Assembly: GCF_945952365.1 (NCBI RefSeq)
Contig: NZ_CAMFHX010000006.1
Span: 1 to 64,000, forward strand
Reading direction: 5' to 3'
Length of the DNA: 64,000 bases
From: an uncultured Cetobacterium sp.
GTDB taxonomy: Bacteria; Fusobacteriota; Fusobacteriia; Fusobacteriales; Fusobacteriaceae
Position numbers and translations under genes: made by a program. Below the pieces are notes generated by a model that was not told the DNA's origin, did no database searches, and was given only the letters and a program-made list of their open reading frames with translations. Shown here in pieces: positions 1 through 64,000 of this stretch (the first letter of the stretch is position 1; each line of letters opens with the position of its first letter).

Positions 1-45
1 CAAATTTTTGCTTAAGGTAAGAGGGAAGCTGTCTTAAATTGTTAA

Positions 46-426
46 CCCATTATAATAGTCCCTAAAGGTGATCTATTATTTAAAAAAATAGCGATTCTAA
101 TTATTGGAATATTAATATTTAGTTATGGTTGTTATGTCTATATATCAACTGGGTTAGGTTGTGGTCCAAGAGATGGATTGATGGTGGTTTTAACAAAAAA
201 ATCAAAATATCCACTGTGGAAAATTAAAACTTGCATAGAGGTAGTTGTTCTTTCAATAGGATATTTCTTAGGTGGAACAGTAGGAGTAGGAACGATAATA
301 TCCTCGATTTGTGTGGGACCATTGATACAATATTTCTTTAAGATGAATAATCAAGATATAAAGCTTTTAGAACATAGAAGTGTTATTAGAGAGTTTCAAT
401 TCTTAAAGAGGAAAGTTTTAAAATAA
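46..426 (+). pseudogene. YczE-family membrane protein, C-terminal remnant
   Basis: The frame ending at 426 is open back to a stop at 43-45 and reads as the C-terminal half of a YczE/YitT-like integral membrane protein (function unknown). The family hallmark GCGPRDGLMVVL lies at 160-192, followed by a hydrophobic helix, a glycine-rich GGTVGVGT turn and GPLIQYFF. The family is usually about 200 residues and here only about 126 codons are open, with no ATG before 181 (TTG 178, ATG 181). All three forward frames carry stops in bases 13-65, so the N-terminal half appears frameshifted or deleted. A short functional protein starting at 178 is possible but would begin inside the conserved motif. I favour a decayed gene. 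Confidence 0.55.
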
Positions 427-428
427 AA

Positions 429-468
429 AAGGTTTGAGTTATCGAAAGATAATTCAAACCTTTTTTTT
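429..468. terminator. Bidirectional terminator between the yczE remnant and the hydrolase gene
   Basis: The repeat AAGGTTTGAGTTATC-GAAA-GATAATTCAAACCTT is a near-perfect stem with a tetraloop. It is flanked by a run of A on the left and a run of T on the right, so it can stop transcription from both converging genes. Confidence 0.85.
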
Positions 469-472
469 GTTT

Positions 473-1348
473 TTATGTCTGTTTCTTTATCCAATCTAAA
501 ATATCTTGATAAACCTCTTTTTTGTTTAATTCATTCAGAATTTCATGCCTACAATTTTTATAAAGTTTTAGAGATATATTTTTAAAACTAAGTGAGTTAT
601 AAAAACTGTAAAGTGATTTCACACCTTTTCCATATAATCCTATAGGGTCGCTATCACCAGATATGATTAAAATAGGAGTTTTTCTATTTACAAAATCAAA
701 AGATTTTCTTTCGTATAATTGGGATAAAAAATCTAAAAAATTATAGTAAAACTTTGGGGTGTAACTAAATCCACAGCACGGATCATTTAAAAAATCTTGA
801 ACTACTTTTTTATCGCGGCTAAGCCATGAAGAACTATTTTTAGAAGATTCATTTATTTTTGAGTTAGCTCCAAGAAAAATGATATCATTAAAAATTTTTC
901 TTGGATTTTTTGTAAGTAATGAGATCGATTTAAAAATGAATTTTCCTAAAAATGTAATCCCTTTTCTTTCAAAACAACTTCCCATGAAGATATAGGCGAA
1001 TTTCTCTTTTGAATAAACCTTCATATGTTTTTGTGCTATAAAGGATCCCATGCTATGGCCCAAAATAAAAGTGGGTAGATTAGGATAAAGAGTTTTAATC
1101 TGTTCACTAATATTTACTTGATCAAAGGCCAAGGTGTCGAAAGATCCTGTAAACAATCCAAGAGAATTATTTTTTAAAGCTTTCTCACCATGGCCTCTAT
1201 GATCAGATAAAATGACAATAAATCTATTTGCATTTAAAAATTCAGCAAATTCCAAGTATCTTTTAGAGTGCTCGCTCATTCCGTGAATTATTTGTACAAC
1301 TCCGAGAGCAGAATTTTTATTATTATAGATTATTTGAATTTTAATCAC
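473..1348 (-). CDS. Alpha/beta hydrolase, lysophospholipase/monoacylglycerol lipase type
   Basis: A serine hydrolase of the Hydrolase_4 (S33/PldB-like) family, expected to cleave an ester, probably a lysophospholipid or monoacylglycerol, in the cytoplasm. The oxyanion region HGMSEH is at residues 22-27, DHRGHG at 49-54, the nucleophile elbow GHSMG at 97-101 (Ser99), the acid Asp234 in SGDSDP, and His268 near the C-terminus in NCRHE. At 291 residues it is normal length, with no signal peptide. It is the last gene of a minus-strand series and ends in a shared terminator. The start ATG follows AAAAAAAGGAAGTG, a usable ribosome site. Substrate is inferred from family only. Confidence 0.85.
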   Translation of the reverse strand: MIKIQIIYNNKNSALGVVQIIHGMSEHSKRYLEFAEFLNANRFIVILSDHRGHGEKALKNNSLGLFTGSFDTLAFDQVNISEQIKTLYPNLPTFILGHSMGSFIAQKHMKVYSKEKFAYIFMGSCFERKGITFLGKFIFKSISLLTKNPRKIFNDIIFLGANSKINESSKNSSSWLSRDKKVVQDFLNDPCCGFSYTPKFYYNFLDFLSQLYERKSFDFVNRKTPILIISGDSDPIGLYGKGVKSLYSFYNSLSFKNISLKLYKNCRHEILNELNKKEVYQDILDWIKKQT

Positions 1349-1366
1349 TTCCTTTTTTTCAAAATT

Positions 1367-2287
1367 TTATTTGAAAAGTGAATATAAGTAAGTTGCGTAA
1401 ACTGTTAAGAACAGTAAACCATGAATTCTATTTAGTCTATATTTTCTTAAAACAAAAAGTAATAATAAAAGCGAAGCAACTATGTTTAGAGTTAAATCGA
1501 TAATAGCTCCAGAGCTGATATCAATAGGTGATATTACAGCAGAAACTCCTAAAATAAGGAATGTATTAAAGATGTTTGACCCCACAACATTTCCGATAGC
1601 AATATCTGTATTTTTTTTGAATGCAGCTATTACAGAAGTAGCTAACTCGGGAAGAGAAGTCCCTAATGAAACAACTGTTATTGAGATTACCCTTTCTGAG
1701 ATTCCGAAATTTCTAGCTAAGTCTACGGCTGAATCAACAATAAATTTCCCACCGAAAACTAAAAGAACAAATCCAAGAATTGTAACAATAATAGAAATCG
1801 GTAAAGTGTAATTTTTTACTTCTAGTTCACTTTCCTCTTTATTTGTAACTGTTAAGTAAGTATTGTATAAAAGGAATAGAATGAAACATCCTAATAAGAT
1901 GAAACCGTCAGCCTTACTTAAAACTCCATTCTTAGATAAAACATAAGTTAAAACAGCTGCAAAAAGAGCGATTGGAATCTCATATTTGACAGTGTTTCTA
2001 GCAACTGTAAGTGGATATATCAGAGCTGTAACTCCTAAAATAACAAGAACATTGATGATGTTACTTCCGATAACGTTCCCCAGTGTAATCGCTGATTTTC
2101 CATTTAAAGCAGAGATAACATTTACAACTAGCTCTGGTGCAGAAGTACCAAAGGCTACGATAGTCAAACCGATAACAATATTTGGAATGTTAAATCTTTT
2201 AGCAATCACAGAAGCACCATCGACTAAGAAGTTAGCTCCGAAAACTAAAAATGTAACACCCACAAGCAGAATAAATAATGATAACAT
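1367..2287 (-). CDS. Calcium/sodium antiporter, CaCA family (YrbG-like)
   Basis: An inner-membrane cation exchanger of the CaCA family. The two inverted alpha repeats that line the ion path are plain: GTSAPEL at 47-53 with GNVIGSN at 70-76, and GTSLPEL at 209-215 with GNVVGSN at 232-238. The rest is about ten hydrophobic helices split by a short acidic, hydrophilic loop near residues 148-160 (KEESELE). The length, 306 residues, is typical of bacterial YrbG-type proteins. It lies 13 bases after the MATE gene on the same strand and 18 bases before the hydrolase gene, so the three may be cotranscribed. Direction and ion are family-based inferences. Confidence 0.92.
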   Translation of the reverse strand: MLSLFILLVGVTFLVFGANFLVDGASVIAKRFNIPNIVIGLTIVAFGTSAPELVVNVISALNGKSAITLGNVIGSNIINVLVILGVTALIYPLTVARNTVKYEIPIALFAAVLTYVLSKNGVLSKADGFILLGCFILFLLYNTYLTVTNKEESELEVKNYTLPISIIVTILGFVLLVFGGKFIVDSAVDLARNFGISERVISITVVSLGTSLPELATSVIAAFKKNTDIAIGNVVGSNIFNTFLILGVSAVISPIDISSGAIIDLTLNIVASLLLLLFVLRKYRLNRIHGLLFLTVYATYLYSLFK

Positions 2288-2300
2288 GAACCCTCCTAAA

Positions 2301-3656
2301 TTATACTAAGCTTTTAATCCATTTATACGAAGTTACACGAGGATATGACATAGCACATTTAACGATTTCTTCTAAACAGATTATAAAGTATAGTGTCGTT
2401 ATAGATAATCCAGGGATAAAGTATATTGCAGCAAAAGCTAGTGGAATTCCAATAAACCAGATTCCAATCATCTCTACAGCGATTGCGTAAACAACATCTC
2501 CTCCACCTCTTAAAGTACCTATTACTTGTATAATAGCATAAAATCTTGCAGGAATAAAGAAAGCCATAGTTTTTAATACTACATTTACATTTCTAGCTGT
2601 TTCTGGAGTTATTTTGAAAATTCCAACAATAGATGGAGATATAAAGTAGAAAACAAAACCGATAACAATACCAAGTAAAACTCCAAATTGAGAGATTTTT
2701 CTAGAAATATCATAAGCTTCTTGTTTTTCGCCAGCTCCAATTTTATTTCCAATAAGTATTGCTGAGGCTGCACCGATACCGATACCGAAAATATTAAACA
2801 TATTATTTATCGTGATAGCTATCTGCATAGTCGCAGTTGCATTTACTCCAAGTTGTGCATATGCTATAGAGAAAGTTGAAATCCCTAAAATCCACATAAT
2901 ATCGTTGAAGATAACAGGTGAAGCTATTTTGAAAAACTCTTTGAATTTTTCAACCGAAAGATTTCTGTAACTATTGAATTTTGTAGCAATAACATTGTCA
3001 AACTTATAGATAGCAAACAAAATAAACAGTAACTCCATAGTTCTAGAGATTGTAGTTCCGAGAGCTGCACCAGTAACTCCAAGTTTTGGTGCTCCAAATT
3101 TTCCAAATATAAATAGATAATTTAAAATTCCATTGAATACAATACCGACAATACTTCCATACATAGGTAGTTTTGTTTGTGCTGTACTTCTAAGAGCCAT
3201 AGAGAAAGCTAAAGTTATAGATGAAAGAACATAACTTATAGCAACAGTTCTAAGATAGCTAACTCCAAGTTGTGTAACTGTTGGATCCTTTAGAAATATG
3301 TGTATTATTTTTTCTGGGAATAAAACAGCTATACTTGCAAAAAATATTGAAACAACTACAGATATAAGAAGAGATAAATCTAAAAATTCATGTATTTTCT
3401 TAACATCTTTTTTACCCCAAAGTTGTGACATAAAGATAGATGCACCCATTCCGATACCAGCAACTGAGTAGAAGAAAATCATATAAAATTGATTTGATAA
3501 ACCAACAGCAGCTATTTCGCTTTCTCCAAGCTTTCCAACCATAATATTATCTAATAGGTTTAGAGAAGCTGTGATTAAACTTTGTAAAATGATGGGAATG
3601 GCTAAAGCCATTAACATTTTGATAAAACTTTTTTCGAACTTAAATTTTTGAATCAT
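2301..3656 (-). CDS. MATE family efflux transporter
   Basis: A multidrug and toxin extrusion exporter, inner membrane, 451 residues with about twelve transmembrane helices in two matching halves. The N-terminal half has the family pattern PIILQSLITASLNLLDNIMVG at residues 21-41, with GLSNQFY following; the second half repeats it around SPVIFNDIMWILGIS. Length and layout match the DinF/NorM superfamily; the exported compound cannot be told. The start ATG is preceded by AAAGGAGTG. A hairpin upstream separates it from the flavin reductase gene, so it may have its own promoter in the 70-base gap. Confidence 0.92.
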   Translation of the reverse strand: MIQKFKFEKSFIKMLMALAIPIILQSLITASLNLLDNIMVGKLGESEIAAVGLSNQFYMIFFYSVAGIGMGASIFMSQLWGKKDVKKIHEFLDLSLLISVVVSIFFASIAVLFPEKIIHIFLKDPTVTQLGVSYLRTVAISYVLSSITLAFSMALRSTAQTKLPMYGSIVGIVFNGILNYLFIFGKFGAPKLGVTGAALGTTISRTMELLFILFAIYKFDNVIATKFNSYRNLSVEKFKEFFKIASPVIFNDIMWILGISTFSIAYAQLGVNATATMQIAITINNMFNIFGIGIGAASAILIGNKIGAGEKQEAYDISRKISQFGVLLGIVIGFVFYFISPSIVGIFKITPETARNVNVVLKTMAFFIPARFYAIIQVIGTLRGGGDVVYAIAVEMIGIWFIGIPLAFAAIYFIPGLSITTLYFIICLEEIVKCAMSYPRVTSYKWIKSLV

Positions 3657-3677
3657 AAAAACACTCCTTTGTAAATT

Positions 3678-3714
3678 AAAGAGCAGATGGGTTATAAGCT
3701 GCCCATCTGCTCTT
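3678..3714 (-). terminator. Hairpin terminator after the flavin reductase gene
   Basis: The arms AAAGAGCAGATGGG and CCCATCTGCTCTTT form a 14-bp perfect stem with a loop of about nine bases. It sits 14 bases after the minus-strand stop at 3728. The T-rich tail is short on the minus strand (TTTAATTT) and better on the plus strand, but no plus-strand gene reads into it. Confidence 0.75.
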
Positions 3715-3727
3715 TTTATTTTAATTA

Positions 3728-4405
3728 TTATTTTTTCTTTTTTACTTTAGTTTTAACTTTTTTCTTTGGTTTTTTTACACTTCTCTCATCTTTGTATTCA
3801 ATATAAGATTTGATATGTTTATATTTCTCTATTAAAAGAGGGTTTTTAGCTACCGAGAATCCAAATTGTCCAATAGGTTTTTTAGACATTGGGAAGTATT
3901 CTCCGTGGCAGTAATTTATTAGGTTAGCCCATTCGAAATGTATCTTACCTTTTTCATCAATTATATTTTTATTGATATGAGATCCGACAACTTCTGCTAA
4001 GAATAGATCATGAGTTCCTAAAGGTATAATTTGCTTTACCTTACATTCAATATTTATAGGGAAATCCTCTATATAAGGTGAACTTACATGATGTCCTGGC
4101 TTTGAAGTTAAACCAAGGTGCTTTATTTTATCGATATCTCTTCCAGAGATAACACCGCAGTAATCAGTTTCTCTAACTTGGAAAGTGTTTGGAAGATTAA
4201 CTGTAAACTCCATACTCTCTTTTATATATTCGTATGACAATCTTTCAGGTCTAATTGAGATTGAAAGCATAGGTGGATTTGTACAAATAGTACCAGTCCA
4301 TGCAACTGTAAAAGCGTTTTCTTTACCATCTTTGTTTTTAGATGTAATAACTACAGCTGGAACAGGATTTAAAACTACACTTCCTTTAAATAGTTCTTTA
4401 GTCAT
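3728..4405 (-). CDS. Flavin reductase domain protein (DIM6/NTAB family)
   Basis: A flavin-reductase-like FMN-binding protein of the split-barrel fold, 225 residues. The N-terminal domain (about 1-160) carries the family run beginning GSVVLNPVPAVVITS, then AFTVAWTGTICTNPPMLSISI, and HDLFLAEVVG further on. Such proteins bind FMN and reduce flavin or act in small redox reactions; the partner is unknown. The C-terminal tail from about residue 205 is strongly basic (repeated KKPKKKVK-type runs), unusual for the family and possibly nucleic-acid or membrane binding. It is a single gene, ending in its own hairpin. The start ATG follows AAAGAGGAAT. Confidence 0.85.
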   Translation of the reverse strand: MTKELFKGSVVLNPVPAVVITSKNKDGKENAFTVAWTGTICTNPPMLSISIRPERLSYEYIKESMEFTVNLPNTFQVRETDYCGVISGRDIDKIKHLGLTSKPGHHVSSPYIEDFPINIECKVKQIIPLGTHDLFLAEVVGSHINKNIIDEKGKIHFEWANLINYCHGEYFPMSKKPIGQFGFSVAKNPLLIEKYKHIKSYIEYKDERSVKKPKKKVKTKVKKKK

Positions 4406-4560
4406 TTTATTCCTCTTTCTTTAAATATTTTATTTTATCTTTTTATTATACAGTAATAATTATTCGCTGTCTAGTTTCTAGAAGTAAAAAAAAGCTTGTA
4501 AAATTAAAAGAAACGTTATATTAATATAGAATACTAAAAATAAAAAATGAGGTGATAAAA

Positions 4561-4719
4561 ATGAAAAGATTAAGATGTGATGTTAGCTTTGGAGATAGTT
4601 TATTGTTTTTACTTGGATGGACGTTATTGGTTGTAATAACATTTGGATTAGCTTCGCCGTTCTTTTTATTCTCACTTATAAAGTTTATGATAAATAGAAC
4701 TGTTGTAGTGGAAGAGTAG
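4561..4719 (+). CDS. Small two-helix membrane protein (DUF6693-like)
   Basis: A 52-residue protein starting MKRLRCDVSFGDSLL after a good ribosome site (GAGGTGATAAAA). The body is one long hydrophobic stretch broken by a GLASPFF turn, then a basic segment and an acidic end (VVVEE). The opening KCDVSFGDS-like sequence and the TFGLASPFF turn resemble small membrane proteins of the DUF6693 type. Function unknown. It lies 27 bases before the glycine-zipper lipoprotein gene and may share its transcript. Confidence 0.7.
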   Translation: MKRLRCDVSFGDSLLFLLGWTLLVVITFGLASPFFLFSLIKFMINRTVVVEE

Positions 4720-4746
4720 TTGTAGATGATAAAAGGAGTGAATGAT

Positions 4747-5085
4747 ATGAAAAAAGTATTGATGATATCGATATTTTCGATGTTAGTTTTATCGGGGTGC
4801 TCAAACGTGGGTTCTAATACGATAGGATCAACAACAGTTGGAGCGGGAGCAGGGGCATTATTGGGTCAGGCGATTGGTGGAGACAGTAAAGCTACTCTTT
4901 TAGGAGCTGGAATTGGAGCAGCAGCAGGAGCATTGGTAGGCTCAGTTCAAGATCAGACTCAAACAATAAAAGATGTAAATCAACAGCCAAATTATCAATA
5001 TCAACCACAGTATACTCAGCCTCAATATAATAATCAGTATAACAACCAGCAGTCAACAAAGCCGTATTATAGTCAACCTTACTAA
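4747..5085 (+). CDS. Glycine-zipper lipoprotein
   Basis: An exported lipoprotein of 112 residues. The signal peptide is MKKVLMISIFSMLVLSGC with the lipobox LSGC and the lipidated Cys18. After it come glycine-zipper repeats (VGAGAGALLGQAIGG and LLGAGIGAAAGALVG) typical of YMGG/OmpA-like or SlyB/Rcs-type envelope proteins, then a tail rich in Gln, Asn, Tyr and Pro (repeats like QYQPQY) from about residue 78. The start is placed at 4747 because the signal peptide and the AAAGGAGTGAATGAT ribosome site fit it; an in-frame ATG at 4726 would add a hydrophilic leader. Likely sits in the outer membrane. Specific role unknown. Confidence 0.8.
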   Translation: MKKVLMISIFSMLVLSGCSNVGSNTIGSTTVGAGAGALLGQAIGGDSKATLLGAGIGAAAGALVGSVQDQTQTIKDVNQQPNYQYQPQYTQPQYNNQYNNQQSTKPYYSQPY

Positions 5086-5113
5086 AAAAACCTCCAACTG
5101 GAGGTTTTTTTAT
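5085..5113 (+). terminator. Terminator after the glycine-zipper lipoprotein gene
   Basis: AAAAAACCTCC-AACT-GGAGGTTTTTT is a perfect stem with a tetraloop and a T tail, starting at the stop codon. Confidence 0.9.
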
Positions 5114-5196
5114 ATTATCTTAGGTTTTTTTGCATTGTTATAGATTTAAATGTATTTTTTTCAGTTTTATTTTTAAACATTAAATTTTAAAAATGA

Positions 5197-5225
5197 TTGA
5201 CTTGTACATTATCATTATGTATAAT
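5197..5225 (+). promoter_or_regulatory. Sigma-70-type promoter of the B12 operon
   Basis: TTGACT (5197-5202), 17 bases, TATAAT (5220-5225). Transcription would start near 5232, just before the 5' arm of the cobalamin riboswitch. An imperfect inverted repeat (TATCAT at 5211-5216 region and ATGATA at 5227-5232) brackets the -10 box and could be an operator. Confidence 0.8.
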
Positions 5226-5241
5226 TATGATAAATATGTAT

Positions 5242-5401
5242 AATATTAATGGTTCAAGAAGTTGATTAAAAGGAAAGATGAGTGAAAATCTCACACGGTC
5301 CCGCCACTGTAAGGAGGACGAAATTAGACTAAGCCACTGTAATTTTATGGGAAGGCCTAAGAGTAGGATGAATCTGAGTCAGGATATCTGCCATCAATAT
5401 T
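5242..5401 (+). ncRNA. Cobalamin riboswitch
   Basis: The closing helix P1 pairs AATATTAATGG (5242-5252) with CCATCAATATT (5391-5401), one G-U. Inside are the conserved B12-box elements: GATGAGTGAAAATCTCACACGG, CCCGCCACTGTAAGG, AAGCCACTGT, GGGAAGGC, and GAGTCAGGATATCTGCC. It lies 133 bases before cbiP and would lower expression of the B12 operon when cobalamin is plentiful. A small stem AAATCTG/CAGATTT at about 5413-5433 may be part of the expression platform; it has no clear T tract, so control may be at translation or by a less obvious terminator in the 5402-5520 leader. Confidence 0.95.
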
Positions 5402-5534
5402 TAAAAAATATAAAATCTGCGGTGAACAGATTTGTATTTAGATTTGTTTACATTCAATTCTAATTATAAAATTCTATTCATTTTCAAATATTTATATTTT
5501 CATAAAACTTCAATTAAAGTTAGGAGAAAGATAT

Positions 5535-7022
5535 ATGAAACATAAGAATATAATGGTTGTTGGGACATCTTCAGGAGCAGGGAAGAGTATAACAGTAACA
5601 GGCTTATGTAGAGCATTTTTTAAAGATGGACACACTGTTCTACCTTTTAAATCTCAAAATATGGCATTAAATTCGTATATAACAAAAGATGGGCATGAGA
5701 TGGGAAGAGCTCAGGCAGTTCAAGCAGTAGCTTGTGAAGTAGAAGCTCACTATAGCATGAACCCAATTTTACTAAAACCTACAGGTGATAGAAGAATTCA
5801 GGTTATTGTAAATGGAAAATCTATTGGAAATATGGGTGGCTTAGAGTATGGAAGTTATAAAGCAGAGTTAAAAAAAGATATAATGCATGCTTACAATCAT
5901 ATAAAAAATAACAGTCAAATTGCTGTTGTTGAGGGAGCTGGAAGTCCTGTTGAATTGAATATAAAGCAGGATGATATAGTTAATATGGGGTTAGCAGAGA
6001 TGATAGATGCACCTGTTATTTTAGTTGCAGATATTGATAGAGGTGGAGTATTTGCTTCAATCTACGGAACAATTTGCTTGATGGAGCCAGAAGAGAGAGC
6101 TAGAGTAAAAGGTGTGATTATAAATAAATTTAGGGGAAATGTTGATATATTAAAACCAGGTTTGAGTAAGATTGAAGAGCTTACAGGGGTTCCGATTTTA
6201 GGAGTTATGCCATACTTTGAACTAGACATAGAGGATGAGGATGGTGTCACAGAGAAATTTAACAAAATAAAAAATAAAAAAGGTGAGATAAATATTTCAG
6301 TTATAAAATTGAAACATATATCAAACTTTACAGATATAGATGCTCTTTCAATAAATGAGGATGTAAATATAAATTATGTTACGTCAGCTCATGAATTAGG
6401 AGATGAAGATTTAATAGTAATTCCAGGTTCGAAAAATACAATAGATGATTTGAAAGATATAAAAGAGAAAGGAATAGCTCAAGAGATTATAAAACTTTCT
6501 AGAAAAGGCGTTCCTATTATTGGAATATGTGGTGGCTTTCAAATTTTAGGAGAAAAAGTTTTGGATCCATATGGGATAGAGGGAGATATAAAAGAGCTAC
6601 CTGGATTGGGTCTCTTAGATATAGAAACTGTTATGGAGAAGGAGAAGCTAACAACTCAATACTCTGGAGTATTAAAAGATAGTGGTGGCTTATTAGAGAA
6701 TCTAGGAGATATTGCAATAAAAGGATATGAGATTCATCAAGGTGTTACTTCCGGAAAAGAGATTTCATGCACAGAGGATGATAGATTGGTTGCAACAGTA
6801 AAAGAAAATATTTTTGGAACATATCTACATGGAATTTTTGATAATACAGAGTTTTCTGATTTTATCTTAAATAAAATTAGAGAGAAAAAAGGTCTTCAAA
6901 GAAAAGAATCTGAAATAGATTTTGAGCAGTATAGGCTTCGTGAGTTAGATAAATTAGAGAAAATATTCAGAGAAAATGTGGATATGAAAGCTATCTATAA
7001 AATTTTGGAGGGTGAGCTATGA
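5535..7022 (+). CDS. cbiP: Cobyric acid synthase
   Basis: An amidotransferase that uses glutamine and ATP to amidate four side chains (b, d, e, g) of adenosylcobyrinate a,c-diamide, giving adenosylcobyric acid, in the cytoplasm. The N-terminal ATP domain starts with GTSSGAGKS at residues 10-18. The C-terminal glutaminase domain has the catalytic Cys332 in GICGGFQ and His432 in GTYLHGIFDN. The length, 495 residues, is typical. It is the first gene behind the cobalamin riboswitch, with TTAGGAGAAAG before the ATG, and its stop overlaps the cbiB start by four bases. The gene order suggests the late steps are translated first. Confidence 0.97.
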   Translation: MKHKNIMVVGTSSGAGKSITVTGLCRAFFKDGHTVLPFKSQNMALNSYITKDGHEMGRAQAVQAVACEVEAHYSMNPILLKPTGDRRIQVIVNGKSIGNMGGLEYGSYKAELKKDIMHAYNHIKNNSQIAVVEGAGSPVELNIKQDDIVNMGLAEMIDAPVILVADIDRGGVFASIYGTICLMEPEERARVKGVIINKFRGNVDILKPGLSKIEELTGVPILGVMPYFELDIEDEDGVTEKFNKIKNKKGEINISVIKLKHISNFTDIDALSINEDVNINYVTSAHELGDEDLIVIPGSKNTIDDLKDIKEKGIAQEIIKLSRKGVPIIGICGGFQILGEKVLDPYGIEGDIKELPGLGLLDIETVMEKEKLTTQYSGVLKDSGGLLENLGDIAIKGYEIHQGVTSGKEISCTEDDRLVATVKENIFGTYLHGIFDNTEFSDFILNKIREKKGLQRKESEIDFEQYRLRELDKLEKIFRENVDMKAIYKILEGEL

Positions 7023-7966
7023 GCTTTCTATTAAAATTTTGGATAGCATATCTGTTAGATTTGATATTTGGAGATCCATATTGGTTTCCACATCCAGTTA
7101 GATTGATTGGTGGATATATAAATCTGTTGGAAAAAAATATTTATAAATTTAAAAACAAAAAATTCTGGGGAGCTTTTTTAGCTTTAGTTGTGATAGGAAC
7201 TACTGCAGTAATCTCTTACTATATAGCTAAAACATCACAATATTTAGAGGTATTTTTCCTTTATACGACTTTAGCAACAAAAAGTTTAGGAGCAGAGGGA
7301 ATAAAAGTTTATAAAATTTTGAAAAGTGGAGATTTAGAAAAAGCTCAAAAAGAGTTATCATATCTTGTAAGCAGAGATACAGGAGAGATGGATGAAGTAC
7401 AAGTTGTAAGAAGTACTATGGAAACTATAGCTGAAAACTCAGTCGATGGGATAATAGCACCGATGTTCTATGCTTTTTTAGGAAGTTTAATAGTGATTGA
7501 TGGAATCTCTTTAGCACTGCCTTTAGCTATGGGCTATAAAGCTGTAAATACTTTAGATTCAATGGTTGGTTATAAAAATGAAAAGTATATCGATTTTGGA
7601 ATGGTATCTGCAAAAATAGATGACCTATTTAATCTTATACCAGCTAGGTTATCTGGTATTTTAATTATTCCAATAGCAACTTTTATTTTAGGAATGGGAA
7701 TAAAAAAACCTTTGAAAATATTTTTTAGAGATAGAAAAAATCATTCGAGTCCAAATTCTGGTCATCCAGAAGCTGCTTTTGCAGGAGCTATTGGGGTTCA
7801 ATTTGGTGGAAAAACAAGATATTTTGGAAAAGTTTACGAGAAGCCAACAATTGGAGATAAGTTAAAAGAGTTTGAGAAAGAGGATATAAAAAAGTGTTAT
7901 AAAATTATGTTTATGACATCTTTGGTAGGGGTAACTTTATTTAGTGGTTTAATTTATTTAGTATAA
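7019..7966 (+). CDS. cbiB: Adenosylcobinamide-phosphate synthase
   Basis: A membrane protein that joins (R)-1-amino-2-propanol O-phosphate to adenosylcobyric acid. Residues 13-24 read DLIFGDPYWFPHP, the family signature, followed by PVRLIGG. Other family blocks are SRDTGEMDEVQVVRSTMETIAENSVDGIIAPMFY-type sequence near 122-155, and a NSGHPEAAFAGAIGVQ-type block near 245-260. There are several hydrophobic segments. At 315 residues the length is normal. The ATG overlaps the cbiP stop (ATGA), which points to coupled translation. The product of the neighbouring CobD provides its amino-propanol phosphate substrate. Confidence 0.96.
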   Translation: MSFLLKFWIAYLLDLIFGDPYWFPHPVRLIGGYINLLEKNIYKFKNKKFWGAFLALVVIGTTAVISYYIAKTSQYLEVFFLYTTLATKSLGAEGIKVYKILKSGDLEKAQKELSYLVSRDTGEMDEVQVVRSTMETIAENSVDGIIAPMFYAFLGSLIVIDGISLALPLAMGYKAVNTLDSMVGYKNEKYIDFGMVSAKIDDLFNLIPARLSGILIIPIATFILGMGIKKPLKIFFRDRKNHSSPNSGHPEAAFAGAIGVQFGGKTRYFGKVYEKPTIGDKLKEFEKEDIKKCYKIMFMTSLVGVTLFSGLIYLV

Positions 7967-7980
7967 GAGGAAGTGAGAGT

Positions 7981-9036
7981 ATGGATTTACATGGTGGGAA
8001 TATTTATAAATTGAAAAGAGAAAATGGAGTAGAGCTATTAGATTATAGTTCGAATATAAATCCCTTAGGAGTTCCAGAAAGTTTTAAAAAAGCTGTTATA
8101 GAAAATTTTGAAACTTTAGAGAAATATCCAGATATAGATTATGTAGAGTTGAGGCAATCTATAGCAGATTATAATGGTTGTTCAATAGAAAATGTAGTTG
8201 TAGGAAATGGAGCGACAGAGGTTCTATTTTTATATATGAAGGCTGTAAAAGCTAAAAAGGTACTTATAATAGCTCCTACATTTGCTGAGTATGAAAGAGC
8301 GGCAAAAGCAGCAGGAAGAGATGTTAAATTTTTTCCACTGAGTAAAGATTTCTCACTGAATGAAAATCTATTGATGGATTTTATAACGGATGAAGATATA
8401 GTTGTAATGTGTAATCCAAATAATCCAACAGGAAAATTCCAAGATTTGGAAAAAATAGAGAGAATAGCTGATTTTTTAGAAAATAGAAACAAAAAATTAT
8501 TTATAGATGAGGCTTTTATAGAGTTTGTGGATGGTTGGAAAGAAAAAACTGCATTTTTATTGAAGCATAAAAATATTTTTATTTTAAGAGCACTCACTAA
8601 ATTTTTTGCTCTTCCTGGAGTAAGATTAGGTTATGGTTTAACTTTTGATGAAGTTATTTTGAATGAAATAAGAGATATAAGAGAGCCTTGGAGTGTAAAT
8701 GGTGTTGCAGAGATTGCAGGGAAAACTATGTTACTGGACAATTTATATATTCATGAGACAGAGGCTTGGATAAAAAAAGAAAAGATTCAATTTTATGAAG
8801 AGTTAAAATCTTTAAAAGGAATTGAGGTTACACCGACAGAAACAAATTTTATTTTAATTAAGTTATTAAATGATGATGCTAAAAGTTTTAGAAAAAAAAT
8901 GATAGAGAATGGTGTGCTTGTTCGTGATGCGTCTAACTTTATGTTTTTAGATGAAAGTTACATTAGACTTGCCATAAAAGATAGAAAGAAAAATGAGCAA
9001 GTACTAAAAGCTTTGAAGAAGGTGTTGCCAGAATGA
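7981..9036 (+). CDS. cobD: Threonine-phosphate decarboxylase
   Basis: A PLP enzyme of the histidinol-phosphate aminotransferase fold that decarboxylates L-threonine phosphate to aminopropanol phosphate, the B12 linker. It opens with HGGN and SSNINPLG, typical of CobD. CNPNNPTG (near residues 142-149) and the PLP lysine Lys207 in ALTKFFALPG are present, as is RLGYG. At 351 residues it is normal. Next to cbiB in a B12 operon, CobD is much likelier than HisC, which it resembles. The ATG is preceded by AAGAGGAAGTGAG, and its stop overlaps the cbiA start. Confidence 0.94.
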   Translation: MDLHGGNIYKLKRENGVELLDYSSNINPLGVPESFKKAVIENFETLEKYPDIDYVELRQSIADYNGCSIENVVVGNGATEVLFLYMKAVKAKKVLIIAPTFAEYERAAKAAGRDVKFFPLSKDFSLNENLLMDFITDEDIVVMCNPNNPTGKFQDLEKIERIADFLENRNKKLFIDEAFIEFVDGWKEKTAFLLKHKNIFILRALTKFFALPGVRLGYGLTFDEVILNEIRDIREPWSVNGVAEIAGKTMLLDNLYIHETEAWIKKEKIQFYEELKSLKGIEVTPTETNFILIKLLNDDAKSFRKKMIENGVLVRDASNFMFLDESYIRLAIKDRKKNEQVLKALKKVLPE

Positions 9037-10361
9037 AAGGATTCGTTTTAGCTGGAACAAGAAGTGGAATAGGAAAGACAACGGTTTCGATGGCTCTTAT
9101 GTCAGCCTTTTCAGATGTTTCTCCTTTTAAAGTTGGTCCTGATTATATTGACCCAAGCTTTCATAAGTTCATAACTGGAAATAGTAGTTACAATTTAGAC
9201 CTTTTTCTAATGGGAGAAGAGGGAGTAAAATATAGTTTTCTAAAACATAGAAAAGAAATCTCTATTGTTGAGGGTGTGATGGGGCTTTATGATGGACTTG
9301 GAAACTCTTTAGATAACTATAGTACTGCACATCTTTCGAGAGTTTTAAATCTTCCAGTTATTTTAGTGGTTGATGCAGTAGGAAAAAGTACTAGTATCGC
9401 AGCAGAGGTGCTGGGATATAAAATGCTAGATACAAGAGTAAGAATTGCTGGAGTTATGATAAATAGAGTTAGCAGTGAAAAGTTGTATTTTATGTTGAAA
9501 GAAGCAATTGAAAGTTATACGGATATTCCTTGTATAGGTTATTTGAAAAAAGATGAAAGATTAGGAATTAGTAGCAGGCATTTAGGATTACTTCAAGCTG
9601 ATGAGATTAAAGACTTAAATGAGAAAAAAGAGTTATTAAAATCTGAAATAAAAAAAACTGTAGATTTTGAAAAGTTGGAAAAACTTATTGAAGTAGAAAC
9701 TGATTTTGAATTTGAAGATATTTTTAAAAAATTTGAAAATAGATTCTCAGGAATAAAAATTGGAGTAGCAAAGGACAAAGCATTTTCATTTTATTATGAA
9801 GATAATCTAGAACTTCTGAAAAGAATGGGAGCTGAGCTTGTAGATTTTTCACCGATAGAGGATGAAAAAATTCCAAAAGTTGATCTTTTATATTTTGGTG
9901 GAGGATATCCAGAAAATTATTTAGAAAAATTATCATCTAACGAATCGTTTAGAACCTCTTTGAAAGAGGTTCATGAAAATGGAGGTTATATCTACGGAGA
10001 GTGCGGTGGATTTATGTATCTGAGTAAAGGAATAAAAACTTTGGATGAAAAGTTTTATCCGTTAGCTGGATTGATAGATTGTAGCACGAAGATGACTGGT
10101 AGATTATTCATAAGTCGATTTGGATATGTGGATGTTGAATATAAAGATTTGAAAGGTAAAGCTCATGAGTTTCATTACTCGACAATTGATGAAGTTGGAG
10201 AGGATGAAAGAGCATTTAAGTTAAAAAAGTTAGATGGAAGAGAGTGGTTATGTGGGTATAGAAATAAAAATTTAATCGCAGGGTATCCTCATCTACACTT
10301 TTTTAAAAATTTAGAGATACTAATTGAAATTTTAGAAGGAGCAAAAAAATGTCATATATAA
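9033..10361 (+). CDS. cbiA: Cobyrinate a,c-diamide synthase
   Basis: A glutamine-dependent amidotransferase that amidates the a and c side chains of cobyrinic acid with ATP. The P-loop-like GTRSGIGKTT is at residues 8-17, followed by KVGPDYIDPSFH (36-47 region). GVMGLYDGL follows. The class I glutaminase domain has Cys324 in GECGGFMYLS and HEFHYS for the His. The length of 442 residues fits. The ATG overlaps the cobD stop by four bases, and its own end overlaps cbiC by 13 bases. Confidence 0.96.
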   Translation: MKGFVLAGTRSGIGKTTVSMALMSAFSDVSPFKVGPDYIDPSFHKFITGNSSYNLDLFLMGEEGVKYSFLKHRKEISIVEGVMGLYDGLGNSLDNYSTAHLSRVLNLPVILVVDAVGKSTSIAAEVLGYKMLDTRVRIAGVMINRVSSEKLYFMLKEAIESYTDIPCIGYLKKDERLGISSRHLGLLQADEIKDLNEKKELLKSEIKKTVDFEKLEKLIEVETDFEFEDIFKKFENRFSGIKIGVAKDKAFSFYYEDNLELLKRMGAELVDFSPIEDEKIPKVDLLYFGGGYPENYLEKLSSNESFRTSLKEVHENGGYIYGECGGFMYLSKGIKTLDEKFYPLAGLIDCSTKMTGRLFISRFGYVDVEYKDLKGKAHEFHYSTIDEVGEDERAFKLKKLDGREWLCGYRNKNLIAGYPHLHFFKNLEILIEILEGAKKCHI

Positions 10362-10993
10362 AAAAACCACAAGATATAGAGATTAGAAGTTTTGAGATAA
10401 TAGAAGAGGAGTTAGGAAAAAAAGCTAATGAGTTTTCAGCCCAACATTTACCAGTTGTAAAAAGGGTTATTCATACAACAGCAGATTTTGAATATGCTGA
10501 TTTGATAGAGTTTTCTGAAGATGCTGTGGAATCATGTTTGAGAGCTTTGGAAAAAGGTGGAAAAATATATTGTGATACGAATATGATAGTAAATGGACTT
10601 AGCAAAATTACATTGGATAAATTTAATTACTCTGCGTATTCATTGGTATCTGATAAAGATGTTGCAGTAGAGGCTAAAGAGAGAGGCGTTACAAGATCGA
10701 TTGTAGGAATAGAGCATGCAGCAAAAGATTCAAATACAAATATATATCTAATTGGAAATGCACCGACAGCACTATTTAGACTAAAAGAGTTAATAGATTC
10801 TGGAGAGGTTGAAAAGCCGGCACTGATTGTAGGAGTTCCAGTAGGATTTGTAGGAGCAGCTGAATCAAAGGAGATTTTACCTGGAAGTGGAATTCCTTAT
10901 ATAATTGTAAAAGGAAGAAAGGGAGGAAGCCCAGTAGCAGTATCAATTCTTCATGGTATTTTATATCAGTTACATAAGAGAGAAGGATTTTAA
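10349..10993 (+). CDS. cbiC: Cobalt-precorrin-8 methylmutase
   Basis: Moves the methyl group from C11 to C12 of cobalt-precorrin-8, giving cobyrinic acid. Family landmarks are visible: KRVIHTTADFEYADL near residues 38-52, with the catalytic His in VIHT, CDTNMIVNGL near 76-85, IGNAPTALFRL near 136-146, VGVPVGFVGAAESK near 162-175, and GRKGGSPVA near 190-198. At 214 residues the length is typical. The start lies within the end of cbiA, and its stop overlaps the cbiD start as TAATG, so translation is likely coupled. Confidence 0.96.
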   Translation: MSYIKKPQDIEIRSFEIIEEELGKKANEFSAQHLPVVKRVIHTTADFEYADLIEFSEDAVESCLRALEKGGKIYCDTNMIVNGLSKITLDKFNYSAYSLVSDKDVAVEAKERGVTRSIVGIEHAAKDSNTNIYLIGNAPTALFRLKELIDSGEVEKPALIVGVPVGFVGAAESKEILPGSGIPYIIVKGRKGGSPVAVSILHGILYQLHKREGF

Positions 10994-12126
10994 TGAGTAA
11001 AGAGTTAAAATCGGGATATACAACAGGGACATGCGCTACAGTCGCAGCCTTAGTAGCTTTGGATTTACTTTTAAAAAAAGAACTTGAAGACAGTTGTATA
11101 CTTACAACTTTGAATGGAACAACTATAGAGGTTCCTATAAAATCTAAAAAAAGATTGGGAAGTTGGGCAAGAGGTGTTGTTATAAAAGATGCTGGAGATG
11201 ACCCAGATGTAACAAACGGTATAGAGATTTGTGCTAAAGTAAAAATTATAGATGAGTTACCAGATATTAAAAAAGCTCATAGATTTAATAATATACTTTT
11301 AGTTGGTGGAAGAGGCGTAGGTGTTGTCACTAAGAAAGGTTTAAAAGTTGAACCGGGTAAGTCAGCAATAAATCCAGGTCCTCAAGAGATGATAGTAAAA
11401 GCATTAACTGAACTTTTGGAAAAATATGGGATGAATCATACAAAACTACTTGTATATATATATGTTCCGAAAGGCCGTGAAAAAGCTTTAAAAACTTTTA
11501 ATGGAAAGTTAGGGATTTTAGGTGGAATATCTATTTTGGGTTCAACAGGGATTGTAAAGCCGATGAGTGAAGAAGCTCTACAAAATTCGATGTTTGCAGA
11601 GCTGAAAGTTTTGAAAGAAAATAGTGATAGAGATTGGGTGCTATTTTTATTTGGAAACCATGGAAAACAGTTTTGTATAGATAATAATATAGATATTGAG
11701 CAGAGTGTTGTAACAAGTAACTTTATTGGGTTTATGATAGATAGTGCTGTAAAGTTAGGTTTTAAAAAGATTATGCTAATAGGGCACATAGGAAAAGCTA
11801 TAAAAGTAGCTGGAGGAATATTTAATACCCATAGTAGAGTCGCAGATGCACGACTAGAGATAATAGCAGCAAATGCTGTCTTAATAGATGAACCTAGAGA
11901 AAACATACTAAAAGTTTTAGAATCGAATACAGCTGAAGAGGCGTGTGAGTATATCTCTAAAAAATCCGAGTTATTTAATCTTGTTGGTAATAAGGTTGCT
12001 AAAAGATCTTCGGAATTTTCTAGAGATACTATAGAGTTTGAAGCTGTATTGTTTAATTATAAAGGTGATATTTTAGGTTCGAGTGACGGATTTTATAAGA
12101 TGGTAGAGGAGTTAAGAGGTGAATAA
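10993..12126 (+). CDS. cbiD: Cobalt-precorrin-5B C1-methyltransferase
   Basis: Methylates C1 of the macrocycle in the anaerobic route, after CbiG opens the lactone. It opens with LKSGYTTGTCATVAA, the CbiD signature, and has KDAGDDPDVTNG and GGRGVGVVTKKGL with INPGPQEM. The C-terminal half includes GHIGKAIKVAGGIFNTHS. The length of 377 residues is normal. No SAM motif of the usual kind is expected in this family. The gene sits between cbiC and cbiE and overlaps both. CbiD marks the oxygen-independent pathway. Confidence 0.96.
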   Translation: MSKELKSGYTTGTCATVAALVALDLLLKKELEDSCILTTLNGTTIEVPIKSKKRLGSWARGVVIKDAGDDPDVTNGIEICAKVKIIDELPDIKKAHRFNNILLVGGRGVGVVTKKGLKVEPGKSAINPGPQEMIVKALTELLEKYGMNHTKLLVYIYVPKGREKALKTFNGKLGILGGISILGSTGIVKPMSEEALQNSMFAELKVLKENSDRDWVLFLFGNHGKQFCIDNNIDIEQSVVTSNFIGFMIDSAVKLGFKKIMLIGHIGKAIKVAGGIFNTHSRVADARLEIIAANAVLIDEPRENILKVLESNTAEEACEYISKKSELFNLVGNKVAKRSSEFSRDTIEFEAVLFNYKGDILGSSDGFYKMVEELRGE

Positions 12127-12748
12127 AAAATTATCAGTTTTAGGTCTTGGGCCAGGGAATCTGGATTACTTAACAAGAGCTGGATTTAAGGTGATTACAG
12201 ATTCAGAGATAGTTATTGGTGGTGAGAGACAGCTAGAAGAGATAGGCGAACTTTTAACAAATCAAGAGAGATATGTTATGAAAAAGTTGGATTCTATGAA
12301 AAAATTTGTTTCTGAAAATTTAAATAAAAATATAGTTTTTATAGTTTCGGGAGATACAGGTTACTATAGTTTACTTACATATTTGAAAAAAAGTTTTCCA
12401 ACAGAGAGCTTTAATGTAATTCCAGGAATATCATCATTTCAATATCTTTTTTCAAAGTTGGAGATGACTTGGGAACACTACGAACTTTCTAGTGTTCATG
12501 GAAGAGAAAACGACTATATCAAAACATTAATTGAAAGCAAAGCTGGAGTTGTACTATTGACAGATGAGAGTAATAATCCAATAGAGATAAGTAAAAATCT
12601 AGTTCAAAATGGAATTGATAATATTGAAGTGATAGTCGGAGAGAGACTATCATATTTAGATGAAAAAATAAGCAGATTTTTAGTAGAAGACTATGAAAAA
12701 AATATAAGAAAATATGAGATGAATGTAACAATTTTAAGAAAGGTATGA
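12119..12748 (+). CDS. cbiE: Cobalt-precorrin-7 C5-methyltransferase
   Basis: Methylates C5 of cobalt-precorrin-7 with SAM. The fold is the tetrapyrrole methylase type: LGLGPGNLDYLT at residues 8-19, SGDTGYYSLL near 79-88, and VIPGISSFQYL near 101-111. At 209 residues it is the single-domain CbiE rather than the CobL fusion; CbiT follows as a separate gene. The start is GTG at 12119, inside the last codons of cbiD (AGAGGTGAATAA), and there is a four-base overlap with cbiT. Confidence 0.95.
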   Translation: MNKKLSVLGLGPGNLDYLTRAGFKVITDSEIVIGGERQLEEIGELLTNQERYVMKKLDSMKKFVSENLNKNIVFIVSGDTGYYSLLTYLKKSFPTESFNVIPGISSFQYLFSKLEMTWEHYELSSVHGRENDYIKTLIESKAGVVLLTDESNNPIEISKNLVQNGIDNIEVIVGERLSYLDEKISRFLVEDYEKNIRKYEMNVTILRKV

Positions 12749-13329
12749 TGAGTATGGGACATATTTACGACAAAGAGTTTATTCAAAGAGAGTTACCTAT
12801 GACAAAGCAAGAGATTAGAGCAATCTCTGTGGCAAAGTTACAATTACAAGATAATTCTATTTTAATAGATGTTGGAGCTGGAACAGGAACAATAGGGATA
12901 GAAGCAGCAACGTATTTAAGAAATGGCAAAGTTTTCGCAATTGAAAAAGAGGAAAAGGGAATTGAAACTCTGAAAGAGAATATTCAAAAGTTCAGATTAG
13001 ATAATATAGAAGTTTTAGTGGGAAGAGCTCCTGAAGTGATTCCAAATATTGAATACGATAGAATGTTTATTGGTGGTTCAACAGGCTCAATGAAGAGTAT
13101 ATTAGAGCATTTTTTAAAGTATTCTAAAAGTGATGCAAGAATAGTTATAAACGCAATAACTTTAGAAACTTTAGCGGATGCTACAAAACTATTAAAAGAG
13201 TTAAATTTTAAAAATATAGAGGTTGTAAATGTTGTTGTATCTAGAGGGAAAAATATAGGGCCTTACACAATGATGTACGGTGAAAATCCAATATATATAA
13301 TAACAGCAAATAAGGAGGAAACAGAGTAA
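12745..13329 (+). CDS. cbiT: Cobalt-precorrin-6B C15-methyltransferase (decarboxylating)
   Basis: Methylates C15 and removes the acetate carboxyl at C12 using SAM. The class I methyltransferase motif DVGAGTGTIGIEAA is near residues 39-52, with AIEKEEKGIETLKENI as motif II. MTKQEIRA near residues 12-19 is typical of CbiT. At 194 residues the length is normal. The start may be 12745, 12748 or 12754, as three ATG codons follow the AAGAAAGG site; the differences are at most three residues. It overlaps cbiE by ATGA and abuts cbiL. Confidence 0.95.
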   Translation: MMSMGHIYDKEFIQRELPMTKQEIRAISVAKLQLQDNSILIDVGAGTGTIGIEAATYLRNGKVFAIEKEEKGIETLKENIQKFRLDNIEVLVGRAPEVIPNIEYDRMFIGGSTGSMKSILEHFLKYSKSDARIVINAITLETLADATKLLKELNFKNIEVVNVVVSRGKNIGPYTMMYGENPIYIITANKEETE

Positions 13330-14054
13330 TGTCAACAGCAAGATTTTATGGAATTGGAGTAGGAGTAGGAGATCCTGAGATGATAACTTTAAAAGCTATA
13401 AAAGCGTTTAAAGAGTTGGATGTAGTGGTTTTACCTGAAGCTAAAAAAGCAGAGGGAAGTACAGCTTACGAGATAGCTAAAGAATATCTAAAGGAATCGG
13501 CAGAAACTATGTTTGTTGAGTTTCCTATGCTAAAAAGTGTAGAAGCAAGAAAAGAGTTTAGAAAAAAGAATGCGGATATGATTTTAGAGCATTTAAAAGC
13601 TGGTAAAAAGGTTGGGTTTTTAACAATTGGAGATCCGATGACATATAGTACATATGTTTATATTCTAGAGTATTTAGATGGAGAGATTCCTGTAGAAACA
13701 ATCCCGGGAATATCATCATTCTCAGATATGTCTTCAAGATTTAATTTACCATTAGTTATGGGAGAGGAATCGTTAAAGGTAATTTCTTTAAACTGTGACA
13801 CAGATGTGATTCATGAGATTAATTCAGCAGATAATATTGTATTTATGAAAGTTTCAAGAAATTTTGATAAATTAAGAGCTGGATTAGAGGCTACAGGAAA
13901 TTTAGAAAATGTAATTATGGTTTCAAATTGTGGAAAAGAAACTCAAGCTATAAATTTTGATTTAACAAAATTAGAGGAAGCGGATATTCCTTATTTCACA
14001 ACATTAATACTTAAAAAGGGCGGTATCAATCAATGGAAAAAGTTTATTTCATAG
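13329..14054 (+). CDS. cbiL: Cobalt-factor II C20-methyltransferase
   Basis: A SAM-dependent tetrapyrrole methylase that methylates C20, the first methylation after cobalt insertion. YGIGVGVGDPEMITLKA is at residues 7-23, TIGDPMTYSTYVYI near 98-111, and ETIPGISSFSDM near 119-130. The length of 241 residues is typical. TAAGGAGGAAACAGAG gives a strong ribosome site before the ATG, stronger than most in this operon. Its last 22 bases overlap cbiF in another frame. Confidence 0.95.
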   Translation: MSTARFYGIGVGVGDPEMITLKAIKAFKELDVVVLPEAKKAEGSTAYEIAKEYLKESAETMFVEFPMLKSVEARKEFRKKNADMILEHLKAGKKVGFLTIGDPMTYSTYVYILEYLDGEIPVETIPGISSFSDMSSRFNLPLVMGEESLKVISLNCDTDVIHEINSADNIVFMKVSRNFDKLRAGLEATGNLENVIMVSNCGKETQAINFDLTKLEEADIPYFTTLILKKGGINQWKKFIS

Positions 14055-14794
14055 GAGCGGGACCAGGGGATCCTGAGTTAATAACAGTAAAAGGTCAAAG
14101 ATTAGTAAAGGAAGCAGATGTAATTATATATGCTGGGTCATTAGTACCAAGACAAGTTATAGAGTGCCATAAAGAGGGAGCTGAAATTCATAACTCTGCT
14201 TCAATGACTCTAGAAGATGTTATAGATGTTACAGTGAAAGCTGTAAAGGCTGGAAAAAAAGTTGCGAGAGTTCATACAGGGGATCCTGCAATTTTTGGAG
14301 CACATAGAGAGCAGATGGATATGTTAGATGAGCATGGAATAGAGTATGAAGTTATTCCAGGAGTAAGTTCGTTTTTAGCTTCTGCAGCAGCGGTGAAAAA
14401 AGAGTTTACACTACCAAGTATTTCTCAAACAGTAATATGTACAAGATTAGAGGGAAGAACTCCAGTTCCTGAAAAAGAGAGTTTAGAGTCTTTAGCATCA
14501 CATAGAGCATCGATGGCTATATTCTTATCTGTTCATATGATAGGCGATGTAGTAAAAAGATTAGCAGTACATTATCCAATGACGACTCCTATAGCTGTAG
14601 TTCAAAGGGCAACTTGGGAGGATCAAAAGGTTGTAATGGGAACTTTAGAAACGATAGAAGAAAAAGTAAAAGAAGCCAATATAACTAAGACAGCTCAAAT
14701 TTTAGTTGGAGATTTCTTAGGAGATAAATATGAAAAGTCTCTTCTTTATGATAAACATTTTACACATGAGTTTAGAAAAGGGATAGAGAAGTAA
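14033..14794 (+). CDS. cbiF: Cobalt-precorrin-4 C11-methyltransferase
   Basis: A SAM-dependent methylase acting at C11. It begins VYFIGAGPGDPELITVKGQRL, with YAGSLVP at residues 36-42, HTGDPAIFGAHREQM near 81-95, and VIPGVSSFLASAAA near 107-120. GPGDPELIT and YAGSLV together mark CbiF/CobM. At 253 residues the length is normal. It starts inside cbiL, with AAAGGGCGG as ribosome site, and its TAATG overlaps the cbiG start. Confidence 0.96.
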   Translation: MEKVYFIGAGPGDPELITVKGQRLVKEADVIIYAGSLVPRQVIECHKEGAEIHNSASMTLEDVIDVTVKAVKAGKKVARVHTGDPAIFGAHREQMDMLDEHGIEYEVIPGVSSFLASAAAVKKEFTLPSISQTVICTRLEGRTPVPEKESLESLASHRASMAIFLSVHMIGDVVKRLAVHYPMTTPIAVVQRATWEDQKVVMGTLETIEEKVKEANITKTAQILVGDFLGDKYEKSLLYDKHFTHEFRKGIEK

Positions 14795-15780
14795 TGAAAA
14801 TAGCTATTTGGACTGTGACAAGAGGAGCGGTTAGATCAGCTTTAAAAATAAAAGAAAAAAATTCATCAGCAGATGTGTATTCGTTGAAAAAATTTCAGTC
14901 AGAAGAAACTTTACAGATGGATAATTTTACAGAAACTTTAAACACTAATTTTAAAAAATATGATGTGCATATTTTTATAATGGCTACAGGAATAGTTGTA
15001 AGAAAAATAGCGAATTTGTTAGAGACAAAAGATGTTGATCCAGCTGTCTTGGTCATAGATGAGGGAATGAGATTTGTAATATCACTACTATCAGGACATC
15101 TTGGAGGAGCAAATGATTTTGCAGAAGTTTTAAAAGGGCAATTAGGATTAGTGCCTATTATAACAACAAGTTCAGATGTTACTGGAAAAATAGCTGTGGA
15201 TACTCTTTCACAAAAATTAAATTCAGATTTGGAATCTTTAGAAGCAGCTAAAAAAGTTACTGCACTTATTGTGGATGGAAAAAATGTTGAGTTACAACTG
15301 CCTAAAAACATATGTCCAGAGAATCCAGAAGGAGTTGTAATAGTTTCAAACAGAGAGAAAATAGAAACTGTGCAGATTTATCCTAGGAATTTAGTGATTG
15401 GATTGGGTTGTAGAAGAGGTATATTAAAAGAGCAAGTGTATGAATTTTTAATAGAAACTTTAAAAAAACATAATCTTTCATATAAAAGCATAAAGCATTT
15501 TGCTACAGTTGATTTAAAAGCAGATGAAGCTGGATTGATTGAACTAGCAAAAGAGTTAGGTAAAGATTTGAAAATAATCAGTAGAGATGAGATATTGAAA
15601 GTAGAAAATATGTTCGAAGGCTCAGATTTTGTAAAAAAAGAGATTGGTGTCAGAGCTGTATCTGAGCCTTGTGCATATCTATCTTCTAGTAAAGATGGAA
15701 AATTTATAGAGATGAAAGCAAAAAAAGATGGAATGACAATTTCTATTTATGAGGAGAGATTTATATATGAAAAAAGGTAA
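14794..15780 (+). CDS. cbiG: Cobalt-precorrin-5A hydrolase
   Basis: Opens the delta-lactone ring and releases C2 as acetaldehyde in the anaerobic pathway. The N-terminal domain (to about 120) has FIMATGIVVRKIA and LSGHLGGANDFA; the C-terminal CbiG domain has VIGLGCRRG near residues 202-210 and EIGVRAVSEPCAYLSS-type sequence near 287-302. At 328 residues both domains are present. It starts at the cbiF stop and ends 14 bases into the cbiH start. No unusual feature. Confidence 0.95.
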   Translation: MKIAIWTVTRGAVRSALKIKEKNSSADVYSLKKFQSEETLQMDNFTETLNTNFKKYDVHIFIMATGIVVRKIANLLETKDVDPAVLVIDEGMRFVISLLSGHLGGANDFAEVLKGQLGLVPIITTSSDVTGKIAVDTLSQKLNSDLESLEAAKKVTALIVDGKNVELQLPKNICPENPEGVVIVSNREKIETVQIYPRNLVIGLGCRRGILKEQVYEFLIETLKKHNLSYKSIKHFATVDLKADEAGLIELAKELGKDLKIISRDEILKVENMFEGSDFVKKEIGVRAVSEPCAYLSSSKDGKFIEMKAKKDGMTISIYEERFIYEKR

Positions 15781-16498
15781 GATATATGTAGTTGGAATTG
15801 GTCCGGGGAACATGGAAGATATAACAATAAGAGCTTACAGAACTCTTAAAGAGGTAGATGTAATAGCTGGATATATCACATATGTGGATTTAGTAAGAGA
15901 TGAGTTCTCTGATAAAGAGTTCTATGTATCTGGAATGAAAAAAGAGGTTGCTAGATGCGAGGGAGTTTTAGAGATAGCTAAATCTGGAAAAGATGTTGCT
16001 CTTATAAGTAGTGGAGATGCTGGAATTTATGGAATGGCTGGAATAATGATTGAGGTTGCTCAAAAAGAGGGGTTCGAAGTTGAAATAGTTCCAGGAGTAA
16101 CATCTTCAGTAGCTGGAGCAGCGATAGTTGGAGCACCACTTATGCATGACCATGCAACAATAAGTTTAAGTGACCTTTTAACTGATTGGGATGTAATTAC
16201 AAAAAGAGTAGATGCAGCTGCATCAGGTGATTTTATAATCTCTCTTTACAATCCTAAAAGTAAGGGAAGAACTACTCAGATAGTTGAAGCAAGAGAGATT
16301 ATGTTAAGACACAAAAAGCCAGAAACACCAGTAGCTTTATTAAGACATGTTGGAAGAGAAGATGAAAACTACACACTGACAAATCTAGGAGATTTTTTAA
16401 ATCACGAAATAGATATGTTTACTGTTGTAATAATAGGAAATTCAAAGACATATGTATCTAATGGTAGAATGATAACACCAAGAGGATACCATATATGA
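15767..16498 (+). CDS. cbiH: Cobalt-precorrin-3 C17-methyltransferase
   Basis: Methylates C17 and contracts the ring in the anaerobic route. The tetrapyrrole methylase motifs are YVVGIGPGNMEDIT near residues 6-19, SSGDAGIYGMAG near 81-92, and EIVPGVTSSVAGAA near 104-117; DLLTDWD and DFIISLYNPKSKGR follow, typical of CbiH/CobJ. An upstream ATG at 15749 would add six residues, but GAGGAGAG at 15751 fits the ATG at 15767 as a ribosome site, so I use that. It overlaps the end of cbiG and its stop overlaps cbiJ. Confidence 0.95.
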   Translation: MKKGKIYVVGIGPGNMEDITIRAYRTLKEVDVIAGYITYVDLVRDEFSDKEFYVSGMKKEVARCEGVLEIAKSGKDVALISSGDAGIYGMAGIMIEVAQKEGFEVEIVPGVTSSVAGAAIVGAPLMHDHATISLSDLLTDWDVITKRVDAAASGDFIISLYNPKSKGRTTQIVEAREIMLRHKKPETPVALLRHVGREDENYTLTNLGDFLNHEIDMFTVVIIGNSKTYVSNGRMITPRGYHI

Positions 16499-17235
16499 TT
16501 TGGGTTATAGGTGGAACAAAGGACTCTAGAGATTTTATAGAGTCCTTTCCTTTTAAAGAAAAGTTAGTAGTTACGACAGCAACAGAGTATGGTGGAAAAC
16601 TTTTAGAAGGTGTTAGAGATATAAAGGTATTTTGCAAAAGAATGGATTCTATAGAGATGGGAAGATTTATAGATGAGAATACGATAGATAAAATAGTTGA
16701 TTTATCTCATCCTTATGCTGAGGAGGTATCTAGAAATGCTATCTCTATTTCAGAGGAGAAAAAAATAGATTATATAAGGTTTGAAAGAGAAAATTTAGTT
16801 TCAGAAGAAGGGGTTATAGAGTTTTCAGAGATTGAAAGCATGATGAGATATTTAGAAGATCTTTCGGGAAAAATTTTAGTGACATTAGGAAGTAATAATC
16901 TACATAGATTTGAAAATTTAAAAAATAAAAGCGAAATTTATTTTAGAATTCTTCCGAAGTGGGAGATGATAAAAAAAGCTGAAGACTTTGGAATACTTCC
17001 CAAGAATATAATTGCTATGCAAGGACCATTTTCTAAAGAATTAAATCTTGCAATGATGAGGGGGCTTAATATAGAATATATGGTAAGTAAAAAAGGTGGA
17101 GATACAGGTGGAGAAAGAGAAAAAATAGAGAGTGCAAAAGAGATTGGGGTGAAATCTATTCTTTTATCTAGACCAAATGTTGATTATCCAGTCGTTTTTT
17201 CTGATATAAATGATCTTATACAATATATTATATAA
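16495..17235 (+). CDS. cbiJ: Cobalt-precorrin-6A reductase
   Basis: Reduces cobalt-precorrin-6A using a nicotinamide cofactor. IWVIGGTKDSRDF at residues 2-14 is the nucleotide-binding start typical of CbiJ/CobK, VDLSHPYAEEVSRNA near 68-82 is the strongest family block, followed by YIRFER, then AMQGPFSKELN near 174-184 and KKGGDTGGEREKI near 199-211. At 246 residues it is complete. It is the last recognised B12 gene of the operon, overlapping cbiH by ATGA. Confidence 0.95.
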   Translation: MIWVIGGTKDSRDFIESFPFKEKLVVTTATEYGGKLLEGVRDIKVFCKRMDSIEMGRFIDENTIDKIVDLSHPYAEEVSRNAISISEEKKIDYIRFERENLVSEEGVIEFSEIESMMRYLEDLSGKILVTLGSNNLHRFENLKNKSEIYFRILPKWEMIKKAEDFGILPKNIIAMQGPFSKELNLAMMRGLNIEYMVSKKGGDTGGEREKIESAKEIGVKSILLSRPNVDYPVVFSDINDLIQYII

Positions 17236-17255
17236 ATAGAAAAGGGGGAGTTTTT

Positions 17256-17537
17256 ATGGTGTTTGTAGGAATATTTGGAGTAAAGAGTTCAGAGGAAAAA
17301 TTGAGAGATGTTGATTTTGAGTGTACAGGGTGCTTGTCGGATAAGATGGAGTTGTTTGCTTTTAGAAAGGTATTTGAGTTCTTTTTTTTACCGGTGCTTA
17401 CTCTTAGAAAAAGTCATGTAATAGCTTGTAGCTCTTGTAAAAGTAGCTATAAACTAAAAGAGGACAAAATGGAAGAGATACTTCTTAAAGGTAAAGTTAA
17501 GTATGAGGATGTAGAAAAAATAGTGAAAGAGTATTAA
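17256..17537 (+). CDS. Small zinc-ribbon protein
   Basis: A 93-residue protein with two CxxC knuckles, Cys23/Cys26 and Cys58/Cys61, separated by a hydrophobic segment (FFFLPVLTL) and followed by a lysine- and glutamate-rich helix. This resembles small zinc-ribbon family proteins often found next to membrane or metal genes; the function is unknown. AAAAGGGGGAG gives a strong ribosome site. It is 20 bases after cbiJ with no terminator between, so it may be the last gene of the B12 transcript, though no role in B12 synthesis is shown. Confidence 0.7.
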   Translation: MVFVGIFGVKSSEEKLRDVDFECTGCLSDKMELFAFRKVFEFFFLPVLTLRKSHVIACSSCKSSYKLKEDKMEEILLKGKVKYEDVEKIVKEY

Positions 17538-17539
17538 AA

Positions 17540-17622
17540 AAATATTAAATGATAGTTTACTAAACATTTAAAATAAGAATGAGAATTATATATTATGTAT
17601 ATAATTCTATCATTTAATATTT
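17540..17622. repeat. Nested AT-rich inverted repeat
   Basis: A perfect 16-bp outer repeat pairs AAATATTAAATGATAG (17540-17555) with CTATCATTTAATATTT (17607-17622). Inside its right side is a second perfect hairpin, GAATTATATA-TTATG-TATATAATTC (17583-17607). Between are 27 bases of unpaired sequence. It lies just after the zinc-ribbon gene and before a strong promoter, with no T tract on the plus side. Confidence 0.85.
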
Positions 17623-17633
17623 ATATAATGAGA

Positions 17634-17662
17634 TTGACATTTTAGATGAAAAACTGTATATT
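17634..17662 (+). promoter_or_regulatory. Promoter of the small secreted-protein gene
   Basis: TTGACA (17634-17639), 17 bases, TATATT (17657-17662), a close fit to the sigma-70 consensus. Transcription would start near 17669, which places the true start codon at 17697. Confidence 0.8.
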
Positions 17663-17696
17663 TAGATTATATGAAATATGTGGAGGCAGATTTAAA

Positions 17697-17933
17697 ATGG
17701 ATAAAAAAATTGTATATATTGTGCTAGGATTATTGTTAGCAATTAATATATATGCAAAAGGTTTGAAAAAAGATAACGGCTATTATTCAACTTTGGAAAA
17801 TTCTGTGATTAGTAAAACAACAGAGATATTTAACTACGGAAATCAGATATCAACTGTAAAAGCTATTAGTGAGAAAAATCTTACGGATGTAAGTGAGCAA
17901 AATGTAAATTTTGTTATAAATAAAATGAGATAA
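17697..17933 (+). CDS. Small secreted protein of unknown function
   Basis: A 78-residue product starting MDKKIVYIVLGLLLAINIYAKG, a clean signal peptide with a likely cut after AYA-type residues (INIYA). The mature part is about 57 residues, polar, with no cysteine and no recognised domain. I chose the ATG at 17697 because TGGAGGCAG precedes it at the right distance; the upstream ATG at 17646 falls inside the promoter. It is a single gene between the nested repeat and a terminator. I do not recognise a family. Confidence 0.65.
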   Translation: MDKKIVYIVLGLLLAINIYAKGLKKDNGYYSTLENSVISKTTEIFNYGNQISTVKAISEKNLTDVSEQNVNFVINKMR

Positions 17934-17960
17934 ACTTTTTTTGATGATGTGGAATAGATG

Positions 17961-17995
17961 AAAAAGGAGGCTGAGTAGACATGGCCTCCTTTTTC
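17961..17995. terminator. Terminator between the secreted-protein and threonine aldolase genes
   Basis: AAAAAGGAGGC and GCCTCCTTTTT form an 11-bp stem with a 12-base loop, with T tracts on both strands, between converging genes. Confidence 0.85.
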
Positions 17996-18002
17996 TATGG
18001 TT

Positions 18003-19031
18003 TTAATTTTTTAATTCTTTTAAAGCTTTAATAAATTTTGTGACTTCTGTTTCTAGAGTGGCCCAAGAAGTAACTAATCTGATAGCTGAGTTATTTTCAT
18101 CAACTTTTGTCCATCTATAGAAAGAGTAATCTTGTTCAAGTTTTTCAATAATTTTATTTGGAAGGATTGGAAATAGTTGATTAGTAGGAGAATTAATTAA
18201 GAAATTAAATCCTAACTCTTTGATTCCATTATGTAAAACCTCTGCCATTATATTTGCGTGAGTAGAAACTTCAAGATAAAGATCATTTTTGAAGAGTTCA
18301 GAGAATTGAATTCCAAGGGCTCTTCCTTTAGCTAAAAGTCCACCTTTTTGTTTTATATTAAATCTAAAATTACTTTTTAATAGATTGTTTGAGATGATTA
18401 ATGCTTCTCCAAATAAGGCTCCATGTTTTGTTCCACCAATATAGAATGAATCTAAAAGAGTAGCAAAATCTAAAAGAGTTAGATCATTCTCTTTAGCAAC
18501 TAGAGCTGATCCCAATCTAGCTCCATCCATATAAAACAGTAAATCATTTTCTTTACAGAATTGACTTAGTTCTTCTAATTCATTTTTTTGATAAATAGTA
18601 CCAATTTCTGTAGGGTTTGAAATATAAACCAGTTTAGGTTTAACAGCATGTTCACTAGAGTGAGCTTCAATAACAGGTTTGATATCTTCAACTCTTAATT
18701 TACCATCATTTACATTTACGGCAATAACTTTATGTCCAGTTGCTTCAATTGCACCAGTTTCATTTACAAAAATATGTCCAGTATTAGCAGAGATAACGGC
18801 TTCATAAGGTCTTAAAAAAGCGGATATAGCAATCAAATTTGTTTGTGTTCCACCAACAAGAAGGTGAATATCAATATCCTCCTTATTAATTTTATTTTTT
18901 AAAATACAGATAGCTTCGTTAGTGAACTCATCTTCACCATATCCAGCTTGTTGAATTAAATTTGTTTCAACTAAGGTTTTTAATATATTAGGATGAACTC
19001 CTTCACTATAATCATTTTTAAAGCTGTACAT
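18003..19031 (-). CDS. ltaE: Low-specificity L-threonine aldolase
   Basis: A PLP enzyme that splits L-threonine or allo-threonine to glycine and acetaldehyde. It belongs to the beta-eliminating lyase family. MYSFKNDYSEGVHPNIL at the start, QAGYGEDEFT near residues 32-41, and the PLP lysine Lys202 in IGGTKHGALFGEA are visible, with YMDGARLGSAL for the cofactor-binding Asp. At 342 residues it is complete. It is a single minus-strand gene; with glyA nearby it gives a second route to glycine. The ATG follows AGGAGGATTT. Some relatives act on beta-hydroxy-aspartate or phenylserine. Confidence 0.9.
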   Translation of the reverse strand: MYSFKNDYSEGVHPNILKTLVETNLIQQAGYGEDEFTNEAICILKNKINKEDIDIHLLVGGTQTNLIAISAFLRPYEAVISANTGHIFVNETGAIEATGHKVIAVNVNDGKLRVEDIKPVIEAHSSEHAVKPKLVYISNPTEIGTIYQKNELEELSQFCKENDLLFYMDGARLGSALVAKENDLTLLDFATLLDSFYIGGTKHGALFGEALIISNNLLKSNFRFNIKQKGGLLAKGRALGIQFSELFKNDLYLEVSTHANIMAEVLHNGIKELGFNFLINSPTNQLFPILPNKIIEKLEQDYSFYRWTKVDENNSAIRLVTSWATLETEVTKFIKALKELKN

Positions 19032-19100
19032 AAAATCCTCCTATTAAATTTATTTATTGAATCTATTTTAAAGATAAAAGGATTAAATGTCAAAGTTTTT

Positions 19101-20030
19101 CTATCTGTCGGGTTTATAGTTTATAGGTGAACTTCTAAATAGATAATTTTTTTTACGTGCTTCAATCTCTATACCTAATAATTCTTGAGCAATATGAGTC
19201 ATATTTCTTAAAGCTTCTGGTTCTAAAACATCTTCAATTTCAATTCCCTCTTTTTTCTTTAAATCAACATAGTTATCCCACAGATGTTTTTTGATATTTT
19301 CAAGTTCTGCTGGTTTTCTTAAAAGAGTTAGCATCTCTAATTTGATTTTATCATACAGCTCAGATGATGGTTCTGTATCTGATTTTAAAATATCTCTGAT
19401 TTCATCTCTTATAGCAGTTCCTTCCTCTTCGTGTAGTTCATAAAGAACATATTTAATTTTATCCCAAATATCTTTTAAAATCTCTTTAGAATTAACTTCT
19501 TGTTCTTTTATCCAAACAAAAGCGACTAATCTTCTTTTCCAATCCCACCATCTGATTGGACTTTGTAAATCAATAGAGCTAATTAAAAAAACATCTCTTT
19601 GTAAAAGAAGGGCTCCAAAAACCCCAGGAGGATTTCCAAGACGTTGATTTTTTAAAGTGGTTCTTTTAACACCACAAGAAGGGCTTCCTTCCATATAGAT
19701 ATATGCATCTATTTTTGCTCGCTCAAGAGTCTCAAGACAAGCTAGAGCACCTTGCTTTATCATATCATTTTTAATTTTTCCCTCTTTATCTTTAACATTA
19801 GCGTTACCTTCCCAGAAATCAAAACCATTTCCACCAGAAAGTTTAATAGTTAATCTAGGAACACCCATACCACTCATAACTTCTGGACAAACAGGTGTCC
19901 AAATAAATTGTCCACGATCTCTACCTAAATATTGAGTTAAATCTATCCCTTTTCCATTATATCTAAATTTTGCTCCAAATTGACAAGCTGCAATTCCTAA
20001 ATTTAATTTTCTTTTTAAAAGATTTTCCAT
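19101..20030 (-). CDS. DUF523-family protein
   Basis: A 309-residue cytoplasmic protein whose first half is a DUF523-like domain: LNLGIAACQFGAKFRYNGKG near residues 8-27, WTPVCPEVMSGMGVPR near 42-57, and SPSCGVKRTT near 114-123. Cysteines in these blocks (CQFG, CPEV, SCG) suggest metal or Fe-S binding. The second half is helical and charged, with no recognised motif. The start is placed at MENLLK because CGGAGGG lies at the right distance; the frame is open nine codons further upstream. The biochemical role of DUF523 proteins is not known to me. Confidence 0.75.
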   Translation of the reverse strand: MENLLKRKLNLGIAACQFGAKFRYNGKGIDLTQYLGRDRGQFIWTPVCPEVMSGMGVPRLTIKLSGGNGFDFWEGNANVKDKEGKIKNDMIKQGALACLETLERAKIDAYIYMEGSPSCGVKRTTLKNQRLGNPPGVFGALLLQRDVFLISSIDLQSPIRWWDWKRRLVAFVWIKEQEVNSKEILKDIWDKIKYVLYELHEEEGTAIRDEIRDILKSDTEPSSELYDKIKLEMLTLLRKPAELENIKKHLWDNYVDLKKKEGIEIEDVLEPEALRNMTHIAQELLGIEIEARKKNYLFRSSPINYKPDR

Positions 20031-20139
20031 AAATTTCCCTCCGTATAAATTTGACAAATGTCTATGTAAAGATTATACTCAAATTAAAAGTGAATCCTTT
20101 AATGGTTCATCTTCAAAACTTACATTTTAAATAAAAAAA

Positions 20140-20165
20140 TAAGGTCGTGCATTGCACGACCTTAG
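20140..20165 (-). terminator. Terminator overlapping the yjdM stop
   Basis: AAGGTCGTGCA-TTGCACGACCTT is a nearly perfect hairpin containing the stop of the minus-strand gene, followed on that strand by ATTTTTTTA. Confidence 0.9.
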
Positions 20166-20503
20166 ATTTTTTTAACAAACTCAGACTTTAATTTCATAGC
20201 TCCAATACCGTCGATTCTACAATCGATATTGTGATCTCCTTCAACTAATCTGATATTTTTTACTTTAGTTCCAATTTTAACAACTGATGAACTTCCTTTG
20301 ATTTTTAAATCTTTAATAACAGAAACTGTATCTCCATCAACTAAAAGAGTTCCGTTAGCATCCTTTACTATAAGAGAGTCATCTGAATCTTCAGTAGCAG
20401 CCTCTGCTGACCACTCGTAAGCACACTCTGGGCAAACAAATAGGTTTCCATCCTCGTAAGTGTATTCTGAATTACACTTTGGGCAATTAGGTAAATTAGT
20501 CAT
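20162..20503 (-). CDS. yjdM: YjdM/PhnA-family zinc-ribbon protein
   Basis: A small cytoplasmic protein formerly named PhnA. Its N-terminal zinc ribbon has Cys7/Cys10 (CPKC) and Cys24/Cys27 (CPEC). The C-terminal domain has the family block [19 protein letters not shown] and [22 protein letters not shown] in short beta strands. At 113 residues it is the usual length. It is not needed for phosphonate use in other bacteria, and its function remains unclear. It stands alone between glyA and the DUF523 gene, with its own terminator. Confidence 0.92.
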
Positions 20504-20594
20504 AATATTTTCTCCATTCTATATAATAATATTTATATTATAAAACAAAATTAATAAAAATTCAAGAAAACAAAATTTTAGCTAAAGAATTATA

Positions 20595-21839
20595 TTAGCT
20601 TTTATATAAAGGGAACTTATTACAAAGGGTCTTAACCTCATTTTTAACTTCAGTTAAAATACCATCATCCTCAATATTTTTTAATGTTTTAACAATTAGA
20701 TTACCGACTATTTTCATCTCTTCCACTCCCATTCCTCTAGAAGTTAAAGCTGGAGTACCAATTCTTATACCACTTGTAATAAATGGACTTTTAGTGTCAT
20801 AAGGGATTCCATTTTTATTTACAGTTATATGAACTTTTTCAAGTGCTTTTTCAGCATCTTTTCCTGTTATATTAAGAGTTGTTAAATCTACTAAAATAAG
20901 GTGATTATCAGTTCCACCGCTTACAACTCTAACTCCATTTTCTATAAGAGTTGCCGCAAGAGTTGAAGCATTTTTTATAACATTTTCTCCATAAGCTTTG
21001 AATTCAGGAGATAAAGCTTCTTTAAAAGCTACAGCTTTTCCAGCAATAACATGAACTAAGGGGCCGCCTTGAATTCCAGGGAAAATTATTTTATCAATTC
21101 TTTTTGCAATCTCTTCATCGTTTGTCAAAATAAGTCCACCTCTAGGACCTCTAAGAGTTTTATGTGTAGTACTTGTAGTAATATGTGCATATTCTATAGG
21201 TGATGGATGAAGTCCAACTGCAACTAAACCAGCAATATGTGCCATATCGACAACTAAGAAAGCTCCGATTTCGTCAGCAATCTCTCTAAATTTTTTAAAA
21301 TCTATAGTTCTTGGGTAAGCACTTGCTCCAGCTATAATAAGTTTAGGTTTATGCTCTAAAGCAAGAGTTCTTATTTCGTTATAATCTATTCTTTCATCAT
21401 CTTTTTTTACACTGTACGAGATAACATTGTAGTCACTTCCTGAAAAGTTAACATTTTTTCCATGAGTAAGATGACCACCGTGATCAAGTCTCATACCAAG
21501 AATGGTATCTCCTAAATCTATTAGAGCTCTATAAGCAGCCATATTTGCTCCAGATCCAGAGTGAGGCTGAACATTAGCAAATTTAGCTACGAAAAGTTCT
21601 TTTGCTCTTTCTATTGCAAGAGCTTCTACAACATCAACAAATTCACACCCTCCATAGTAACGCTTTGCAGGATATCCCTCTGCATATTTATTAGTTAAAA
21701 CTGATCCAACAGCTTCCATAACACTTTTTGAAACAAAATTTTCTGAGGCGATAAGTTCTAAACCATATTCTTGTCTATGTAACTCATTTTCAATAGCATT
21801 GTAAATCTCAATATCTTTATCTTTTAAAAAATCTAACAT
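20595..21839 (-). CDS. glyA: Serine hydroxymethyltransferase
   Basis: A PLP enzyme that interconverts serine and glycine with tetrahydrofolate, supplying one-carbon units. The blocks are [11 protein letters not shown] at residues 28-38, [16 protein letters not shown] at 51-66, [14 protein letters not shown] at 114-127, [12 protein letters not shown] with Asp198, and the PLP lysine Lys227 in [13 protein letters not shown]. At 414 residues it is complete. The ATG follows GAGGAGGATTC. An inverted repeat (21859-21885) sits over the likely promoter and may serve regulation. Confidence 0.97.
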
Positions 21840-21858
21840 AATGAATCCTCCTCATAAG

Positions 21859-21885
21859 TTTAGTATAAAATGATTATATACTAAA
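21859..21885. promoter_or_regulatory. Possible operator upstream of glyA
   Basis: TTTAGTATA (21859-21867) and TATACTAAA (21877-21885) are perfect 9-base arms separated by nine bases, 20 bases before the glyA start. A minus-strand TATAAT (21873-21878) lies inside, so a protein bound here would block the promoter. The -35 box is weak. Confidence 0.45.
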
Positions 21886-21980
21886 AAAGGAGAATATTCT
21901 AGTACATAATTATATAAAAAGAAAAAAGTTTGACTTTGTATTTAAATATGTTAAAATTATTTCGTGAAATATTTATTTAA

Positions 21981-22047
21981 TACTTATATAAATTTGGGAT
22001 ATGGCCAAAAGTTTCTACACCAAACCGTAAATTTGGTACTATGAGTA
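21981..22047 (+). ncRNA. Purine riboswitch, guanine type
   Basis: P1 pairs TACTTATA (21981-21988) with TATGAGTA (22040-22047), one G-U. P2 is TTTGG-GATATGG-CCAAA, P3 is ACCAAA-CCGTAAA-TTTGGT, and the joining strand GTTTCTAC and the ACTATG element are intact. The base that decides the ligand, position 74 in the xpt numbering, is C (TACTATG), which means guanine/hypoxanthine rather than adenine, and the J2/3 U51 equivalent is kept, which argues against the 2'-deoxyguanosine class. A terminator follows at once, so it should switch the downstream gene off when guanine is present. Confidence 0.95.
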
Positions 22048-22069
22048 AAAGTGTATTGGGATTATTTAA

Positions 22070-22102
22070 CCCAGTGAGCTTTTGCTTACTGGGATTTTTT
22101 TA
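22070..22102 (+). terminator. Riboswitch-controlled terminator
   Basis: CCCAGTGAGC-TTTT-GCTTACTGGG is a 10-bp stem (one G-U) followed by ATTTTTTTAT. It lies 22 bases after the guanine aptamer and 17 bases before the start codon of the amidohydrolase gene, and is the likely expression platform. Confidence 0.9.
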
Positions 22103-22118
22103 TTGCGGAGGATTAAGA

Positions 22119-23513
22119 ATGAAAAGTTATTTAAAAGGTGCTTTATTATTAGGAAGTTTATTTATTGTAGGGTGTAGTTCTTTAGTTGAAAAAAAAGAAT
22201 CAGCTAATATAATTATAAAAAATGGAACTGTTTTAACAATGAATGAAAAAAGAGATATTATTGAAAATGGGGTTATTGTTATAAAAAACAATAAAATAAT
22301 ATCAGTAGGAACTGAGGATCTATTAAAAAAATATAGTGCAAATAAAGTTATAGATGCAGAGGATGGAATTGTAATGCCAGGGATGATAAATACTCATACG
22401 CATGCGTCGATGACAGTATTTAGATCATTAGCGGATGATGTTCCTGACAGATTAAATAGATATATATTCCCTTTAGAAAATAAAATGGTAAGTCCAGAAA
22501 TGGTTTATTTAGGAGCAAGACACGGAGCTACAGAGATGGCTTTAGGTGGAGTAACAACTATGGTTGATATGTATCTATTTGAAGATGATGCAGCAAGAGC
22601 AGTGAAAGAAGTTGGATTAAGAGGAATTATGACTCAAAATATAATTAAATATCCAACAGCTGATGGTCAGAAAAAAGGAGAAACTTTAGAAAGAGCAATA
22701 GCTTTTGTTGAGAAATATAAAAATGATGAATTAATAACTCCAGGTTTTGGGCCACATGGACCACATACAGTTACTAAAGAGGAACTTTTAAAAATAAAAG
22801 AGTTATCAGAAAAGTATAATGTACCAGTATCGATGCACGTTGCAGAAACAGATGTAGAGTTTGATAGAATAAAGAAAGATTTTAAAATGACACCAGTAGA
22901 ATATTTAGATTCATTAGGGTTATTAAATGAAAGATTTATTGCAGCTCATAATATTTTCGTAACTGATAGTGATATTGAATTAATGAAAAAAAGAGATATA
23001 GGAATCGCTCACAATATGGTTGCTAATATAAAATCTGCTAAAGGGATATCACCAGCTTTAAAAATGCATGATATGGGAATGAGAGTAGGATTAGGAACAG
23101 ATGGACCTATGAGTGGAAATACTTTAGATATAATAGGACAAATGGGATATGTAGCTAAATTACACAAGTTAGATACAAAAGATAGATCAGCATTACCACC
23201 TAAAAAAGCTGTGGAGATGGCAACGATTGGTGGTGCAAGAGCAATTCATAGAGAGAATGAATTAGGAAGTTTAGAAATTGGAAAGTTAGCAGACGTAGTT
23301 GTAATAGAAACAAAATCTGTAAATATGAATCCAATATTTGATCCATACTCAGCTTTAGTTTATTCAGCTAACGCAAGTAATGTAGATACAGTTATCGTAA
23401 ATGGTAAGGTAATTGTAGAAGATAAGAAAATAAAAACAGTGGATTTAGAAAAAAATTCAAAAGAATTAAACAATTTTAAAGGAAAAGTTCAAAAAATAGC
23501 AGAAACTCTATAA
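22119..23513 (+). CDS. Lipoprotein amidohydrolase (MtaD/ATZ-TRZ family deaminase)
   Basis: A metal-dependent deaminase or hydrolase, 464 residues. The N-terminus MKSYLKGALLLGSLFIVGC is a lipoprotein signal with Cys19 as the lipidation site, so the enzyme should be tethered in the periplasm or on the surface, which is unusual because this family is normally cytoplasmic. The metal ligands His93 and His95 are in NTHTHASM, a further His in SMHVAETD, another in IAAHN, and the Asp in GLGTDGPMSGN. Relatives include S-adenosylhomocysteine/methylthioadenosine deaminases and guanine deaminase. The frame extends up to 22041, but that would lie inside the riboswitch; GCGGAGGATTAAG marks the start used. 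The guanine riboswitch suggests a purine substrate. Confidence 0.88.
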   Translation: MKSYLKGALLLGSLFIVGCSSLVEKKESANIIIKNGTVLTMNEKRDIIENGVIVIKNNKIISVGTEDLLKKYSANKVIDAEDGIVMPGMINTHTHASMTVFRSLADDVPDRLNRYIFPLENKMVSPEMVYLGARHGATEMALGGVTTMVDMYLFEDDAARAVKEVGLRGIMTQNIIKYPTADGQKKGETLERAIAFVEKYKNDELITPGFGPHGPHTVTKEELLKIKELSEKYNVPVSMHVAETDVEFDRIKKDFKMTPVEYLDSLGLLNERFIAAHNIFVTDSDIELMKKRDIGIAHNMVANIKSAKGISPALKMHDMGMRVGLGTDGPMSGNTLDIIGQMGYVAKLHKLDTKDRSALPPKKAVEMATIGGARAIHRENELGSLEIGKLADVVVIETKSVNMNPIFDPYSALVYSANASNVDTVIVNGKVIVEDKKIKTVDLEKNSKELNNFKGKVQKIAETL

Positions 23514-23599
23514 AATTAGTAAAATTTATGATATAATATATCCCTGCTTAAAAAAGTTATGAAACTATTTTAATATACAGGGAGGAAACAGATTTAAGT

Positions 23600-24214
23600 A
23601 TGCTAGAAAAATTTGTTATTTTAATCACGTTATTGTATTCAACAACAATTTTTGGATATGATGATACTAGAGTTAGGGAGATTATTATAAGTGAAGTATT
23701 ATCTCATGAAGGGGATAAACTTGTTAGAACTCAAAAGGAACTTTCAAAATATGGAATAAGAAATTTTTTATTGTTGGATTATAATAAAAAATTTCAAAAA
23801 GATTACGAGATAAAAACTCTTACAGAAGAACAAGCAAGAGAGATTGCAGAGCATTTGCTAATCGATTATAGATTGGATGAGATTAAGCACTCTTATTCAC
23901 AGATGATGATCTTCGATATATTCTTCAATGGAGGATATAATGCAGGAGCAGTTGTAACTCAAAGAGCATTAAAAAGATATAAACCATCAGAAGAGATAGT
24001 TGTAGATGGAATATTAGGAAGTAAAACTATAAAAGTTATAAACTCAGTTGAAGATCATGAGAAATTTATTGATCTTATAACAGAGGAAAGAATAGCTTAT
24101 TATAAAAGTTTGAACAGCTGGGAGATATATGGAAAAGGCTGGGAAAAGAGAATCAATGCCTATAAAGTAAAGTTAAAAGAGATGGCAATGGTTGACAATG
24201 GAAATAGAATATAG
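23600..24214 (+). CDS. GH108-type muramidase with peptidoglycan-binding tail
   Basis: A secreted cell-wall hydrolase, 204 residues. Residues 1-19 (ending TTIFGY) form a signal peptide. The glycoside hydrolase 108 domain has the catalytic Glu37 in SHEGDK, within EVLSHEGD, and DIFFNGGYNAGAVVTQRAL near residues 110-128 matches the phage-type endolysin core. The C-terminal part from about 128 fits a PG_binding_3-like domain (VDGILGSKTIKVIN). The usual GH108 motif is EGG; here it is EGD. It is alone, with GGGAGGAAACAG as ribosome site, and no phage genes flank it. Cell-wall turnover is the likely role. Confidence 0.8.
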   Translation: MLEKFVILITLLYSTTIFGYDDTRVREIIISEVLSHEGDKLVRTQKELSKYGIRNFLLLDYNKKFQKDYEIKTLTEEQAREIAEHLLIDYRLDEIKHSYSQMMIFDIFFNGGYNAGAVVTQRALKRYKPSEEIVVDGILGSKTIKVINSVEDHEKFIDLITEERIAYYKSLNSWEIYGKGWEKRINAYKVKLKEMAMVDNGNRI

Positions 24215-24240
24215 TATAGTGTGACTAAAGAATAAAAAAG

Positions 24241-24325
24241 TTTACTAGGGGAGCCATTTGGCTGAGAAGTTTAGACTGACCCTTTGAACCTGATACGGTT
24301 AATACCGACGTAGGGAAGTAGCGAA
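24241..24325 (+). ncRNA. TPP riboswitch (THI element)
   Basis: The conserved blocks GGGGAGCC, GGCTGAGA, GACCCTTTGAACCTGAT, ACGGTTAATACCG and GTAGGGAAGTAG are all present in order. It lies 101 bases before thiD and is followed by a terminator, so thiamine diphosphate should cut transcription of the thiD-thiM pair. Confidence 0.95.
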
Positions 24326-24366
24326 AGCAGTGTGACTGATAATCTTAGTTATAACTATAATTCGAG

Positions 24367-24394
24367 AGACTACCCTTAGGGTAGTCTTTTTTTA
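24367..24394 (+). terminator. TPP-controlled terminator
   Basis: AGACTACCC-TTA-GGGTAGTCT is a perfect 9-bp stem followed by a T run, between the TPP aptamer and thiD. It is the probable expression platform. Confidence 0.9.
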
Positions 24395-24425
24395 TACAGA
24401 TTTATATACAAAATAGGAGGTTAGA

Positions 24426-25232
24426 ATGAAAAATATTTTAACAATTGCAGGATCCGATTCATGTGGAGGAGCAGGAATACAAGCTGATTTAAAAGCTATG
24501 AGTGCTCAAGGAACTTATGGAATGAGTGTTATAACAGCTATCACAGCTCAGAATACAAAGGGAGTTTTTGCAGTTCAAGAGATTGATATAGATATTATAA
24601 AAAAGCAAATTGAAGTTCTTTATGAAGATATAGATATAAGCTCTGTAAAAATTGGAATGCTTTCAAGTAGCGATATAATTAAAACAGTTCATGAAACTTT
24701 AAAAAATGTAAAAGCTAAAAATATAGTTATCGATCCAGTTATGATTTCTAAAAGTGGGTATTACTTACTAAAAGATGAGGCAGTTAAAGCTTTAAAGCAA
24801 TTTTTAGAAATTGGGACTTTAGTGACACCAAATATACCAGAAGCTGAGGTTTTATCTGAAATGAAAATAAAAAATGAAGATGATATGATTGCCGCTGGAA
24901 AAAAAATAAAATCTTTAGGAGCAAAAAATGTTTTAGTAAAAGGTGGACATAGAGAGGATAATTGTACAGATATTTTGATAACAGAAAATAATGAGATTAT
25001 TAGATTTGAAGGAGTTAGATTTGAAACTAAAAATACTCATGGAACAGGATGCACTTTATCTTCGACAATAGCATCGTATATTGGAAAAGGTTTAAGTATT
25101 GAAGAATCTGTTAGATTAGGAAAAGGATATATAAGCGAAGCTATAAAAAATTCATTTTCAATAGGAAAGGGAGTAGGTCCTGTAGGTCATTTTATAGATT
25201 TATATAAAAAGGCGGGTGTTGATTTTGAATAA
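24426..25232 (+). CDS. thiD: Hydroxymethylpyrimidine/phosphomethylpyrimidine kinase
   Basis: Phosphorylates hydroxymethylpyrimidine twice to HMP diphosphate, the pyrimidine half of thiamine. The ribokinase-fold start GSDSCGGAGIQADLKA is at residues 9-24; MLSSSDII, VIDPVMISKSGYYLL and the C-terminal anion hole THGTGCTLSS with Asp-region sequence follow. At 268 residues it is normal. AATAGGAGGTTAGA precedes the ATG. It overlaps thiM. Confidence 0.96.
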   Translation: MKNILTIAGSDSCGGAGIQADLKAMSAQGTYGMSVITAITAQNTKGVFAVQEIDIDIIKKQIEVLYEDIDISSVKIGMLSSSDIIKTVHETLKNVKAKNIVIDPVMISKSGYYLLKDEAVKALKQFLEIGTLVTPNIPEAEVLSEMKIKNEDDMIAAGKKIKSLGAKNVLVKGGHREDNCTDILITENNEIIRFEGVRFETKNTHGTGCTLSSTIASYIGKGLSIEESVRLGKGYISEAIKNSFSIGKGVGPVGHFIDLYKKAGVDFE

Positions 25233-26049
25233 ACCAGAGTTAAAAGAAGGTATTATTAATGAAGTTGTTTTAGCTTTAAAAAATGTAAAAGAAAAAACTC
25301 CATTAGTTTATCATTTGACAAATACAGTGACAATAAATGACTGTGCAAATATAACTTTAGGAATAGGGGCTTCTCCACTTATGTCGTTTTGTCTAGATGA
25401 AATTGAAGAGATAATTAGTTTCTCTTCAAGTGTTGTTTTGAATATAGGAACAATGGATAAAAGTATGAGAGAGATGGCTGTAGAAGTTGGTAAAATAGCT
25501 AACAGATTAAATAAGCCTATAGTTTTAGATCCTGTAGGAGTAGGAGCGACTCGAGCAAGAAAAGAGCTGGTTCAAGAATTACTTCAAGAGGTAAAGTTTT
25601 CTGTAATAAAAGGAAATATGGCAGAGATAAAATGCCTTTTAGGTATGGATGTTATAAGTAGAGGAGTGGACTCTTTAGAAAATGAAGAGAGTGGTGAAGA
25701 GATAGCTAAGTTAGCTGCTAAAAAACTCTCAACAACAATCGCTATAACGGGAAAAGTTGATTATATAGCGGATGAGAATGAAGTGATTAAAGTTTTAAAT
25801 GGGGATAGTGCTATGAGTTTGGTTACAGGAACAGGATGTATGATTTCATCGTTAATTGGATCATTTTTAGGAGCGGAAAACAGCTGTTTTATAAGTGCTT
25901 TAGGTGGAGTTTTAAGTATGGGAATAGCAGGAGAATTAGCTGCTAAAAATTATAAAGGAACAGGGGAATTAAAAGTTTCAATTTTAAATAATATTTCAAA
26001 TATGAATCAGGATATGTTGGAGATAGAGAGTAAAGTAGCTACCAATTAA
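25225..26049 (+). CDS. thiM: Hydroxyethylthiazole kinase
   Basis: Phosphorylates hydroxyethylthiazole with ATP for thiamine salvage. Family blocks are PLVYHLTNTVTINDCAN near residues 22-40, ASPLMS, NIGTMDKSM, VLDPVGVGATRARKE, IKGNMAEI, and GTGCMISSLIGSF with the catalytic Cys. Length is about 274 residues. The start is uncertain: GTG 25216, TTG 25219 and TTG 25225 are all in frame behind AAAGGCGGG; I take TTG 25225 (MNKPEL) for its spacing. It overlaps the end of thiD. No thiE (which joins the two halves) lies here. Confidence 0.94.
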   Translation: MNKPELKEGIINEVVLALKNVKEKTPLVYHLTNTVTINDCANITLGIGASPLMSFCLDEIEEIISFSSSVVLNIGTMDKSMREMAVEVGKIANRLNKPIVLDPVGVGATRARKELVQELLQEVKFSVIKGNMAEIKCLLGMDVISRGVDSLENEESGEEIAKLAAKKLSTTIAITGKVDYIADENEVIKVLNGDSAMSLVTGTGCMISSLIGSFLGAENSCFISALGGVLSMGIAGELAAKNYKGTGELKVSILNNISNMNQDMLEIESKVATN

Positions 26050-26064
26050 ATTTGGTAGCTGCTT
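26033..26064. terminator. Terminator between thiM and fetB
   Basis: AGTAGCTACCAA and TTTGGTAGCTGCT form a stem across the thiM stop codon, between converging genes. The T tract on the plus side is interrupted (TTTATTTT). Confidence 0.75.
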
Positions 26065-26068
26065 TATT

Positions 26069-26854
26069 TTAGATATGTTTTTTATTTTGAGTAAATAAAG
26101 AGTAACCGTTAAAAAATTGTATTGAGCAGAAAATCATTAGTAAAAATGATGATAAAAATCTAGAAACAAAAAGAGCTGTCATAATAGCGATTTGATATTT
26201 GATAGCTACGATAGGTAGTGAGCCTCCTAAAATTTGACCTGTCATCATACCTGGAAGAGAGACTAATCCAACATTACCCATATTTGCAACTGAGGGTTTA
26301 AACGCCAATGAGACAGCACTTGATACAAAAGGTTTAAGTGCTTCAAACTTAGTTGCTCCGAAAGATAGTGAGAGAAGGTAGCTTTCTTCGTTAACTCTCA
26401 TACTTTTTAGAAAGTCGTTAATTGTTACAATCATACCATTAACAGTATTTCCTAAAATCATTCCCGAAAGAGGAATAAGATACATAGCATTGAATTTATC
26501 CTCTAATTTTAAAAGAAGTACAGAGAAAAGAGTAAGATTTAAAATTAATGGAGTAATTATTGCAAGAGCTGTTGTTAGGAAAAATTTTATATTATGAATC
26601 TTCACATCTCTAACAACTGTTATAGTAGCAGCACTACTCATAAAAATAAGATATGCAATATTGATAAAAGGATTATTTAAAACTAAAATATAGTGTAAGT
26701 ATCCTCCAACAAGCATAAGTTGTATAAACATTCTCGATAATGATTTCATGACTTTAGATATTTGATGAATCTCTAGGTAGTTCATAATAAAGAAAATAGG
26801 GATTAGAAAAAATCCAAAATAAAGTAAATTAGGTAGAAAAATATCTTGTGCCAT
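26069..26854 (-). CDS. fetB: ABC transporter permease, FetB/YbbM family
   Basis: The membrane part of a FetAB-type transporter (UPF0014), linked to iron export and oxidative-stress resistance in E. coli. The 261 residues form about seven hydrophobic helices. The family blocks are RMFIQLMLVGGYLHYIL near residues 40-57, SSAATITVVRDV, PLSGMILGNTVNGMIVTIN, LLSLSFGATKFEALKP, VGLVSLPGMMTGQILGGSLP and KYQIAIM. It immediately follows its ATPase gene on the minus strand (one-base overlap). Substrate is inferred from the family. Confidence 0.93.
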   Translation of the reverse strand: MAQDIFLPNLLYFGFFLIPIFFIMNYLEIHQISKVMKSLSRMFIQLMLVGGYLHYILVLNNPFINIAYLIFMSSAATITVVRDVKIHNIKFFLTTALAIITPLILNLTLFSVLLLKLEDKFNAMYLIPLSGMILGNTVNGMIVTINDFLKSMRVNEESYLLSLSFGATKFEALKPFVSSAVSLAFKPSVANMGNVGLVSLPGMMTGQILGGSLPIVAIKYQIAIMTALFVSRFLSSFLLMIFCSIQFFNGYSLFTQNKKHI

Positions 26855-27465
26855 TAAAGTGTTACCCTCCTAAATTTTTGTAGTGATTCGGTTTGGTCGT
26901 GAGAAACTAAAACTACTGTTTTATCACTATTTAAAATATAGTGAGTTACTTTTTCTTTCATATCTTGATCAAGGGATGAAGTTATCTCATCTAAAATCCA
27001 AACTTCTCTATCAAGTAAAATTGTTATTATAAATGCAAAACGCTGTTTTTCTCCACCTGAAAGTTCATTTATGTGCTTAGTTAAAATATTTTTATCAAGA
27101 TTAAAAAGGTTAAAATAGTAAAAAAGTTTATCATAATCCAATTTTTTTTTCGAATTTAACTTGTAGTTGAAAATAGTATTTATTATTTTTTCAACATTAT
27201 CATTTAGAAAAGGTGTTGATTGAGGCATATACCCTAAATATTTTCTGATATTATCAATATTTTTTTCGTTTAGTTGTATATTTTGAAACAGAACTTCACC
27301 AGAATCTGGAGAGTTGAAGCCAAGTAAAATTTTTAAAAGAGTACTTTTTCCCTTACCAGATTTTCCTGCTATTAAAACTTTTTCCCCTTTATTGATAGTT
27401 AGATTGAAATCTTTTAAAATAATTTTGTCGTTAAATTTCAAATCAATATTTTTAAATTTAATCAT
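26854..27465 (-). CDS. fetA: ABC transporter ATPase, FetA/YbbL family
   Basis: The ATP-binding subunit for the FetB-like permease. Walker A is GKSGKGKST at residues 34-42, the signature LSGGEKQ at 135-141, Walker B VWILDE at 155-160, and the switch His in VLVSHD near 188-193. At 203 residues it is compact, as in this family. The ATG is preceded by CAGGAGGAAAAT. The two genes form an operon without other members. Confidence 0.94.
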   Translation of the reverse strand: MIKFKNIDLKFNDKIILKDFNLTINKGEKVLIAGKSGKGKSTLLKILLGFNSPDSGEVLFQNIQLNEKNIDNIRKYLGYMPQSTPFLNDNVEKIINTIFNYKLNSKKKLDYDKLFYYFNLFNLDKNILTKHINELSGGEKQRFAFIITILLDREVWILDEITSSLDQDMKEKVTHYILNSDKTVVLVSHDQTESLQKFRRVTL

Positions 27466-27579
27466 ATTTTCCTCCTGTTAGTAAAAAACTTCATACGGAT
27501 TTTAACATATAAAGGCAGGAAAGAACAATAGAATTTTGTATATAAAATCAGGGAGAGTTAAAAAATAAGGAGGTTTCTT

Positions 27580-28092
27580 ATGGATAAGACAGAAATAAAA
27601 ATACAGCAATTAAATAAATTTGAAAACAGATTAATGAAGCATGGAAAAGTTTTAACTTTGAAGCCTAAAGAGGATTTTCTAGATGATTTCTTTAGAAAAA
27701 AAGGGCATAATATAGAGTATTTAAAAGTAGAAAATACTCGACTTCATTTTGCAGATGAAAATTATGAGGGGATAGTAAAAGAAAGCGTTATAAAGCTTAT
27801 GAATAGTTTGAAACAAACAGAAAGGTTTATAGGAATCTGGGGACTAGATACACTTTTAAATTTAGATAGATTAGATATCTATTATGTTTTGAATAGATTA
27901 TATTCAGTTTTAGTTGAGAAAGGATTGTTGTATTTATCTTTCAGAACAGGAAATGAAGATTGTTTTGAAAATGGGAAATGGTATACTTGTTTTACAGAAA
28001 ATGAATTGGTAGATTTAATTGGATTTACAGACTTTAGTATTGTTGAGATGGAAAATTCGGATAATCATATAAACTTAATATTAAAAAAGTGA
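27580..28092 (+). CDS. Methyltransferase-like protein lacking the SAM motif
   Basis: A 170-residue protein whose second half resembles the C-terminal part of class I SAM-dependent methyltransferases: IGIWGLDTLLNLDRLDIYYV near 86-105 followed by LLYLSFRTG, GKWYTCFTENELVDLI and FTDFSIVEM near 150-160. The glycine-rich motif I for SAM binding is not visible in the first half, which is charged (KPKEDFLDDFFRKKG). It may be a degenerate or binding-only member. AATAAGGAGGTTTC gives a very strong ribosome site. It stands alone between fetA and malQ, with its own terminator. Function unknown. Confidence 0.6.
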   Translation: MDKTEIKIQQLNKFENRLMKHGKVLTLKPKEDFLDDFFRKKGHNIEYLKVENTRLHFADENYEGIVKESVIKLMNSLKQTERFIGIWGLDTLLNLDRLDIYYVLNRLYSVLVEKGLLYLSFRTGNEDCFENGKWYTCFTENELVDLIGFTDFSIVEMENSDNHINLILKK

Positions 28093-28117
28093 GGCCACGG
28101 GTTTGCCTCACTTTTTT
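28083..28117. terminator. Terminator between the methyltransferase-like gene and malQ
   Basis: AAAAAAGTGAGGC and GCCTCACTTTTTT form a 13-bp stem with a nine-base loop and T tracts on both strands, between converging genes. Confidence 0.9.
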
Positions 28118-28120
28118 AAC

Positions 28121-29620
28121 TTAACGTTTATGTTTTATCGTTAGCACCGATAATTTGTTTTCTAAATCTTTTGTTAAAAGAGATTTATCTACTCTCCAAA
28201 TCCAATTGCCACCAAGAGTTGAAGGTGTATTAATACGAGCTTCATCATCTAAATCTAAAAAATCTTGTAGTGGAGCTATAGTAAGATTTGAATTTGAGCT
28301 CCAAAGAGCTTCAATAAACTTCCAACTTATAGAATTCTCTTTATCTATTTTAGAAGATAAGAAATTATCTAGATATTTGTCACAGAAATCTTTATCTTTT
28401 TTATTTGTAGTTTTATACCACCCTGTAACAGTTTGGTTATCATGGGTTCCAGTATAAGCGACACTTTTTTTAGGATATTTATGAGGAAGGTAATCACTTT
28501 CCTCTCTTGAGTCAAAAGCAAATTGTAAAATTTTCATACCAGGATATCCAGAATCTTTTAAAAGTTTATAAACTTTCGGAGTTAAAAAACCTAAATCTTC
28601 TGCGATAATATCCAAATCACCAAGAGATTTTTTAATTGCATAGAAAAGTTTCATACCAGGTCCTTTTTCCCACTTACCAAATTGAGCAGTTTTAGCTTTT
28701 GCTGGAATAGCCCAATAAGATTCAAAACCTCTAAAGTGATCAATTCTAACTTTATCATAAAGTTTAAAACAGCTTTTAACTCTTTTAATCCACCAATTGA
28801 AATTAGTTTCCTCAATATATTTCCAGTTGTAAAGAACATTTCCCCAAAGTTGACCATATTTACTAAAAGCATCAGGGGGACATCCAGCAACTTTTTTAGG
28901 CTGTAGCTTTTTATCGAATTCAAACATTTTAGGATTTTCCCAAGTATCAGCACTATCCGTAGCTACAAATATTGGAATATCTCCAATTATTTTTATACTG
29001 TTATCATTTGCATATTTTTTTAAATCATCCCATTGTTTATAGAAGAAAAATTGTAAAAATATTTGAAAATCAATCTCATCTTTAAATTTCTCTTTGGCAT
29101 TTTTTAAAGTTTTTTTATATCTAAAACGATATTCTCGTGGCCACTCTAACCATGATTTTCCATTGAAATTATTTTTTATAGCCATAAAAAGTGAATAGTT
29201 ATCCAACCACCAAGAGTTTTTATTTTTAAAACTTTTTAGTAAAGTAAAAGAGGTATGACTTTTAAAGTTTTCAAAAGCCAATCTCAAAACTGAATATCTT
29301 TCTGTGTATAATTTATCATATTGAATTTCAGAAATAGAGTTTAACTCTTTTAAAGTTTTTAAATCTTTATCTTTTAAAATATTCATCTCAACAAAGGAAT
29401 CTAAATCTATAAAATATGGATTTCCAGCGAAAGCTGAAAAAGATTGATAGGGAGAGTCTCCATATCCTGTTACTCCCATTGGAAGAATCTGCCAATATTT
29501 TTGATTACTATTTTTTAAAAAGTCAACAAACTCATAGGCACACTTTCCAAAATCACCTATTCCATATTTTCCAGATAAAGATGTTATATGTAAAAGGATA
29601 CCACTAGATCTTTCGTTCAT
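28121..29620 (-). CDS. malQ: 4-alpha-glucanotransferase (amylomaltase)
   Basis: A GH77 disproportionating enzyme that transfers glucan pieces between maltodextrins, releasing glucose. SSGILLHITSLSGKYGIGDFG at the start (residues 5-25), WQILPMG, SPYQSFSAFAGNPYFIDLD, VRIDHFRGFESYW with the nucleophile Asp, DIIAEDLGFLTPKV with the acid/base Glu and YTGTHDNQTV with the third Asp are all present. At 499 residues it is complete. It feeds the maltodextrin phosphorylase in the same locus. The gene is on the minus strand after the porin gene, with an intervening hairpin. Confidence 0.96.
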   Translation of the reverse strand: MNERSSGILLHITSLSGKYGIGDFGKCAYEFVDFLKNSNQKYWQILPMGVTGYGDSPYQSFSAFAGNPYFIDLDSFVEMNILKDKDLKTLKELNSISEIQYDKLYTERYSVLRLAFENFKSHTSFTLLKSFKNKNSWWLDNYSLFMAIKNNFNGKSWLEWPREYRFRYKKTLKNAKEKFKDEIDFQIFLQFFFYKQWDDLKKYANDNSIKIIGDIPIFVATDSADTWENPKMFEFDKKLQPKKVAGCPPDAFSKYGQLWGNVLYNWKYIEETNFNWWIKRVKSCFKLYDKVRIDHFRGFESYWAIPAKAKTAQFGKWEKGPGMKLFYAIKKSLGDLDIIAEDLGFLTPKVYKLLKDSGYPGMKILQFAFDSREESDYLPHKYPKKSVAYTGTHDNQTVTGWYKTTNKKDKDFCDKYLDNFLSSKIDKENSISWKFIEALWSSNSNLTIAPLQDFLDLDDEARINTPSTLGGNWIWRVDKSLLTKDLENKLSVLTIKHKR

Positions 29621-29647
29621 AAAAATACCTCACTTTTAGATTTAATA

Positions 29648-29680
29648 GCTCTGGGTATCTACGGGAAAAATACCCAGAGC
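29648..29680 (-). terminator. Hairpin between the porin gene and malQ
   Basis: GCTCTGGGTAT and ATACCCAGAGC form an 11-bp stem with an 11-base loop, in the 81-base gap. The T-rich tail on the minus strand is weak, so partial termination or mRNA end protection is possible. Confidence 0.55.
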
Positions 29681-29701
29681 AATAAAGAATTTAATTAAGT
29701 A

Positions 29702-31069
29702 TTAGAACCAAACTTCAGCTTGAACTCCAACTCTTATGTTATCATCATTATATTTTTCTTTTGTTTTTGATCTATCTTCAGTCTCTCCACCAACATAAGT
29801 AACAAAAGCTCTAATTTCAGGTCTTGCCCAGAATTGGTTAGAGTCCATTTTTAATGTTGGAGCAAAAGTTAGTTTGTAGAATGTTCCATTAGAATCTGTA
29901 TCATCAGAGAATTTAGATTCAGTATATCCTATTCCCCCTTCAAATTGAAGTTCGAAGTTATTATTTATTTTGTAAACAGGTCTAACTACGAAAGCAGTTT
30001 CAAAACCATTCTTTTTATATAAATCAAGATCTCTATCTTCAGGTTTATTGTCGTATTGACCATATAAAGTTGTAAATAGATCCCATTTTTCATTTAAATT
30101 AGTAAGTCCCCAAGTTCCAAGTCTATATGAAGTAGCTTTTTTGTAGTTTCCAGTAGCATTTCCAAGAGAACCAAGTCCCCAAGTAGCTCCAATTCCAGAA
30201 CCAATTTGACCATAGAATTTAGAAAAACCATTTAATCCATAGTAGCTGTTTAAATTATATTGAGCAAATCCTTGGAATCCAGTTTTAGCTAAATTAGAAT
30301 TTTCATCTTCATTATCTTGAGATTTTGCTCCAACTAAATCAAATTCGAAATTACCAATAGAGTATTTTGTAACTAAACCAACTATATCTTGGTCATCCCC
30401 TACACTAGAGTTTCTTGCAACTGTTGCAAATCCTAATTTACCTTCTCCAAGAGCAATGTTGTCAACTCCTAATCCAGTACCAGATAAATCTGTATAGTAG
30501 TAGTCAGTTATATGAATATCTCTTCTATTATAGTATCTTTTACCAGCCCAAACTGTAGAATCCTTAAACGCTCCTGTAAAAGTTGGAAGATTTCCCATCT
30601 CTACATAAACTTGTCTAGCTTGGATAGATGAGTCTCCCCAACCATCATTTCCAGAACCAGAGTTATCTGAGTAGCTACCAGAATCAGAAACTAACATTGC
30701 ATGGAATTTAGCCCAAGCTCCATTTTCCATATAGAAGCTCTTTACAAATTCTAATTCAGCATATGTATTATCTTCATTTCCAAGTCTACCAACATATTTT
30801 TTATCAAAAGGCCCTGGGAATGTTGATGCTTTTTTTAATCCTCTTTCAGCATTTAATAGTAATCCAGTACGTGCATATCCATGGAATTCAAAATCAGGGT
30901 GTTGATCGTTGTACTCTAACTTAGCAATTCTGTCTTCTAATGCTGTAACATCATAAGAGTTAGAAATAATTTCTGGTGTTTGAACAACTTCTTTGGCGAA
31001 AATATTTTGTGAAGCTGCTCCAGATATAATAATTGCAGATAAAAGCGTAAACATTTTTTGAATCTTCAT
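29702..31069 (-). CDS. LamB-like maltoporin
   Basis: An outer-membrane channel for maltodextrins. The signal peptide is MKIQKMFTLLSAIIISGAASQNIFA. A short coiled segment with ALEDRIAKLE near residues 44-53 follows, as in other fusobacterial porins, then the barrel starts FEFHGYARTGLLLN. Maltoporin blocks are GRLGNEDNTYAELEF near 90-104, DSTVWAGKRYYNRRDIHITDYYYTDLSG near 170-197 and the closing aromatic residue (VWF). The length, 455 residues, matches LamB. It is divergent from malE; a GTTGTA-N7-TACAAC repeat lies in its leader. I name it by homology and context; the passed sugar is inferred. Confidence 0.85.
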   Translation of the reverse strand: MKIQKMFTLLSAIIISGAASQNIFAKEVVQTPEIISNSYDVTALEDRIAKLEYNDQHPDFEFHGYARTGLLLNAERGLKKASTFPGPFDKKYVGRLGNEDNTYAELEFVKSFYMENGAWAKFHAMLVSDSGSYSDNSGSGNDGWGDSSIQARQVYVEMGNLPTFTGAFKDSTVWAGKRYYNRRDIHITDYYYTDLSGTGLGVDNIALGEGKLGFATVARNSSVGDDQDIVGLVTKYSIGNFEFDLVGAKSQDNEDENSNLAKTGFQGFAQYNLNSYYGLNGFSKFYGQIGSGIGATWGLGSLGNATGNYKKATSYRLGTWGLTNLNEKWDLFTTLYGQYDNKPEDRDLDLYKKNGFETAFVVRPVYKINNNFELQFEGGIGYTESKFSDDTDSNGTFYKLTFAPTLKMDSNQFWARPEIRAFVTYVGGETEDRSKTKEKYNDDNIRVGVQAEVWF

Positions 31070-31100
31070 AAGTTTTACTCCCCCTGTTTAATTTTATTTT

Positions 31101-31119
31101 GTTGTAAAATAATTACAAC
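31101..31119. promoter_or_regulatory. Possible operator in the porin leader
   Basis: GTTGTAAAATAATTACAAC, an inverted repeat of the form GTTGTA-N7-TACAAC. It is a few bases downstream of a minus-strand TTGACA (31156-31161) with TAAATA 17 bases on. The same element overlaps the malE transcription start. Confidence 0.55.
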
Positions 31120-31229
31120 TTTCATGATAATATATTTATAACATTTTTTTAAATTTGTCAATAATAAAACTAAAATTTCTTAAAAAAAACATTTTTTTTT
31201 GAATAAACACAATTTTATTTAAAAAAGTG

Positions 31230-31258
31230 TTGACTATTTCAAAAAAATGAGGTAATAA
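31230..31258 (+). promoter_or_regulatory. malE promoter
   Basis: TTGACT (31230-31235), 17 bases, TAATAA (31253-31258). Transcription would start near 31265, inside the repeat at 31263-31281. Confidence 0.6.
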
Positions 31259-31262
31259 TAGT

Positions 31263-31281
31263 GTTGTATTTAAAGTACAAC
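31263..31281. promoter_or_regulatory. Possible operator at the malE transcription start
   Basis: GTTGTATTTAAAGTACAAC: arms GTTGTA and TACAAC with seven bases between, extended by T and A on the outer sides. The same arms and spacing occur at 31101-31119. It is a good candidate for the TrmB-type regulator encoded four genes downstream. Confidence 0.6.
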
Positions 31282-31304
31282 ATTTAATCAGGAGGGGTAA
31301 TATT

Positions 31305-32543
31305 ATGAGAAACATGTTAAAAAAACCTATGTTAATTTTGGCAGCAGGGATGTTACTATCAACAATGGCTTCAGCAAAAACAACAGAGATAACTCTGTGG
31401 GAACAGATGGAACCGGCAGTTAGACCTACTTATTTAAAATTGGTTGATGAATTTATGAAAAAGAATCCAGATGTAAAAGTAAATGTAGTTCATTATTCAG
31501 TTGAAGATTTGAGAACGCAGTTTCAAAATGCTTCTTTAGCAGGACAAGGACCAGATATTGTTTATGGACCAAATGATAACATTGGAATATTTATGGTTTC
31601 AGATTTAATTAAACCGATTGGAAAAGTTGTATCAAAAGATTTAATAGAAAAATTTAATGATGGTGCTTTAAAAAGTGGAATGTATAACGGAGAAGTTTAT
31701 TTATTACCTGAATTTTTAGGAAATCAGATAGCTCTTTTATACAATAAAAAATTAGTTAAAGATGCTCCAAAAACTTGGGATGAATTTTTAACGATTGCAA
31801 AAGCAAATACAGCTGTTGATGCAAAAGATAAAGCGAACTCAAAATATGGATTCCTATATAATGAGAAAGAACCATTCTGGTTTATTGGATTTTATGCTGG
31901 ATTTGGTGGTGAAATTTTTGATGCAAAAGATAATCCAACTCTAGATAATGAAGCTATGGTAAATGCTTTAACATTTGTTAGAGATGTGAGAGTTAAACAT
32001 GGATTAGGAGAAGCAGGAATGGATTATGATATAGCTTCTCAACTATTTAAACAAGAGAAAGCGGCTATGATTTTAAATGGAGCTTGGTCTTGGAAAGAGT
32101 ATGAAGATGCAGGAATTGATTTAGGGGTTGCTCCAATGCCAATACCTTCAAAACATGGTTATGCACTGTTTACAAATGCTTCTAAAGGATATTCGTTATC
32201 TGAAAATACTGCGGATAATAAAGGAGAGGCTTTAAATAAATTCTTTGACTATATATTCTCACCAGAGGTAAATGCTGAGATTGCAATAAATCAATCTCAA
32301 GCCCCAGGAATAGAAGCTGCTAGAAATTTATCAGCAGTTAAAAATGATAAACTTATGCAAGATTCAATAGCAACTATAGAGCATACAGTTCCTATGCCTG
32401 TAATTCCAGAGATGAGAGCTATTTGGGATGCGATAAGACCAAATTTAGAAGCTGTTATAAATGGAAAGATGACTCCAGAAGATGCAGCTAAGAAGATGCA
32501 AAAAGATGCAGTAGATGGAATAAAAACTATAAAAGGTGAATAA
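31305..32543 (+). CDS. malE: Maltose/maltodextrin ABC transporter substrate-binding protein
   Basis: A periplasmic sugar-binding protein, 412 residues. The signal peptide ends MLLSTMASA, followed by KTTEITLWEQMEPAVRPTYLKL. Family features are the VYGPNDNIGIFMVSDLIKPI run (residues 86-105) and TFVRDVRVKHGLG further on. It feeds the MalF-MalG permease encoded just after it. CAGGAGGGGTAATATT is a very strong ribosome site, as expected for the abundant binding protein. The hairpin after it may protect its mRNA. Substrate assigned from context (porin, malQ, phosphorylase). Confidence 0.92.
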   Translation: MRNMLKKPMLILAAGMLLSTMASAKTTEITLWEQMEPAVRPTYLKLVDEFMKKNPDVKVNVVHYSVEDLRTQFQNASLAGQGPDIVYGPNDNIGIFMVSDLIKPIGKVVSKDLIEKFNDGALKSGMYNGEVYLLPEFLGNQIALLYNKKLVKDAPKTWDEFLTIAKANTAVDAKDKANSKYGFLYNEKEPFWFIGFYAGFGGEIFDAKDNPTLDNEAMVNALTFVRDVRVKHGLGEAGMDYDIASQLFKQEKAAMILNGAWSWKEYEDAGIDLGVAPMPIPSKHGYALFTNASKGYSLSENTADNKGEALNKFFDYIFSPEVNAEIAINQSQAPGIEAARNLSAVKNDKLMQDSIATIEHTVPMPVIPEMRAIWDAIRPNLEAVINGKMTPEDAAKKMQKDAVDGIKTIKGE

Positions 32544-32550
32544 AAAAATA

Positions 32551-32576
32551 TGGAGGTTGGATTATTCCAACCTCCA
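32551..32576 (+). promoter_or_regulatory. Intercistronic hairpin between malE and malF
   Basis: TGGAGGTTGGA-TTAT-TCCAACCTCCA is a perfect 11-bp stem with a tetraloop and no T tract. It may stabilise the malE part of the message or partly end it, giving more binding protein than permease. Confidence 0.7.
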
Positions 32577-32596
32577 AAATTGAAAGGAGAATGATT

Positions 32597-33487
32597 ATGA
32601 GTGGAAAAGGAAGATTAGTGGGTAAAAATACGCCATATTTATTTATAGCGCCAGCTTTTATTGTAATGGCAATTATGGTATTTTATCCTTTGGGATATGG
32701 ATTTTGGTTATCTTTAACTAATATGAGTTTAAGAACATTTAAAAATCCTGGATTTATTGGGTTGCAAAATTATATTAGAGTATTTCAAGATCCTGATGTA
32801 TTAGCAACATTTATAAGAACTATAATTTGGACTTTTGTAAACGTATTTTTTCATGTGACTATAGGATTATCTTTAGCTCTTTTACTAAATAGAAAACTGC
32901 CCGGAAAATCTATTCTGAGAGTATTTCTTATAATTCCATGGGCGATGCCACAATATATAGCAGCTCTTACTTGGAAAGGTATGTTTAATCAAAATTTTGG
33001 AGCTATAAATTTGATGTTAGGATGGTTTGGAGTCGGAAATCTACCTTGGCTAAGCGACCCTAAATTAACTTTTTATGCTGCAATAATAACTAATATATGG
33101 TTAGGTTTTCCATTCATGATGATGATAACATTGGGTGGACTTCAATCAATCCCAGCAGAACTTTATGAAGCTGCAGATATAGATGGTGCAGGTGCTTGGA
33201 ATAAGTTTAAAGATATAACACTACCATTATTAAAACCAACGCTAACTCCAGCAATAATTTTAGGAACAATTTGGACATTCAATATGTTAAATATAATAAT
33301 AATTTTAGCTGGTGGGTATGGAAATAAAGAAACTCAAATTTTAGTAACAGATGTTTATAGATTGGCATTTAATTTTTATAGATATGGATTTGCAGCCGCT
33401 TACTCTGTATTGATATTCTTATTCTTGTTAGTTTTCTCTGTTATCTATGTAAAGAAAAGTAATATATTTAAGGAGGAAATCAGATGA
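32597..33487 (+). CDS. malF: Maltodextrin ABC transporter permease
   Basis: A membrane subunit with six helices, 296 residues. After a short N-terminal stretch the first helix is PYLFIAPAFIVMAIMVFYPLG. The ATPase-docking EAA loop is EAADIDGAGAWNKFKDITLPLLKP near 190-213. This form lacks the large periplasmic loop of E. coli MalF, as in Gram-positive and fusobacterial relatives. The start ATG at 32597 fits the AAGGAG site better than the ATG at 32591, which is only two bases from it. It overlaps malG by four bases. The partner ATPase MalK is not in the window. Confidence 0.92.
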   Translation: MSGKGRLVGKNTPYLFIAPAFIVMAIMVFYPLGYGFWLSLTNMSLRTFKNPGFIGLQNYIRVFQDPDVLATFIRTIIWTFVNVFFHVTIGLSLALLLNRKLPGKSILRVFLIIPWAMPQYIAALTWKGMFNQNFGAINLMLGWFGVGNLPWLSDPKLTFYAAIITNIWLGFPFMMMITLGGLQSIPAELYEAADIDGAGAWNKFKDITLPLLKPTLTPAIILGTIWTFNMLNIIIILAGGYGNKETQILVTDVYRLAFNFYRYGFAAAYSVLIFLFLLVFSVIYVKKSNIFKEEIR

Positions 33488-34341
33488 TAGATAAAAATAT
33501 ATATTTTGAAAAAAATGATAGTTGGAAAAAAATAATTGGAATATATTTTATATTAATCATATTTTGTTGCATAACTCTTTATCCTTTATTGAATGTTTTA
33601 TCAGTAGCTTTAAGACCTGGAAATCAGTTGTTTTCAACAAGTTTAAGAATAATTCCAGCAGATGCTACACTAGATAACTTTAGAAAGGCTTTGTTTGAAA
33701 CAGATTTATTAATATGGTTAAAAAATTCATTGATTATATCTTTATTGACAGCAATAATAGGAGTTTTTATATCAATAACAGCTGGATATGCTTTTTCAAG
33801 ATTTTCATTTTGGGGAAGAAAAGTTGGGATGATGACATTTTTGGTAACTCAGATGTTCCCAGCTCCAATGCTATTACTTCCAATGTTTATAATTTTAGTA
33901 AAATTAAAACTGATGAATAGTTTTTTAGGGCTTTTAATCCCTTATGTAGCGGTGTCAGTTCCATTTTCTGTATGGATGTTGAAGGGGTATTTTGATACGA
34001 TTCCAAAATCATTAGAAGAGAGTGCCTATATTGATGGTTGCAAAGTATGGCAGGTTATGTATAAAATAGTATTACCTATTTCAACACCGGCACTTGCAAT
34101 AACAGGATTATTTTCTTTTATGACAGCTTGGTCGGAGTTTGTAATAGCAAGAATAATATTAACATCAGCAGATAAATTAACTCTTCCGGTTGGATTAGTA
34201 AATCTTCAAGGATCATTTAGCGCAGAGTGGGGAACATATTCAGCAGCAGCATTGATAACAAGCATACCAGTAGTAATACTATTTGTTAGTCTATCAAGAT
34301 ATCTTGTGGGAGGTTTAACTGTAGGAGGAGTTAAAGAATAG
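33484..34341 (+). CDS. malG: Maltodextrin ABC transporter permease
   Basis: The second membrane subunit, 285 residues with six helices. It begins with a charged stretch, then IIGIYFILIIFCCITLYPLLNVLSVALRPG. The EAA loop is ESAYIDGCKVWQVMYKIVLPISTPAL, and GYAFSRFSFWGRK and LTLPVGLVNLQG are typical of MalG-type proteins. Its ATG overlaps the malF stop, with GGAGGAAATCAG as ribosome site. It is followed nine bases later by the regulator gene. Confidence 0.92.
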   Translation: MIDKNIYFEKNDSWKKIIGIYFILIIFCCITLYPLLNVLSVALRPGNQLFSTSLRIIPADATLDNFRKALFETDLLIWLKNSLIISLLTAIIGVFISITAGYAFSRFSFWGRKVGMMTFLVTQMFPAPMLLLPMFIILVKLKLMNSFLGLLIPYVAVSVPFSVWMLKGYFDTIPKSLEESAYIDGCKVWQVMYKIVLPISTPALAITGLFSFMTAWSEFVIARIILTSADKLTLPVGLVNLQGSFSAEWGTYSAAALITSIPVVILFVSLSRYLVGGLTVGGVKE

Positions 34342-34353
34342 GAGGATATTTTG

Positions 34354-35124
34354 GTGGAAAATGAAAAGATTTTAGAAAATTTAGAAAAGGTTGGTTTTGG
34401 AAGAAAAGAAGCAGAGGTTTTTTTAGAGTTGATAAAAAACCCTGGTGCGAATGGATCTCAAATAGCAAAAACTTTAGGTTATCCAAGAACAACAGTTTAT
34501 CAAAATTTAGATATTTTACAAAAGAAGGGGTATATAAATTCATATTTAGATAAAGAGATAACATTTTATGAAACCATGGATTTAAATGAGATATTTGAAA
34601 ATTATAAAAAAAATGTAGATTCTGCTACAAAATTTTTAAAAGATGAATTAAATAAAGTAAATGTTAGTGGAAAGCAAAAGCAGTTTTATAATTTAAACTC
34701 TTTTGATGATATAAAAGATAGGTTTAAATCTATTTTAAAAAAAGCTGAGAATTTAGTTTATATAAACACAAATTTAGATTTATTTGAATTTGAAAAAGAT
34801 TTTAAAAGTTTAAAAGAAAGGGGAGTTAGAGTCGTAATATTTAGCTTTAATAAAACAGAATATAAGACTTTAGAAGTAGAAACATATATAAGAGATAGTT
34901 TTAATAAGAATATTACAGATTCAGAAAAAAGATTGATGGTAGCAATAGATTCTACTGCTGCAATAATAGGTAGTAACTATGAAGGCGAGTTTTGTGGAAC
35001 ATACTCGGAAAATAGATTGCTTGTAAATATAGTTACAGAACATATAAAAAATGATATCCATTTAATGAAATTAGAAAATAGATTTGGAAAGGATATCAAT
35101 AAAATAATAACTTTAGATTTTTAA
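34354..35124 (+). CDS. TrmB-family sugar-responsive transcription regulator
   Basis: A 256-residue DNA-binding protein. The N-terminal winged helix (residues 1-70) has LEKVGFGRKEAEVFLELIK and GSQIAKTLGYPRTTVYQNLDIL as the recognition helix, then a TrmB-type sensor domain with AENLVYINTNLDLF and VVIFSFNKTEY. Family members bind maltose, maltotriose or other sugars and repress maltose genes. GTG at 34354 is chosen over TTG at 34351 because GGAGGATA is seven to eight bases before it. It follows malG in the same operon and is the best candidate to bind the repeat GTTGTA-N7-TACAAC. Confidence 0.85.
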   Translation: MENEKILENLEKVGFGRKEAEVFLELIKNPGANGSQIAKTLGYPRTTVYQNLDILQKKGYINSYLDKEITFYETMDLNEIFENYKKNVDSATKFLKDELNKVNVSGKQKQFYNLNSFDDIKDRFKSILKKAENLVYINTNLDLFEFEKDFKSLKERGVRVVIFSFNKTEYKTLEVETYIRDSFNKNITDSEKRLMVAIDSTAAIIGSNYEGEFCGTYSENRLLVNIVTEHIKNDIHLMKLENRFGKDINKIITLDF

Positions 35125-35143
35125 AATAAAATGGGGTGATTAA

Positions 35144-35974
35144 ATGAAAAATCTATTTTTTTTAGGAGCTTTTTTGTCGGTGGTTTTAATATCAGGATGT
35201 AGTTCAAGTGGGATTAAGAGCTCTAATAACATATCTACAACAAAGAATCAGGTATTAGTTTATGGAGCGAAAGATACTACTTTAAGAGACTATCCTTTGA
35301 TTACTAAAGGGGATAAGATTTCATCAGATAAATTTAATATGGATATAAACTTTTCAGAAAAAACAATAGATTTAACTTTTGAAAATATATCTAAAAATGT
35401 GATTTTTTTAAATTGGGCTGATGCTAAATATGTGGGCTTTGATGGGAAGGAACAAAGATTATTTAATCTAAATCAAAAAGATAATGGATTTTATGTAAAG
35501 CCGATAGATTCAGGAGTTAGACCAGGAGAAAAGATAGAGGTTAAACTAATTCCAGTTAATAACTTAAGAGTTTTATTTGGAAACTCAACAACTTCTCAGG
35601 AGATATTGATAGATAAATCTTTATTTTCTAGTGAAGAAGAATCTAAGAAATATGGTCAAATTGTAATTCCTATAAATTTAGATTCTAAAAAAGGACCTAT
35701 TATTCAAAGCAATATATATTTTGGAAAAGATATTGTACCAAAAGAGGTTTCAATAATTTTAGATACAAAACCTTCTAAAAAAGTAGTTCATTCTACCCCA
35801 GAAGTAGGATTAGAATTAAAAAATATAAAAAATGAAAATACCAAGCTCAATAGTGAGATTCAAAATAAAGAGGAAATATTAAAACAGTTGAGAGAAAAAG
35901 CTAGATTAAAAGCTGAGTTAGAGAAAAAAGAGTTAGAAATCGCAGAACTTATGAAAAAATTAAATGAAAATTAA
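35144..35974 (+). CDS. Lipoprotein with a coiled-coil tail
   Basis: A 276-residue lipoprotein: the signal MKNLFFLGAFLSVVLISGC has lipidation at Cys19 (ISGC) and SSS after it. The centre (about 40-200) is a beta-rich domain with no recognised family, containing VFLNWADA-type strands. The C-terminus (about 225-276) is a coiled coil rich in Lys, Glu and Leu (NEILKQL-type heptads). It sits between the regulator and the phosphorylase in the maltodextrin operon with a short spacing (19 bases) from the regulator. Its link to sugar use is only positional. AAAATGGGGTGATTAA gives a moderate ribosome site. Confidence 0.7.
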   Translation: MKNLFFLGAFLSVVLISGCSSSGIKSSNNISTTKNQVLVYGAKDTTLRDYPLITKGDKISSDKFNMDINFSEKTIDLTFENISKNVIFLNWADAKYVGFDGKEQRLFNLNQKDNGFYVKPIDSGVRPGEKIEVKLIPVNNLRVLFGNSTTSQEILIDKSLFSSEEESKKYGQIVIPINLDSKKGPIIQSNIYFGKDIVPKEVSIILDTKPSKKVVHSTPEVGLELKNIKNENTKLNSEIQNKEEILKQLREKARLKAELEKKELEIAELMKKLNEN

Positions 35975-35993
35975 TAAATAAGGAGTGTATAGA

Positions 35994-38375
35994 ATGCTAA
36001 TTGAAAAAGGTCTTTTAAAAAGTGAGATAGAAACTAAAGTAGGAGTTTTATTTAATAAGAGCATTGATGAAGCTAACTCTTTTGAAATCTATCAGAGTTT
36101 AAGTAAAGTACTTCTAGATAATATCTCAAAGAAGTGGTTAGAAACTAGAAAAAAATATGAAAATGAAAAACAAGCATTTTATTTCTCGGCAGAGTTTCTT
36201 ATGGGAAGAGCTCTTGGAAATAATCTAATAAATTTAGGGATTTATCAAGAGGTAAGTGAAATTCTATCAGAGATAGGATTAGAGATAAACACAATCGAAG
36301 CTGCTGAAGAGGATGCAGGGCTTGGAAATGGTGGGCTTGGAAGATTAGCTGCTTGTTTTATGGATTCTCTTGTAACATTGAATCTACCTGGGACAGGTTA
36401 TGGAATTAAATATAAAAATGGAATCTTCAAACAGAAAATAGTTGATGGTTTTCAAGTGGAAACTCCTGAATCTTGGCTTAGATATGGTGATGTTTGGACA
36501 GTAGCTAGACCATTTGATGAAGTTATTGTAGAGTTTGGAGATTCTAAAGTTAGAGCAGTGCCTTATGATATGCCTATAATAGGTTATGGAACAGATAACG
36601 TAAATACTTTAAGACTTTGGGAAGCTAAAGCAATTGAAGAGTTAGATTTAAAAGAGTTCAATGACCAAAATTATGAAAAAGCTTTAGAAAATGTAAATAG
36701 AGCAGAGGATATCACAAGAATTCTTTATCCAAATGATTCAACAAATGAGGGGAAAAAGTTAAGATTGAAGCAACAATATTTCTTTACCTCAGCATCATTA
36801 CAGGATATAGTTAGAAAGTTTAAAAAACTTCATGGAGATGATTTTAAAAGACTTCCAGAGTTTGTGTCAATACAATTAAATGATACTCATCCTGTTATAG
36901 CTATCCCAGAACTTATGAGAATTCTTACAGATGTAGAGGGATTGTTATGGAAAGACGCTTGGGCAATAGTTGAAAAAACTTTTGCTTATACTAACCACAC
37001 AATACTTTCAGAAGCTCTAGAAAAATGGTGGATTGGATTATATGAAGAGGTTGTTCCAAGAATATCTGCAATCACAGAGAGAATTCACTATCAATTTTTA
37101 AATCTTTTAGAGGAGAAATATCCAGAGGATAAAGCTAGAAGAGAGAGAATGAGTATTATCCAAGGTGACCTTATTCATATGGCTTGGTTAGCAATCTATG
37201 GATCATCTAAAACAAATGGAGTTGCTGCTCTTCATACAGATATATTAAAGCATATAGAATTGAAAGAGTGGTATGAACTTTTCCCAGATAGATTCTTAAA
37301 CAAAACAAATGGGATAACCCAAAGAAGATGGATGTTACAATGTAATCCACAACTTTCAAATCTTATAACAGAACTTATAGGTGATAAATGGATTACAGAC
37401 TTCTCAGAAATGAAAAATTTAGAGAGATATTCTACTGATAAAAATATAATAAAGAGATTCTTAAATATAAAATCTGAAAAGAAAAAAGAGTTAGCAGATT
37501 ACATAGAAAAAACTTCTGGAATTAAAATAAATCCAGATTCAATCTTTGATATTCAGATAAAAAGACTTCATGAATATAAAAGACAACTACTAAATATACT
37601 ACATATTTTAGATTTGTATTATAGATTAAAAGAGAATCCAGAGATGAAAATTCATCCAGTGACATATATATTTGGTGCTAAATCAGCTCCAGGATATATG
37701 AGAGCAAAAGGAACTATTAGATTGATAAATGAAGTAGCTTCTATTATTAATAATGATTTGAATATAAAAGATATGATAAAAGTTGTCTTTATAGAAAACT
37801 ATAACGTTTCAGCAGCTCAATATCTATTCCCAGCAGCAGATATTTCAGAACAGATATCTACAGCTGGAAAAGAAGCTTCGGGAACGGGAAATATGAAGTT
37901 TATGATAAATGGAGCTTTAACATTTGGAACTTTGGATGGAGCGAATGTAGAGATTGTTGAAGAAGCTGGAGTAGAGAACAACTATATCTTCGGATTAAAA
38001 GTTGAAGAGATTGAAAAAATGAAAAAAGAGGGATATGACCCATATATTCCTTATAATAATACACCTGGATTAAAAAGAGTTGTAGATGCTCTTATCAATG
38101 GAACGTTAGATGATGGTGGAACAGGGTATTACAAAGAGCTGTATGATTCATTGATGAAGGGGGCTTCATGGCATAAAGCAGATCAATACTTTGTGTTAGA
38201 AGATTTTGCTGAATTTAGAAGAGTTCAAGGAAAAATTAATAATGAGTTTTCAGATAGAGATAATTGGGGAAGAAAAGCTTGGATAAATATATCTAATGGT
38301 GGAAAGTTTTCATCAGATAGAACAATAGCTGAATATGCAAAAGAGATTTGGAATATAAACCCTCAAAAAATTTAA
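35994..38375 (+). CDS. glgP: Glycogen/maltodextrin phosphorylase
   Basis: A GT35 enzyme that cleaves alpha-1,4 glucans with phosphate to glucose-1-phosphate, 793 residues. YFSAEFLMGRALGNNLINLG near 58-77, GNGGLGRLAACFMDSL near 108-123, and the PLP lysine Lys635 in the ASGTGNMKF block (with GALTFGTLDGANVEI after it) are clear. The frame opens at a GTG at 35985, but the AAGGAG at 35980-35985 points to the ATG at 35994. It follows the lipoprotein gene and works with MalQ on dextrins brought by MalEFG. It has no long glycogen-binding extension, which suggests maltodextrin preference. Confidence 0.96.
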   Translation: MLIEKGLLKSEIETKVGVLFNKSIDEANSFEIYQSLSKVLLDNISKKWLETRKKYENEKQAFYFSAEFLMGRALGNNLINLGIYQEVSEILSEIGLEINTIEAAEEDAGLGNGGLGRLAACFMDSLVTLNLPGTGYGIKYKNGIFKQKIVDGFQVETPESWLRYGDVWTVARPFDEVIVEFGDSKVRAVPYDMPIIGYGTDNVNTLRLWEAKAIEELDLKEFNDQNYEKALENVNRAEDITRILYPNDSTNEGKKLRLKQQYFFTSASLQDIVRKFKKLHGDDFKRLPEFVSIQLNDTHPVIAIPELMRILTDVEGLLWKDAWAIVEKTFAYTNHTILSEALEKWWIGLYEEVVPRISAITERIHYQFLNLLEEKYPEDKARRERMSIIQGDLIHMAWLAIYGSSKTNGVAALHTDILKHIELKEWYELFPDRFLNKTNGITQRRWMLQCNPQLSNLITELIGDKWITDFSEMKNLERYSTDKNIIKRFLNIKSEKKKELADYIEKTSGIKINPDSIFDIQIKRLHEYKRQLLNILHILDLYYRLKENPEMKIHPVTYIFGAKSAPGYMRAKGTIRLINEVASIINNDLNIKDMIKVVFIENYNVSAAQYLFPAADISEQISTAGKEASGTGNMKFMINGALTFGTLDGANVEIVEEAGVENNYIFGLKVEEIEKMKKEGYDPYIPYNNTPGLKRVVDALINGTLDDGGTGYYKELYDSLMKGASWHKADQYFVLEDFAEFRRVQGKINNEFSDRDNWGRKAWINISNGGKFSSDRTIAEYAKEIWNINPQKI

Positions 38376-38384
38376 AAAAATAGG

Positions 38385-38411
38385 AACTACCACATTTATG
38401 TGGTAGTTTTT
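38385..38411 (+). terminator. Terminator after glgP
   Basis: AACTACCACA-TTTA-TGTGGTAGTT is a perfect 10-bp stem followed by TTTTT, marking the end of the maltodextrin operon. Confidence 0.9.
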
Positions 38412-38438
38412 GTCATAGTTAAAATTAGGAGTTGAGAG

Positions 38439-39035
38439 ATGAAAATACTTGCAGTTAGTGATGAGGCAACATTGGAAAGATATTCTCCAGAGACTTTAAA
38501 AGAGATGTTTAAAGATATTGAGTTGATAGTTTCATGTGGGGATGTGAGCAATAGATATTTAGATTATCTATTTACGGTTTTAAATAAAGAGTGTATATAC
38601 GTGAATGGAAACCATATATATGCTCAAGATCATGATATAAGCTTTTGTAAAAATTTAGACTTTGGTGAAAATTATACTGTGAAAGGTATAAAAATAGTTG
38701 GGTTTGATGGAAGCCATATATATTCAAGAGGAAACCATCAATATAGTGAGAAAGATGTATTTTTTATGGTGATGAAAAGTTATCTGAAAACAATGTTTAA
38801 AACAGTTGATTTAGTGATTAGTCATTCACCTGTTGGTGGAATAAACGAAGGAGATGACCCGATTCATAAGGGTTTTAATAGTTATAGAAAAGCGATAGAT
38901 CTATTAAAACCAAAATATTGGTTGCATGGACATGTACATTTGAAAAGTCATCATGAGATAAAAGAAGCAGAGTTAGAAAATACAAAAATAATAAATGTAT
39001 TTGGGTATAAGGTTTTAGACTTGGATTTTTCTTAA
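38439..39035 (+). CDS. Metallophosphoesterase with an altered first metal motif
   Basis: A 198-residue calcineurin-like phosphoesterase. The metal motifs are CGDVSNR (residues 32-38 region), GNHIY, SHSPVGG and GHVHLKSHHE. The first motif, normally DxH, is here SDEAT near residues 7-11, so its histidine is missing, though Asp8 is kept. This may change the metal site or activity. It is close (10 bases) to a ParB-like protein gene, with which it seems to form an operon. TTAGGAGTTGAG precedes the ATG. Substrate unknown. Confidence 0.8.
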   Translation: MKILAVSDEATLERYSPETLKEMFKDIELIVSCGDVSNRYLDYLFTVLNKECIYVNGNHIYAQDHDISFCKNLDFGENYTVKGIKIVGFDGSHIYSRGNHQYSEKDVFFMVMKSYLKTMFKTVDLVISHSPVGGINEGDDPIHKGFNSYRKAIDLLKPKYWLHGHVHLKSHHEIKEAELENTKIINVFGYKVLDLDFS

Positions 39036-39045
39036 AGGAGGTAGA

Positions 39046-40734
39046 ATGAAGGAGATTATAGAAAAAGAGGAAGCAGAGTTGGCTTTTAGAAAGGCTTTAA
39101 GGAAAACTAGGTTTAATTTCTTTGATAGAGAGGGAAAAAGAATAAAAGAATTTTCTACAGTGGAGAAAGAGGAGCAGTTATCAAATCGTATTTACTTAGG
39201 GATACGTGAAGTATTACTTTCGAAAGTAGTTGGAACAGTAGAAAAAGCTCAGGACTTTGATAAAGATTTTAATCCTGTGAGAGATGAATCTCGAGTTAGG
39301 TGGGTAAATGTATATTTGAAAACTTTAGAAGATGGAAGTCTTCCACCTGTGATTCTTTATAAAGTAAAAGAGGAGTATTTTGTGTATGATGGAAATCATA
39401 GAGTTTCCGTAGCTAAAACTTTAAATTTTCATTCGATTGAAGCAGAGGTTTATGAGTTTTTTTCTGAGAAAAATGAGGAATCTGATATTTTATCAAGAGA
39501 AAGATTTAGTTTTGAGAAAGAAACTGGATTGAGCGGAATCGAGTGCTCTAAGAGTGAGAGGTATAAAGAGTTAAGAAGTGAAGTAAGAAAGTTTTTAGAG
39601 TTATATTCTTTAGGAGAAGAGGGATTTGAACCTTCAACTGCTTGGCATCAAAGAATATTTATACCGGTAGTAAACATTTTACTCTCTAATTTTAAAGATT
39701 TAGAATCTAAACTTAATGGGGATATATTTGTTGAATATTTAAGATATAAAAATAGTTATAAATTAGGAAATAAATATGAAAAAGGTTATACGAATACCTT
39801 AGTAGATTATTTAAATAGAAATAAAATTTTATTAGTAAAAAAAATAGAAACAGATATAAAGTTAGATAGCTTTTTAATAGATGATTTTAGAAAACTTTAC
39901 TATATAGATAGAATTATATTTTATACTGATGATACAAAAGGAAAGATAAAAGCCATTAGAGAATATTCTAAAAAGCAGTTTAGAAGAGAGACATTAGTTA
40001 TAGGAGAGATTGCACTTTTCAGCTTAAATAATGATATACCAGGTTTTATTGTGGGAATGCAAAGATGGTTTGAAGGAGTTTATAATTTTTATAGAGATGA
40101 GTTAGTACTTAAATCAAGACAACTAAATATTGATACAAAGGATTTAAATTTACATTCGGTTGTAGAGGATTGCATAAGATACTCAAGATATTATAGAAAA
40201 AAAGCAAATAAACTTTTAACAAGAAAAGAGTTGGTTTATAGCTATTTATTAGATATATTCTTACCTATTTTTATACTATTTCAAGAGAATGGAATTGAGG
40301 ATGATTTGAATAAGCAGTATTTAAAAATTAGTCAAAGTTATCTATATTATACTCGTTATGGGGGAGAGGATAATTTAAGAGTATTTCTTCAAAAAAATAT
40401 TTTAAATAAAGAGGAGTATAAAATTGGAGACTTTATTCTTAGTAAAAATATTAAATTAGATTATAATTTAGATAAAGAGATGGAAAATTTTAGTATATTA
40501 AAAGAGTATGGTGGAACACAGAATTATGAGACTATTTACAGATTAAAGGAGTATATTAAATTCTTAAAAATAGAAGATTCAGAAGAGAAAAATAAGAAAT
40601 TTAAAGATGATATAGAAAAAATCCTTAAAAATCGTGAAATTTTAGTACAGTATAACAATAATAGAGTTTTAAATCTTATAAAAGGAAAGTGGGAACAGTA
40701 CACTTTTGTGGATTACTATGGAACTTTAGTTTAA
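39046..40734 (+). CDS. ParB/Srx-like protein of unknown function
   Basis: A 562-residue protein with a ParB-type domain near residues 50-145: RWVNVYLKTLEDGSLPPVILYKV and the DGNHRVSVAKTL block, the usual ParB/sulfiredoxin-fold signature. The remaining 400 residues are charged and probably mostly helical, without a family I recognise; a basic-acidic alternation (RKKANKLLTRKELV) appears around 385-397. No HTH motif is obvious. AAAGGAGGTAG is a perfect ribosome site. It follows the phosphoesterase gene by ten bases and ends in a terminator; it may bind DNA or nucleotide with the phosphoesterase acting on the same substrate, but this is a guess. Confidence 0.65.
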   Translation: MKEIIEKEEAELAFRKALRKTRFNFFDREGKRIKEFSTVEKEEQLSNRIYLGIREVLLSKVVGTVEKAQDFDKDFNPVRDESRVRWVNVYLKTLEDGSLPPVILYKVKEEYFVYDGNHRVSVAKTLNFHSIEAEVYEFFSEKNEESDILSRERFSFEKETGLSGIECSKSERYKELRSEVRKFLELYSLGEEGFEPSTAWHQRIFIPVVNILLSNFKDLESKLNGDIFVEYLRYKNSYKLGNKYEKGYTNTLVDYLNRNKILLVKKIETDIKLDSFLIDDFRKLYYIDRIIFYTDDTKGKIKAIREYSKKQFRRETLVIGEIALFSLNNDIPGFIVGMQRWFEGVYNFYRDELVLKSRQLNIDTKDLNLHSVVEDCIRYSRYYRKKANKLLTRKELVYSYLLDIFLPIFILFQENGIEDDLNKQYLKISQSYLYYTRYGGEDNLRVFLQKNILNKEEYKIGDFILSKNIKLDYNLDKEMENFSILKEYGGTQNYETIYRLKEYIKFLKIEDSEEKNKKFKDDIEKILKNREILVQYNNNRVLNLIKGKWEQYTFVDYYGTLV

Positions 40735-40736
40735 AA

Positions 40737-40773
40737 GAAAAGCTATCGAATTTTAAAACTCGATAGCTTTTTA
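40737..40773. terminator. Terminator between the ParB-like and GGDEF genes
   Basis: AAAAGCTATCGA and TCGATAGCTTTT form a perfect 12-bp stem with a 10-base loop and T tracts at both ends, between converging genes. Confidence 0.9.
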
Positions 40774-40774
40774 C

Positions 40775-42190
40775 TTAAATAGAATTTTTATTTACTTTTA
40801 TGAGTTGATTATCAATTTCATTGGATACGTATGCACAATTTTTTCCAGCTTTCTTTGCTTTATATAAAGCACTATCAGCTTCGTTGTATAGATTGATGAA
40901 ATTATAGTACTCATCTCCTATAAATGTTATTCCAATACTAGCAGATATAACTATATTTTTTTCATTTCTACCATAAGTTGTATTCATAAGAGTTAATAAA
41001 GTTTTAATTTTATTAATAACAGTTTTCTCATTATCAATACTTTCGACAAAAATTATGAATTCGTCTCCACCAATTCTAGAAATTACAGAGTTATCATAAA
41101 AAATATCTTTAATTTTATTTGCTGATTCTCGAATAACATAATCTCCTGTAGTATGGCCAAGTTCATCGTTTATAGCTTTAAAATTATCAATATCTAAAAT
41201 TATAAAAGCAGATTTAAAGCTTTTTAAAGACTCTTTTTTAAAGTAGTTTTTAATATAGTCCTCTAAATATTTTCTGTTATAAACTCCAGATAGATAATCT
41301 TGATTTAAAGAATCTAGAAGTGGCTGAATTTCTATTTTTTTATTGATATCAAAGCTTTTAAAAATCATCAGAAACAGTATAGTAAAAACAAAAATTATAA
41401 TTAGTGTACTAGCCCAAGTTCCGAAAAAATATTTTGAAATATTCAAATCTGTAATTATATACCAATTAGAAAGGTGCTTTTTGTTAAAAGCTATAAAATG
41501 TAAATCACCATTTCTTTTTTTAAAGAAAACACCAGTTGGTTCACATGAGATAAGATCATCTTTAAGTTGTAGAAAATTAGCCTTAAAATCACCGGCAATG
41601 ACATTCATTTCATCATCTAAGATAGTTGTTGTGTATCCTTGGCTAGAAGCTCCATAAGTATTTTTTAGATTGATTAAATCTGTTAGACGAATAGAGATGA
41701 ATACAGCACCATTAAAGTCATCATTTATATCTAATATTGGATGCACAATTACAATATTTTCTTCACCAGTTGTTCTACTTATAATAACATCACTGATAAC
41801 ATTTTGTTTTGTTTTTTTTACTTTTTGAAAATATGCTCTATCTGAAAGATCGGCAAGTCCTCCTTCAAGAGAACTTGAGGTATTTCCATCTTTATCCATA
41901 AGAGCAATCATAAGGAAATCATATTTCTCTTGGAAAGGTCTCAGAGAAAGAGCTCTTTCTTGAATTGGAATTGATTCATCTTTTATATATTTTAAATTTG
42001 CTATAGATTCCAATAATAAGATTTTATCATTTATTTTACTACTTATATCAATAAAAGCACCTTTATTAATTAATACTGTAATTTCTTGACCTCTAGATAA
42101 AATCTGTTTTGTAGATAAAAAAAGTGTAATCATAATAATAAGACTCATTAAGAAGATAATTAATTTATTTTTTTTAGTGTATTGATTCAT
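40775..42190 (-). CDS. Membrane diguanylate cyclase with a Cache sensor
   Basis: Makes cyclic di-GMP from GTP. A first transmembrane helix lies near residues 9-27, then a periplasmic dCACHE-type sensor (about 30-255) and a second helix near 260-280 (STLIIIFVFTILFLMIF). The GGDEF domain fills the rest, with intact GGDEF at 374-378 (SRIGGDEFIIF), DIDNFKAINDELGHTTGD and a GITFIGD-type end. No RxxD inhibition site is seen five residues before GGDEF. At 471 residues it is complete. It is alone, with a terminator after it. The signal it senses is unknown. Confidence 0.9.
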   Translation of the reverse strand: MNQYTKKNKLIIFLMSLIIMITLFLSTKQILSRGQEITVLINKGAFIDISSKINDKILLLESIANLKYIKDESIPIQERALSLRPFQEKYDFLMIALMDKDGNTSSSLEGGLADLSDRAYFQKVKKTKQNVISDVIISRTTGEENIVIVHPILDINDDFNGAVFISIRLTDLINLKNTYGASSQGYTTTILDDEMNVIAGDFKANFLQLKDDLISCEPTGVFFKKRNGDLHFIAFNKKHLSNWYIITDLNISKYFFGTWASTLIIIFVFTILFLMIFKSFDINKKIEIQPLLDSLNQDYLSGVYNRKYLEDYIKNYFKKESLKSFKSAFIILDIDNFKAINDELGHTTGDYVIRESANKIKDIFYDNSVISRIGGDEFIIFVESIDNEKTVINKIKTLLTLMNTTYGRNEKNIVISASIGITFIGDEYYNFINLYNEADSALYKAKKAGKNCAYVSNEIDNQLIKVNKNSI

Positions 42191-42288
42191 TTACAACTCC
42201 TATATATTTACTGCATTATAAAAATGCCACAACTTATGTTATATAGTTTTTGTAGAAAATAGTCAACTGTAATTTTTTAAAATTTTTT

Positions 42289-43374
42289 TTAAAAAATAAC
42301 TGTTTTAATTTCTTTAAAAATACTACCAATGTCATTAATATCTAGTATTTTTATATCATTAACATTAGAGATAACTTCAAGATCACTTACAATAAATTTG
42401 AGATTGTTTAAATTACAAACACTTTTATTTGAAATATTCTTTCGAATTATCTCTAGCTTTGGATGATTGCTACCTTTAAAACCTTCTAAAATAATGATAT
42501 CATAATCTTTGAAAAAATTTAAATAAAACTCGATTTCTGTTTCGGGTGTTTGTTCTAAGAACATAAATTTGTTTTTAGAAAAAATAAGTGTTCCATGTGC
42601 TCCAGATTTGATATGTTTATCAGTATCAGAGTTAAGATTATCCATTTGAAAATCATGTCCATCATGTTTTATTGTTCCAACTTTATAACCTTCATCTTTA
42701 AATTTTTTTAAAAGTTTAGTAATTAAAGTTGTTTTACCAGAGTTTTTAATTCCAGATACAGCAAAAAATTTAGTTTTATTTTCTGAAGAAGAAGTTAAGT
42801 TTTTATAATCTTCAGGTGTATTTATATTTTTTAAAATTTCTAAATCATCAAAATTAGTATATTTTAAATCGATGTATTTAACATTTAAATTTTTTACAAG
42901 ATTCATAATTTTATAGTCTTCTGAATTAATTGCAATTTTTATTTTTTCGAGTGCAGATTTGTTGTAAACTCCCATAAGTGGATGAATAAATCCATGCTTA
43001 TCTTTGACAATAAAAGCATCATAATCAGAAGAGATAAAATTAGTTATATATTCTAAAAAGTCTGCTGTTAAATTTGGAACATCACAAGGTGCTACAAAAA
43101 GATATGAACTTTCACACTTTGAAAGCCCATTATATAATCCAGATATAGGACCAATCTCGTTGTACTCATCATCTATTCTAATAAAAGAGTTACTAGAGAT
43201 ATTTTGTGATGAATTCAATGAGATATATTTTCTATTAAAGTTAGAAAATAGAACCTCCAAATTTTCTAAAAATGTTTTATTACCAATTTTTAAAAGAGCC
43301 TTATCAGAAAAGTTCATACGACTACTTTTACCCCCAGCTAAAACTAAAGCATCAATGTTATAAAATTTAGTCAA
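42289..43374 (-). CDS. MobA-MobB fusion, molybdenum cofactor guanylyltransferase
   Basis: Adds GMP to molybdopterin to form the bis-MGD type cofactor. The N-terminal MobA domain (about 8-190) has LAGGKSSRM at 12-20, and AKLKIG-like DKALLKIGN and VAPCDVPNL with the metal Asp. The C-terminal MobB domain starts at about 201 (KFFAVSGIKNSGKTT) with its P-loop at 208-215 and TIKHDGHDFQMDNLNSDTDKHIKSGA. The two are usually separate genes but fused forms exist. At 361 residues both are intact. It follows moeA, overlapping by eight bases on the minus strand. Confidence 0.93.
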   Translation of the reverse strand: MTKFYNIDALVLAGGKSSRMNFSDKALLKIGNKTFLENLEVLFSNFNRKYISLNSSQNISSNSFIRIDDEYNEIGPISGLYNGLSKCESSYLFVAPCDVPNLTADFLEYITNFISSDYDAFIVKDKHGFIHPLMGVYNKSALEKIKIAINSEDYKIMNLVKNLNVKYIDLKYTNFDDLEILKNINTPEDYKNLTSSSENKTKFFAVSGIKNSGKTTLITKLLKKFKDEGYKVGTIKHDGHDFQMDNLNSDTDKHIKSGAHGTLIFSKNKFMFLEQTPETEIEFYLNFFKDYDIIILEGFKGSNHPKLEIIRKNISNKSVCNLNNLKFIVSDLEVISNVNDIKILDINDIGSIFKEIKTVIF

Positions 43375-44581
43375 TTAAAATCACCTTCACCTTATCACCA
43401 TCTTTTAAAGAACTTGTTCCAGGTGAGATTTCAACGATACAGTTTTTTCCAATGAGAGATGAGATTGTTCCAGAAGAGTGTTTTTTATCATTTAAAAAGA
43501 CTTCACCATTTTGGAAAAACCCTCTGATGAAACGTCTTTTAGAAGATGATTTACTGAATCCACCTCGAACTACTGCTTCAATTGTTCCAGTAGTTTTTAT
43601 ACCATTTGAACTCATTTTAGAAATAACAGCTCTTCCTAAAAGTTCAAAGTTAACAAGAGCAGCAAATGGGTTTCCAGAAAGAGATAAAATAAGTTTATCA
43701 TCCTTTTCAGCAGCTAAAACAGGTGTTCCTGGTTGAATATCTATTTTCCAGAATAATCTATTTGCTTTTAATTCTTTTATTACATCATGCATAATATCTT
43801 TTTTTCCAACAGAGACTCCGCCTGTAGTAATAAGCAGATCAACATTTTTTAACTCTTTTTCAATGAACTGTGAAACTAAAGTTGGGTCATCAGACATAGG
43901 TGGATACATAACGCCATCAATTCCTAAAAATTTTAGCTTGCTTATCAATGTAAAAAGATTACTGTTATATATCTTTCCGTTTTCTAGTAATTCCCCAGGC
44001 ATTAAAAGCTCACTTCCTAAACTCAGCACTCCAATTTTAGGTTTTCTTAGAACTTTAACTTTATCAATACCTAAAGAAGCAAAAACTCCGATATGGTTGT
44101 ATGTAATAACTTCTCCTTTTTTTACAACCAGTTCACCAATTTTTAAATCTTCACCTTCAAAACAGAAATTTTCATGGTTTTTTAATTCTCTATATATTTT
44201 TAAAGTATTTGTTTTTTCATCGAAATGAACCTCTTCTTGTTTTATAACACAGTTGCAGCTAGATGGAATAGGAGCACCAGTCATAATTCTAAAAGCTTCA
44301 TTTTTATTTATTTTATCGTCACAATAACCTCCTGCAAAAATTTCAGATTTAACCAAAAAAATTGCAGGATTATCTTTAGATGCTCCAATTGTGTCAAAGC
44401 TATTAAATGTAAATCCATCTAAAGGCGAACGATTAAATGGAGGATTATTTAAAGGAGATAGAATATCTTCACCCAATACAAATCCAAGACTATCTAAAAT
44501 ATTTTTTTCTTCGAATTCTTTTAATATATTAACTTTATTAAGTAGAGTTTCTAGAGCAAGCTCTAAACTGATTTTTTCCAT
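43367..44581 (-). CDS. moeA: Molybdopterin molybdotransferase
   Basis: Inserts molybdate into adenylated molybdopterin. N-terminal ISLELALETLL opens the protein; PPFNRSPLDGFTFNSFDT lies near residues 42-59; ITTGGVSVGKKDIMHDVI and SGNPFAALVNFELL are the active-site loops near 244-261 and 296-309. At 404 residues it has all four domains of MoeA. It is the first of a two-gene Mo cofactor operon with the MobA-MobB fusion. The earlier MPT genes (moaABCDE) are not here. The ATG follows TGAGGTGCTATT. Confidence 0.95.
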   Translation of the reverse strand: MEKISLELALETLLNKVNILKEFEEKNILDSLGFVLGEDILSPLNNPPFNRSPLDGFTFNSFDTIGASKDNPAIFLVKSEIFAGGYCDDKINKNEAFRIMTGAPIPSSCNCVIKQEEVHFDEKTNTLKIYRELKNHENFCFEGEDLKIGELVVKKGEVITYNHIGVFASLGIDKVKVLRKPKIGVLSLGSELLMPGELLENGKIYNSNLFTLISKLKFLGIDGVMYPPMSDDPTLVSQFIEKELKNVDLLITTGGVSVGKKDIMHDVIKELKANRLFWKIDIQPGTPVLAAEKDDKLILSLSGNPFAALVNFELLGRAVISKMSSNGIKTTGTIEAVVRGGFSKSSSKRRFIRGFFQNGEVFLNDKKHSSGTISSLIGKNCIVEISPGTSSLKDGDKVKVILID

Positions 44582-44636
44582 AATAGCACCTCATATAATT
44601 TAATTTTTCTACAATTAATATATCATATAAATAAAA

Positions 44637-44664
44637 AAAAGGTAGGTTAAATTTAACCTACCTT
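44637..44664 (-). terminator. Terminator after the HTH regulator gene
   Basis: GGTAGGTTAAA and TTTAACCTACC form a stem followed on the minus strand by a long T run (CCTTTTTTTT). Confidence 0.85.
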
Positions 44665-44701
44665 AAATAGTTTTAAAAAAATAAAGCTATCTATCAGACT
44701 T

Positions 44702-45802
44702 TTAGAAGATGAATAAATCAGATAAAGATACTTTGATATGATTTATATTTAAAGCTTTTAAGTCAAACTCTTCTATGGAGTAGACAGCCGTTGGAGTGTT
44801 ATATTTCACGTAATTTTTTAGGTCGTTAAATTTAACAACATCTTTAAATTTTATGGAATAAAGTTTTTCTAGTTTTTTTATAATCATATTTGCAAGAGAG
44901 CTAGGGATATTTCTATATACAAAAATATATTTATTTAAAGATAGCTTTTCCTGCTTTGAAAGATTGATGATATTTATCATAAAGAAGTATATAATGAAGC
45001 CTTCGTATATAGTTACCGATGGAATTTTATTTTTTATTTTACTAGTTAATTTAAAGATTTTTTCAGGAAAATCATCAATTAGTATGTTCATAAAATAGTT
45101 GTCTCTTATTTCGAAAATCTCTTTAACAAGTAGAAATATAATCCATTTTTTTAAAGGAACTTTATCATAGATAGCTTTGTTAAAATTTAAATCAAAAAAC
45201 TTACTTAAAATTACTTCTAAATTAAGAATATAATCATTAAGTTTATCTGGATAAAAATCAAGGGTATAATATCTATTTTTTAAAATTTCTGTAAAATAAT
45301 CAGAAAGTTCTTCTAAAATATTAACCTCAAAAGAGGGTGAAATTTTGAAAGAATGTATTTTTTTATCTATAAGATTTGTTGAAAAAGCCATTATAGAGCT
45401 ATTTAAAATAATTTCATTGTAGTAAAAGTTATCATCTACTTTGGATTCGATGTAAGAAGTTGCTTTAGATATATTTTTAAAATTGTTTTGTTTTAAAAAT
45501 GCTCCAAACTGAGTTCTCATTATTTTAGGAAGAAAATCTTTTTCAATAAAATATTTTATAATATATCCTAGAAACATTCTTCTAATATATACTTCATCTC
45601 CTGAAAGAACTAATCCTAAGTTTTTATACCCATCTAACTGTAAATTATATGTTGAAATTTTTATTTTTATTTTTATTTTCGCAAGGTCATAACTTAATGT
45701 TCTTCGAGTGACATTTAATTGTTCAGCAACCTTTGAGATATTTATAAACCTTTCATTTAAAAGTTTAAAAATAATAAAAACAATTCTTTCATCTTTTGTC
45801 AA
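44702..45802 (-). CDS. HTH regulator (Mga/BglG-like), start unclear
   Basis: A DNA-binding regulator with a winged helix near residues 8-45 (FIIFKLLNERFINISKVAEQLNVTRRTLSYDLAKI) followed by a long helical region that looks like PRD-type or Mga-like parts (EFEIRDNYFMNILIDD), but no clear EII or PRD histidine motif. The frame as given begins at TTG 45802 with no ribosome site. The same frame stays open upstream to 45922 (stop at 45925-45923) and encodes sequence that looks like part of a further HTH (NLEKIIYNESNIDI), but with no ATG, GTG or TTG. A start lost by mutation, or an unusual start such as ATT or ATA, is possible. Target unknown. Confidence 0.55.
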   Translation of the reverse strand: MTKDERIVFIIFKLLNERFINISKVAEQLNVTRRTLSYDLAKIKIKIKISTYNLQLDGYKNLGLVLSGDEVYIRRMFLGYIIKYFIEKDFLPKIMRTQFGAFLKQNNFKNISKATSYIESKVDDNFYYNEIILNSSIMAFSTNLIDKKIHSFKISPSFEVNILEELSDYFTEILKNRYYTLDFYPDKLNDYILNLEVILSKFFDLNFNKAIYDKVPLKKWIIFLLVKEIFEIRDNYFMNILIDDFPEKIFKLTSKIKNKIPSVTIYEGFIIYFFMINIINLSKQEKLSLNKYIFVYRNIPSSLANMIIKKLEKLYSIKFKDVVKFNDLKNYVKYNTPTAVYSIEEFDLKALNINHIKVSLSDLFIF

Positions 45803-45922
45803 AGACTGTACTTTTTTAATTTTGTATATAAGATTACTATCTTTTCTAAAAATTTTTATTAGAATTTTTATATCAATATTAGATTCGTTATATATAATTT
45901 TTTCGAGATTTACTTTAAGAAA

Positions 45923-46401
45923 TTAGTATATTCACCAAAATACCCAATTTTAATATATATTTGGTTAATTATCTTGTGTTTGCCCTTCTCTTATTTAATC
46001 GAAAAAATAGAAGAAAATACCAAAAATATAGCCTTAAACTATAAAAATACCAAATTAAGAATACATAAACTTGAATTTACTATTTTACATACAAAAGTCC
46101 ACAAAAATGACGCTCTTATTTCGATTTTAACAGCCTTTATTTTTTTAGCTCTTATGAATACTAGTATTCGTAAAAAATAGCCTCAAAAGTTACAAAACTT
46201 AAAATAAGGCCTTTTGAATATATGTAATACAATTATAATCAAAATGGTCAGAATTACTAAGAATCGAGGGTCGTTTCTCTCGATTTTTACATTTTTAAGA
46301 TATTTTATCTTAAAAAAATAAAAAAATAGCGAAATATATTGAATTTATGAATTTATAATGTTAAAATTAACTAAAAATAAAAATGTATGGAGTGAGTAAA
46401 A
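45923..46401. other. Non-coding interval with palindromes and a repeated octamer
   Basis: About 480 bases with no convincing gene. It holds three direct copies of AAAATACC (45937, 46014, 46044), a near-perfect 22-bp palindrome (46152-46173, core GAATACTAGTATTC), a hairpin AATCGAG/CTCGATT with a T tail (46262-46287), and a small palindrome TTAAGATA-TTT-TATCTTAA (46293-46311). A TATAAT sits at 46233-46238 without a good -35. The region is very AT-rich. Confidence 0.6.
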
Positions 46402-47757
46402 ATGAAGATTTTATCATTACAAATGGAAAATTTTAAAAACATAAAAAATAGTAAAATAGATTTTAAAAATAATCTTTCTGGGATATATGGACCAAATGGA
46501 ACAGGGAAAACTGCTGTAATAGAAGCAATTGATGTTATAAGATTATATTTTAATTCTTTGAAGAGTAAAGAACAAAGTGAAGAGTTAAAAAATAAAATTG
46601 CTAAATTAATAAATATAGATTCAAACACAATGTTTCTTGAAATTATTTTTACAAATGAAGACTTTCAATATAAATTAAAATTAGGTTTTCAAAAGGATAG
46701 ATTAAATAGTGAAAATATTTATGTAACTAATGAAGAATTTTTATATAGAGAAATTGTCAAGAAAAGTGTATTTAAGAATATAGTTACAATTGATAATAGT
46801 GTAGAAACGATAATTCCACAAATTAATTTCAAAGGTAAATTTAATGCTAAAAATAATAAAGAGATAGAGGAGATTTTAAAATCTAAAGAAATATCATTAA
46901 AAAGTTTATATTTTGAATTTGATAAGTTAAATAGCCTATTTTCTTTAGTATATGAACAGATAAAAAAAGTTGAAAAAGAGAAATTAAATTCAGAGATCAA
47001 TCTATTTATGACTCATTGGGAAAAAATAAAAACTACAATCATGACAATGTTTGTAGTAACCTTAAAAGAGCAAGCGTTATATAATTTGGAAATTTTATTA
47101 CCTTTAAAGGCTCATACAGAAAATGCTCATGGAACACTTCCTATAAATTTTGGAAAGAATAGAGGTAATATCTATGAAGAGAAAATAGTTCAGGATTTAG
47201 AAAAAGTAATAGAACAGATAGGAGATATATTCTCTGTTATTATTCCTGATTCTAAACTTATACTGGAGAAAAAAGATGATAGAATAGAGAATGAGAGCAA
47301 AAAAATTGCAGTAAGTCTGTATGTAGAAAAAAATGGCAATAAAATATGTGTGGAAAATGAATCTACAGGAATAATAAAACTAATTTCACTATTATCTGCA
47401 TTAGTTTATTATGTGCAGGATGAGAGAGCTATTGTACTTATAGATGAGCTAGATATTCATATTTTTGAATATCTGTTAGCAATAATGTTAGAAAAGCTCT
47501 CAAAGTATGCAAAGGGACAATTAATTTTTACTGCTCATAATTTACTACCATTAGAGAAATTAAATAGAAACTCTATTATAATTTCTACGATAGAAAAAGA
47601 GCGTACAGCTTATGTATATTTTAAAGGAACTTCAGGAACAACAAATCTTAGACAGAAGTATTTAAGATCTCAAACTTTATGGAGTGAATCAAATATAAGC
47701 CCATTATTATTGAATGAATATGCTTTGGAACTATATTTGAGAAAGTTGGTGAAGTAA
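46402..47757 (+). CDS. AAA ATPase of the AbiL/RloA/OLD type
   Basis: An SMC/RecF-like ATPase, 451 residues. LSLQMENFKNIKNSKIDF and the Walker A GPNGTGKT (residues 30-37) come first; then a central insert (about 60-300) that includes a coiled segment (LVYEQIKKVEKEKLNSEINL). An ABC-like signature region is NESTGIIKLISLLSALV near 318-334, Walker B is IVLIDELD with Asp348 and Glu349, and the H-loop has His379 in FTAHN. GGAGTGAG is its ribosome site. Two bases later a TOPRIM-like gene follows. The layout matches two-gene defence systems (AbiL, RloAB, PARIS), but neither a name nor function can be assigned from sequence alone. Confidence 0.8.
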   Translation: MKILSLQMENFKNIKNSKIDFKNNLSGIYGPNGTGKTAVIEAIDVIRLYFNSLKSKEQSEELKNKIAKLINIDSNTMFLEIIFTNEDFQYKLKLGFQKDRLNSENIYVTNEEFLYREIVKKSVFKNIVTIDNSVETIIPQINFKGKFNAKNNKEIEEILKSKEISLKSLYFEFDKLNSLFSLVYEQIKKVEKEKLNSEINLFMTHWEKIKTTIMTMFVVTLKEQALYNLEILLPLKAHTENAHGTLPINFGKNRGNIYEEKIVQDLEKVIEQIGDIFSVIIPDSKLILEKKDDRIENESKKIAVSLYVEKNGNKICVENESTGIIKLISLLSALVYYVQDERAIVLIDELDIHIFEYLLAIMLEKLSKYAKGQLIFTAHNLLPLEKLNRNSIIISTIEKERTAYVYFKGTSGTTNLRQKYLRSQTLWSESNISPLLLNEYALELYLRKLVK

Positions 47758-47759
47758 AA

Positions 47760-48425
47760 ATGAGAGAAAAAGTTTTTTTATTTATAGTTGAAGGACCTAG
47801 TGATCAAGATGCACTAATACCTTGGATAGCAAATGAGTTGAGAAAATTAAAAATAAAGGTGACTGTAAAAGTTGTTTATGGAGATTTATTAACTGAATAT
47901 GTCCAAAATAGTAAGGGAATTTTCAACATTACCTCATCTAATGTAAAAGGAAAAATTAAAAATATTGTAGATGAATTTATAAAAAGTCCAATAATTAAGG
48001 CGGATCAAATAAAACTTAAGGATATACAAAAGATTTACTATGTCACAGATACGGATAATTGTTTTTTCAATCAAAAAGATAGTTCAATTAATAAGAGGAA
48101 TTGTTTGTCTAAAATGTTTAATTTTAAGATGATAGAAGTAAATACTACGAAAAATATAGAATTTGAAGTTATATTTTTTAGTCAAAATTTAGAAGATGTA
48201 CTTTGTTCTAAAAAAGATGCAACAGATGATGAAAAAGAAAGAATCTCTATTGAATTTGGGATGAAAACTCTAAAGGATAGGGATTTATTTATAAAAACTT
48301 TTACAGAGGAAAATTTAAAGACATGGAACAGTTATTCTGATAGTTATGAAGGGATAAAAAATTATACAGACAGAGCTTGTAATATGAATAATTTGATTGA
48401 TGAAATAGAAAATTTTAATAGTTAA
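47760..48425 (+). CDS. TOPRIM-like partner of the ATPase
   Basis: A 221-residue protein with a TOPRIM-like pattern: the first strand VFLFIVEGPSDQDAL has Glu11, with a glycine and Asp15 after it, and the second acidic motif is YYVTDTDNC with Asp97 and Asp99. TOPRIM domains of this kind (RloB, AriB, AbiLii) cut or bind nucleic acid with Mg. The part between and after has long charged helices and no further motif I can name. It begins two bases after the ATPase stop, so they are surely cotranscribed. The ribosome site is the AGTTGGTGAAG in the end of the ATPase gene. The catalytic role is inferred from motif spacing. Confidence 0.7.
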   Translation: MREKVFLFIVEGPSDQDALIPWIANELRKLKIKVTVKVVYGDLLTEYVQNSKGIFNITSSNVKGKIKNIVDEFIKSPIIKADQIKLKDIQKIYYVTDTDNCFFNQKDSSINKRNCLSKMFNFKMIEVNTTKNIEFEVIFFSQNLEDVLCSKKDATDDEKERISIEFGMKTLKDRDLFIKTFTEENLKTWNSYSDSYEGIKNYTDRACNMNNLIDEIENFNS

Positions 48426-48459
48426 GTTGCCAATTAGATTATAAAATAAAGGAGTAAAA

Positions 48460-49536
48460 ATGAAATTTGAGAACTGGATGGCATTAAAGTTCATCTCAGA
48501 AAACAAAAAAAAGATTATATTACCATTTTTAGCTATAGTAGCCTCAACAGTTCTTATTTTTCTATCAATAACTTTGAAAGCGAGTATAACTAAAACAGTA
48601 GAAAAAGATCTAAGAACTATGGGAAAAAATAGCATCCTAATAGGTGGAGATAGCATAACCTCAAAAGATATAGCTTTCATAAATAGTATTCCAGATGTAG
48701 ATTACTATCTTTATCCCGATAGTTTTAAAGAGGACGATGAGATTTTATTTAAAGGTTATCCAAATGAACTTTTAAAAAAGATGAATCTACCAGAATTAAG
48801 AGATAGTGACATCATCTTAGATAAAACCCAATTCTCAGATAGAAAAATAGGAGATAGAATCCTACTTTCTATAAATGGCGAAAGAAAAGAGTTTTTCATA
48901 AGAGAATTTTATGAAGAGTTAAATCCTCTTGAAACTATGAAAGTAGGAAAAAGAGCTATTCTAAGTCAATTGGGCTTCGATTCTAATGTTGTAAAATATG
49001 ATTATAAAAGAGTCTTGATTGTCTTTAAAGAGAGTGCTGATTCAAATGATTATATACCTATGATTATAAGCAGTTTAAACATAGGAAGAGAGAATAAAAT
49101 AAAGCTTTTAGAAACACCAGATCTGTTTAAAAAGATAAATAAAATAATCTCATTTTTAAATAAAGCACTATTTTTAATGCTAGCTCTTGGAGTTGGAATA
49201 GCAGGATTTTTCACTTTTAATATAACTATGACCTCTTTACTCGAAAAGAAAAGCAGCATAGGGATATTAAGTGCTGTCGGAATGAGTAAAAGTAGAGTGT
49301 TCAGAATATTCTTAATTCAAAATATCTATATACTACTTTCGGGACTTTTTTTAGGAGTAGTTTTAGGGTATTCTATTTTAAAAGTTATAGAGTTGGTTTT
49401 AAATATATCTATATACTTAGATGGTTTAAAAGTGTTTAGTTTTATTTTTACAATAATAACACTAGGGATGCTATTAGGTATAGTTCCAATAAAAAAGATT
49501 CAGAAGTTATCGATTATAGAGTTATTAAAAGTATAG
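48460..49536 (+). CDS. FtsX/MacB-type ABC permease, orphan
   Basis: A 358-residue membrane protein with one N-terminal helix (IILPFLAIVASTVLIFLSI), a large extracytoplasmic domain (about 45-225), and three C-terminal helices, the layout of half a LolC/MacB/FtsX permease. SSIGILSAVGMSKSRVFRIF near residues 265-284 is the family's conserved cytoplasmic loop. Such proteins need an ATPase, normally next door, and none is here; the neighbour is the ATPase/TOPRIM pair, which is a different kind of ATPase. TAAAGGAGTAAAA is its ribosome site. Substrate unknown. Confidence 0.8.
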   Translation: MKFENWMALKFISENKKKIILPFLAIVASTVLIFLSITLKASITKTVEKDLRTMGKNSILIGGDSITSKDIAFINSIPDVDYYLYPDSFKEDDEILFKGYPNELLKKMNLPELRDSDIILDKTQFSDRKIGDRILLSINGERKEFFIREFYEELNPLETMKVGKRAILSQLGFDSNVVKYDYKRVLIVFKESADSNDYIPMIISSLNIGRENKIKLLETPDLFKKINKIISFLNKALFLMLALGVGIAGFFTFNITMTSLLEKKSSIGILSAVGMSKSRVFRIFLIQNIYILLSGLFLGVVLGYSILKVIELVLNISIYLDGLKVFSFIFTIITLGMLLGIVPIKKIQKLSIIELLKV

Positions 49537-49547
49537 GGGATGTATTG

Positions 49548-49577
49548 AAGCTAGGTTCGTGAGAATCTAGCTTTTTT
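49548..49577 (+). terminator. Terminator after the FtsX-type gene
   Basis: AAGCTAGGTTC-GTGA-GAATCTAGCTT is an 11-bp stem (one G-U) with a tetraloop, followed by TTTTT. Confidence 0.9.
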
Positions 49578-49639
49578 TGATACCTAATATGAAATATGGT
49601 ATAATAATCTAAATGTTAAAAGAGAAAGGGTGTGAAAGC

Positions 49640-51289
49640 ATGAATAAAAAAAAATTACCAATTGGTAAAAGTGACTTTAAAGAAATCATAGGTGGAAATT
49701 ACTACTATGTTGATAAAACTGGATTTATAGAAGAGGTTTTAGAAAAAAATTATGAGGTAACCTTAATTTGTAGACCACGACGTTTTGGAAAAACTTTGAA
49801 CATGAGTGCCTTAAAATACTTTTTAGATATGAAAGATGCTGAAGAGAATAGAAAACTTTTTAAGGGATTAAAGATAGAAAAAACAGAGTACATAAAAAGA
49901 GCAGGAAAATATCCGGTTATATTCTTAACCTTAAAAGATTTATCTGGAAAAAATTATCAAGATTTCTTTTCAGAGTTTAAAAAACTAATTAGTAGACTAT
50001 TCAAAGAGCATAAACACCTTTTAAAACTTTTAGATGAATATGATTTTGAAAATTTTGATAAAATTTTAAGAAGAAAAGATGAAGCTGATTATGATACTGC
50101 ATTACAGTTTTTGTCAGAACTTTATAAAGAGTATGTAGGTGTTAAACCGGTGTTATTGATAGACGAGTATGATTCACCAATGATAATAGCTAATGAAAAA
50201 GGTTATTATGAAGATGTAAAAGAGCTTATGAGTACTTTCTATGGAAGCTCTTTAAAGGATGCACCAATATCTTTTGCAGTTGTAACAGGAATTTTAAGAG
50301 TGGCGAAAGAATCTATTTTTTCGAGTTTAAATAATTTGAAAGTAAGCACTTTATTAAAAGGTGATTACAATCATTTTGGTATGAATGAAACCGAAGTAGA
50401 AGAGATTTTGAAGCATTATAATTTAGAAACAACTATGGAGTGTGCTAAAAGTTGGTATAACGGTTATACTTTTAATAATCAGAAAATCTATAATCCTTGG
50501 AGTATTATAAATCATTGTGATTCTGGTAAATTGGAGAGTTATTGGGTAAATACTAGTGCTAATACTTTAATTATGGAACTTTTAAAAGAAGCAGATTTGG
50601 ATATAAAGGATATCTTTTATAATCTATTAAACGGTGGAAGTGCAAGAACTATTCTAGATGACAATATGATTTTTGGAGAAAAATATAGCCACAGTACAAT
50701 TTTATACTTAATGTTTTCAGCTGGCTATTTGACTATAGATAGATATGGAGAAGAGGATGATGAGTACTATCTGAGAATTCCTAACCTTGAAGTTAAGAAA
50801 TATTTTAAAAAAACGTTTTTAAATATATTAACTAACAGTAATAGAGATAGTTTTTCTAAATTGAAAGATGCTTTATTAATTGGAAAAATCTATGGGAATG
50901 ACTCAATAGAGGAAAAGATAAACTCGATGTTTTTGGCGAGTATGAGCTATTTAGATGGTTCCAAAGAGGAGAAGTTTTATCATAATTTAATTTTAGGAAT
51001 GATAATAGGACTCGATAGTACTTTTTATATTCATTCAAATAGAGAGGAAGGTCTAGGGCGTTATGATTTAGCTTTAGAACCAAAAGATAAAAATAGAATT
51101 GGATATATTTTTGAGTTTAAAGTGGCAAGTTCAACTTCAGAAAGTGATTTTGATGCAGCTGGAAAAGATGCTTTAAATCAGATAGATAAGAAAATATATG
51201 AAAACGGATTGAAAGAGCGTGGAATAACTAAAATAGTTAAGATAGGTTTGGTATTTTCAAGTAAATCGATGAAAATATATTCAAAGTAA
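49640..51289 (+). CDS. AAA-ATPase-like and PD-(D/E)XK nuclease-like protein
   Basis: A 549-residue protein of the AAA-ATPase_like (DUF1703) group, common in Bacteroidetes, Clostridia and fusobacteria in many copies. The ATPase domain opens KLPIGKSDFKEIIGGNYYYVDKTGFI with the P-loop RPRRFGKT at residues 45-52 and Walker B PVLLIDEYDSP near 170-180. The C-terminal end has a PD-(D/E)XK-like set: Asp476 in GRYDLALEP and Glu492-x-Lys494 in FEFKVA. Its biological role is not settled. The start is at ATG 49640 rather than the in-frame TTG/ATG at 49613. It is single, behind a terminator. Confidence 0.85.
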   Translation: MNKKKLPIGKSDFKEIIGGNYYYVDKTGFIEEVLEKNYEVTLICRPRRFGKTLNMSALKYFLDMKDAEENRKLFKGLKIEKTEYIKRAGKYPVIFLTLKDLSGKNYQDFFSEFKKLISRLFKEHKHLLKLLDEYDFENFDKILRRKDEADYDTALQFLSELYKEYVGVKPVLLIDEYDSPMIIANEKGYYEDVKELMSTFYGSSLKDAPISFAVVTGILRVAKESIFSSLNNLKVSTLLKGDYNHFGMNETEVEEILKHYNLETTMECAKSWYNGYTFNNQKIYNPWSIINHCDSGKLESYWVNTSANTLIMELLKEADLDIKDIFYNLLNGGSARTILDDNMIFGEKYSHSTILYLMFSAGYLTIDRYGEEDDEYYLRIPNLEVKKYFKKTFLNILTNSNRDSFSKLKDALLIGKIYGNDSIEEKINSMFLASMSYLDGSKEEKFYHNLILGMIIGLDSTFYIHSNREEGLGRYDLALEPKDKNRIGYIFEFKVASSTSESDFDAAGKDALNQIDKKIYENGLKERGITKIVKIGLVFSSKSMKIYSK

Positions 51290-51314
51290 GATAAGAGATA
51301 GATGGGGGAGAAAA

Positions 51315-51992
51315 ATGGTTGATATACACAGTCATATTCTGTTTGGGGTTGATGATGGAGCAGAAACACTAGAGGAGTCTTTACAGCTTTGTAGAGAGGC
51401 TGTTAAGCTTGGATATAAAGATATTGTTTGTAGCTCACACTATAAAAAAGGAAAGTATGAAAATAAAAACTATGCTGAAAATTTTAAGCTGTTAAAGATA
51501 GCGTTGAAAGAGAAGCGTATAGACATAAATATTCATCCAGGAAATGAGATCTATTTGGATATGGACACATTTTTTAGTTTAGATGAGAAAAAATTTAATA
51601 CTTTAGGGGATAGTAACTATATATTGGTAGAGTTTCCAAGAGGACTACTTTTCAAAGTAAAATACAGCATGATCTCTTCACTCATAAATAAAGGGTATAA
51701 AATTATTATAGCTCATATAGAAAGATACCCAGAGCTATCAAAAGAGGAGATTTTAAAGTTTAAGGAGCTAGGGGTTAAAATACAAAGTAATATAAGTGCT
51801 ATTCCTGGATTGTTGAAAAAAGATAACTTGCTTTACTCTGAAAATATAGTAGATATTTTAGCGTCTGATGCTCATAACTTAGAGTACAGAAACTACTCTT
51901 TTCATAGAGAGTTTATTTTATTTAAAACTTTTATTGGAGAGGGAAAATTAAAAATTTTAACAGAGGATTCACCTCGTGAGATTTTAAAATAA
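51315..51992 (+). CDS. CpsB/YwqE-type tyrosine-protein phosphatase, PHP domain
   Basis: A PHP-fold metal-dependent phosphatase, 225 residues. It begins VDIHSHILFGVDDGAETLEESL, the CpsB signature with metal ligands DIHSH at residues 3-7 and VDDG. The other ligands are in CSSHYKKGKYE near 40-50, IHPGNEIY near 72-79, IIAHIERYPE near 134-143, and SDAHN near 187-191. In other bacteria it dephosphorylates a capsule tyrosine kinase, but no capsule genes are near. GATGGGGGAG precedes the start. Confidence 0.9.
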   Translation: MVDIHSHILFGVDDGAETLEESLQLCREAVKLGYKDIVCSSHYKKGKYENKNYAENFKLLKIALKEKRIDINIHPGNEIYLDMDTFFSLDEKKFNTLGDSNYILVEFPRGLLFKVKYSMISSLINKGYKIIIAHIERYPELSKEEILKFKELGVKIQSNISAIPGLLKKDNLLYSENIVDILASDAHNLEYRNYSFHREFILFKTFIGEGKLKILTEDSPREILK

Positions 51993-52013
51993 AGTAAGTG
52001 AAAGTGGGGAAAT

Positions 52014-52730
52014 ATGGAGATAGATATCTATAAGTTAGGTGAAAGATATAATTTGACAGAATCAGAGGAGTTAGCCTTAAGCTATATTGTAAACAACATT
52101 GATAAGGCTTTGGAAGTTGGGGTTAGAGGTGTTGCAAGAGAGTGTTTTGCATCGACATCAGTTGTTATGAATCTTTCTAAAAAGTTAGGATACAAAGGTT
52201 TTATAGATATGGTTTATAGATTGGAGCTGAGTTTAAAATCTAATTCAGCAGCGAAAGATTTAAATAGCAGTTATTGTCAGGATTTTACTTTACAAAAAGG
52301 TATGAAATTTAGAAATCTTTTAAAAGCAAGAAAAAGAGGCGCTATATTTGTTCATGGAGTTGGATTTTCAGCTCATATAGCAAGATATATAAATGATAAA
52401 CTTATGATTTTAGGGTATTTTTCAATGATGTCAGAATATATGGAGAATATGGAAAGAGATTATGAGGAAAAGCCACTCTTAATTGTTGTTTCAAAATCAG
52501 GAGAAACAGCAGCTATACTTAATCTTTGTAATAAAGCAAAGGCGAATGACGTTCCTATAGTGGTGATAACAGGAATAGCTGGAAGTAGTATGGAAAAAAT
52601 TTCTGAAGTGACATTTGTAGTGAAAAATAGCAATCTATTAGATGATAGAAACTTAGAGAAAAATGATTTTTTTGGTAATAGTATTCTTTTCTTTGAAGAG
52701 TTAGTAGATGGGTATTTAAAAGGGAGCTAG
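52014..52730 (+). CDS. MurR/RpiR-family transcription regulator
   Basis: A 238-residue sugar-phosphate regulator. The N-terminal HTH_6 (residues 10-77) has GVRGVARECFASTSVVMNLSKKLGYKGF. The C-terminal SIS domain (about 100-225) has IFVHGVGFSAHIARYI and LIVVSKSGETAAILNLCNKAKANDVPIVVITG, the sugar-phosphate site. It follows the CpsB-like gene by 21 bases. It is not beside a sugar-phosphate gene set, so its target cannot be named; the maltose cluster on the minus strand is one possibility. Confidence 0.9.
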   Translation: MEIDIYKLGERYNLTESEELALSYIVNNIDKALEVGVRGVARECFASTSVVMNLSKKLGYKGFIDMVYRLELSLKSNSAAKDLNSSYCQDFTLQKGMKFRNLLKARKRGAIFVHGVGFSAHIARYINDKLMILGYFSMMSEYMENMERDYEEKPLLIVVSKSGETAAILNLCNKAKANDVPIVVITGIAGSSMEKISEVTFVVKNSNLLDDRNLEKNDFFGNSILFFEELVDGYLKGS

Positions 52731-52746
52731 TAAATAGCTCCCTTAA
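52716..52746. terminator. Terminator shared by the RpiR-type and PAS-GGDEF genes
   Basis: AAGGGAGCTA and TAGCTCCCTT form a 10-bp stem around a 5-base loop, covering the stop codons of the two converging genes, with weak AT tails. Confidence 0.7.
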
Positions 52747-53594
52747 AATGTTTTTAATATATATTTCCCTTTTTGTGTATTTTTAGTTTCATAAAGATTG
52801 ATGTCTGAAAGATTGTAGAGCTCCTCAAAACTAAACTTTTTGGTTGTGTCGTAGATAGCTCCGATAGATGCTTCGACTACTACATTGTCCGAATTAAATT
52901 TAAGATTATTTAAAATTTTTTCAGCATAGTGATGTAAAATGTTTTCAGAAGAGGGATTTTCTAAGTAAACTAAAAATTCATCTCCGCCAAGTCGACCAAG
53001 AATAAACTCTTTACCAAAAATTAGCTTCAACTTTTCTCCAACAATTTTTATAATTTCATCTCCAACCTGATGACCTTTAGTGTCGTTAAGTTGTTTGAAA
53101 TTATCTAAATCAATTAAAAACATAGCTTGCGATTCAATTTTTTTATTTGAGATTTTCTTTTTAATTTTTTTTTCTAGAGCCCCTCTATTTAAGAGTTGAG
53201 ATAAAGAGTCTATCTCTGAAAATTTTGAGATATTTTTCAAAATTTTCTCTCGATAAGTAACATCCATTATCACAACATAAAAAAGATCATCTTCAGGATT
53301 ATAGGTTGCAATATCATGAATCCAAAGAATATCCCCTTTTTTATTTCTAATTCTAAATTCATAATCTAAAACATTTTTAGTTTTCACAGCATTACTAACT
53401 TTTTTTAATATTTCGTTTAGGTCATCTATAACCAAAGCTGAAAATTTATTGTCAAAAACTTCGGACATCTCTTCTTTTGTATAACCGATGAGATTGTAAA
53501 AAGCATTATTTGCTTCAATAATTGTAGAATAAGGGTCATTTTTACATATTAATGCACCACAACTTATTTTTTCAAAAAAACTCATACTTTGCAT
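52743..53594 (-). CDS. PAS-GGDEF diguanylate cyclase
   Basis: A cytoplasmic cyclic di-GMP synthase, 283 residues, with an N-terminal PAS domain (about 10-115; NAFYNLIGYTKEEMSEVF and FRIRNKKGDILWIHDI) and a GGDEF domain (about 125-283) with intact GGDEF in LGRLGGDEFLVYLEN and LIDLDNFKQLNDTKGHQVGDEI. There is no RxxD site before GGDEF. It has no transmembrane segment. It faces the RpiR-type gene. The sensed ligand is unknown. The ATG at 53594 is preceded by a weak ribosome site (AAAATGCAA); an ATG two codons further in is possible. Confidence 0.9.
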   Translation of the reverse strand: MQSMSFFEKISCGALICKNDPYSTIIEANNAFYNLIGYTKEEMSEVFDNKFSALVIDDLNEILKKVSNAVKTKNVLDYEFRIRNKKGDILWIHDIATYNPEDDLFYVVIMDVTYREKILKNISKFSEIDSLSQLLNRGALEKKIKKKISNKKIESQAMFLIDLDNFKQLNDTKGHQVGDEIIKIVGEKLKLIFGKEFILGRLGGDEFLVYLENPSSENILHHYAEKILNNLKFNSDNVVVEASIGAIYDTTKKFSFEELYNLSDINLYETKNTQKGKYILKTF

Positions 53595-53716
53595 TTTATT
53601 TTTTAATTCCTCCAGCTATTATATAAAAATGAAACAGTATTATATTATACTATGAAATCTAAAAAAAGCATATTAGAAATTTTTTATATAAAATACATAA
53701 AAATAAAAACAAAAAT

Positions 53717-53758
53717 TAAAATAACTTCTATATAAACTTTTATATAGAAGTTATTTTA
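53717..53758 (-). terminator. Terminator after malH
   Basis: A perfect 20-bp stem with a two-base loop (arms begin TAAAATAACTTCT and end AGAAGTTATTTTA), followed by T-rich sequence on the minus strand. It closes the minus-strand malB-malH operon. Confidence 0.9.
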
Positions 53759-53768
53759 ATATTATAAT

Positions 53769-56722
<2,954 letters not shown>

Positions 56723-56764
56723 TTTGTACCTCCTAATTTTTTTCTAGGATCCTTTGTTAATCTG

Positions 56765-56793
56765 AGTATACAACAAAAAAAGTTCATAATCAA
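56765..56793 (-). promoter_or_regulatory. malB-malH promoter
   Basis: On the minus strand: TTGATT (56788-56793), 17 bases, TATACT (56765-56770), a strong sigma-70-type promoter 43 bases from the malB start. Confidence 0.75.
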
Positions 56794-56825
56794 TACTTGA
56801 AGGTTTAAAAACACACATTACAACA

Positions 56826-56843
56826 AACGTAACATGTTACGTT
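56826..56843. promoter_or_regulatory. Perfect palindrome between malB and malR
   Basis: AACGTAACATGTTACGTT, 18 bases, perfect. It lies upstream of both diverging promoters, which fits an activator or a looping site more than simple repression. Confidence 0.7.
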
Positions 56844-56867
56844 GCAAATATAAATATATAAAATATT

Positions 56868-56896
56868 TTGAAAAATGAGTAAAAGTTCGCTATAAT
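56868..56896 (+). promoter_or_regulatory. malR promoter
   Basis: TTGAAA (56868-56873), 17 bases, TATAAT (56891-56896), 27 bases before the start of the LacI-type gene. Confidence 0.75.
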
Positions 56897-56922
56897 GTAG
56901 AAAAAAGATAGGAGCTACAGAA

Positions 56923-57906
56923 ATGAAAATAACAATAAAAGAGATTGCTATAGATGCAGGAGTTTCTGTTTCAACAGTTTCAAGAGTGATATCAGATAGC
57001 TCTAAAATAAGTGAGAGCACAAAAGAAAAGGTTAGAGAGTCGATAAAAAGATTAAACTATAAACCTAATATTATGGCTAGAGGTTTGGTAAAAAAGAAAA
57101 CTGGAGTACTAGGAGTTATAATGCCTGAAGAGGCTATAAAGTTATTTTCAAGTCCGTTTTTTATAGAGGTTATGCAAGGTATAAGTTTAAAAGCGAAAGA
57201 AAGAGATTACTATATTATGTATGACTTTTGTAAAAGTGAAAAAGAGGAGTATGAAAGTACAAAAAAGCTTGTAGAAAGTGGATTTGTAGATGGGATTTGC
57301 TTGATGTCAACTAGAAAAAAAGATAAAAGTATAGAGTTTTTAAAAGAGTTATCATTTCCATTTGTAATAATAGGCGAACCAGAAAAAAAAGAGCATACTT
57401 TATGGGTGGATAATAATAATTCTAAAGCAACTTATGAAGCAGTAAAAAAAATTATAGTTGCTAAGAGCGAATATTCAGAAAATTCTAAAATAGTTTTTAT
57501 TGGTGGTGATAAAAACTTAACAGTGACAAGTAATCGTATAGAGGGGTTTGAAAAAGCTAGAAAAGAATTAGGTTTAGATGGAGAGATATATTTAGGAGAA
57601 AGTTTTTCAAGAGAAGAGGGGTATCGTTTAGCTAAGAAAATTTTTGAAAAAGAGAATCCTAAAAATTTTATAATTTCTGAAGATAATCTATTAGAAGGTG
57701 TTTTAGAATATTGTGAAAAAAATAGAGTTGTAGATGTAAATATAGCTAGTTTTAATAAAACAAATTTGAAAGAGATGTGGCGTGAAAAAGTTTTTTTAAT
57801 AGATATAAAACCAGAAAAATTAGGAATTGAAGCTGTGGATATTTTAGTTCAAAGTATAGAAATAGGAATAGAAGAGAGCAGTAGAGTTGTAGATATAGAG
57901 GTTTAA
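56923..57906 (+). CDS. malR: LacI-family transcription regulator
   Basis: A 327-residue sugar regulator. The HTH is ITIKEIAIDAGVSVSTVSRVI (residues 3-23) with the hinge helix PNIMARGLVKKKTGVLGVI near 48-66, and the effector domain follows the periplasmic-binding fold. It lies between two alpha-glucoside gene sets and probably controls both. Operators could be the 18-bp palindrome and GCAAACGTTTGC at 58014. The name malR is from position and family. The ATG is preceded by GATAGGAGCTA. The inducer is not known, although a glucosyl sugar is likely. Confidence 0.88.
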   Translation: MKITIKEIAIDAGVSVSTVSRVISDSSKISESTKEKVRESIKRLNYKPNIMARGLVKKKTGVLGVIMPEEAIKLFSSPFFIEVMQGISLKAKERDYYIMYDFCKSEKEEYESTKKLVESGFVDGICLMSTRKKDKSIEFLKELSFPFVIIGEPEKKEHTLWVDNNNSKATYEAVKKIIVAKSEYSENSKIVFIGGDKNLTVTSNRIEGFEKARKELGLDGEIYLGESFSREEGYRLAKKIFEKENPKNFIISEDNLLEGVLEYCEKNRVVDVNIASFNKTNLKEMWREKVFLIDIKPEKLGIEAVDILVQSIEIGIEESSRVVDIEV

Positions 57907-57915
57907 AGAAAAATA

Positions 57916-57957
57916 AAAGTTGTAAAAATGCATGTAGTATCATTTTTACAACTTTTT
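57916..57957 (+). terminator. Terminator after malR
   Basis: AAGTTGTAAAAATG and CATTTTTACAACTT form a 14-bp stem with a 10-base loop followed by TTTTTT. Confidence 0.85.
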
Positions 57958-57968
57958 TGTTTTATATC

Positions 57969-57997
57969 TAGACAAAAATATAATTTAATGCTAGAAT
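57969..57997 (+). promoter_or_regulatory. Promoter of the GH13-PTS operon
   Basis: TAGACA (57969-57974), 17 bases, TAGAAT (57992-57997). Transcription would start near 58004, ten bases before the operator. Confidence 0.6.
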
Positions 57998-58013
57998 AAT
58001 TTTAACAAGAAAG

Positions 58014-58025
58014 GCAAACGTTTGC
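58014..58025. promoter_or_regulatory. LacI-type operator
   Basis: GCAAACGTTTGC, a perfect 12-bp palindrome with the central CG typical of LacI/CcpA-like operators, between the likely transcription start and the GH13 gene's start codon. It fits repression by the neighbouring regulator. Confidence 0.8.
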
Positions 58026-58045
58026 ATAAAATTGGAGGAGATAAA

Positions 58046-59695
58046 ATGTGGTGGAAAGAGTTAATAGGTTATCAAATCTATCCAAGAAGTTTTAAAGATT
58101 CAAATGGGGATGGAATTGGAGATTTAAATGGTATAATTGAAAAATTGGATTATTTAAAAGAGCTGGGAATAGATTTAATTTGGGTATCGCCATTTTTTAA
58201 AAGTCCAAACGACGATAATGGTTATGACATAAGTGACTATAAAGATATTTTAGAAGAGTTTGGAAATATGTCAGATTTTGATAAATTGTTAGCTGAAACT
58301 CATAAAAGAGGTATGAAGCTTATAATTGATCTCGTTATAAATCATACAAGTGATGAACACCCTTGGTTTATAGAAGCTAGAGAGTCAAAGGATAGTCCAA
58401 AACGTGATTGGTATATTTGGAAAGAGGGGAAAGATGAAGCTGAACCAAATAACTGGGAGAGTATATTTAAAGGATCAGTTTGGGAAAAATGCTCAAAAAC
58501 AGATGAATACTATCTACACCTTTTCTCTAAAAAGCAACCAGATTTAAACTGGGAAAATGAAGAGATGAGAAAAGCAATCTATAAAATGATGAATTGGTGG
58601 CTAGATAAAGGGATTGATGGATTTAGAGTAGATGCAATAAGTCATATAAAAAAAGCTGATGGATTCCCAGATATGCCTAATCCTTTGGGAAAGAGATATG
58701 TTGATTCTTTTGATATGCATATGAATGTGGATGGAATCCAAAAATACCTAAAAGAACTAAAGGAATCAACTTTTGATAACTATGATATAGTTACAGTTGG
58801 AGAAGCTAATGGAGTAGATGCTGAAAATTCTGATGAGTGGGTTTGTAGTGAAAAGGGGAAATTCAATATGATATTCCAGTTTGAGCATCTAAAGTTATGG
58901 GATTATGAGGAGAAAACAGAGTTTTGTCCAAAAGCATATAAAGATGTTTTAAATAAATGGCAAGTAGCTTTAAAAGATAAAGGGTGGAACGCTCTTTTTA
59001 TAGAAAACCATGATATACCGAGAAGTACATCGACGTGGGGTAACGATGAAGAGTATTGGATGGAGTCAGCAAAATCATTTGCAACAGCATATTTTTTACA
59101 AAAAGGAACCCCTTTCATATATCAAGGACAAGAGATAGGTATGACTAATACAATTTTTAATTCATTATCAGAGTTTAAAGATGTAAAGAGTTTAAACGAG
59201 GGAAGAGAGAAGCTTGAATCTGGAGTACCTGAGAAAGAGGTTTTAGAGATATTGTCAAACACATCTAGAGATAACTCTAGAACACCTATGCAATGGGATG
59301 ATTCAAAAAATGCTGGATTTAGTAGTGGGAAACCTTGGTTAAAAGTAAATGGAAATTATAAAAAGATAAATGTAAAAAATCAACTTCATGAAGAAAACTC
59401 TATTTACAACTACTATAAAAGTTTGATAAAGTTAAAAAAAGAGAGTAAAACTTTAACATATGGAGATTTCAAACTACTTTTAGAAAATGATGAGCATGTG
59501 TTTGCGTATTTAAGAGAGTTTGAAAATGAAAAATATTTGGTTTTAGCTAATTTAAGTAAAAATGAAAAAAAATTAGATTTGTCAGAATTTAATTTAAAAG
59601 ATAAGAATATAGTTTTAGCTAACTATGAAAAAATAAATAGAAAATCTGAAGAGTTTCAAATTAGGGCTTATGAAAGTATAGTTTATAAAATTTAA
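58046..59695 (+). CDS. Alpha-glucosidase, GH13 (oligo-1,6-glucosidase type)
   Basis: A cytoplasmic enzyme that releases glucose from isomalto- or malto-oligosaccharides, 549 residues. WWKELIGYQIYPRSFKDSNGDGIGDL opens the barrel; the nucleophile is Asp196 in GFRVDAIS, the acid/base Glu253 in VGEANG, and the stabiliser Asp323 in ENHDIPR. The residue after Asp196 is Ala, whereas oligo-1,6-glucosidases usually have Val; by the published rule this hints at alpha-1,4 preference. TTGGAGGAGATAAA is the ribosome site, so I start at 58046 rather than 58022, which is inside the operator. It precedes a second EIICB gene. Confidence 0.92.
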   Translation: MWWKELIGYQIYPRSFKDSNGDGIGDLNGIIEKLDYLKELGIDLIWVSPFFKSPNDDNGYDISDYKDILEEFGNMSDFDKLLAETHKRGMKLIIDLVINHTSDEHPWFIEARESKDSPKRDWYIWKEGKDEAEPNNWESIFKGSVWEKCSKTDEYYLHLFSKKQPDLNWENEEMRKAIYKMMNWWLDKGIDGFRVDAISHIKKADGFPDMPNPLGKRYVDSFDMHMNVDGIQKYLKELKESTFDNYDIVTVGEANGVDAENSDEWVCSEKGKFNMIFQFEHLKLWDYEEKTEFCPKAYKDVLNKWQVALKDKGWNALFIENHDIPRSTSTWGNDEEYWMESAKSFATAYFLQKGTPFIYQGQEIGMTNTIFNSLSEFKDVKSLNEGREKLESGVPEKEVLEILSNTSRDNSRTPMQWDDSKNAGFSSGKPWLKVNGNYKKINVKNQLHEENSIYNYYKSLIKLKKESKTLTYGDFKLLLENDEHVFAYLREFENEKYLVLANLSKNEKKLDLSEFNLKDKNIVLANYEKINRKSEEFQIRAYESIVYKI

Positions 59696-59711
59696 ATAGG
59701 GGAGTGTTAAA

Positions 59712-61346
59712 ATGAAAAAGAACAGTTTAGTATCATTTGATTTTTGGCAAAAATTAGGAAAAGCTTTGATTGTAGTAATAGCGGTTATGCCTGCGGCAGG
59801 GCTTATGGTTTCTATTGGTAAACTTCTTGGAACGAGTGGTCTTTCAATGATTGGAAGAATTATAGAGGATATGGGATGGGGAGTTATTGTAAATCTGAAT
59901 ATTCTATTTGCTGCTGCGATCGGGGGATCGTGGGCAAAGGAGAAAGCTGGTGGAGCGTTTGCAGGAGTTATGGCATTTATACTTACAAATAGAATTACAG
60001 GAGCAATATTTGGAATAAATAGTGCTATTTTAAACAATCCAGATGCTGTTGTAAATTCATTAACAGGACAAGAACTGTTAGTTAAAAATTATTTTACTAG
60101 CGTTATGGGAGCTCCAGCTTTAAATATGGGAGTTTTCGTAGGAATACTATCAGGGTTTCTAGGAGCGGTACTATTTAACAAATATCAAAATTTTGATAAA
60201 CTACCAAAATCTTTAACATTTTTCAATGGAAAAAGATTTGTGCCATTCACAGTTATATTCGGATCTTTTGTTATGGCAACAGTGCTTTCATTGATATGGC
60301 CATTTGCTCAATGGGGACTAAATAGTTTTGGAGAGTGGATAGCAACTTCAAGAAATACAGCTCCAGTTTTAGCACCGTTTGTATATGGAGCTTTAGAAAG
60401 ATTGTTGTTACCATTTGGATTACATCATATGCTAACAATTCCAATGAACTACACAGAGCTTGGGGGAACTTATACAGTTCTAACGGGAGCAGCAGCGGGA
60501 AGCGTTATGGCTGGTCAAGACCCTATTTGGTTAGCTTGGATAACTGATTTAAATAATTTCAAATCTATGGGAGATACAGCTGGGTATCAAAATTTATTAG
60601 AAACAGTTGTACCTGCAAGGTTTAAAGCTGGTCAAGTTATTTTATCCACAGCATCACTTTTAGGAATAGGTCTTGCTATGCTAAATAATGTGGATAGTGA
60701 TAAAAAAACTCAATACAAAACGATATTTTTATCATCGATGTTAGCTGTATTTTTAACAGGAGTAACTGAACCTATAGAATTTATGTTTATGTTTGTAGCT
60801 CCAATTTTATATGTTGCATATGCAATTCTAACAGGAATAGCTTTTGCTCTTGTAGATATAATCTCTTTAAGAGTTCACTCGTTTGGTTCTCTTGAGTTAT
60901 TATCTCGTTTACCGCTAATGATAAAAGCTGGATTATATAGAGATTTGATAAACTTTGTAATAGCTTCGACTAGTTTTTTCTTCTTGAACTATTCGTTATT
61001 TAATATAATTATTAAAAAATATGATTTGCCAACACCTGGAAGAAAAGGGAATTATATTGATGATGAGGAAACAACTTCAGAAAGAAAAGAGGTCTCTGAA
61101 GCTGGAGATGCTATTCCTGTTAAAATAATAGAACTTTTAGGTGGAAGTGAAAATATAGTTGAAGTGGATGCGTGTATGACTAGGCTTAGAGTTACAGTTA
61201 AAAATTCAGAGGCTGTTGGAGATAAAGGGCTTTGGAAAAAAACAGGTTCAATTGGTCTTATAGTAAAAGATTGTGGAGTTCAAGCTATATATGGACCAAA
61301 AGCAGATATATTAAAATGTAAAATAATAGATATACTAGGGAGATAA
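59712..61346 (+). CDS. PTS glucose-family EIICB transporter
   Basis: A permease with about ten helices and a C-terminal IIB domain, 544 residues. The start FWQKLGKALIVVIAVMPAAGLMVSIG and the block LLLPFGLHHMLTIPMNY (near residues 230-246) are typical of glucose/maltose/GlcNAc-type IIC; TGVTEPIEFMFMFVAP is the active-site helix. The IIB phosphorylation cysteine is in VDACMTRLRVTV near residue 483. No IIA domain is present. It is the second gene behind the LacI-type operator; with the GH13 enzyme, the sugar is probably an alpha-glucoside such as isomaltose or maltose. It is related to, but different from, malB. Confidence 0.93.
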   Translation: MKKNSLVSFDFWQKLGKALIVVIAVMPAAGLMVSIGKLLGTSGLSMIGRIIEDMGWGVIVNLNILFAAAIGGSWAKEKAGGAFAGVMAFILTNRITGAIFGINSAILNNPDAVVNSLTGQELLVKNYFTSVMGAPALNMGVFVGILSGFLGAVLFNKYQNFDKLPKSLTFFNGKRFVPFTVIFGSFVMATVLSLIWPFAQWGLNSFGEWIATSRNTAPVLAPFVYGALERLLLPFGLHHMLTIPMNYTELGGTYTVLTGAAAGSVMAGQDPIWLAWITDLNNFKSMGDTAGYQNLLETVVPARFKAGQVILSTASLLGIGLAMLNNVDSDKKTQYKTIFLSSMLAVFLTGVTEPIEFMFMFVAPILYVAYAILTGIAFALVDIISLRVHSFGSLELLSRLPLMIKAGLYRDLINFVIASTSFFFLNYSLFNIIIKKYDLPTPGRKGNYIDDEETTSERKEVSEAGDAIPVKIIELLGGSENIVEVDACMTRLRVTVKNSEAVGDKGLWKKTGSIGLIVKDCGVQAIYGPKADILKCKIIDILGR

Positions 61347-61349
61347 AAA

Positions 61350-62141
61350 ATGAAACTACTTACTTTGAACTGTCACTCTTGGCAGGAGGAAAATCAAATA
61401 GACAAAATGAAGTGCCTCGCCGAAGTTATTGTTCAAGAGGGGTATGATATAATAGCCTTACAAGAGGTAAACCAATTAATAGAGGATAAGATTATATATA
61501 ATGATATAAGAGAAAGTAACTTTGCTTATCTTATCTGTGAAGAGTTGAAAAAAAGAGAGGTCATTTATAACTTTGTTTGGGATTATCATCACATAGGTTA
61601 TGATGTTTTTCATGAAGGCACTGCAATTTTATATAAAGGTAAAATAGAAGAGCATATAAGTCATTTTGTAGGAGCATTAAAAGATACTAACTTTTGGAAA
61701 AGTAGAAAATTTACTATGATATCTCAGACTTTAGGGGAAGAGGTTGTAGATTTTTATAACTGTCATCTTGGATGGTGGAATGATTCTGAGAATTCATTTC
61801 AGCAACAAGTAGATAATCTGTTAGAGTTTGCCAACAAAAGAGGAAATAGATATTTTCTTATGGGAGATTTTAATAATGACGCCAATATAAGAGGAGAGGG
61901 ATATGATTATCTAATCCAAAAGGGATTAAAAGATACGTACTCTCATGCTTTAGAAAAAGATGATGGAATAACAGTTTTGGGTGTCATAGCTGGATGGGAA
62001 GGGAAGTGTAGTGCTTCAAAAAGAATAGACTTTATTTTAACCAATAGAGAGTTAGAGATAAAGTCTAGTAATGTGATATTTAATTCTAAAAATAAAGATA
62101 TAATTTCTGATCATTTTGGAGTAGCTGTAGAGACTTTCTAA
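61350..62141 (+). CDS. Endonuclease/exonuclease/phosphatase family hydrolase
   Basis: A 263-residue DNase-I-fold hydrolase. The motifs are LTLNCHSW near residues 3-10 with the metal-binding Asn, IIALQEVNQ near 35-43 with the Glu, FYNCHLGWW near 132-140 with the catalytic His, GDFNND near 170-175, and SDHFGV near 254-259. Members cleave phosphodiesters in DNA, phospholipids or inositol phosphates. It lies three bases after the PTS gene, in a sugar operon, which is an unusual setting; it could act on a sugar phosphate. Its stop overlaps that of the converging gene by four bases. Confidence 0.85.
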   Translation: MKLLTLNCHSWQEENQIDKMKCLAEVIVQEGYDIIALQEVNQLIEDKIIYNDIRESNFAYLICEELKKREVIYNFVWDYHHIGYDVFHEGTAILYKGKIEEHISHFVGALKDTNFWKSRKFTMISQTLGEEVVDFYNCHLGWWNDSENSFQQQVDNLLEFANKRGNRYFLMGDFNNDANIRGEGYDYLIQKGLKDTYSHALEKDDGITVLGVIAGWEGKCSASKRIDFILTNRELEIKSSNVIFNSKNKDIISDHFGVAVETF

Positions 62142-63445
62142 ATTAGAAAGTCTCTTTGAGGCTTTCCTAAAAGGAACCCCTGACCATATTCTACAGAGTT
62201 TTGAATAAGGAATTCTAAATCTTCCTCTTTTTCAATACCTTCAGCAACAATTTTTAAACCTAAACTTTTCATAATTTTAACTAACCCTTTATAGATAACC
62301 TTTCCTTTTTGATCATCTTCATTCATAGCCAAAATTAGAGATCTATCAAATTTAACAATATCTACTGGAAGTGTTGCAAGAAGTCCAACAGTTGAATATC
62401 CAGCAGTAAAATCATCCATAGATATAAGTATATCTTTTTCTTTTAATTTTTCTAATCTTTCAATTGTAGTTTTTGAATTGTTTAAAATCATAGTTTCTGT
62501 TATTTCAATCTCAATATTTTTTCCGTCAACTTTATAAAAATCTAAAAGATCAAAAATATATGGAACCATATCCTCTCTCATAAAAGTTTCAGAGGACATA
62601 TTGAATGAAAGTCTAAAATCTTTTGTAACAGATTTTTTTTCCAAAAGTACTGCAACTTTTTTTATAGCTTCTTCAGCGATTTTATAATCAATTTTATAAA
62701 CGATACCCATTTTTTCAGCTAGTGGAATAAATTCAGCAGGGCTAATAAATTTTAAATCGTTATTTTCCCAACGAGCAAGAGCTTCAGCTCCACTCAGTGA
62801 GTTGTCACTAAGGTTATATTTAGGTTGAAATACTGCATAAAATTCACTGTTTATTGAATTTTCAAGAAGAGATTTTATTTTTTCATTTCTTCGAGCCCTT
62901 TCAATAAAATTATTTGTAGCTTCTTTATACCAAAGTTCATTATTTTTTTTAATTGCAGACATAGCCATATCAGAACACTTAAAAGATTCGTGTAATGAGA
63001 TGCAACTAGATTTTTTATGATACCCTAAGGTAAATGAAGTATTATATTTTTTCATTAAAAAAGAATCAGAAAACAACTCTTTTAATTTTTCTATTTTGTC
63101 TGTTGGGGTTTTATTGGAGTGTGAAAAGATATAGAACTCATCCCCTGAGATTCTGAAGATTTCATCTTTTTTGAAAACTTTTTTTAAAAATAAGCTAGTT
63201 TGATATAAAACAAGATCTCCCTCTTCGTGACCGTATAGATCATTAACTTTTTTAAAGTTATTAAGATTTAATAAAAAAGTGACCCCTTCACTAGAGTTTT
63301 TTGATTTACAAAACTCGTTGTATGTTTTTCTACTATAAAGTTTTGTTAAATCATCTCTTGTTAATTGTTTTTTTACTTGTAAATATTTGAATAAAATTGC
63401 TAATTGAAATACGATGAAAATAAAAAGCATAAAATTAATGCCCAC
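62138..63445 (-). CDS. GGDEF-EAL protein, probable cyclic di-GMP phosphodiesterase
   Basis: A 435-residue membrane-anchored protein: one helix near residues 3-20, a GGDEF domain (about 30-180) whose active site reads SGDEF (FRISGDEFYIF) instead of GGDEF, and an EAL domain (about 195-435). The EAL site has the key blocks GAEALARWEN, EIEITETMIL, MDDFTAGYSTVGLL, VKFDRSLI and AEGIEKEEDL. The changed GGDEF suggests weak or no cyclase activity, so breakdown of cyclic di-GMP is likelier, and the GGDEF domain may just bind GTP. It is alone on the minus strand. Confidence 0.88.
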   Translation of the reverse strand: MGINFMLFIFIVFQLAILFKYLQVKKQLTRDDLTKLYSRKTYNEFCKSKNSSEGVTFLLNLNNFKKVNDLYGHEEGDLVLYQTSLFLKKVFKKDEIFRISGDEFYIFSHSNKTPTDKIEKLKELFSDSFLMKKYNTSFTLGYHKKSSCISLHESFKCSDMAMSAIKKNNELWYKEATNNFIERARRNEKIKSLLENSINSEFYAVFQPKYNLSDNSLSGAEALARWENNDLKFISPAEFIPLAEKMGIVYKIDYKIAEEAIKKVAVLLEKKSVTKDFRLSFNMSSETFMREDMVPYIFDLLDFYKVDGKNIEIEITETMILNNSKTTIERLEKLKEKDILISMDDFTAGYSTVGLLATLPVDIVKFDRSLILAMNEDDQKGKVIYKGLVKIMKSLGLKIVAEGIEKEEDLEFLIQNSVEYGQGFLLGKPQRDFLI

Positions 63446-63628
63446 TGTTCCTCCCCTTGAAATAAAATCATAAATAAAATGAAATGCCTCATAAATATAT
63501 CATTAAAATTAAGAAAAAGCAACAGAATTTTTCAGAAAAAATACACTTTTTTTAAGTGATATGCAACAAATGGTTTTTTGTAGTTGTGTTTGTTTAGAAA
63601 TGAGAAAAATATTCTTATTTGCGTATTA

Positions 63629-63662
63629 AAAAAAACCACTTCTTATTTAGAAGTGGTTTTAA
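63629..63662 (-). terminator. Terminator after the TDT-family gene
   Basis: AAAACCACTTCTA and TAGAAGTGGTTTT form a stem covering the minus-strand stop codon, with A-rich and T-rich flanks. Confidence 0.85.
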
Positions 63663-64000
63663 TTTTTTTTAAGAAATTATAAAAAACAAATGAAATTATT
63701 CCAGTAGTGATATAAAGTTGAATTCCAGCTATATCTCTAAGTATATTTGAATATTCCACAAGATTTATGCTGTTTAAATAAGCACTCATTCTGAATGTTG
63801 CAACTGTTCCAACAGCCATTGGGAAGGTAGTTCCTGCAAATCCTGGATGGAAGTTGAAGCTAAAGAACTTTGGAATACTCAATAGAATAGAGATCAGAGT
63901 AATGAAAACTATTCCATAAAGGAAAATAGCAACTTTAAGATTTGGGTCTTTCATAACATTTAAATAACTTATAGCACAAAGACTTGATGGTGCTAGAAGA
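63643..64000 (-). CDS. TDT-family (TehA/SLAC1-like) transporter, C-terminal part
   Basis: The frame runs to the window edge, so this is only the 3' part. Visible residues include LLAPSSLCAISYLNVMKDPN before the ATG at 63954, then hydrophobic helices with SFNFHPGFAGTTFPMAVGTVATFRMS, the TehA/SLAC1 family block. Members export dicarboxylates, sulfite or tellurite or carry anions across the inner membrane. The ATG at 63954 is internal and is not the real start. The minus-strand stop lies in a terminator hairpin. The N-terminal helices are outside this window. Confidence 0.85.
   Translation of the reverse strand, partial: LLAPSSLCAISYLNVMKDPNLKVAIFLYGIVFITLISILLSIPKFFSFNFHPGFAGTTFPMAVGTVATFRMSAYLNSINLVEYSNILRDIAGIQLYITTGIISFVFYNFLKKIKTTSK

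What the first reader, a model, noticed from the sequence alone, without database searches (positions are those of the whole stretch)
46402..48425. Two-gene ATPase + TOPRIM cassette resembling a phage-defence system
An SMC/RecF-like ATPase (Walker A GPNGTGKT, Walker B with Asp348-Glu349, H-loop His379) is followed two bases later by a small protein with a TOPRIM-like acidic set (Glu11, Asp97, Asp99). Known pairs of this type (AbiL, RloAB, PARIS AriA/AriB) stop phages. I cannot match either protein to one named subtype: the partner starts VEGPSDQDAL and is only 221 residues. It is flanked by unrelated genes and by an AT-rich palindromic interval, as for a mobile defence island. It could be a new branch.
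Basis: partly seen in the sequence, partly recalled or inferred. Interest (0 to 1): 0.75.

Follow-up and report, generated by a model that had tools for sequence, protein, structure and literature searches.

The report
AbiL-like ATPase plus TOPRIM-like effector pair
A real, mobile two-gene cassette in a Cetobacterium genome pairs an AbiL/RloA-like ATPase with a small nuclease-like protein that no tested family model recognises; it is probably a phage-defence system of a known general kind, in a branch that I found no name for.

Summary
In detail: at 46402-47757 and 47760-48425 there are two intact genes, 2 nt apart, with the stated motifs. The pair recurs: partner homologues lie directly downstream of the same kind of ATPase in Fusobacteriales, Lachnospiraceae and other Clostridia, spirochaetes and Fibrobacter, some on plasmids or beside mobile genes. 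The ATPase is of the RloA/AbiLi kind (profile-profile E 5e-23) but forms its own clade (99/93). The partner matches no model in Pfam, PADLOC, NCBIfam or PHROGs; its confident model (pLDDT 96) and 40 sequences show an invariant E11, D97xD99 set at the strand ends expected for TOPRIM, but no solved or viral fold matched significantly. In close relatives the site is empty or holds other genes, so the cassette is accessory. Best reading: a distinct, apparently unnamed branch of the ATPase-TOPRIM (AbiL/RloAB/PARIS-like) abortive-infection kind, in which the ATPase senses phage and holds or arms a metal-dependent nuclease effector. It is not PARIS by PARIS's own detection rule, and not AbiLii/RloB by the RloB model. 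Defence function is inferred, not shown; a neighbour-gene enrichment test was inconclusive. New variant of a known kind; moderate interest.

The parts
46402..47757 (+). RloA/AbiLi-like ABC (AAA_15/AAA_21) ATPase, 451 aa; predicted sensor/regulator
47760..48425 (+). TOPRIM-like partner, 221 aa; predicted metal-dependent nuclease effector (E11, D42, D97, D99, N143, E145)
46258..46401 (+). leader: terminator-like stem-loop (46258-46289) and a promoter-like site with extended -10 (46339-46367) ahead of the ATPase; consensus matches only
46077..46130 (.). about 54-bp dispersed intergenic repeat of the genus inside the AT-rich interval
44656..52005 (.). variable block between the moeA side and the RpiR-type regulator; absent from one congener, replaced in another; contains the pair

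Best explanation
A two-gene anti-phage (abortive-infection type) cassette. The first protein is a dimeric or larger ABC ATPase of the RloA/AbiLi kind that binds or restrains the second and responds to a phage-made signal; on triggering it releases or arms the second protein, a two-metal TOPRIM-fold nuclease that damages a target needed by phage and cell (an RNA such as tRNA, as AriB does, or DNA) and halts growth. SHOWN here by sequence: the two genes, their close pairing, invariant catalytic-type residues, accessory and mobile distribution. INFERRED: complex formation, nuclease activity, target, trigger, and protection against phage.
For: Gene order: partner directly downstream of a Walker A/B ATPase in 40 of 51 loci by a strict motif test, and most of the rest are contig edges or pass a looser look. 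ATPase aligns with RloA-type ATPases over full length, E 4.7e-23, and gives the AbiLi model 2.5e-25; all 13 ATPases tested hit AbiLi. Partner: invariant E11/G12, D42, D97, D99, K159 in 40 sequences; model with E11 at the end of strand 1 and D97xD99 at the end of a later core strand, the TOPRIM arrangement; motifs align in register with RloB, score 28 against 12-14 for reversed or unrelated profiles. Accessory: empty site in congener G007, other operon in G008. Homologues on Cetobacterium plasmids beside IS256, cas13c and HepT/nucleotidyltransferase genes, near an integrase on a Ruminococcus plasmid, in a Clostridioides phage-like record, and upstream of an hsdR-like gene in G004 (hsdR named by eye). 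Intact ATPase with broken or missing partner occurs (L054, L085, G047, plasmid unnamed4) but no secure case of the reverse. Published: F. nucleatum AbiLii is toxic in E. coli (PMC3985639); AAA + TOPRIM_OLD pairs behave as toxin-antitoxin pairs in E. coli (PMC10440598); AriB is a two-metal tRNase (PMC12409363).
Against: No family model, and neither the PDB nor the viral fold library, recognises the partner significantly; the OLD TOPRIM domain is only a rank-18, non-significant match. The link to RloB is weak (probability 9%). Immediate neighbours here are not defence genes, and the enrichment test of neighbours elsewhere was not interpretable because the control set held a defence island. No phage assay exists. 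In F. nucleatum AbiLi did not neutralise AbiLii, and PARIS subunit deletions are non-toxic (PMC3985639, PMC9122126), so a simple toxin-antitoxin reading is not assured.
Confidence: 0.66

Rival explanations
1. A stand-alone toxin-antitoxin module: the TOPRIM-like protein is a toxin kept silent by the ATPase and maintained mainly by addiction on plasmids and islands, with phage defence incidental.
For: Intact ATPase with lost or broken partner is seen several times, the reverse not securely; plasmid carriage; AAA-neutralised TOPRIM_OLD pairs were validated as toxin-antitoxin pairs (PMC10440598).
Against: F. nucleatum AbiLi did not neutralise AbiLii (PMC3985639); a full ABC ATPase with intact catalytic motifs is more than a plain antitoxin needs; small number of cases.
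Confidence: 0.18
2. A diverged member of AbiL/RloAB proper: the partner is simply a fast-evolving AbiLii/RloB that the models miss.
For: ATPase profile match to RloA-type E 4.7e-23; catalytic motifs in register with RloB; third motif N-x-E resembles RloB's SN..FE.
Against: Partner gives no RloB hit in any of 12 members up to E 1; ATPases of the two kinds form separate supported clades with different Walker A types, G[PQ]NG.GKT against GANASGK[ST].
Confidence: 0.1
3. A DNA-repair or recombination pair (RecF/Rad50-like ATPase with a nuclease) of the host chromosome rather than a defence system.
For: Best PDB folds for the ATPase are Rad50 and SMC heads as well as PtuA.
Against: Patchy presence, different sites, decay into pseudogenes, plasmid and phage-like carriage.
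Confidence: 0.06

Closest known systems
AbiL (AbiLi/AbiLii) and RloAB
   Same: Two-gene operon, ATPase first; ATPase homologous over full length and best PADLOC model AbiLi; partner with TOPRIM-type E ... DxD ... N-x-E motifs
   Different: Partner not recognised as RloB/AbiLii; ATPase in its own clade with another Walker A type
PARIS (AriA/AriB, DUF4435)
   Same: AAA_15/AAA_21 ATPase plus separate TOPRIM-like effector gene
   Different: Partner has no DUF4435 match, so it fails the published detection rule (PMC9122126)
PDC-M38A/B (DUF3226 partner)
   Same: ATPase plus about 240-aa partner; one such pair is in the same genome (L089)
   Different: ATPases align only over about 105 C-terminal columns, partners not at all
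OLD / GajA / class 1-3 OLD nucleases
   Same: ABC ATPase with TOPRIM nuclease
   Different: Here two separate proteins; partner not significantly matched by OLD-like_TOPRIM
Septu / retron PtuA
   Same: Fold of the ATPase
   Different: Partner does not match an HNH PtuB and no reverse transcriptase gene adjoins the pair

Membership tests
PARIS | AAA_15 >= 32 bits or AAA_21 >= 27 bits | tested here: met
   48.5 and 48.8 bits; rule from PMC9122126
PARIS | DUF4435 partner >= 27 bits | tested here: not met
   no DUF4435 match in 12 members up to E 1; profile comparison with local DUF4435 proteins not significant
AbiL / RloAB | RloA/AbiLi-type ATPase | tested here: met
   AbiLi PDLC02335 2.5e-25; RloA-type profile E 4.7e-23; but separate clade in tree
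AbiL / RloAB | RloB (PF13707)/AbiLii partner | tested here: not met
   no PF13707 match in partner family; only motif register in profile comparison
TOPRIM superfamily | Glu at end of strand 1 and DxD at end of a later core strand in an alternating alpha/beta fold | tested here: met
   E11 after E4-10; D97xD99 after E89-97; 40/40 sequences
TOPRIM superfamily | significant fold match to a solved TOPRIM | tested here: not met
   best PDB matches unrelated and above E 0.001; OLD 6nk8 rank 18 at E 0.04
anti-phage defence system | phage protection dependent on both genes | not testable with these tools
   needs plaque assays
anti-phage defence system | enrichment beside known defence genes | tested here: inconclusive
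   control set held a defence island
PDC-M38 | M38B/DUF3226 partner | tested here: not met
   no M38B match among 12 partners up to E 1

The most novel reading that the evidence does not exclude
A separate, unnamed ATPase-TOPRIM defence system with its own effector family, spread across Fusobacteriota, Clostridia and spirochaetes, whose trigger and cleavage target differ from AbiL and PARIS.
Probability: 0.4. Interest if true: 0.6.

Novelty: new variant of a known kind. Interest (0 to 1): 0.42.

Why it matters
ATPase-TOPRIM pairs are a large defence group in which the effector target is known for few (PARIS AriB cuts tRNA). A compact 221-aa effector with a confident model and an evident residue set would let target and trigger be tested, and it gives a profile to find a branch that the libraries searched here label only by its ATPase, as AbiLi.

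Tried and rejected
Direct HMM naming of the partner (four libraries; nothing below 0.001). First single-sequence scans of genome and viral contigs found nothing; the alignment query found 53 loci in genomes but none in viral contigs. Fold searches of the partner in PDB and BFVD gave no significant match. Defence-neighbour enrichment: the control set taken from the same genome gave strong matches to CRISPR, R-M and Septu models, and generic ABC models also ring, so I make no claim. The FtsX permease (starts 34 nt downstream) was considered as a third subunit and rejected: close homologues of the pair lack it at their own loci, and it is present in G011, where no pair was found (an incomplete genome). 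A broken ATPase beside an intact partner in G006:C7 is probably a sequencing error (two homopolymer-run differences from the intact plasmid copy). I could not fetch the named F. nucleatum AbiLii, L. lactis AbiLii or S. agalactiae D60 sequences to compare directly, nor test DefenseFinder models or libraries newer than PADLOC 2.0.0.

Full report
Observation. The two ORFs lie exactly where stated, 46402-47757 and 47760-48425, 2 nt apart. Motifs were verified: Walker A YGPNGTGKT, VLIDELD with D348-E349, H379; partner E11, D97, D99. In alignments with 33 other ATPases and 39 other partners these residues are invariant; D42, K159, F166 and I199 of the partner are also invariant and N143-x-E/D145 nearly so.

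Host and distribution. The window is contig C6 of a 2.5-Mb genome. Congener contigs identify the genus as Cetobacterium (G004 contig of 5,887 bases = an uncultured Cetobacterium record; G010 contig of 40,685 bases = a C. somerae plasmid). Of 61 genomes of the order, 10 have a match to the partner, patchily, one genome with three copies and some copies decayed; the weakest of these matches are doubtful. A profile query found 53 loci among GTDB species genomes, mostly Lachnospiraceae and other Clostridia, with Fusobacteriales, spirochaetes, Fibrobacter, Fretibacterium and Ruminobacter. The partner's start overlaps or abuts the stop of an ATPase gene; 40 of 51 loci pass a strict Walker A plus Walker B test, and most of the others are contig edges or pass a looser look, such as L070.

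Accessory nature. Aligning the window to congeners shows conserved anchors on both sides (mobA/moeA to the left, an RpiR-type regulator at about 52005 to the right). In G007 only about 23 bp lie between the anchors: an empty site. In G008 the same site holds a PTS/alpha-mannosidase operon (gene names by eye). In G002 other genes follow moeA. The other close Cetobacterium pairs are only 37-46% identical and sit elsewhere. The pair (24.7% G+C) is poorer in G+C than the flanks (28-31%). On plasmids, homologues sit beside IS256 (L031) and near an integrase (L032), and in C. somerae unnamed4 an ATPase without partner lies among HepT/nucleotidyltransferase genes and two cas13c genes. One homologous pair is in a 132-kb Clostridioides phage-like record.

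What the ATPase is. Pfam AAA_15 48.5 bits, AAA_21 48.8; PADLOC AbiLi 2.5e-25, next PtuA and AriA. Profile comparison with ATPases that precede RloB genes in Fusobacteriales: E 4.7e-23 over the full length; with M38A ATPases only the C-terminal Walker B region. A maximum-likelihood tree puts the 33 window-type ATPases in one clade (99/93), the RloB-linked ATPases in another (99/99) and M38A in a third (95/88), so partner type follows ATPase type; several outer branches are long. AlphaFold2 model pLDDT 81, best PDB folds Rad50, SMC and PtuA.

What the partner is. No model in four libraries. AlphaFold2 with 40 sequences: pLDDT 95.8. Strand 4-10 ends at E11-G12, helix 13-28, strand 32-38, helix 62-75, strand 89-97 ends at D97-T-D99, strand 132-140 is followed by N143-L-E145. 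This is the order of the TOPRIM catalytic set (established knowledge of the superfamily). RloB aligns with E and DxD in register, score 28 against 12-14 for reversed and unrelated profiles, yet probability only 9%. DUF4435, DUF3226 and OLD do not align convincingly. Foldseek gives nothing significant in PDB or BFVD, so TOPRIM rests on motif placement and should be called likely, not proven.

How it probably works. By analogy with PARIS, where AriA holds AriB until a trigger frees a two-metal tRNase (PMC12409363), and with AAA-TOPRIM pairs shown to be toxic or neutralised in E. coli (PMC10440598, PMC3985639), the ATPase is the sensor and regulator and the partner the nuclease effector. Cases with an intact ATPase and a broken or lost effector, without a secure converse, fit an effector that is costly to keep, but they are few.

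Membership. PARIS requires a DUF4435 partner (PMC9122126): not met. AbiL/RloAB requires an RloB/AbiLii partner: not met by model, though the ATPase criterion is met. Hence a variant of the same general kind, not a filed member of either.

Limits. Neighbour enrichment was inconclusive. Named AbiLii sequences could not be fetched, and only PADLOC 2.0.0 was available, so a newer library may already name this branch.

Noticed in passing
window 49613-51289: AAA-ATPase_like + PDDEXK_9 gene looks like a clean insertion: congener G011 has both flanks at about 92% identity but lacks window 49620-51292.
   Followed up: partly
L089 (G000:C34), 1498-3327 of the locus: The same genome carries a second ATPase + partner pair, of the PDC-M38A/B kind with a DUF3226 partner.
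   Followed up: partly
window 46077-46130: About 54-bp repeat scattered through Cetobacterium genomes, no transposase noticed beside the copies inspected.
   Followed up: partly
L178-L184 (seven control stretches of the same genome): The control proteins gave strong matches to CRISPR (Cas1, Csm3, RT), type III methyltransferase, DpdF and PtuA models, so at least one stretch probably holds a defence island; which one was not resolved.
   Followed up: no
L177 1-6755: C. somerae plasmid unnamed4: two cas13c genes, HepT and nucleotidyltransferase genes around an ATPase of this family that has no partner.
   Followed up: partly
window 44702-45802: HTH regulator, shorter than its about 470-aa paralogues in the genus; no close homologue found in congeners.
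   Followed up: no
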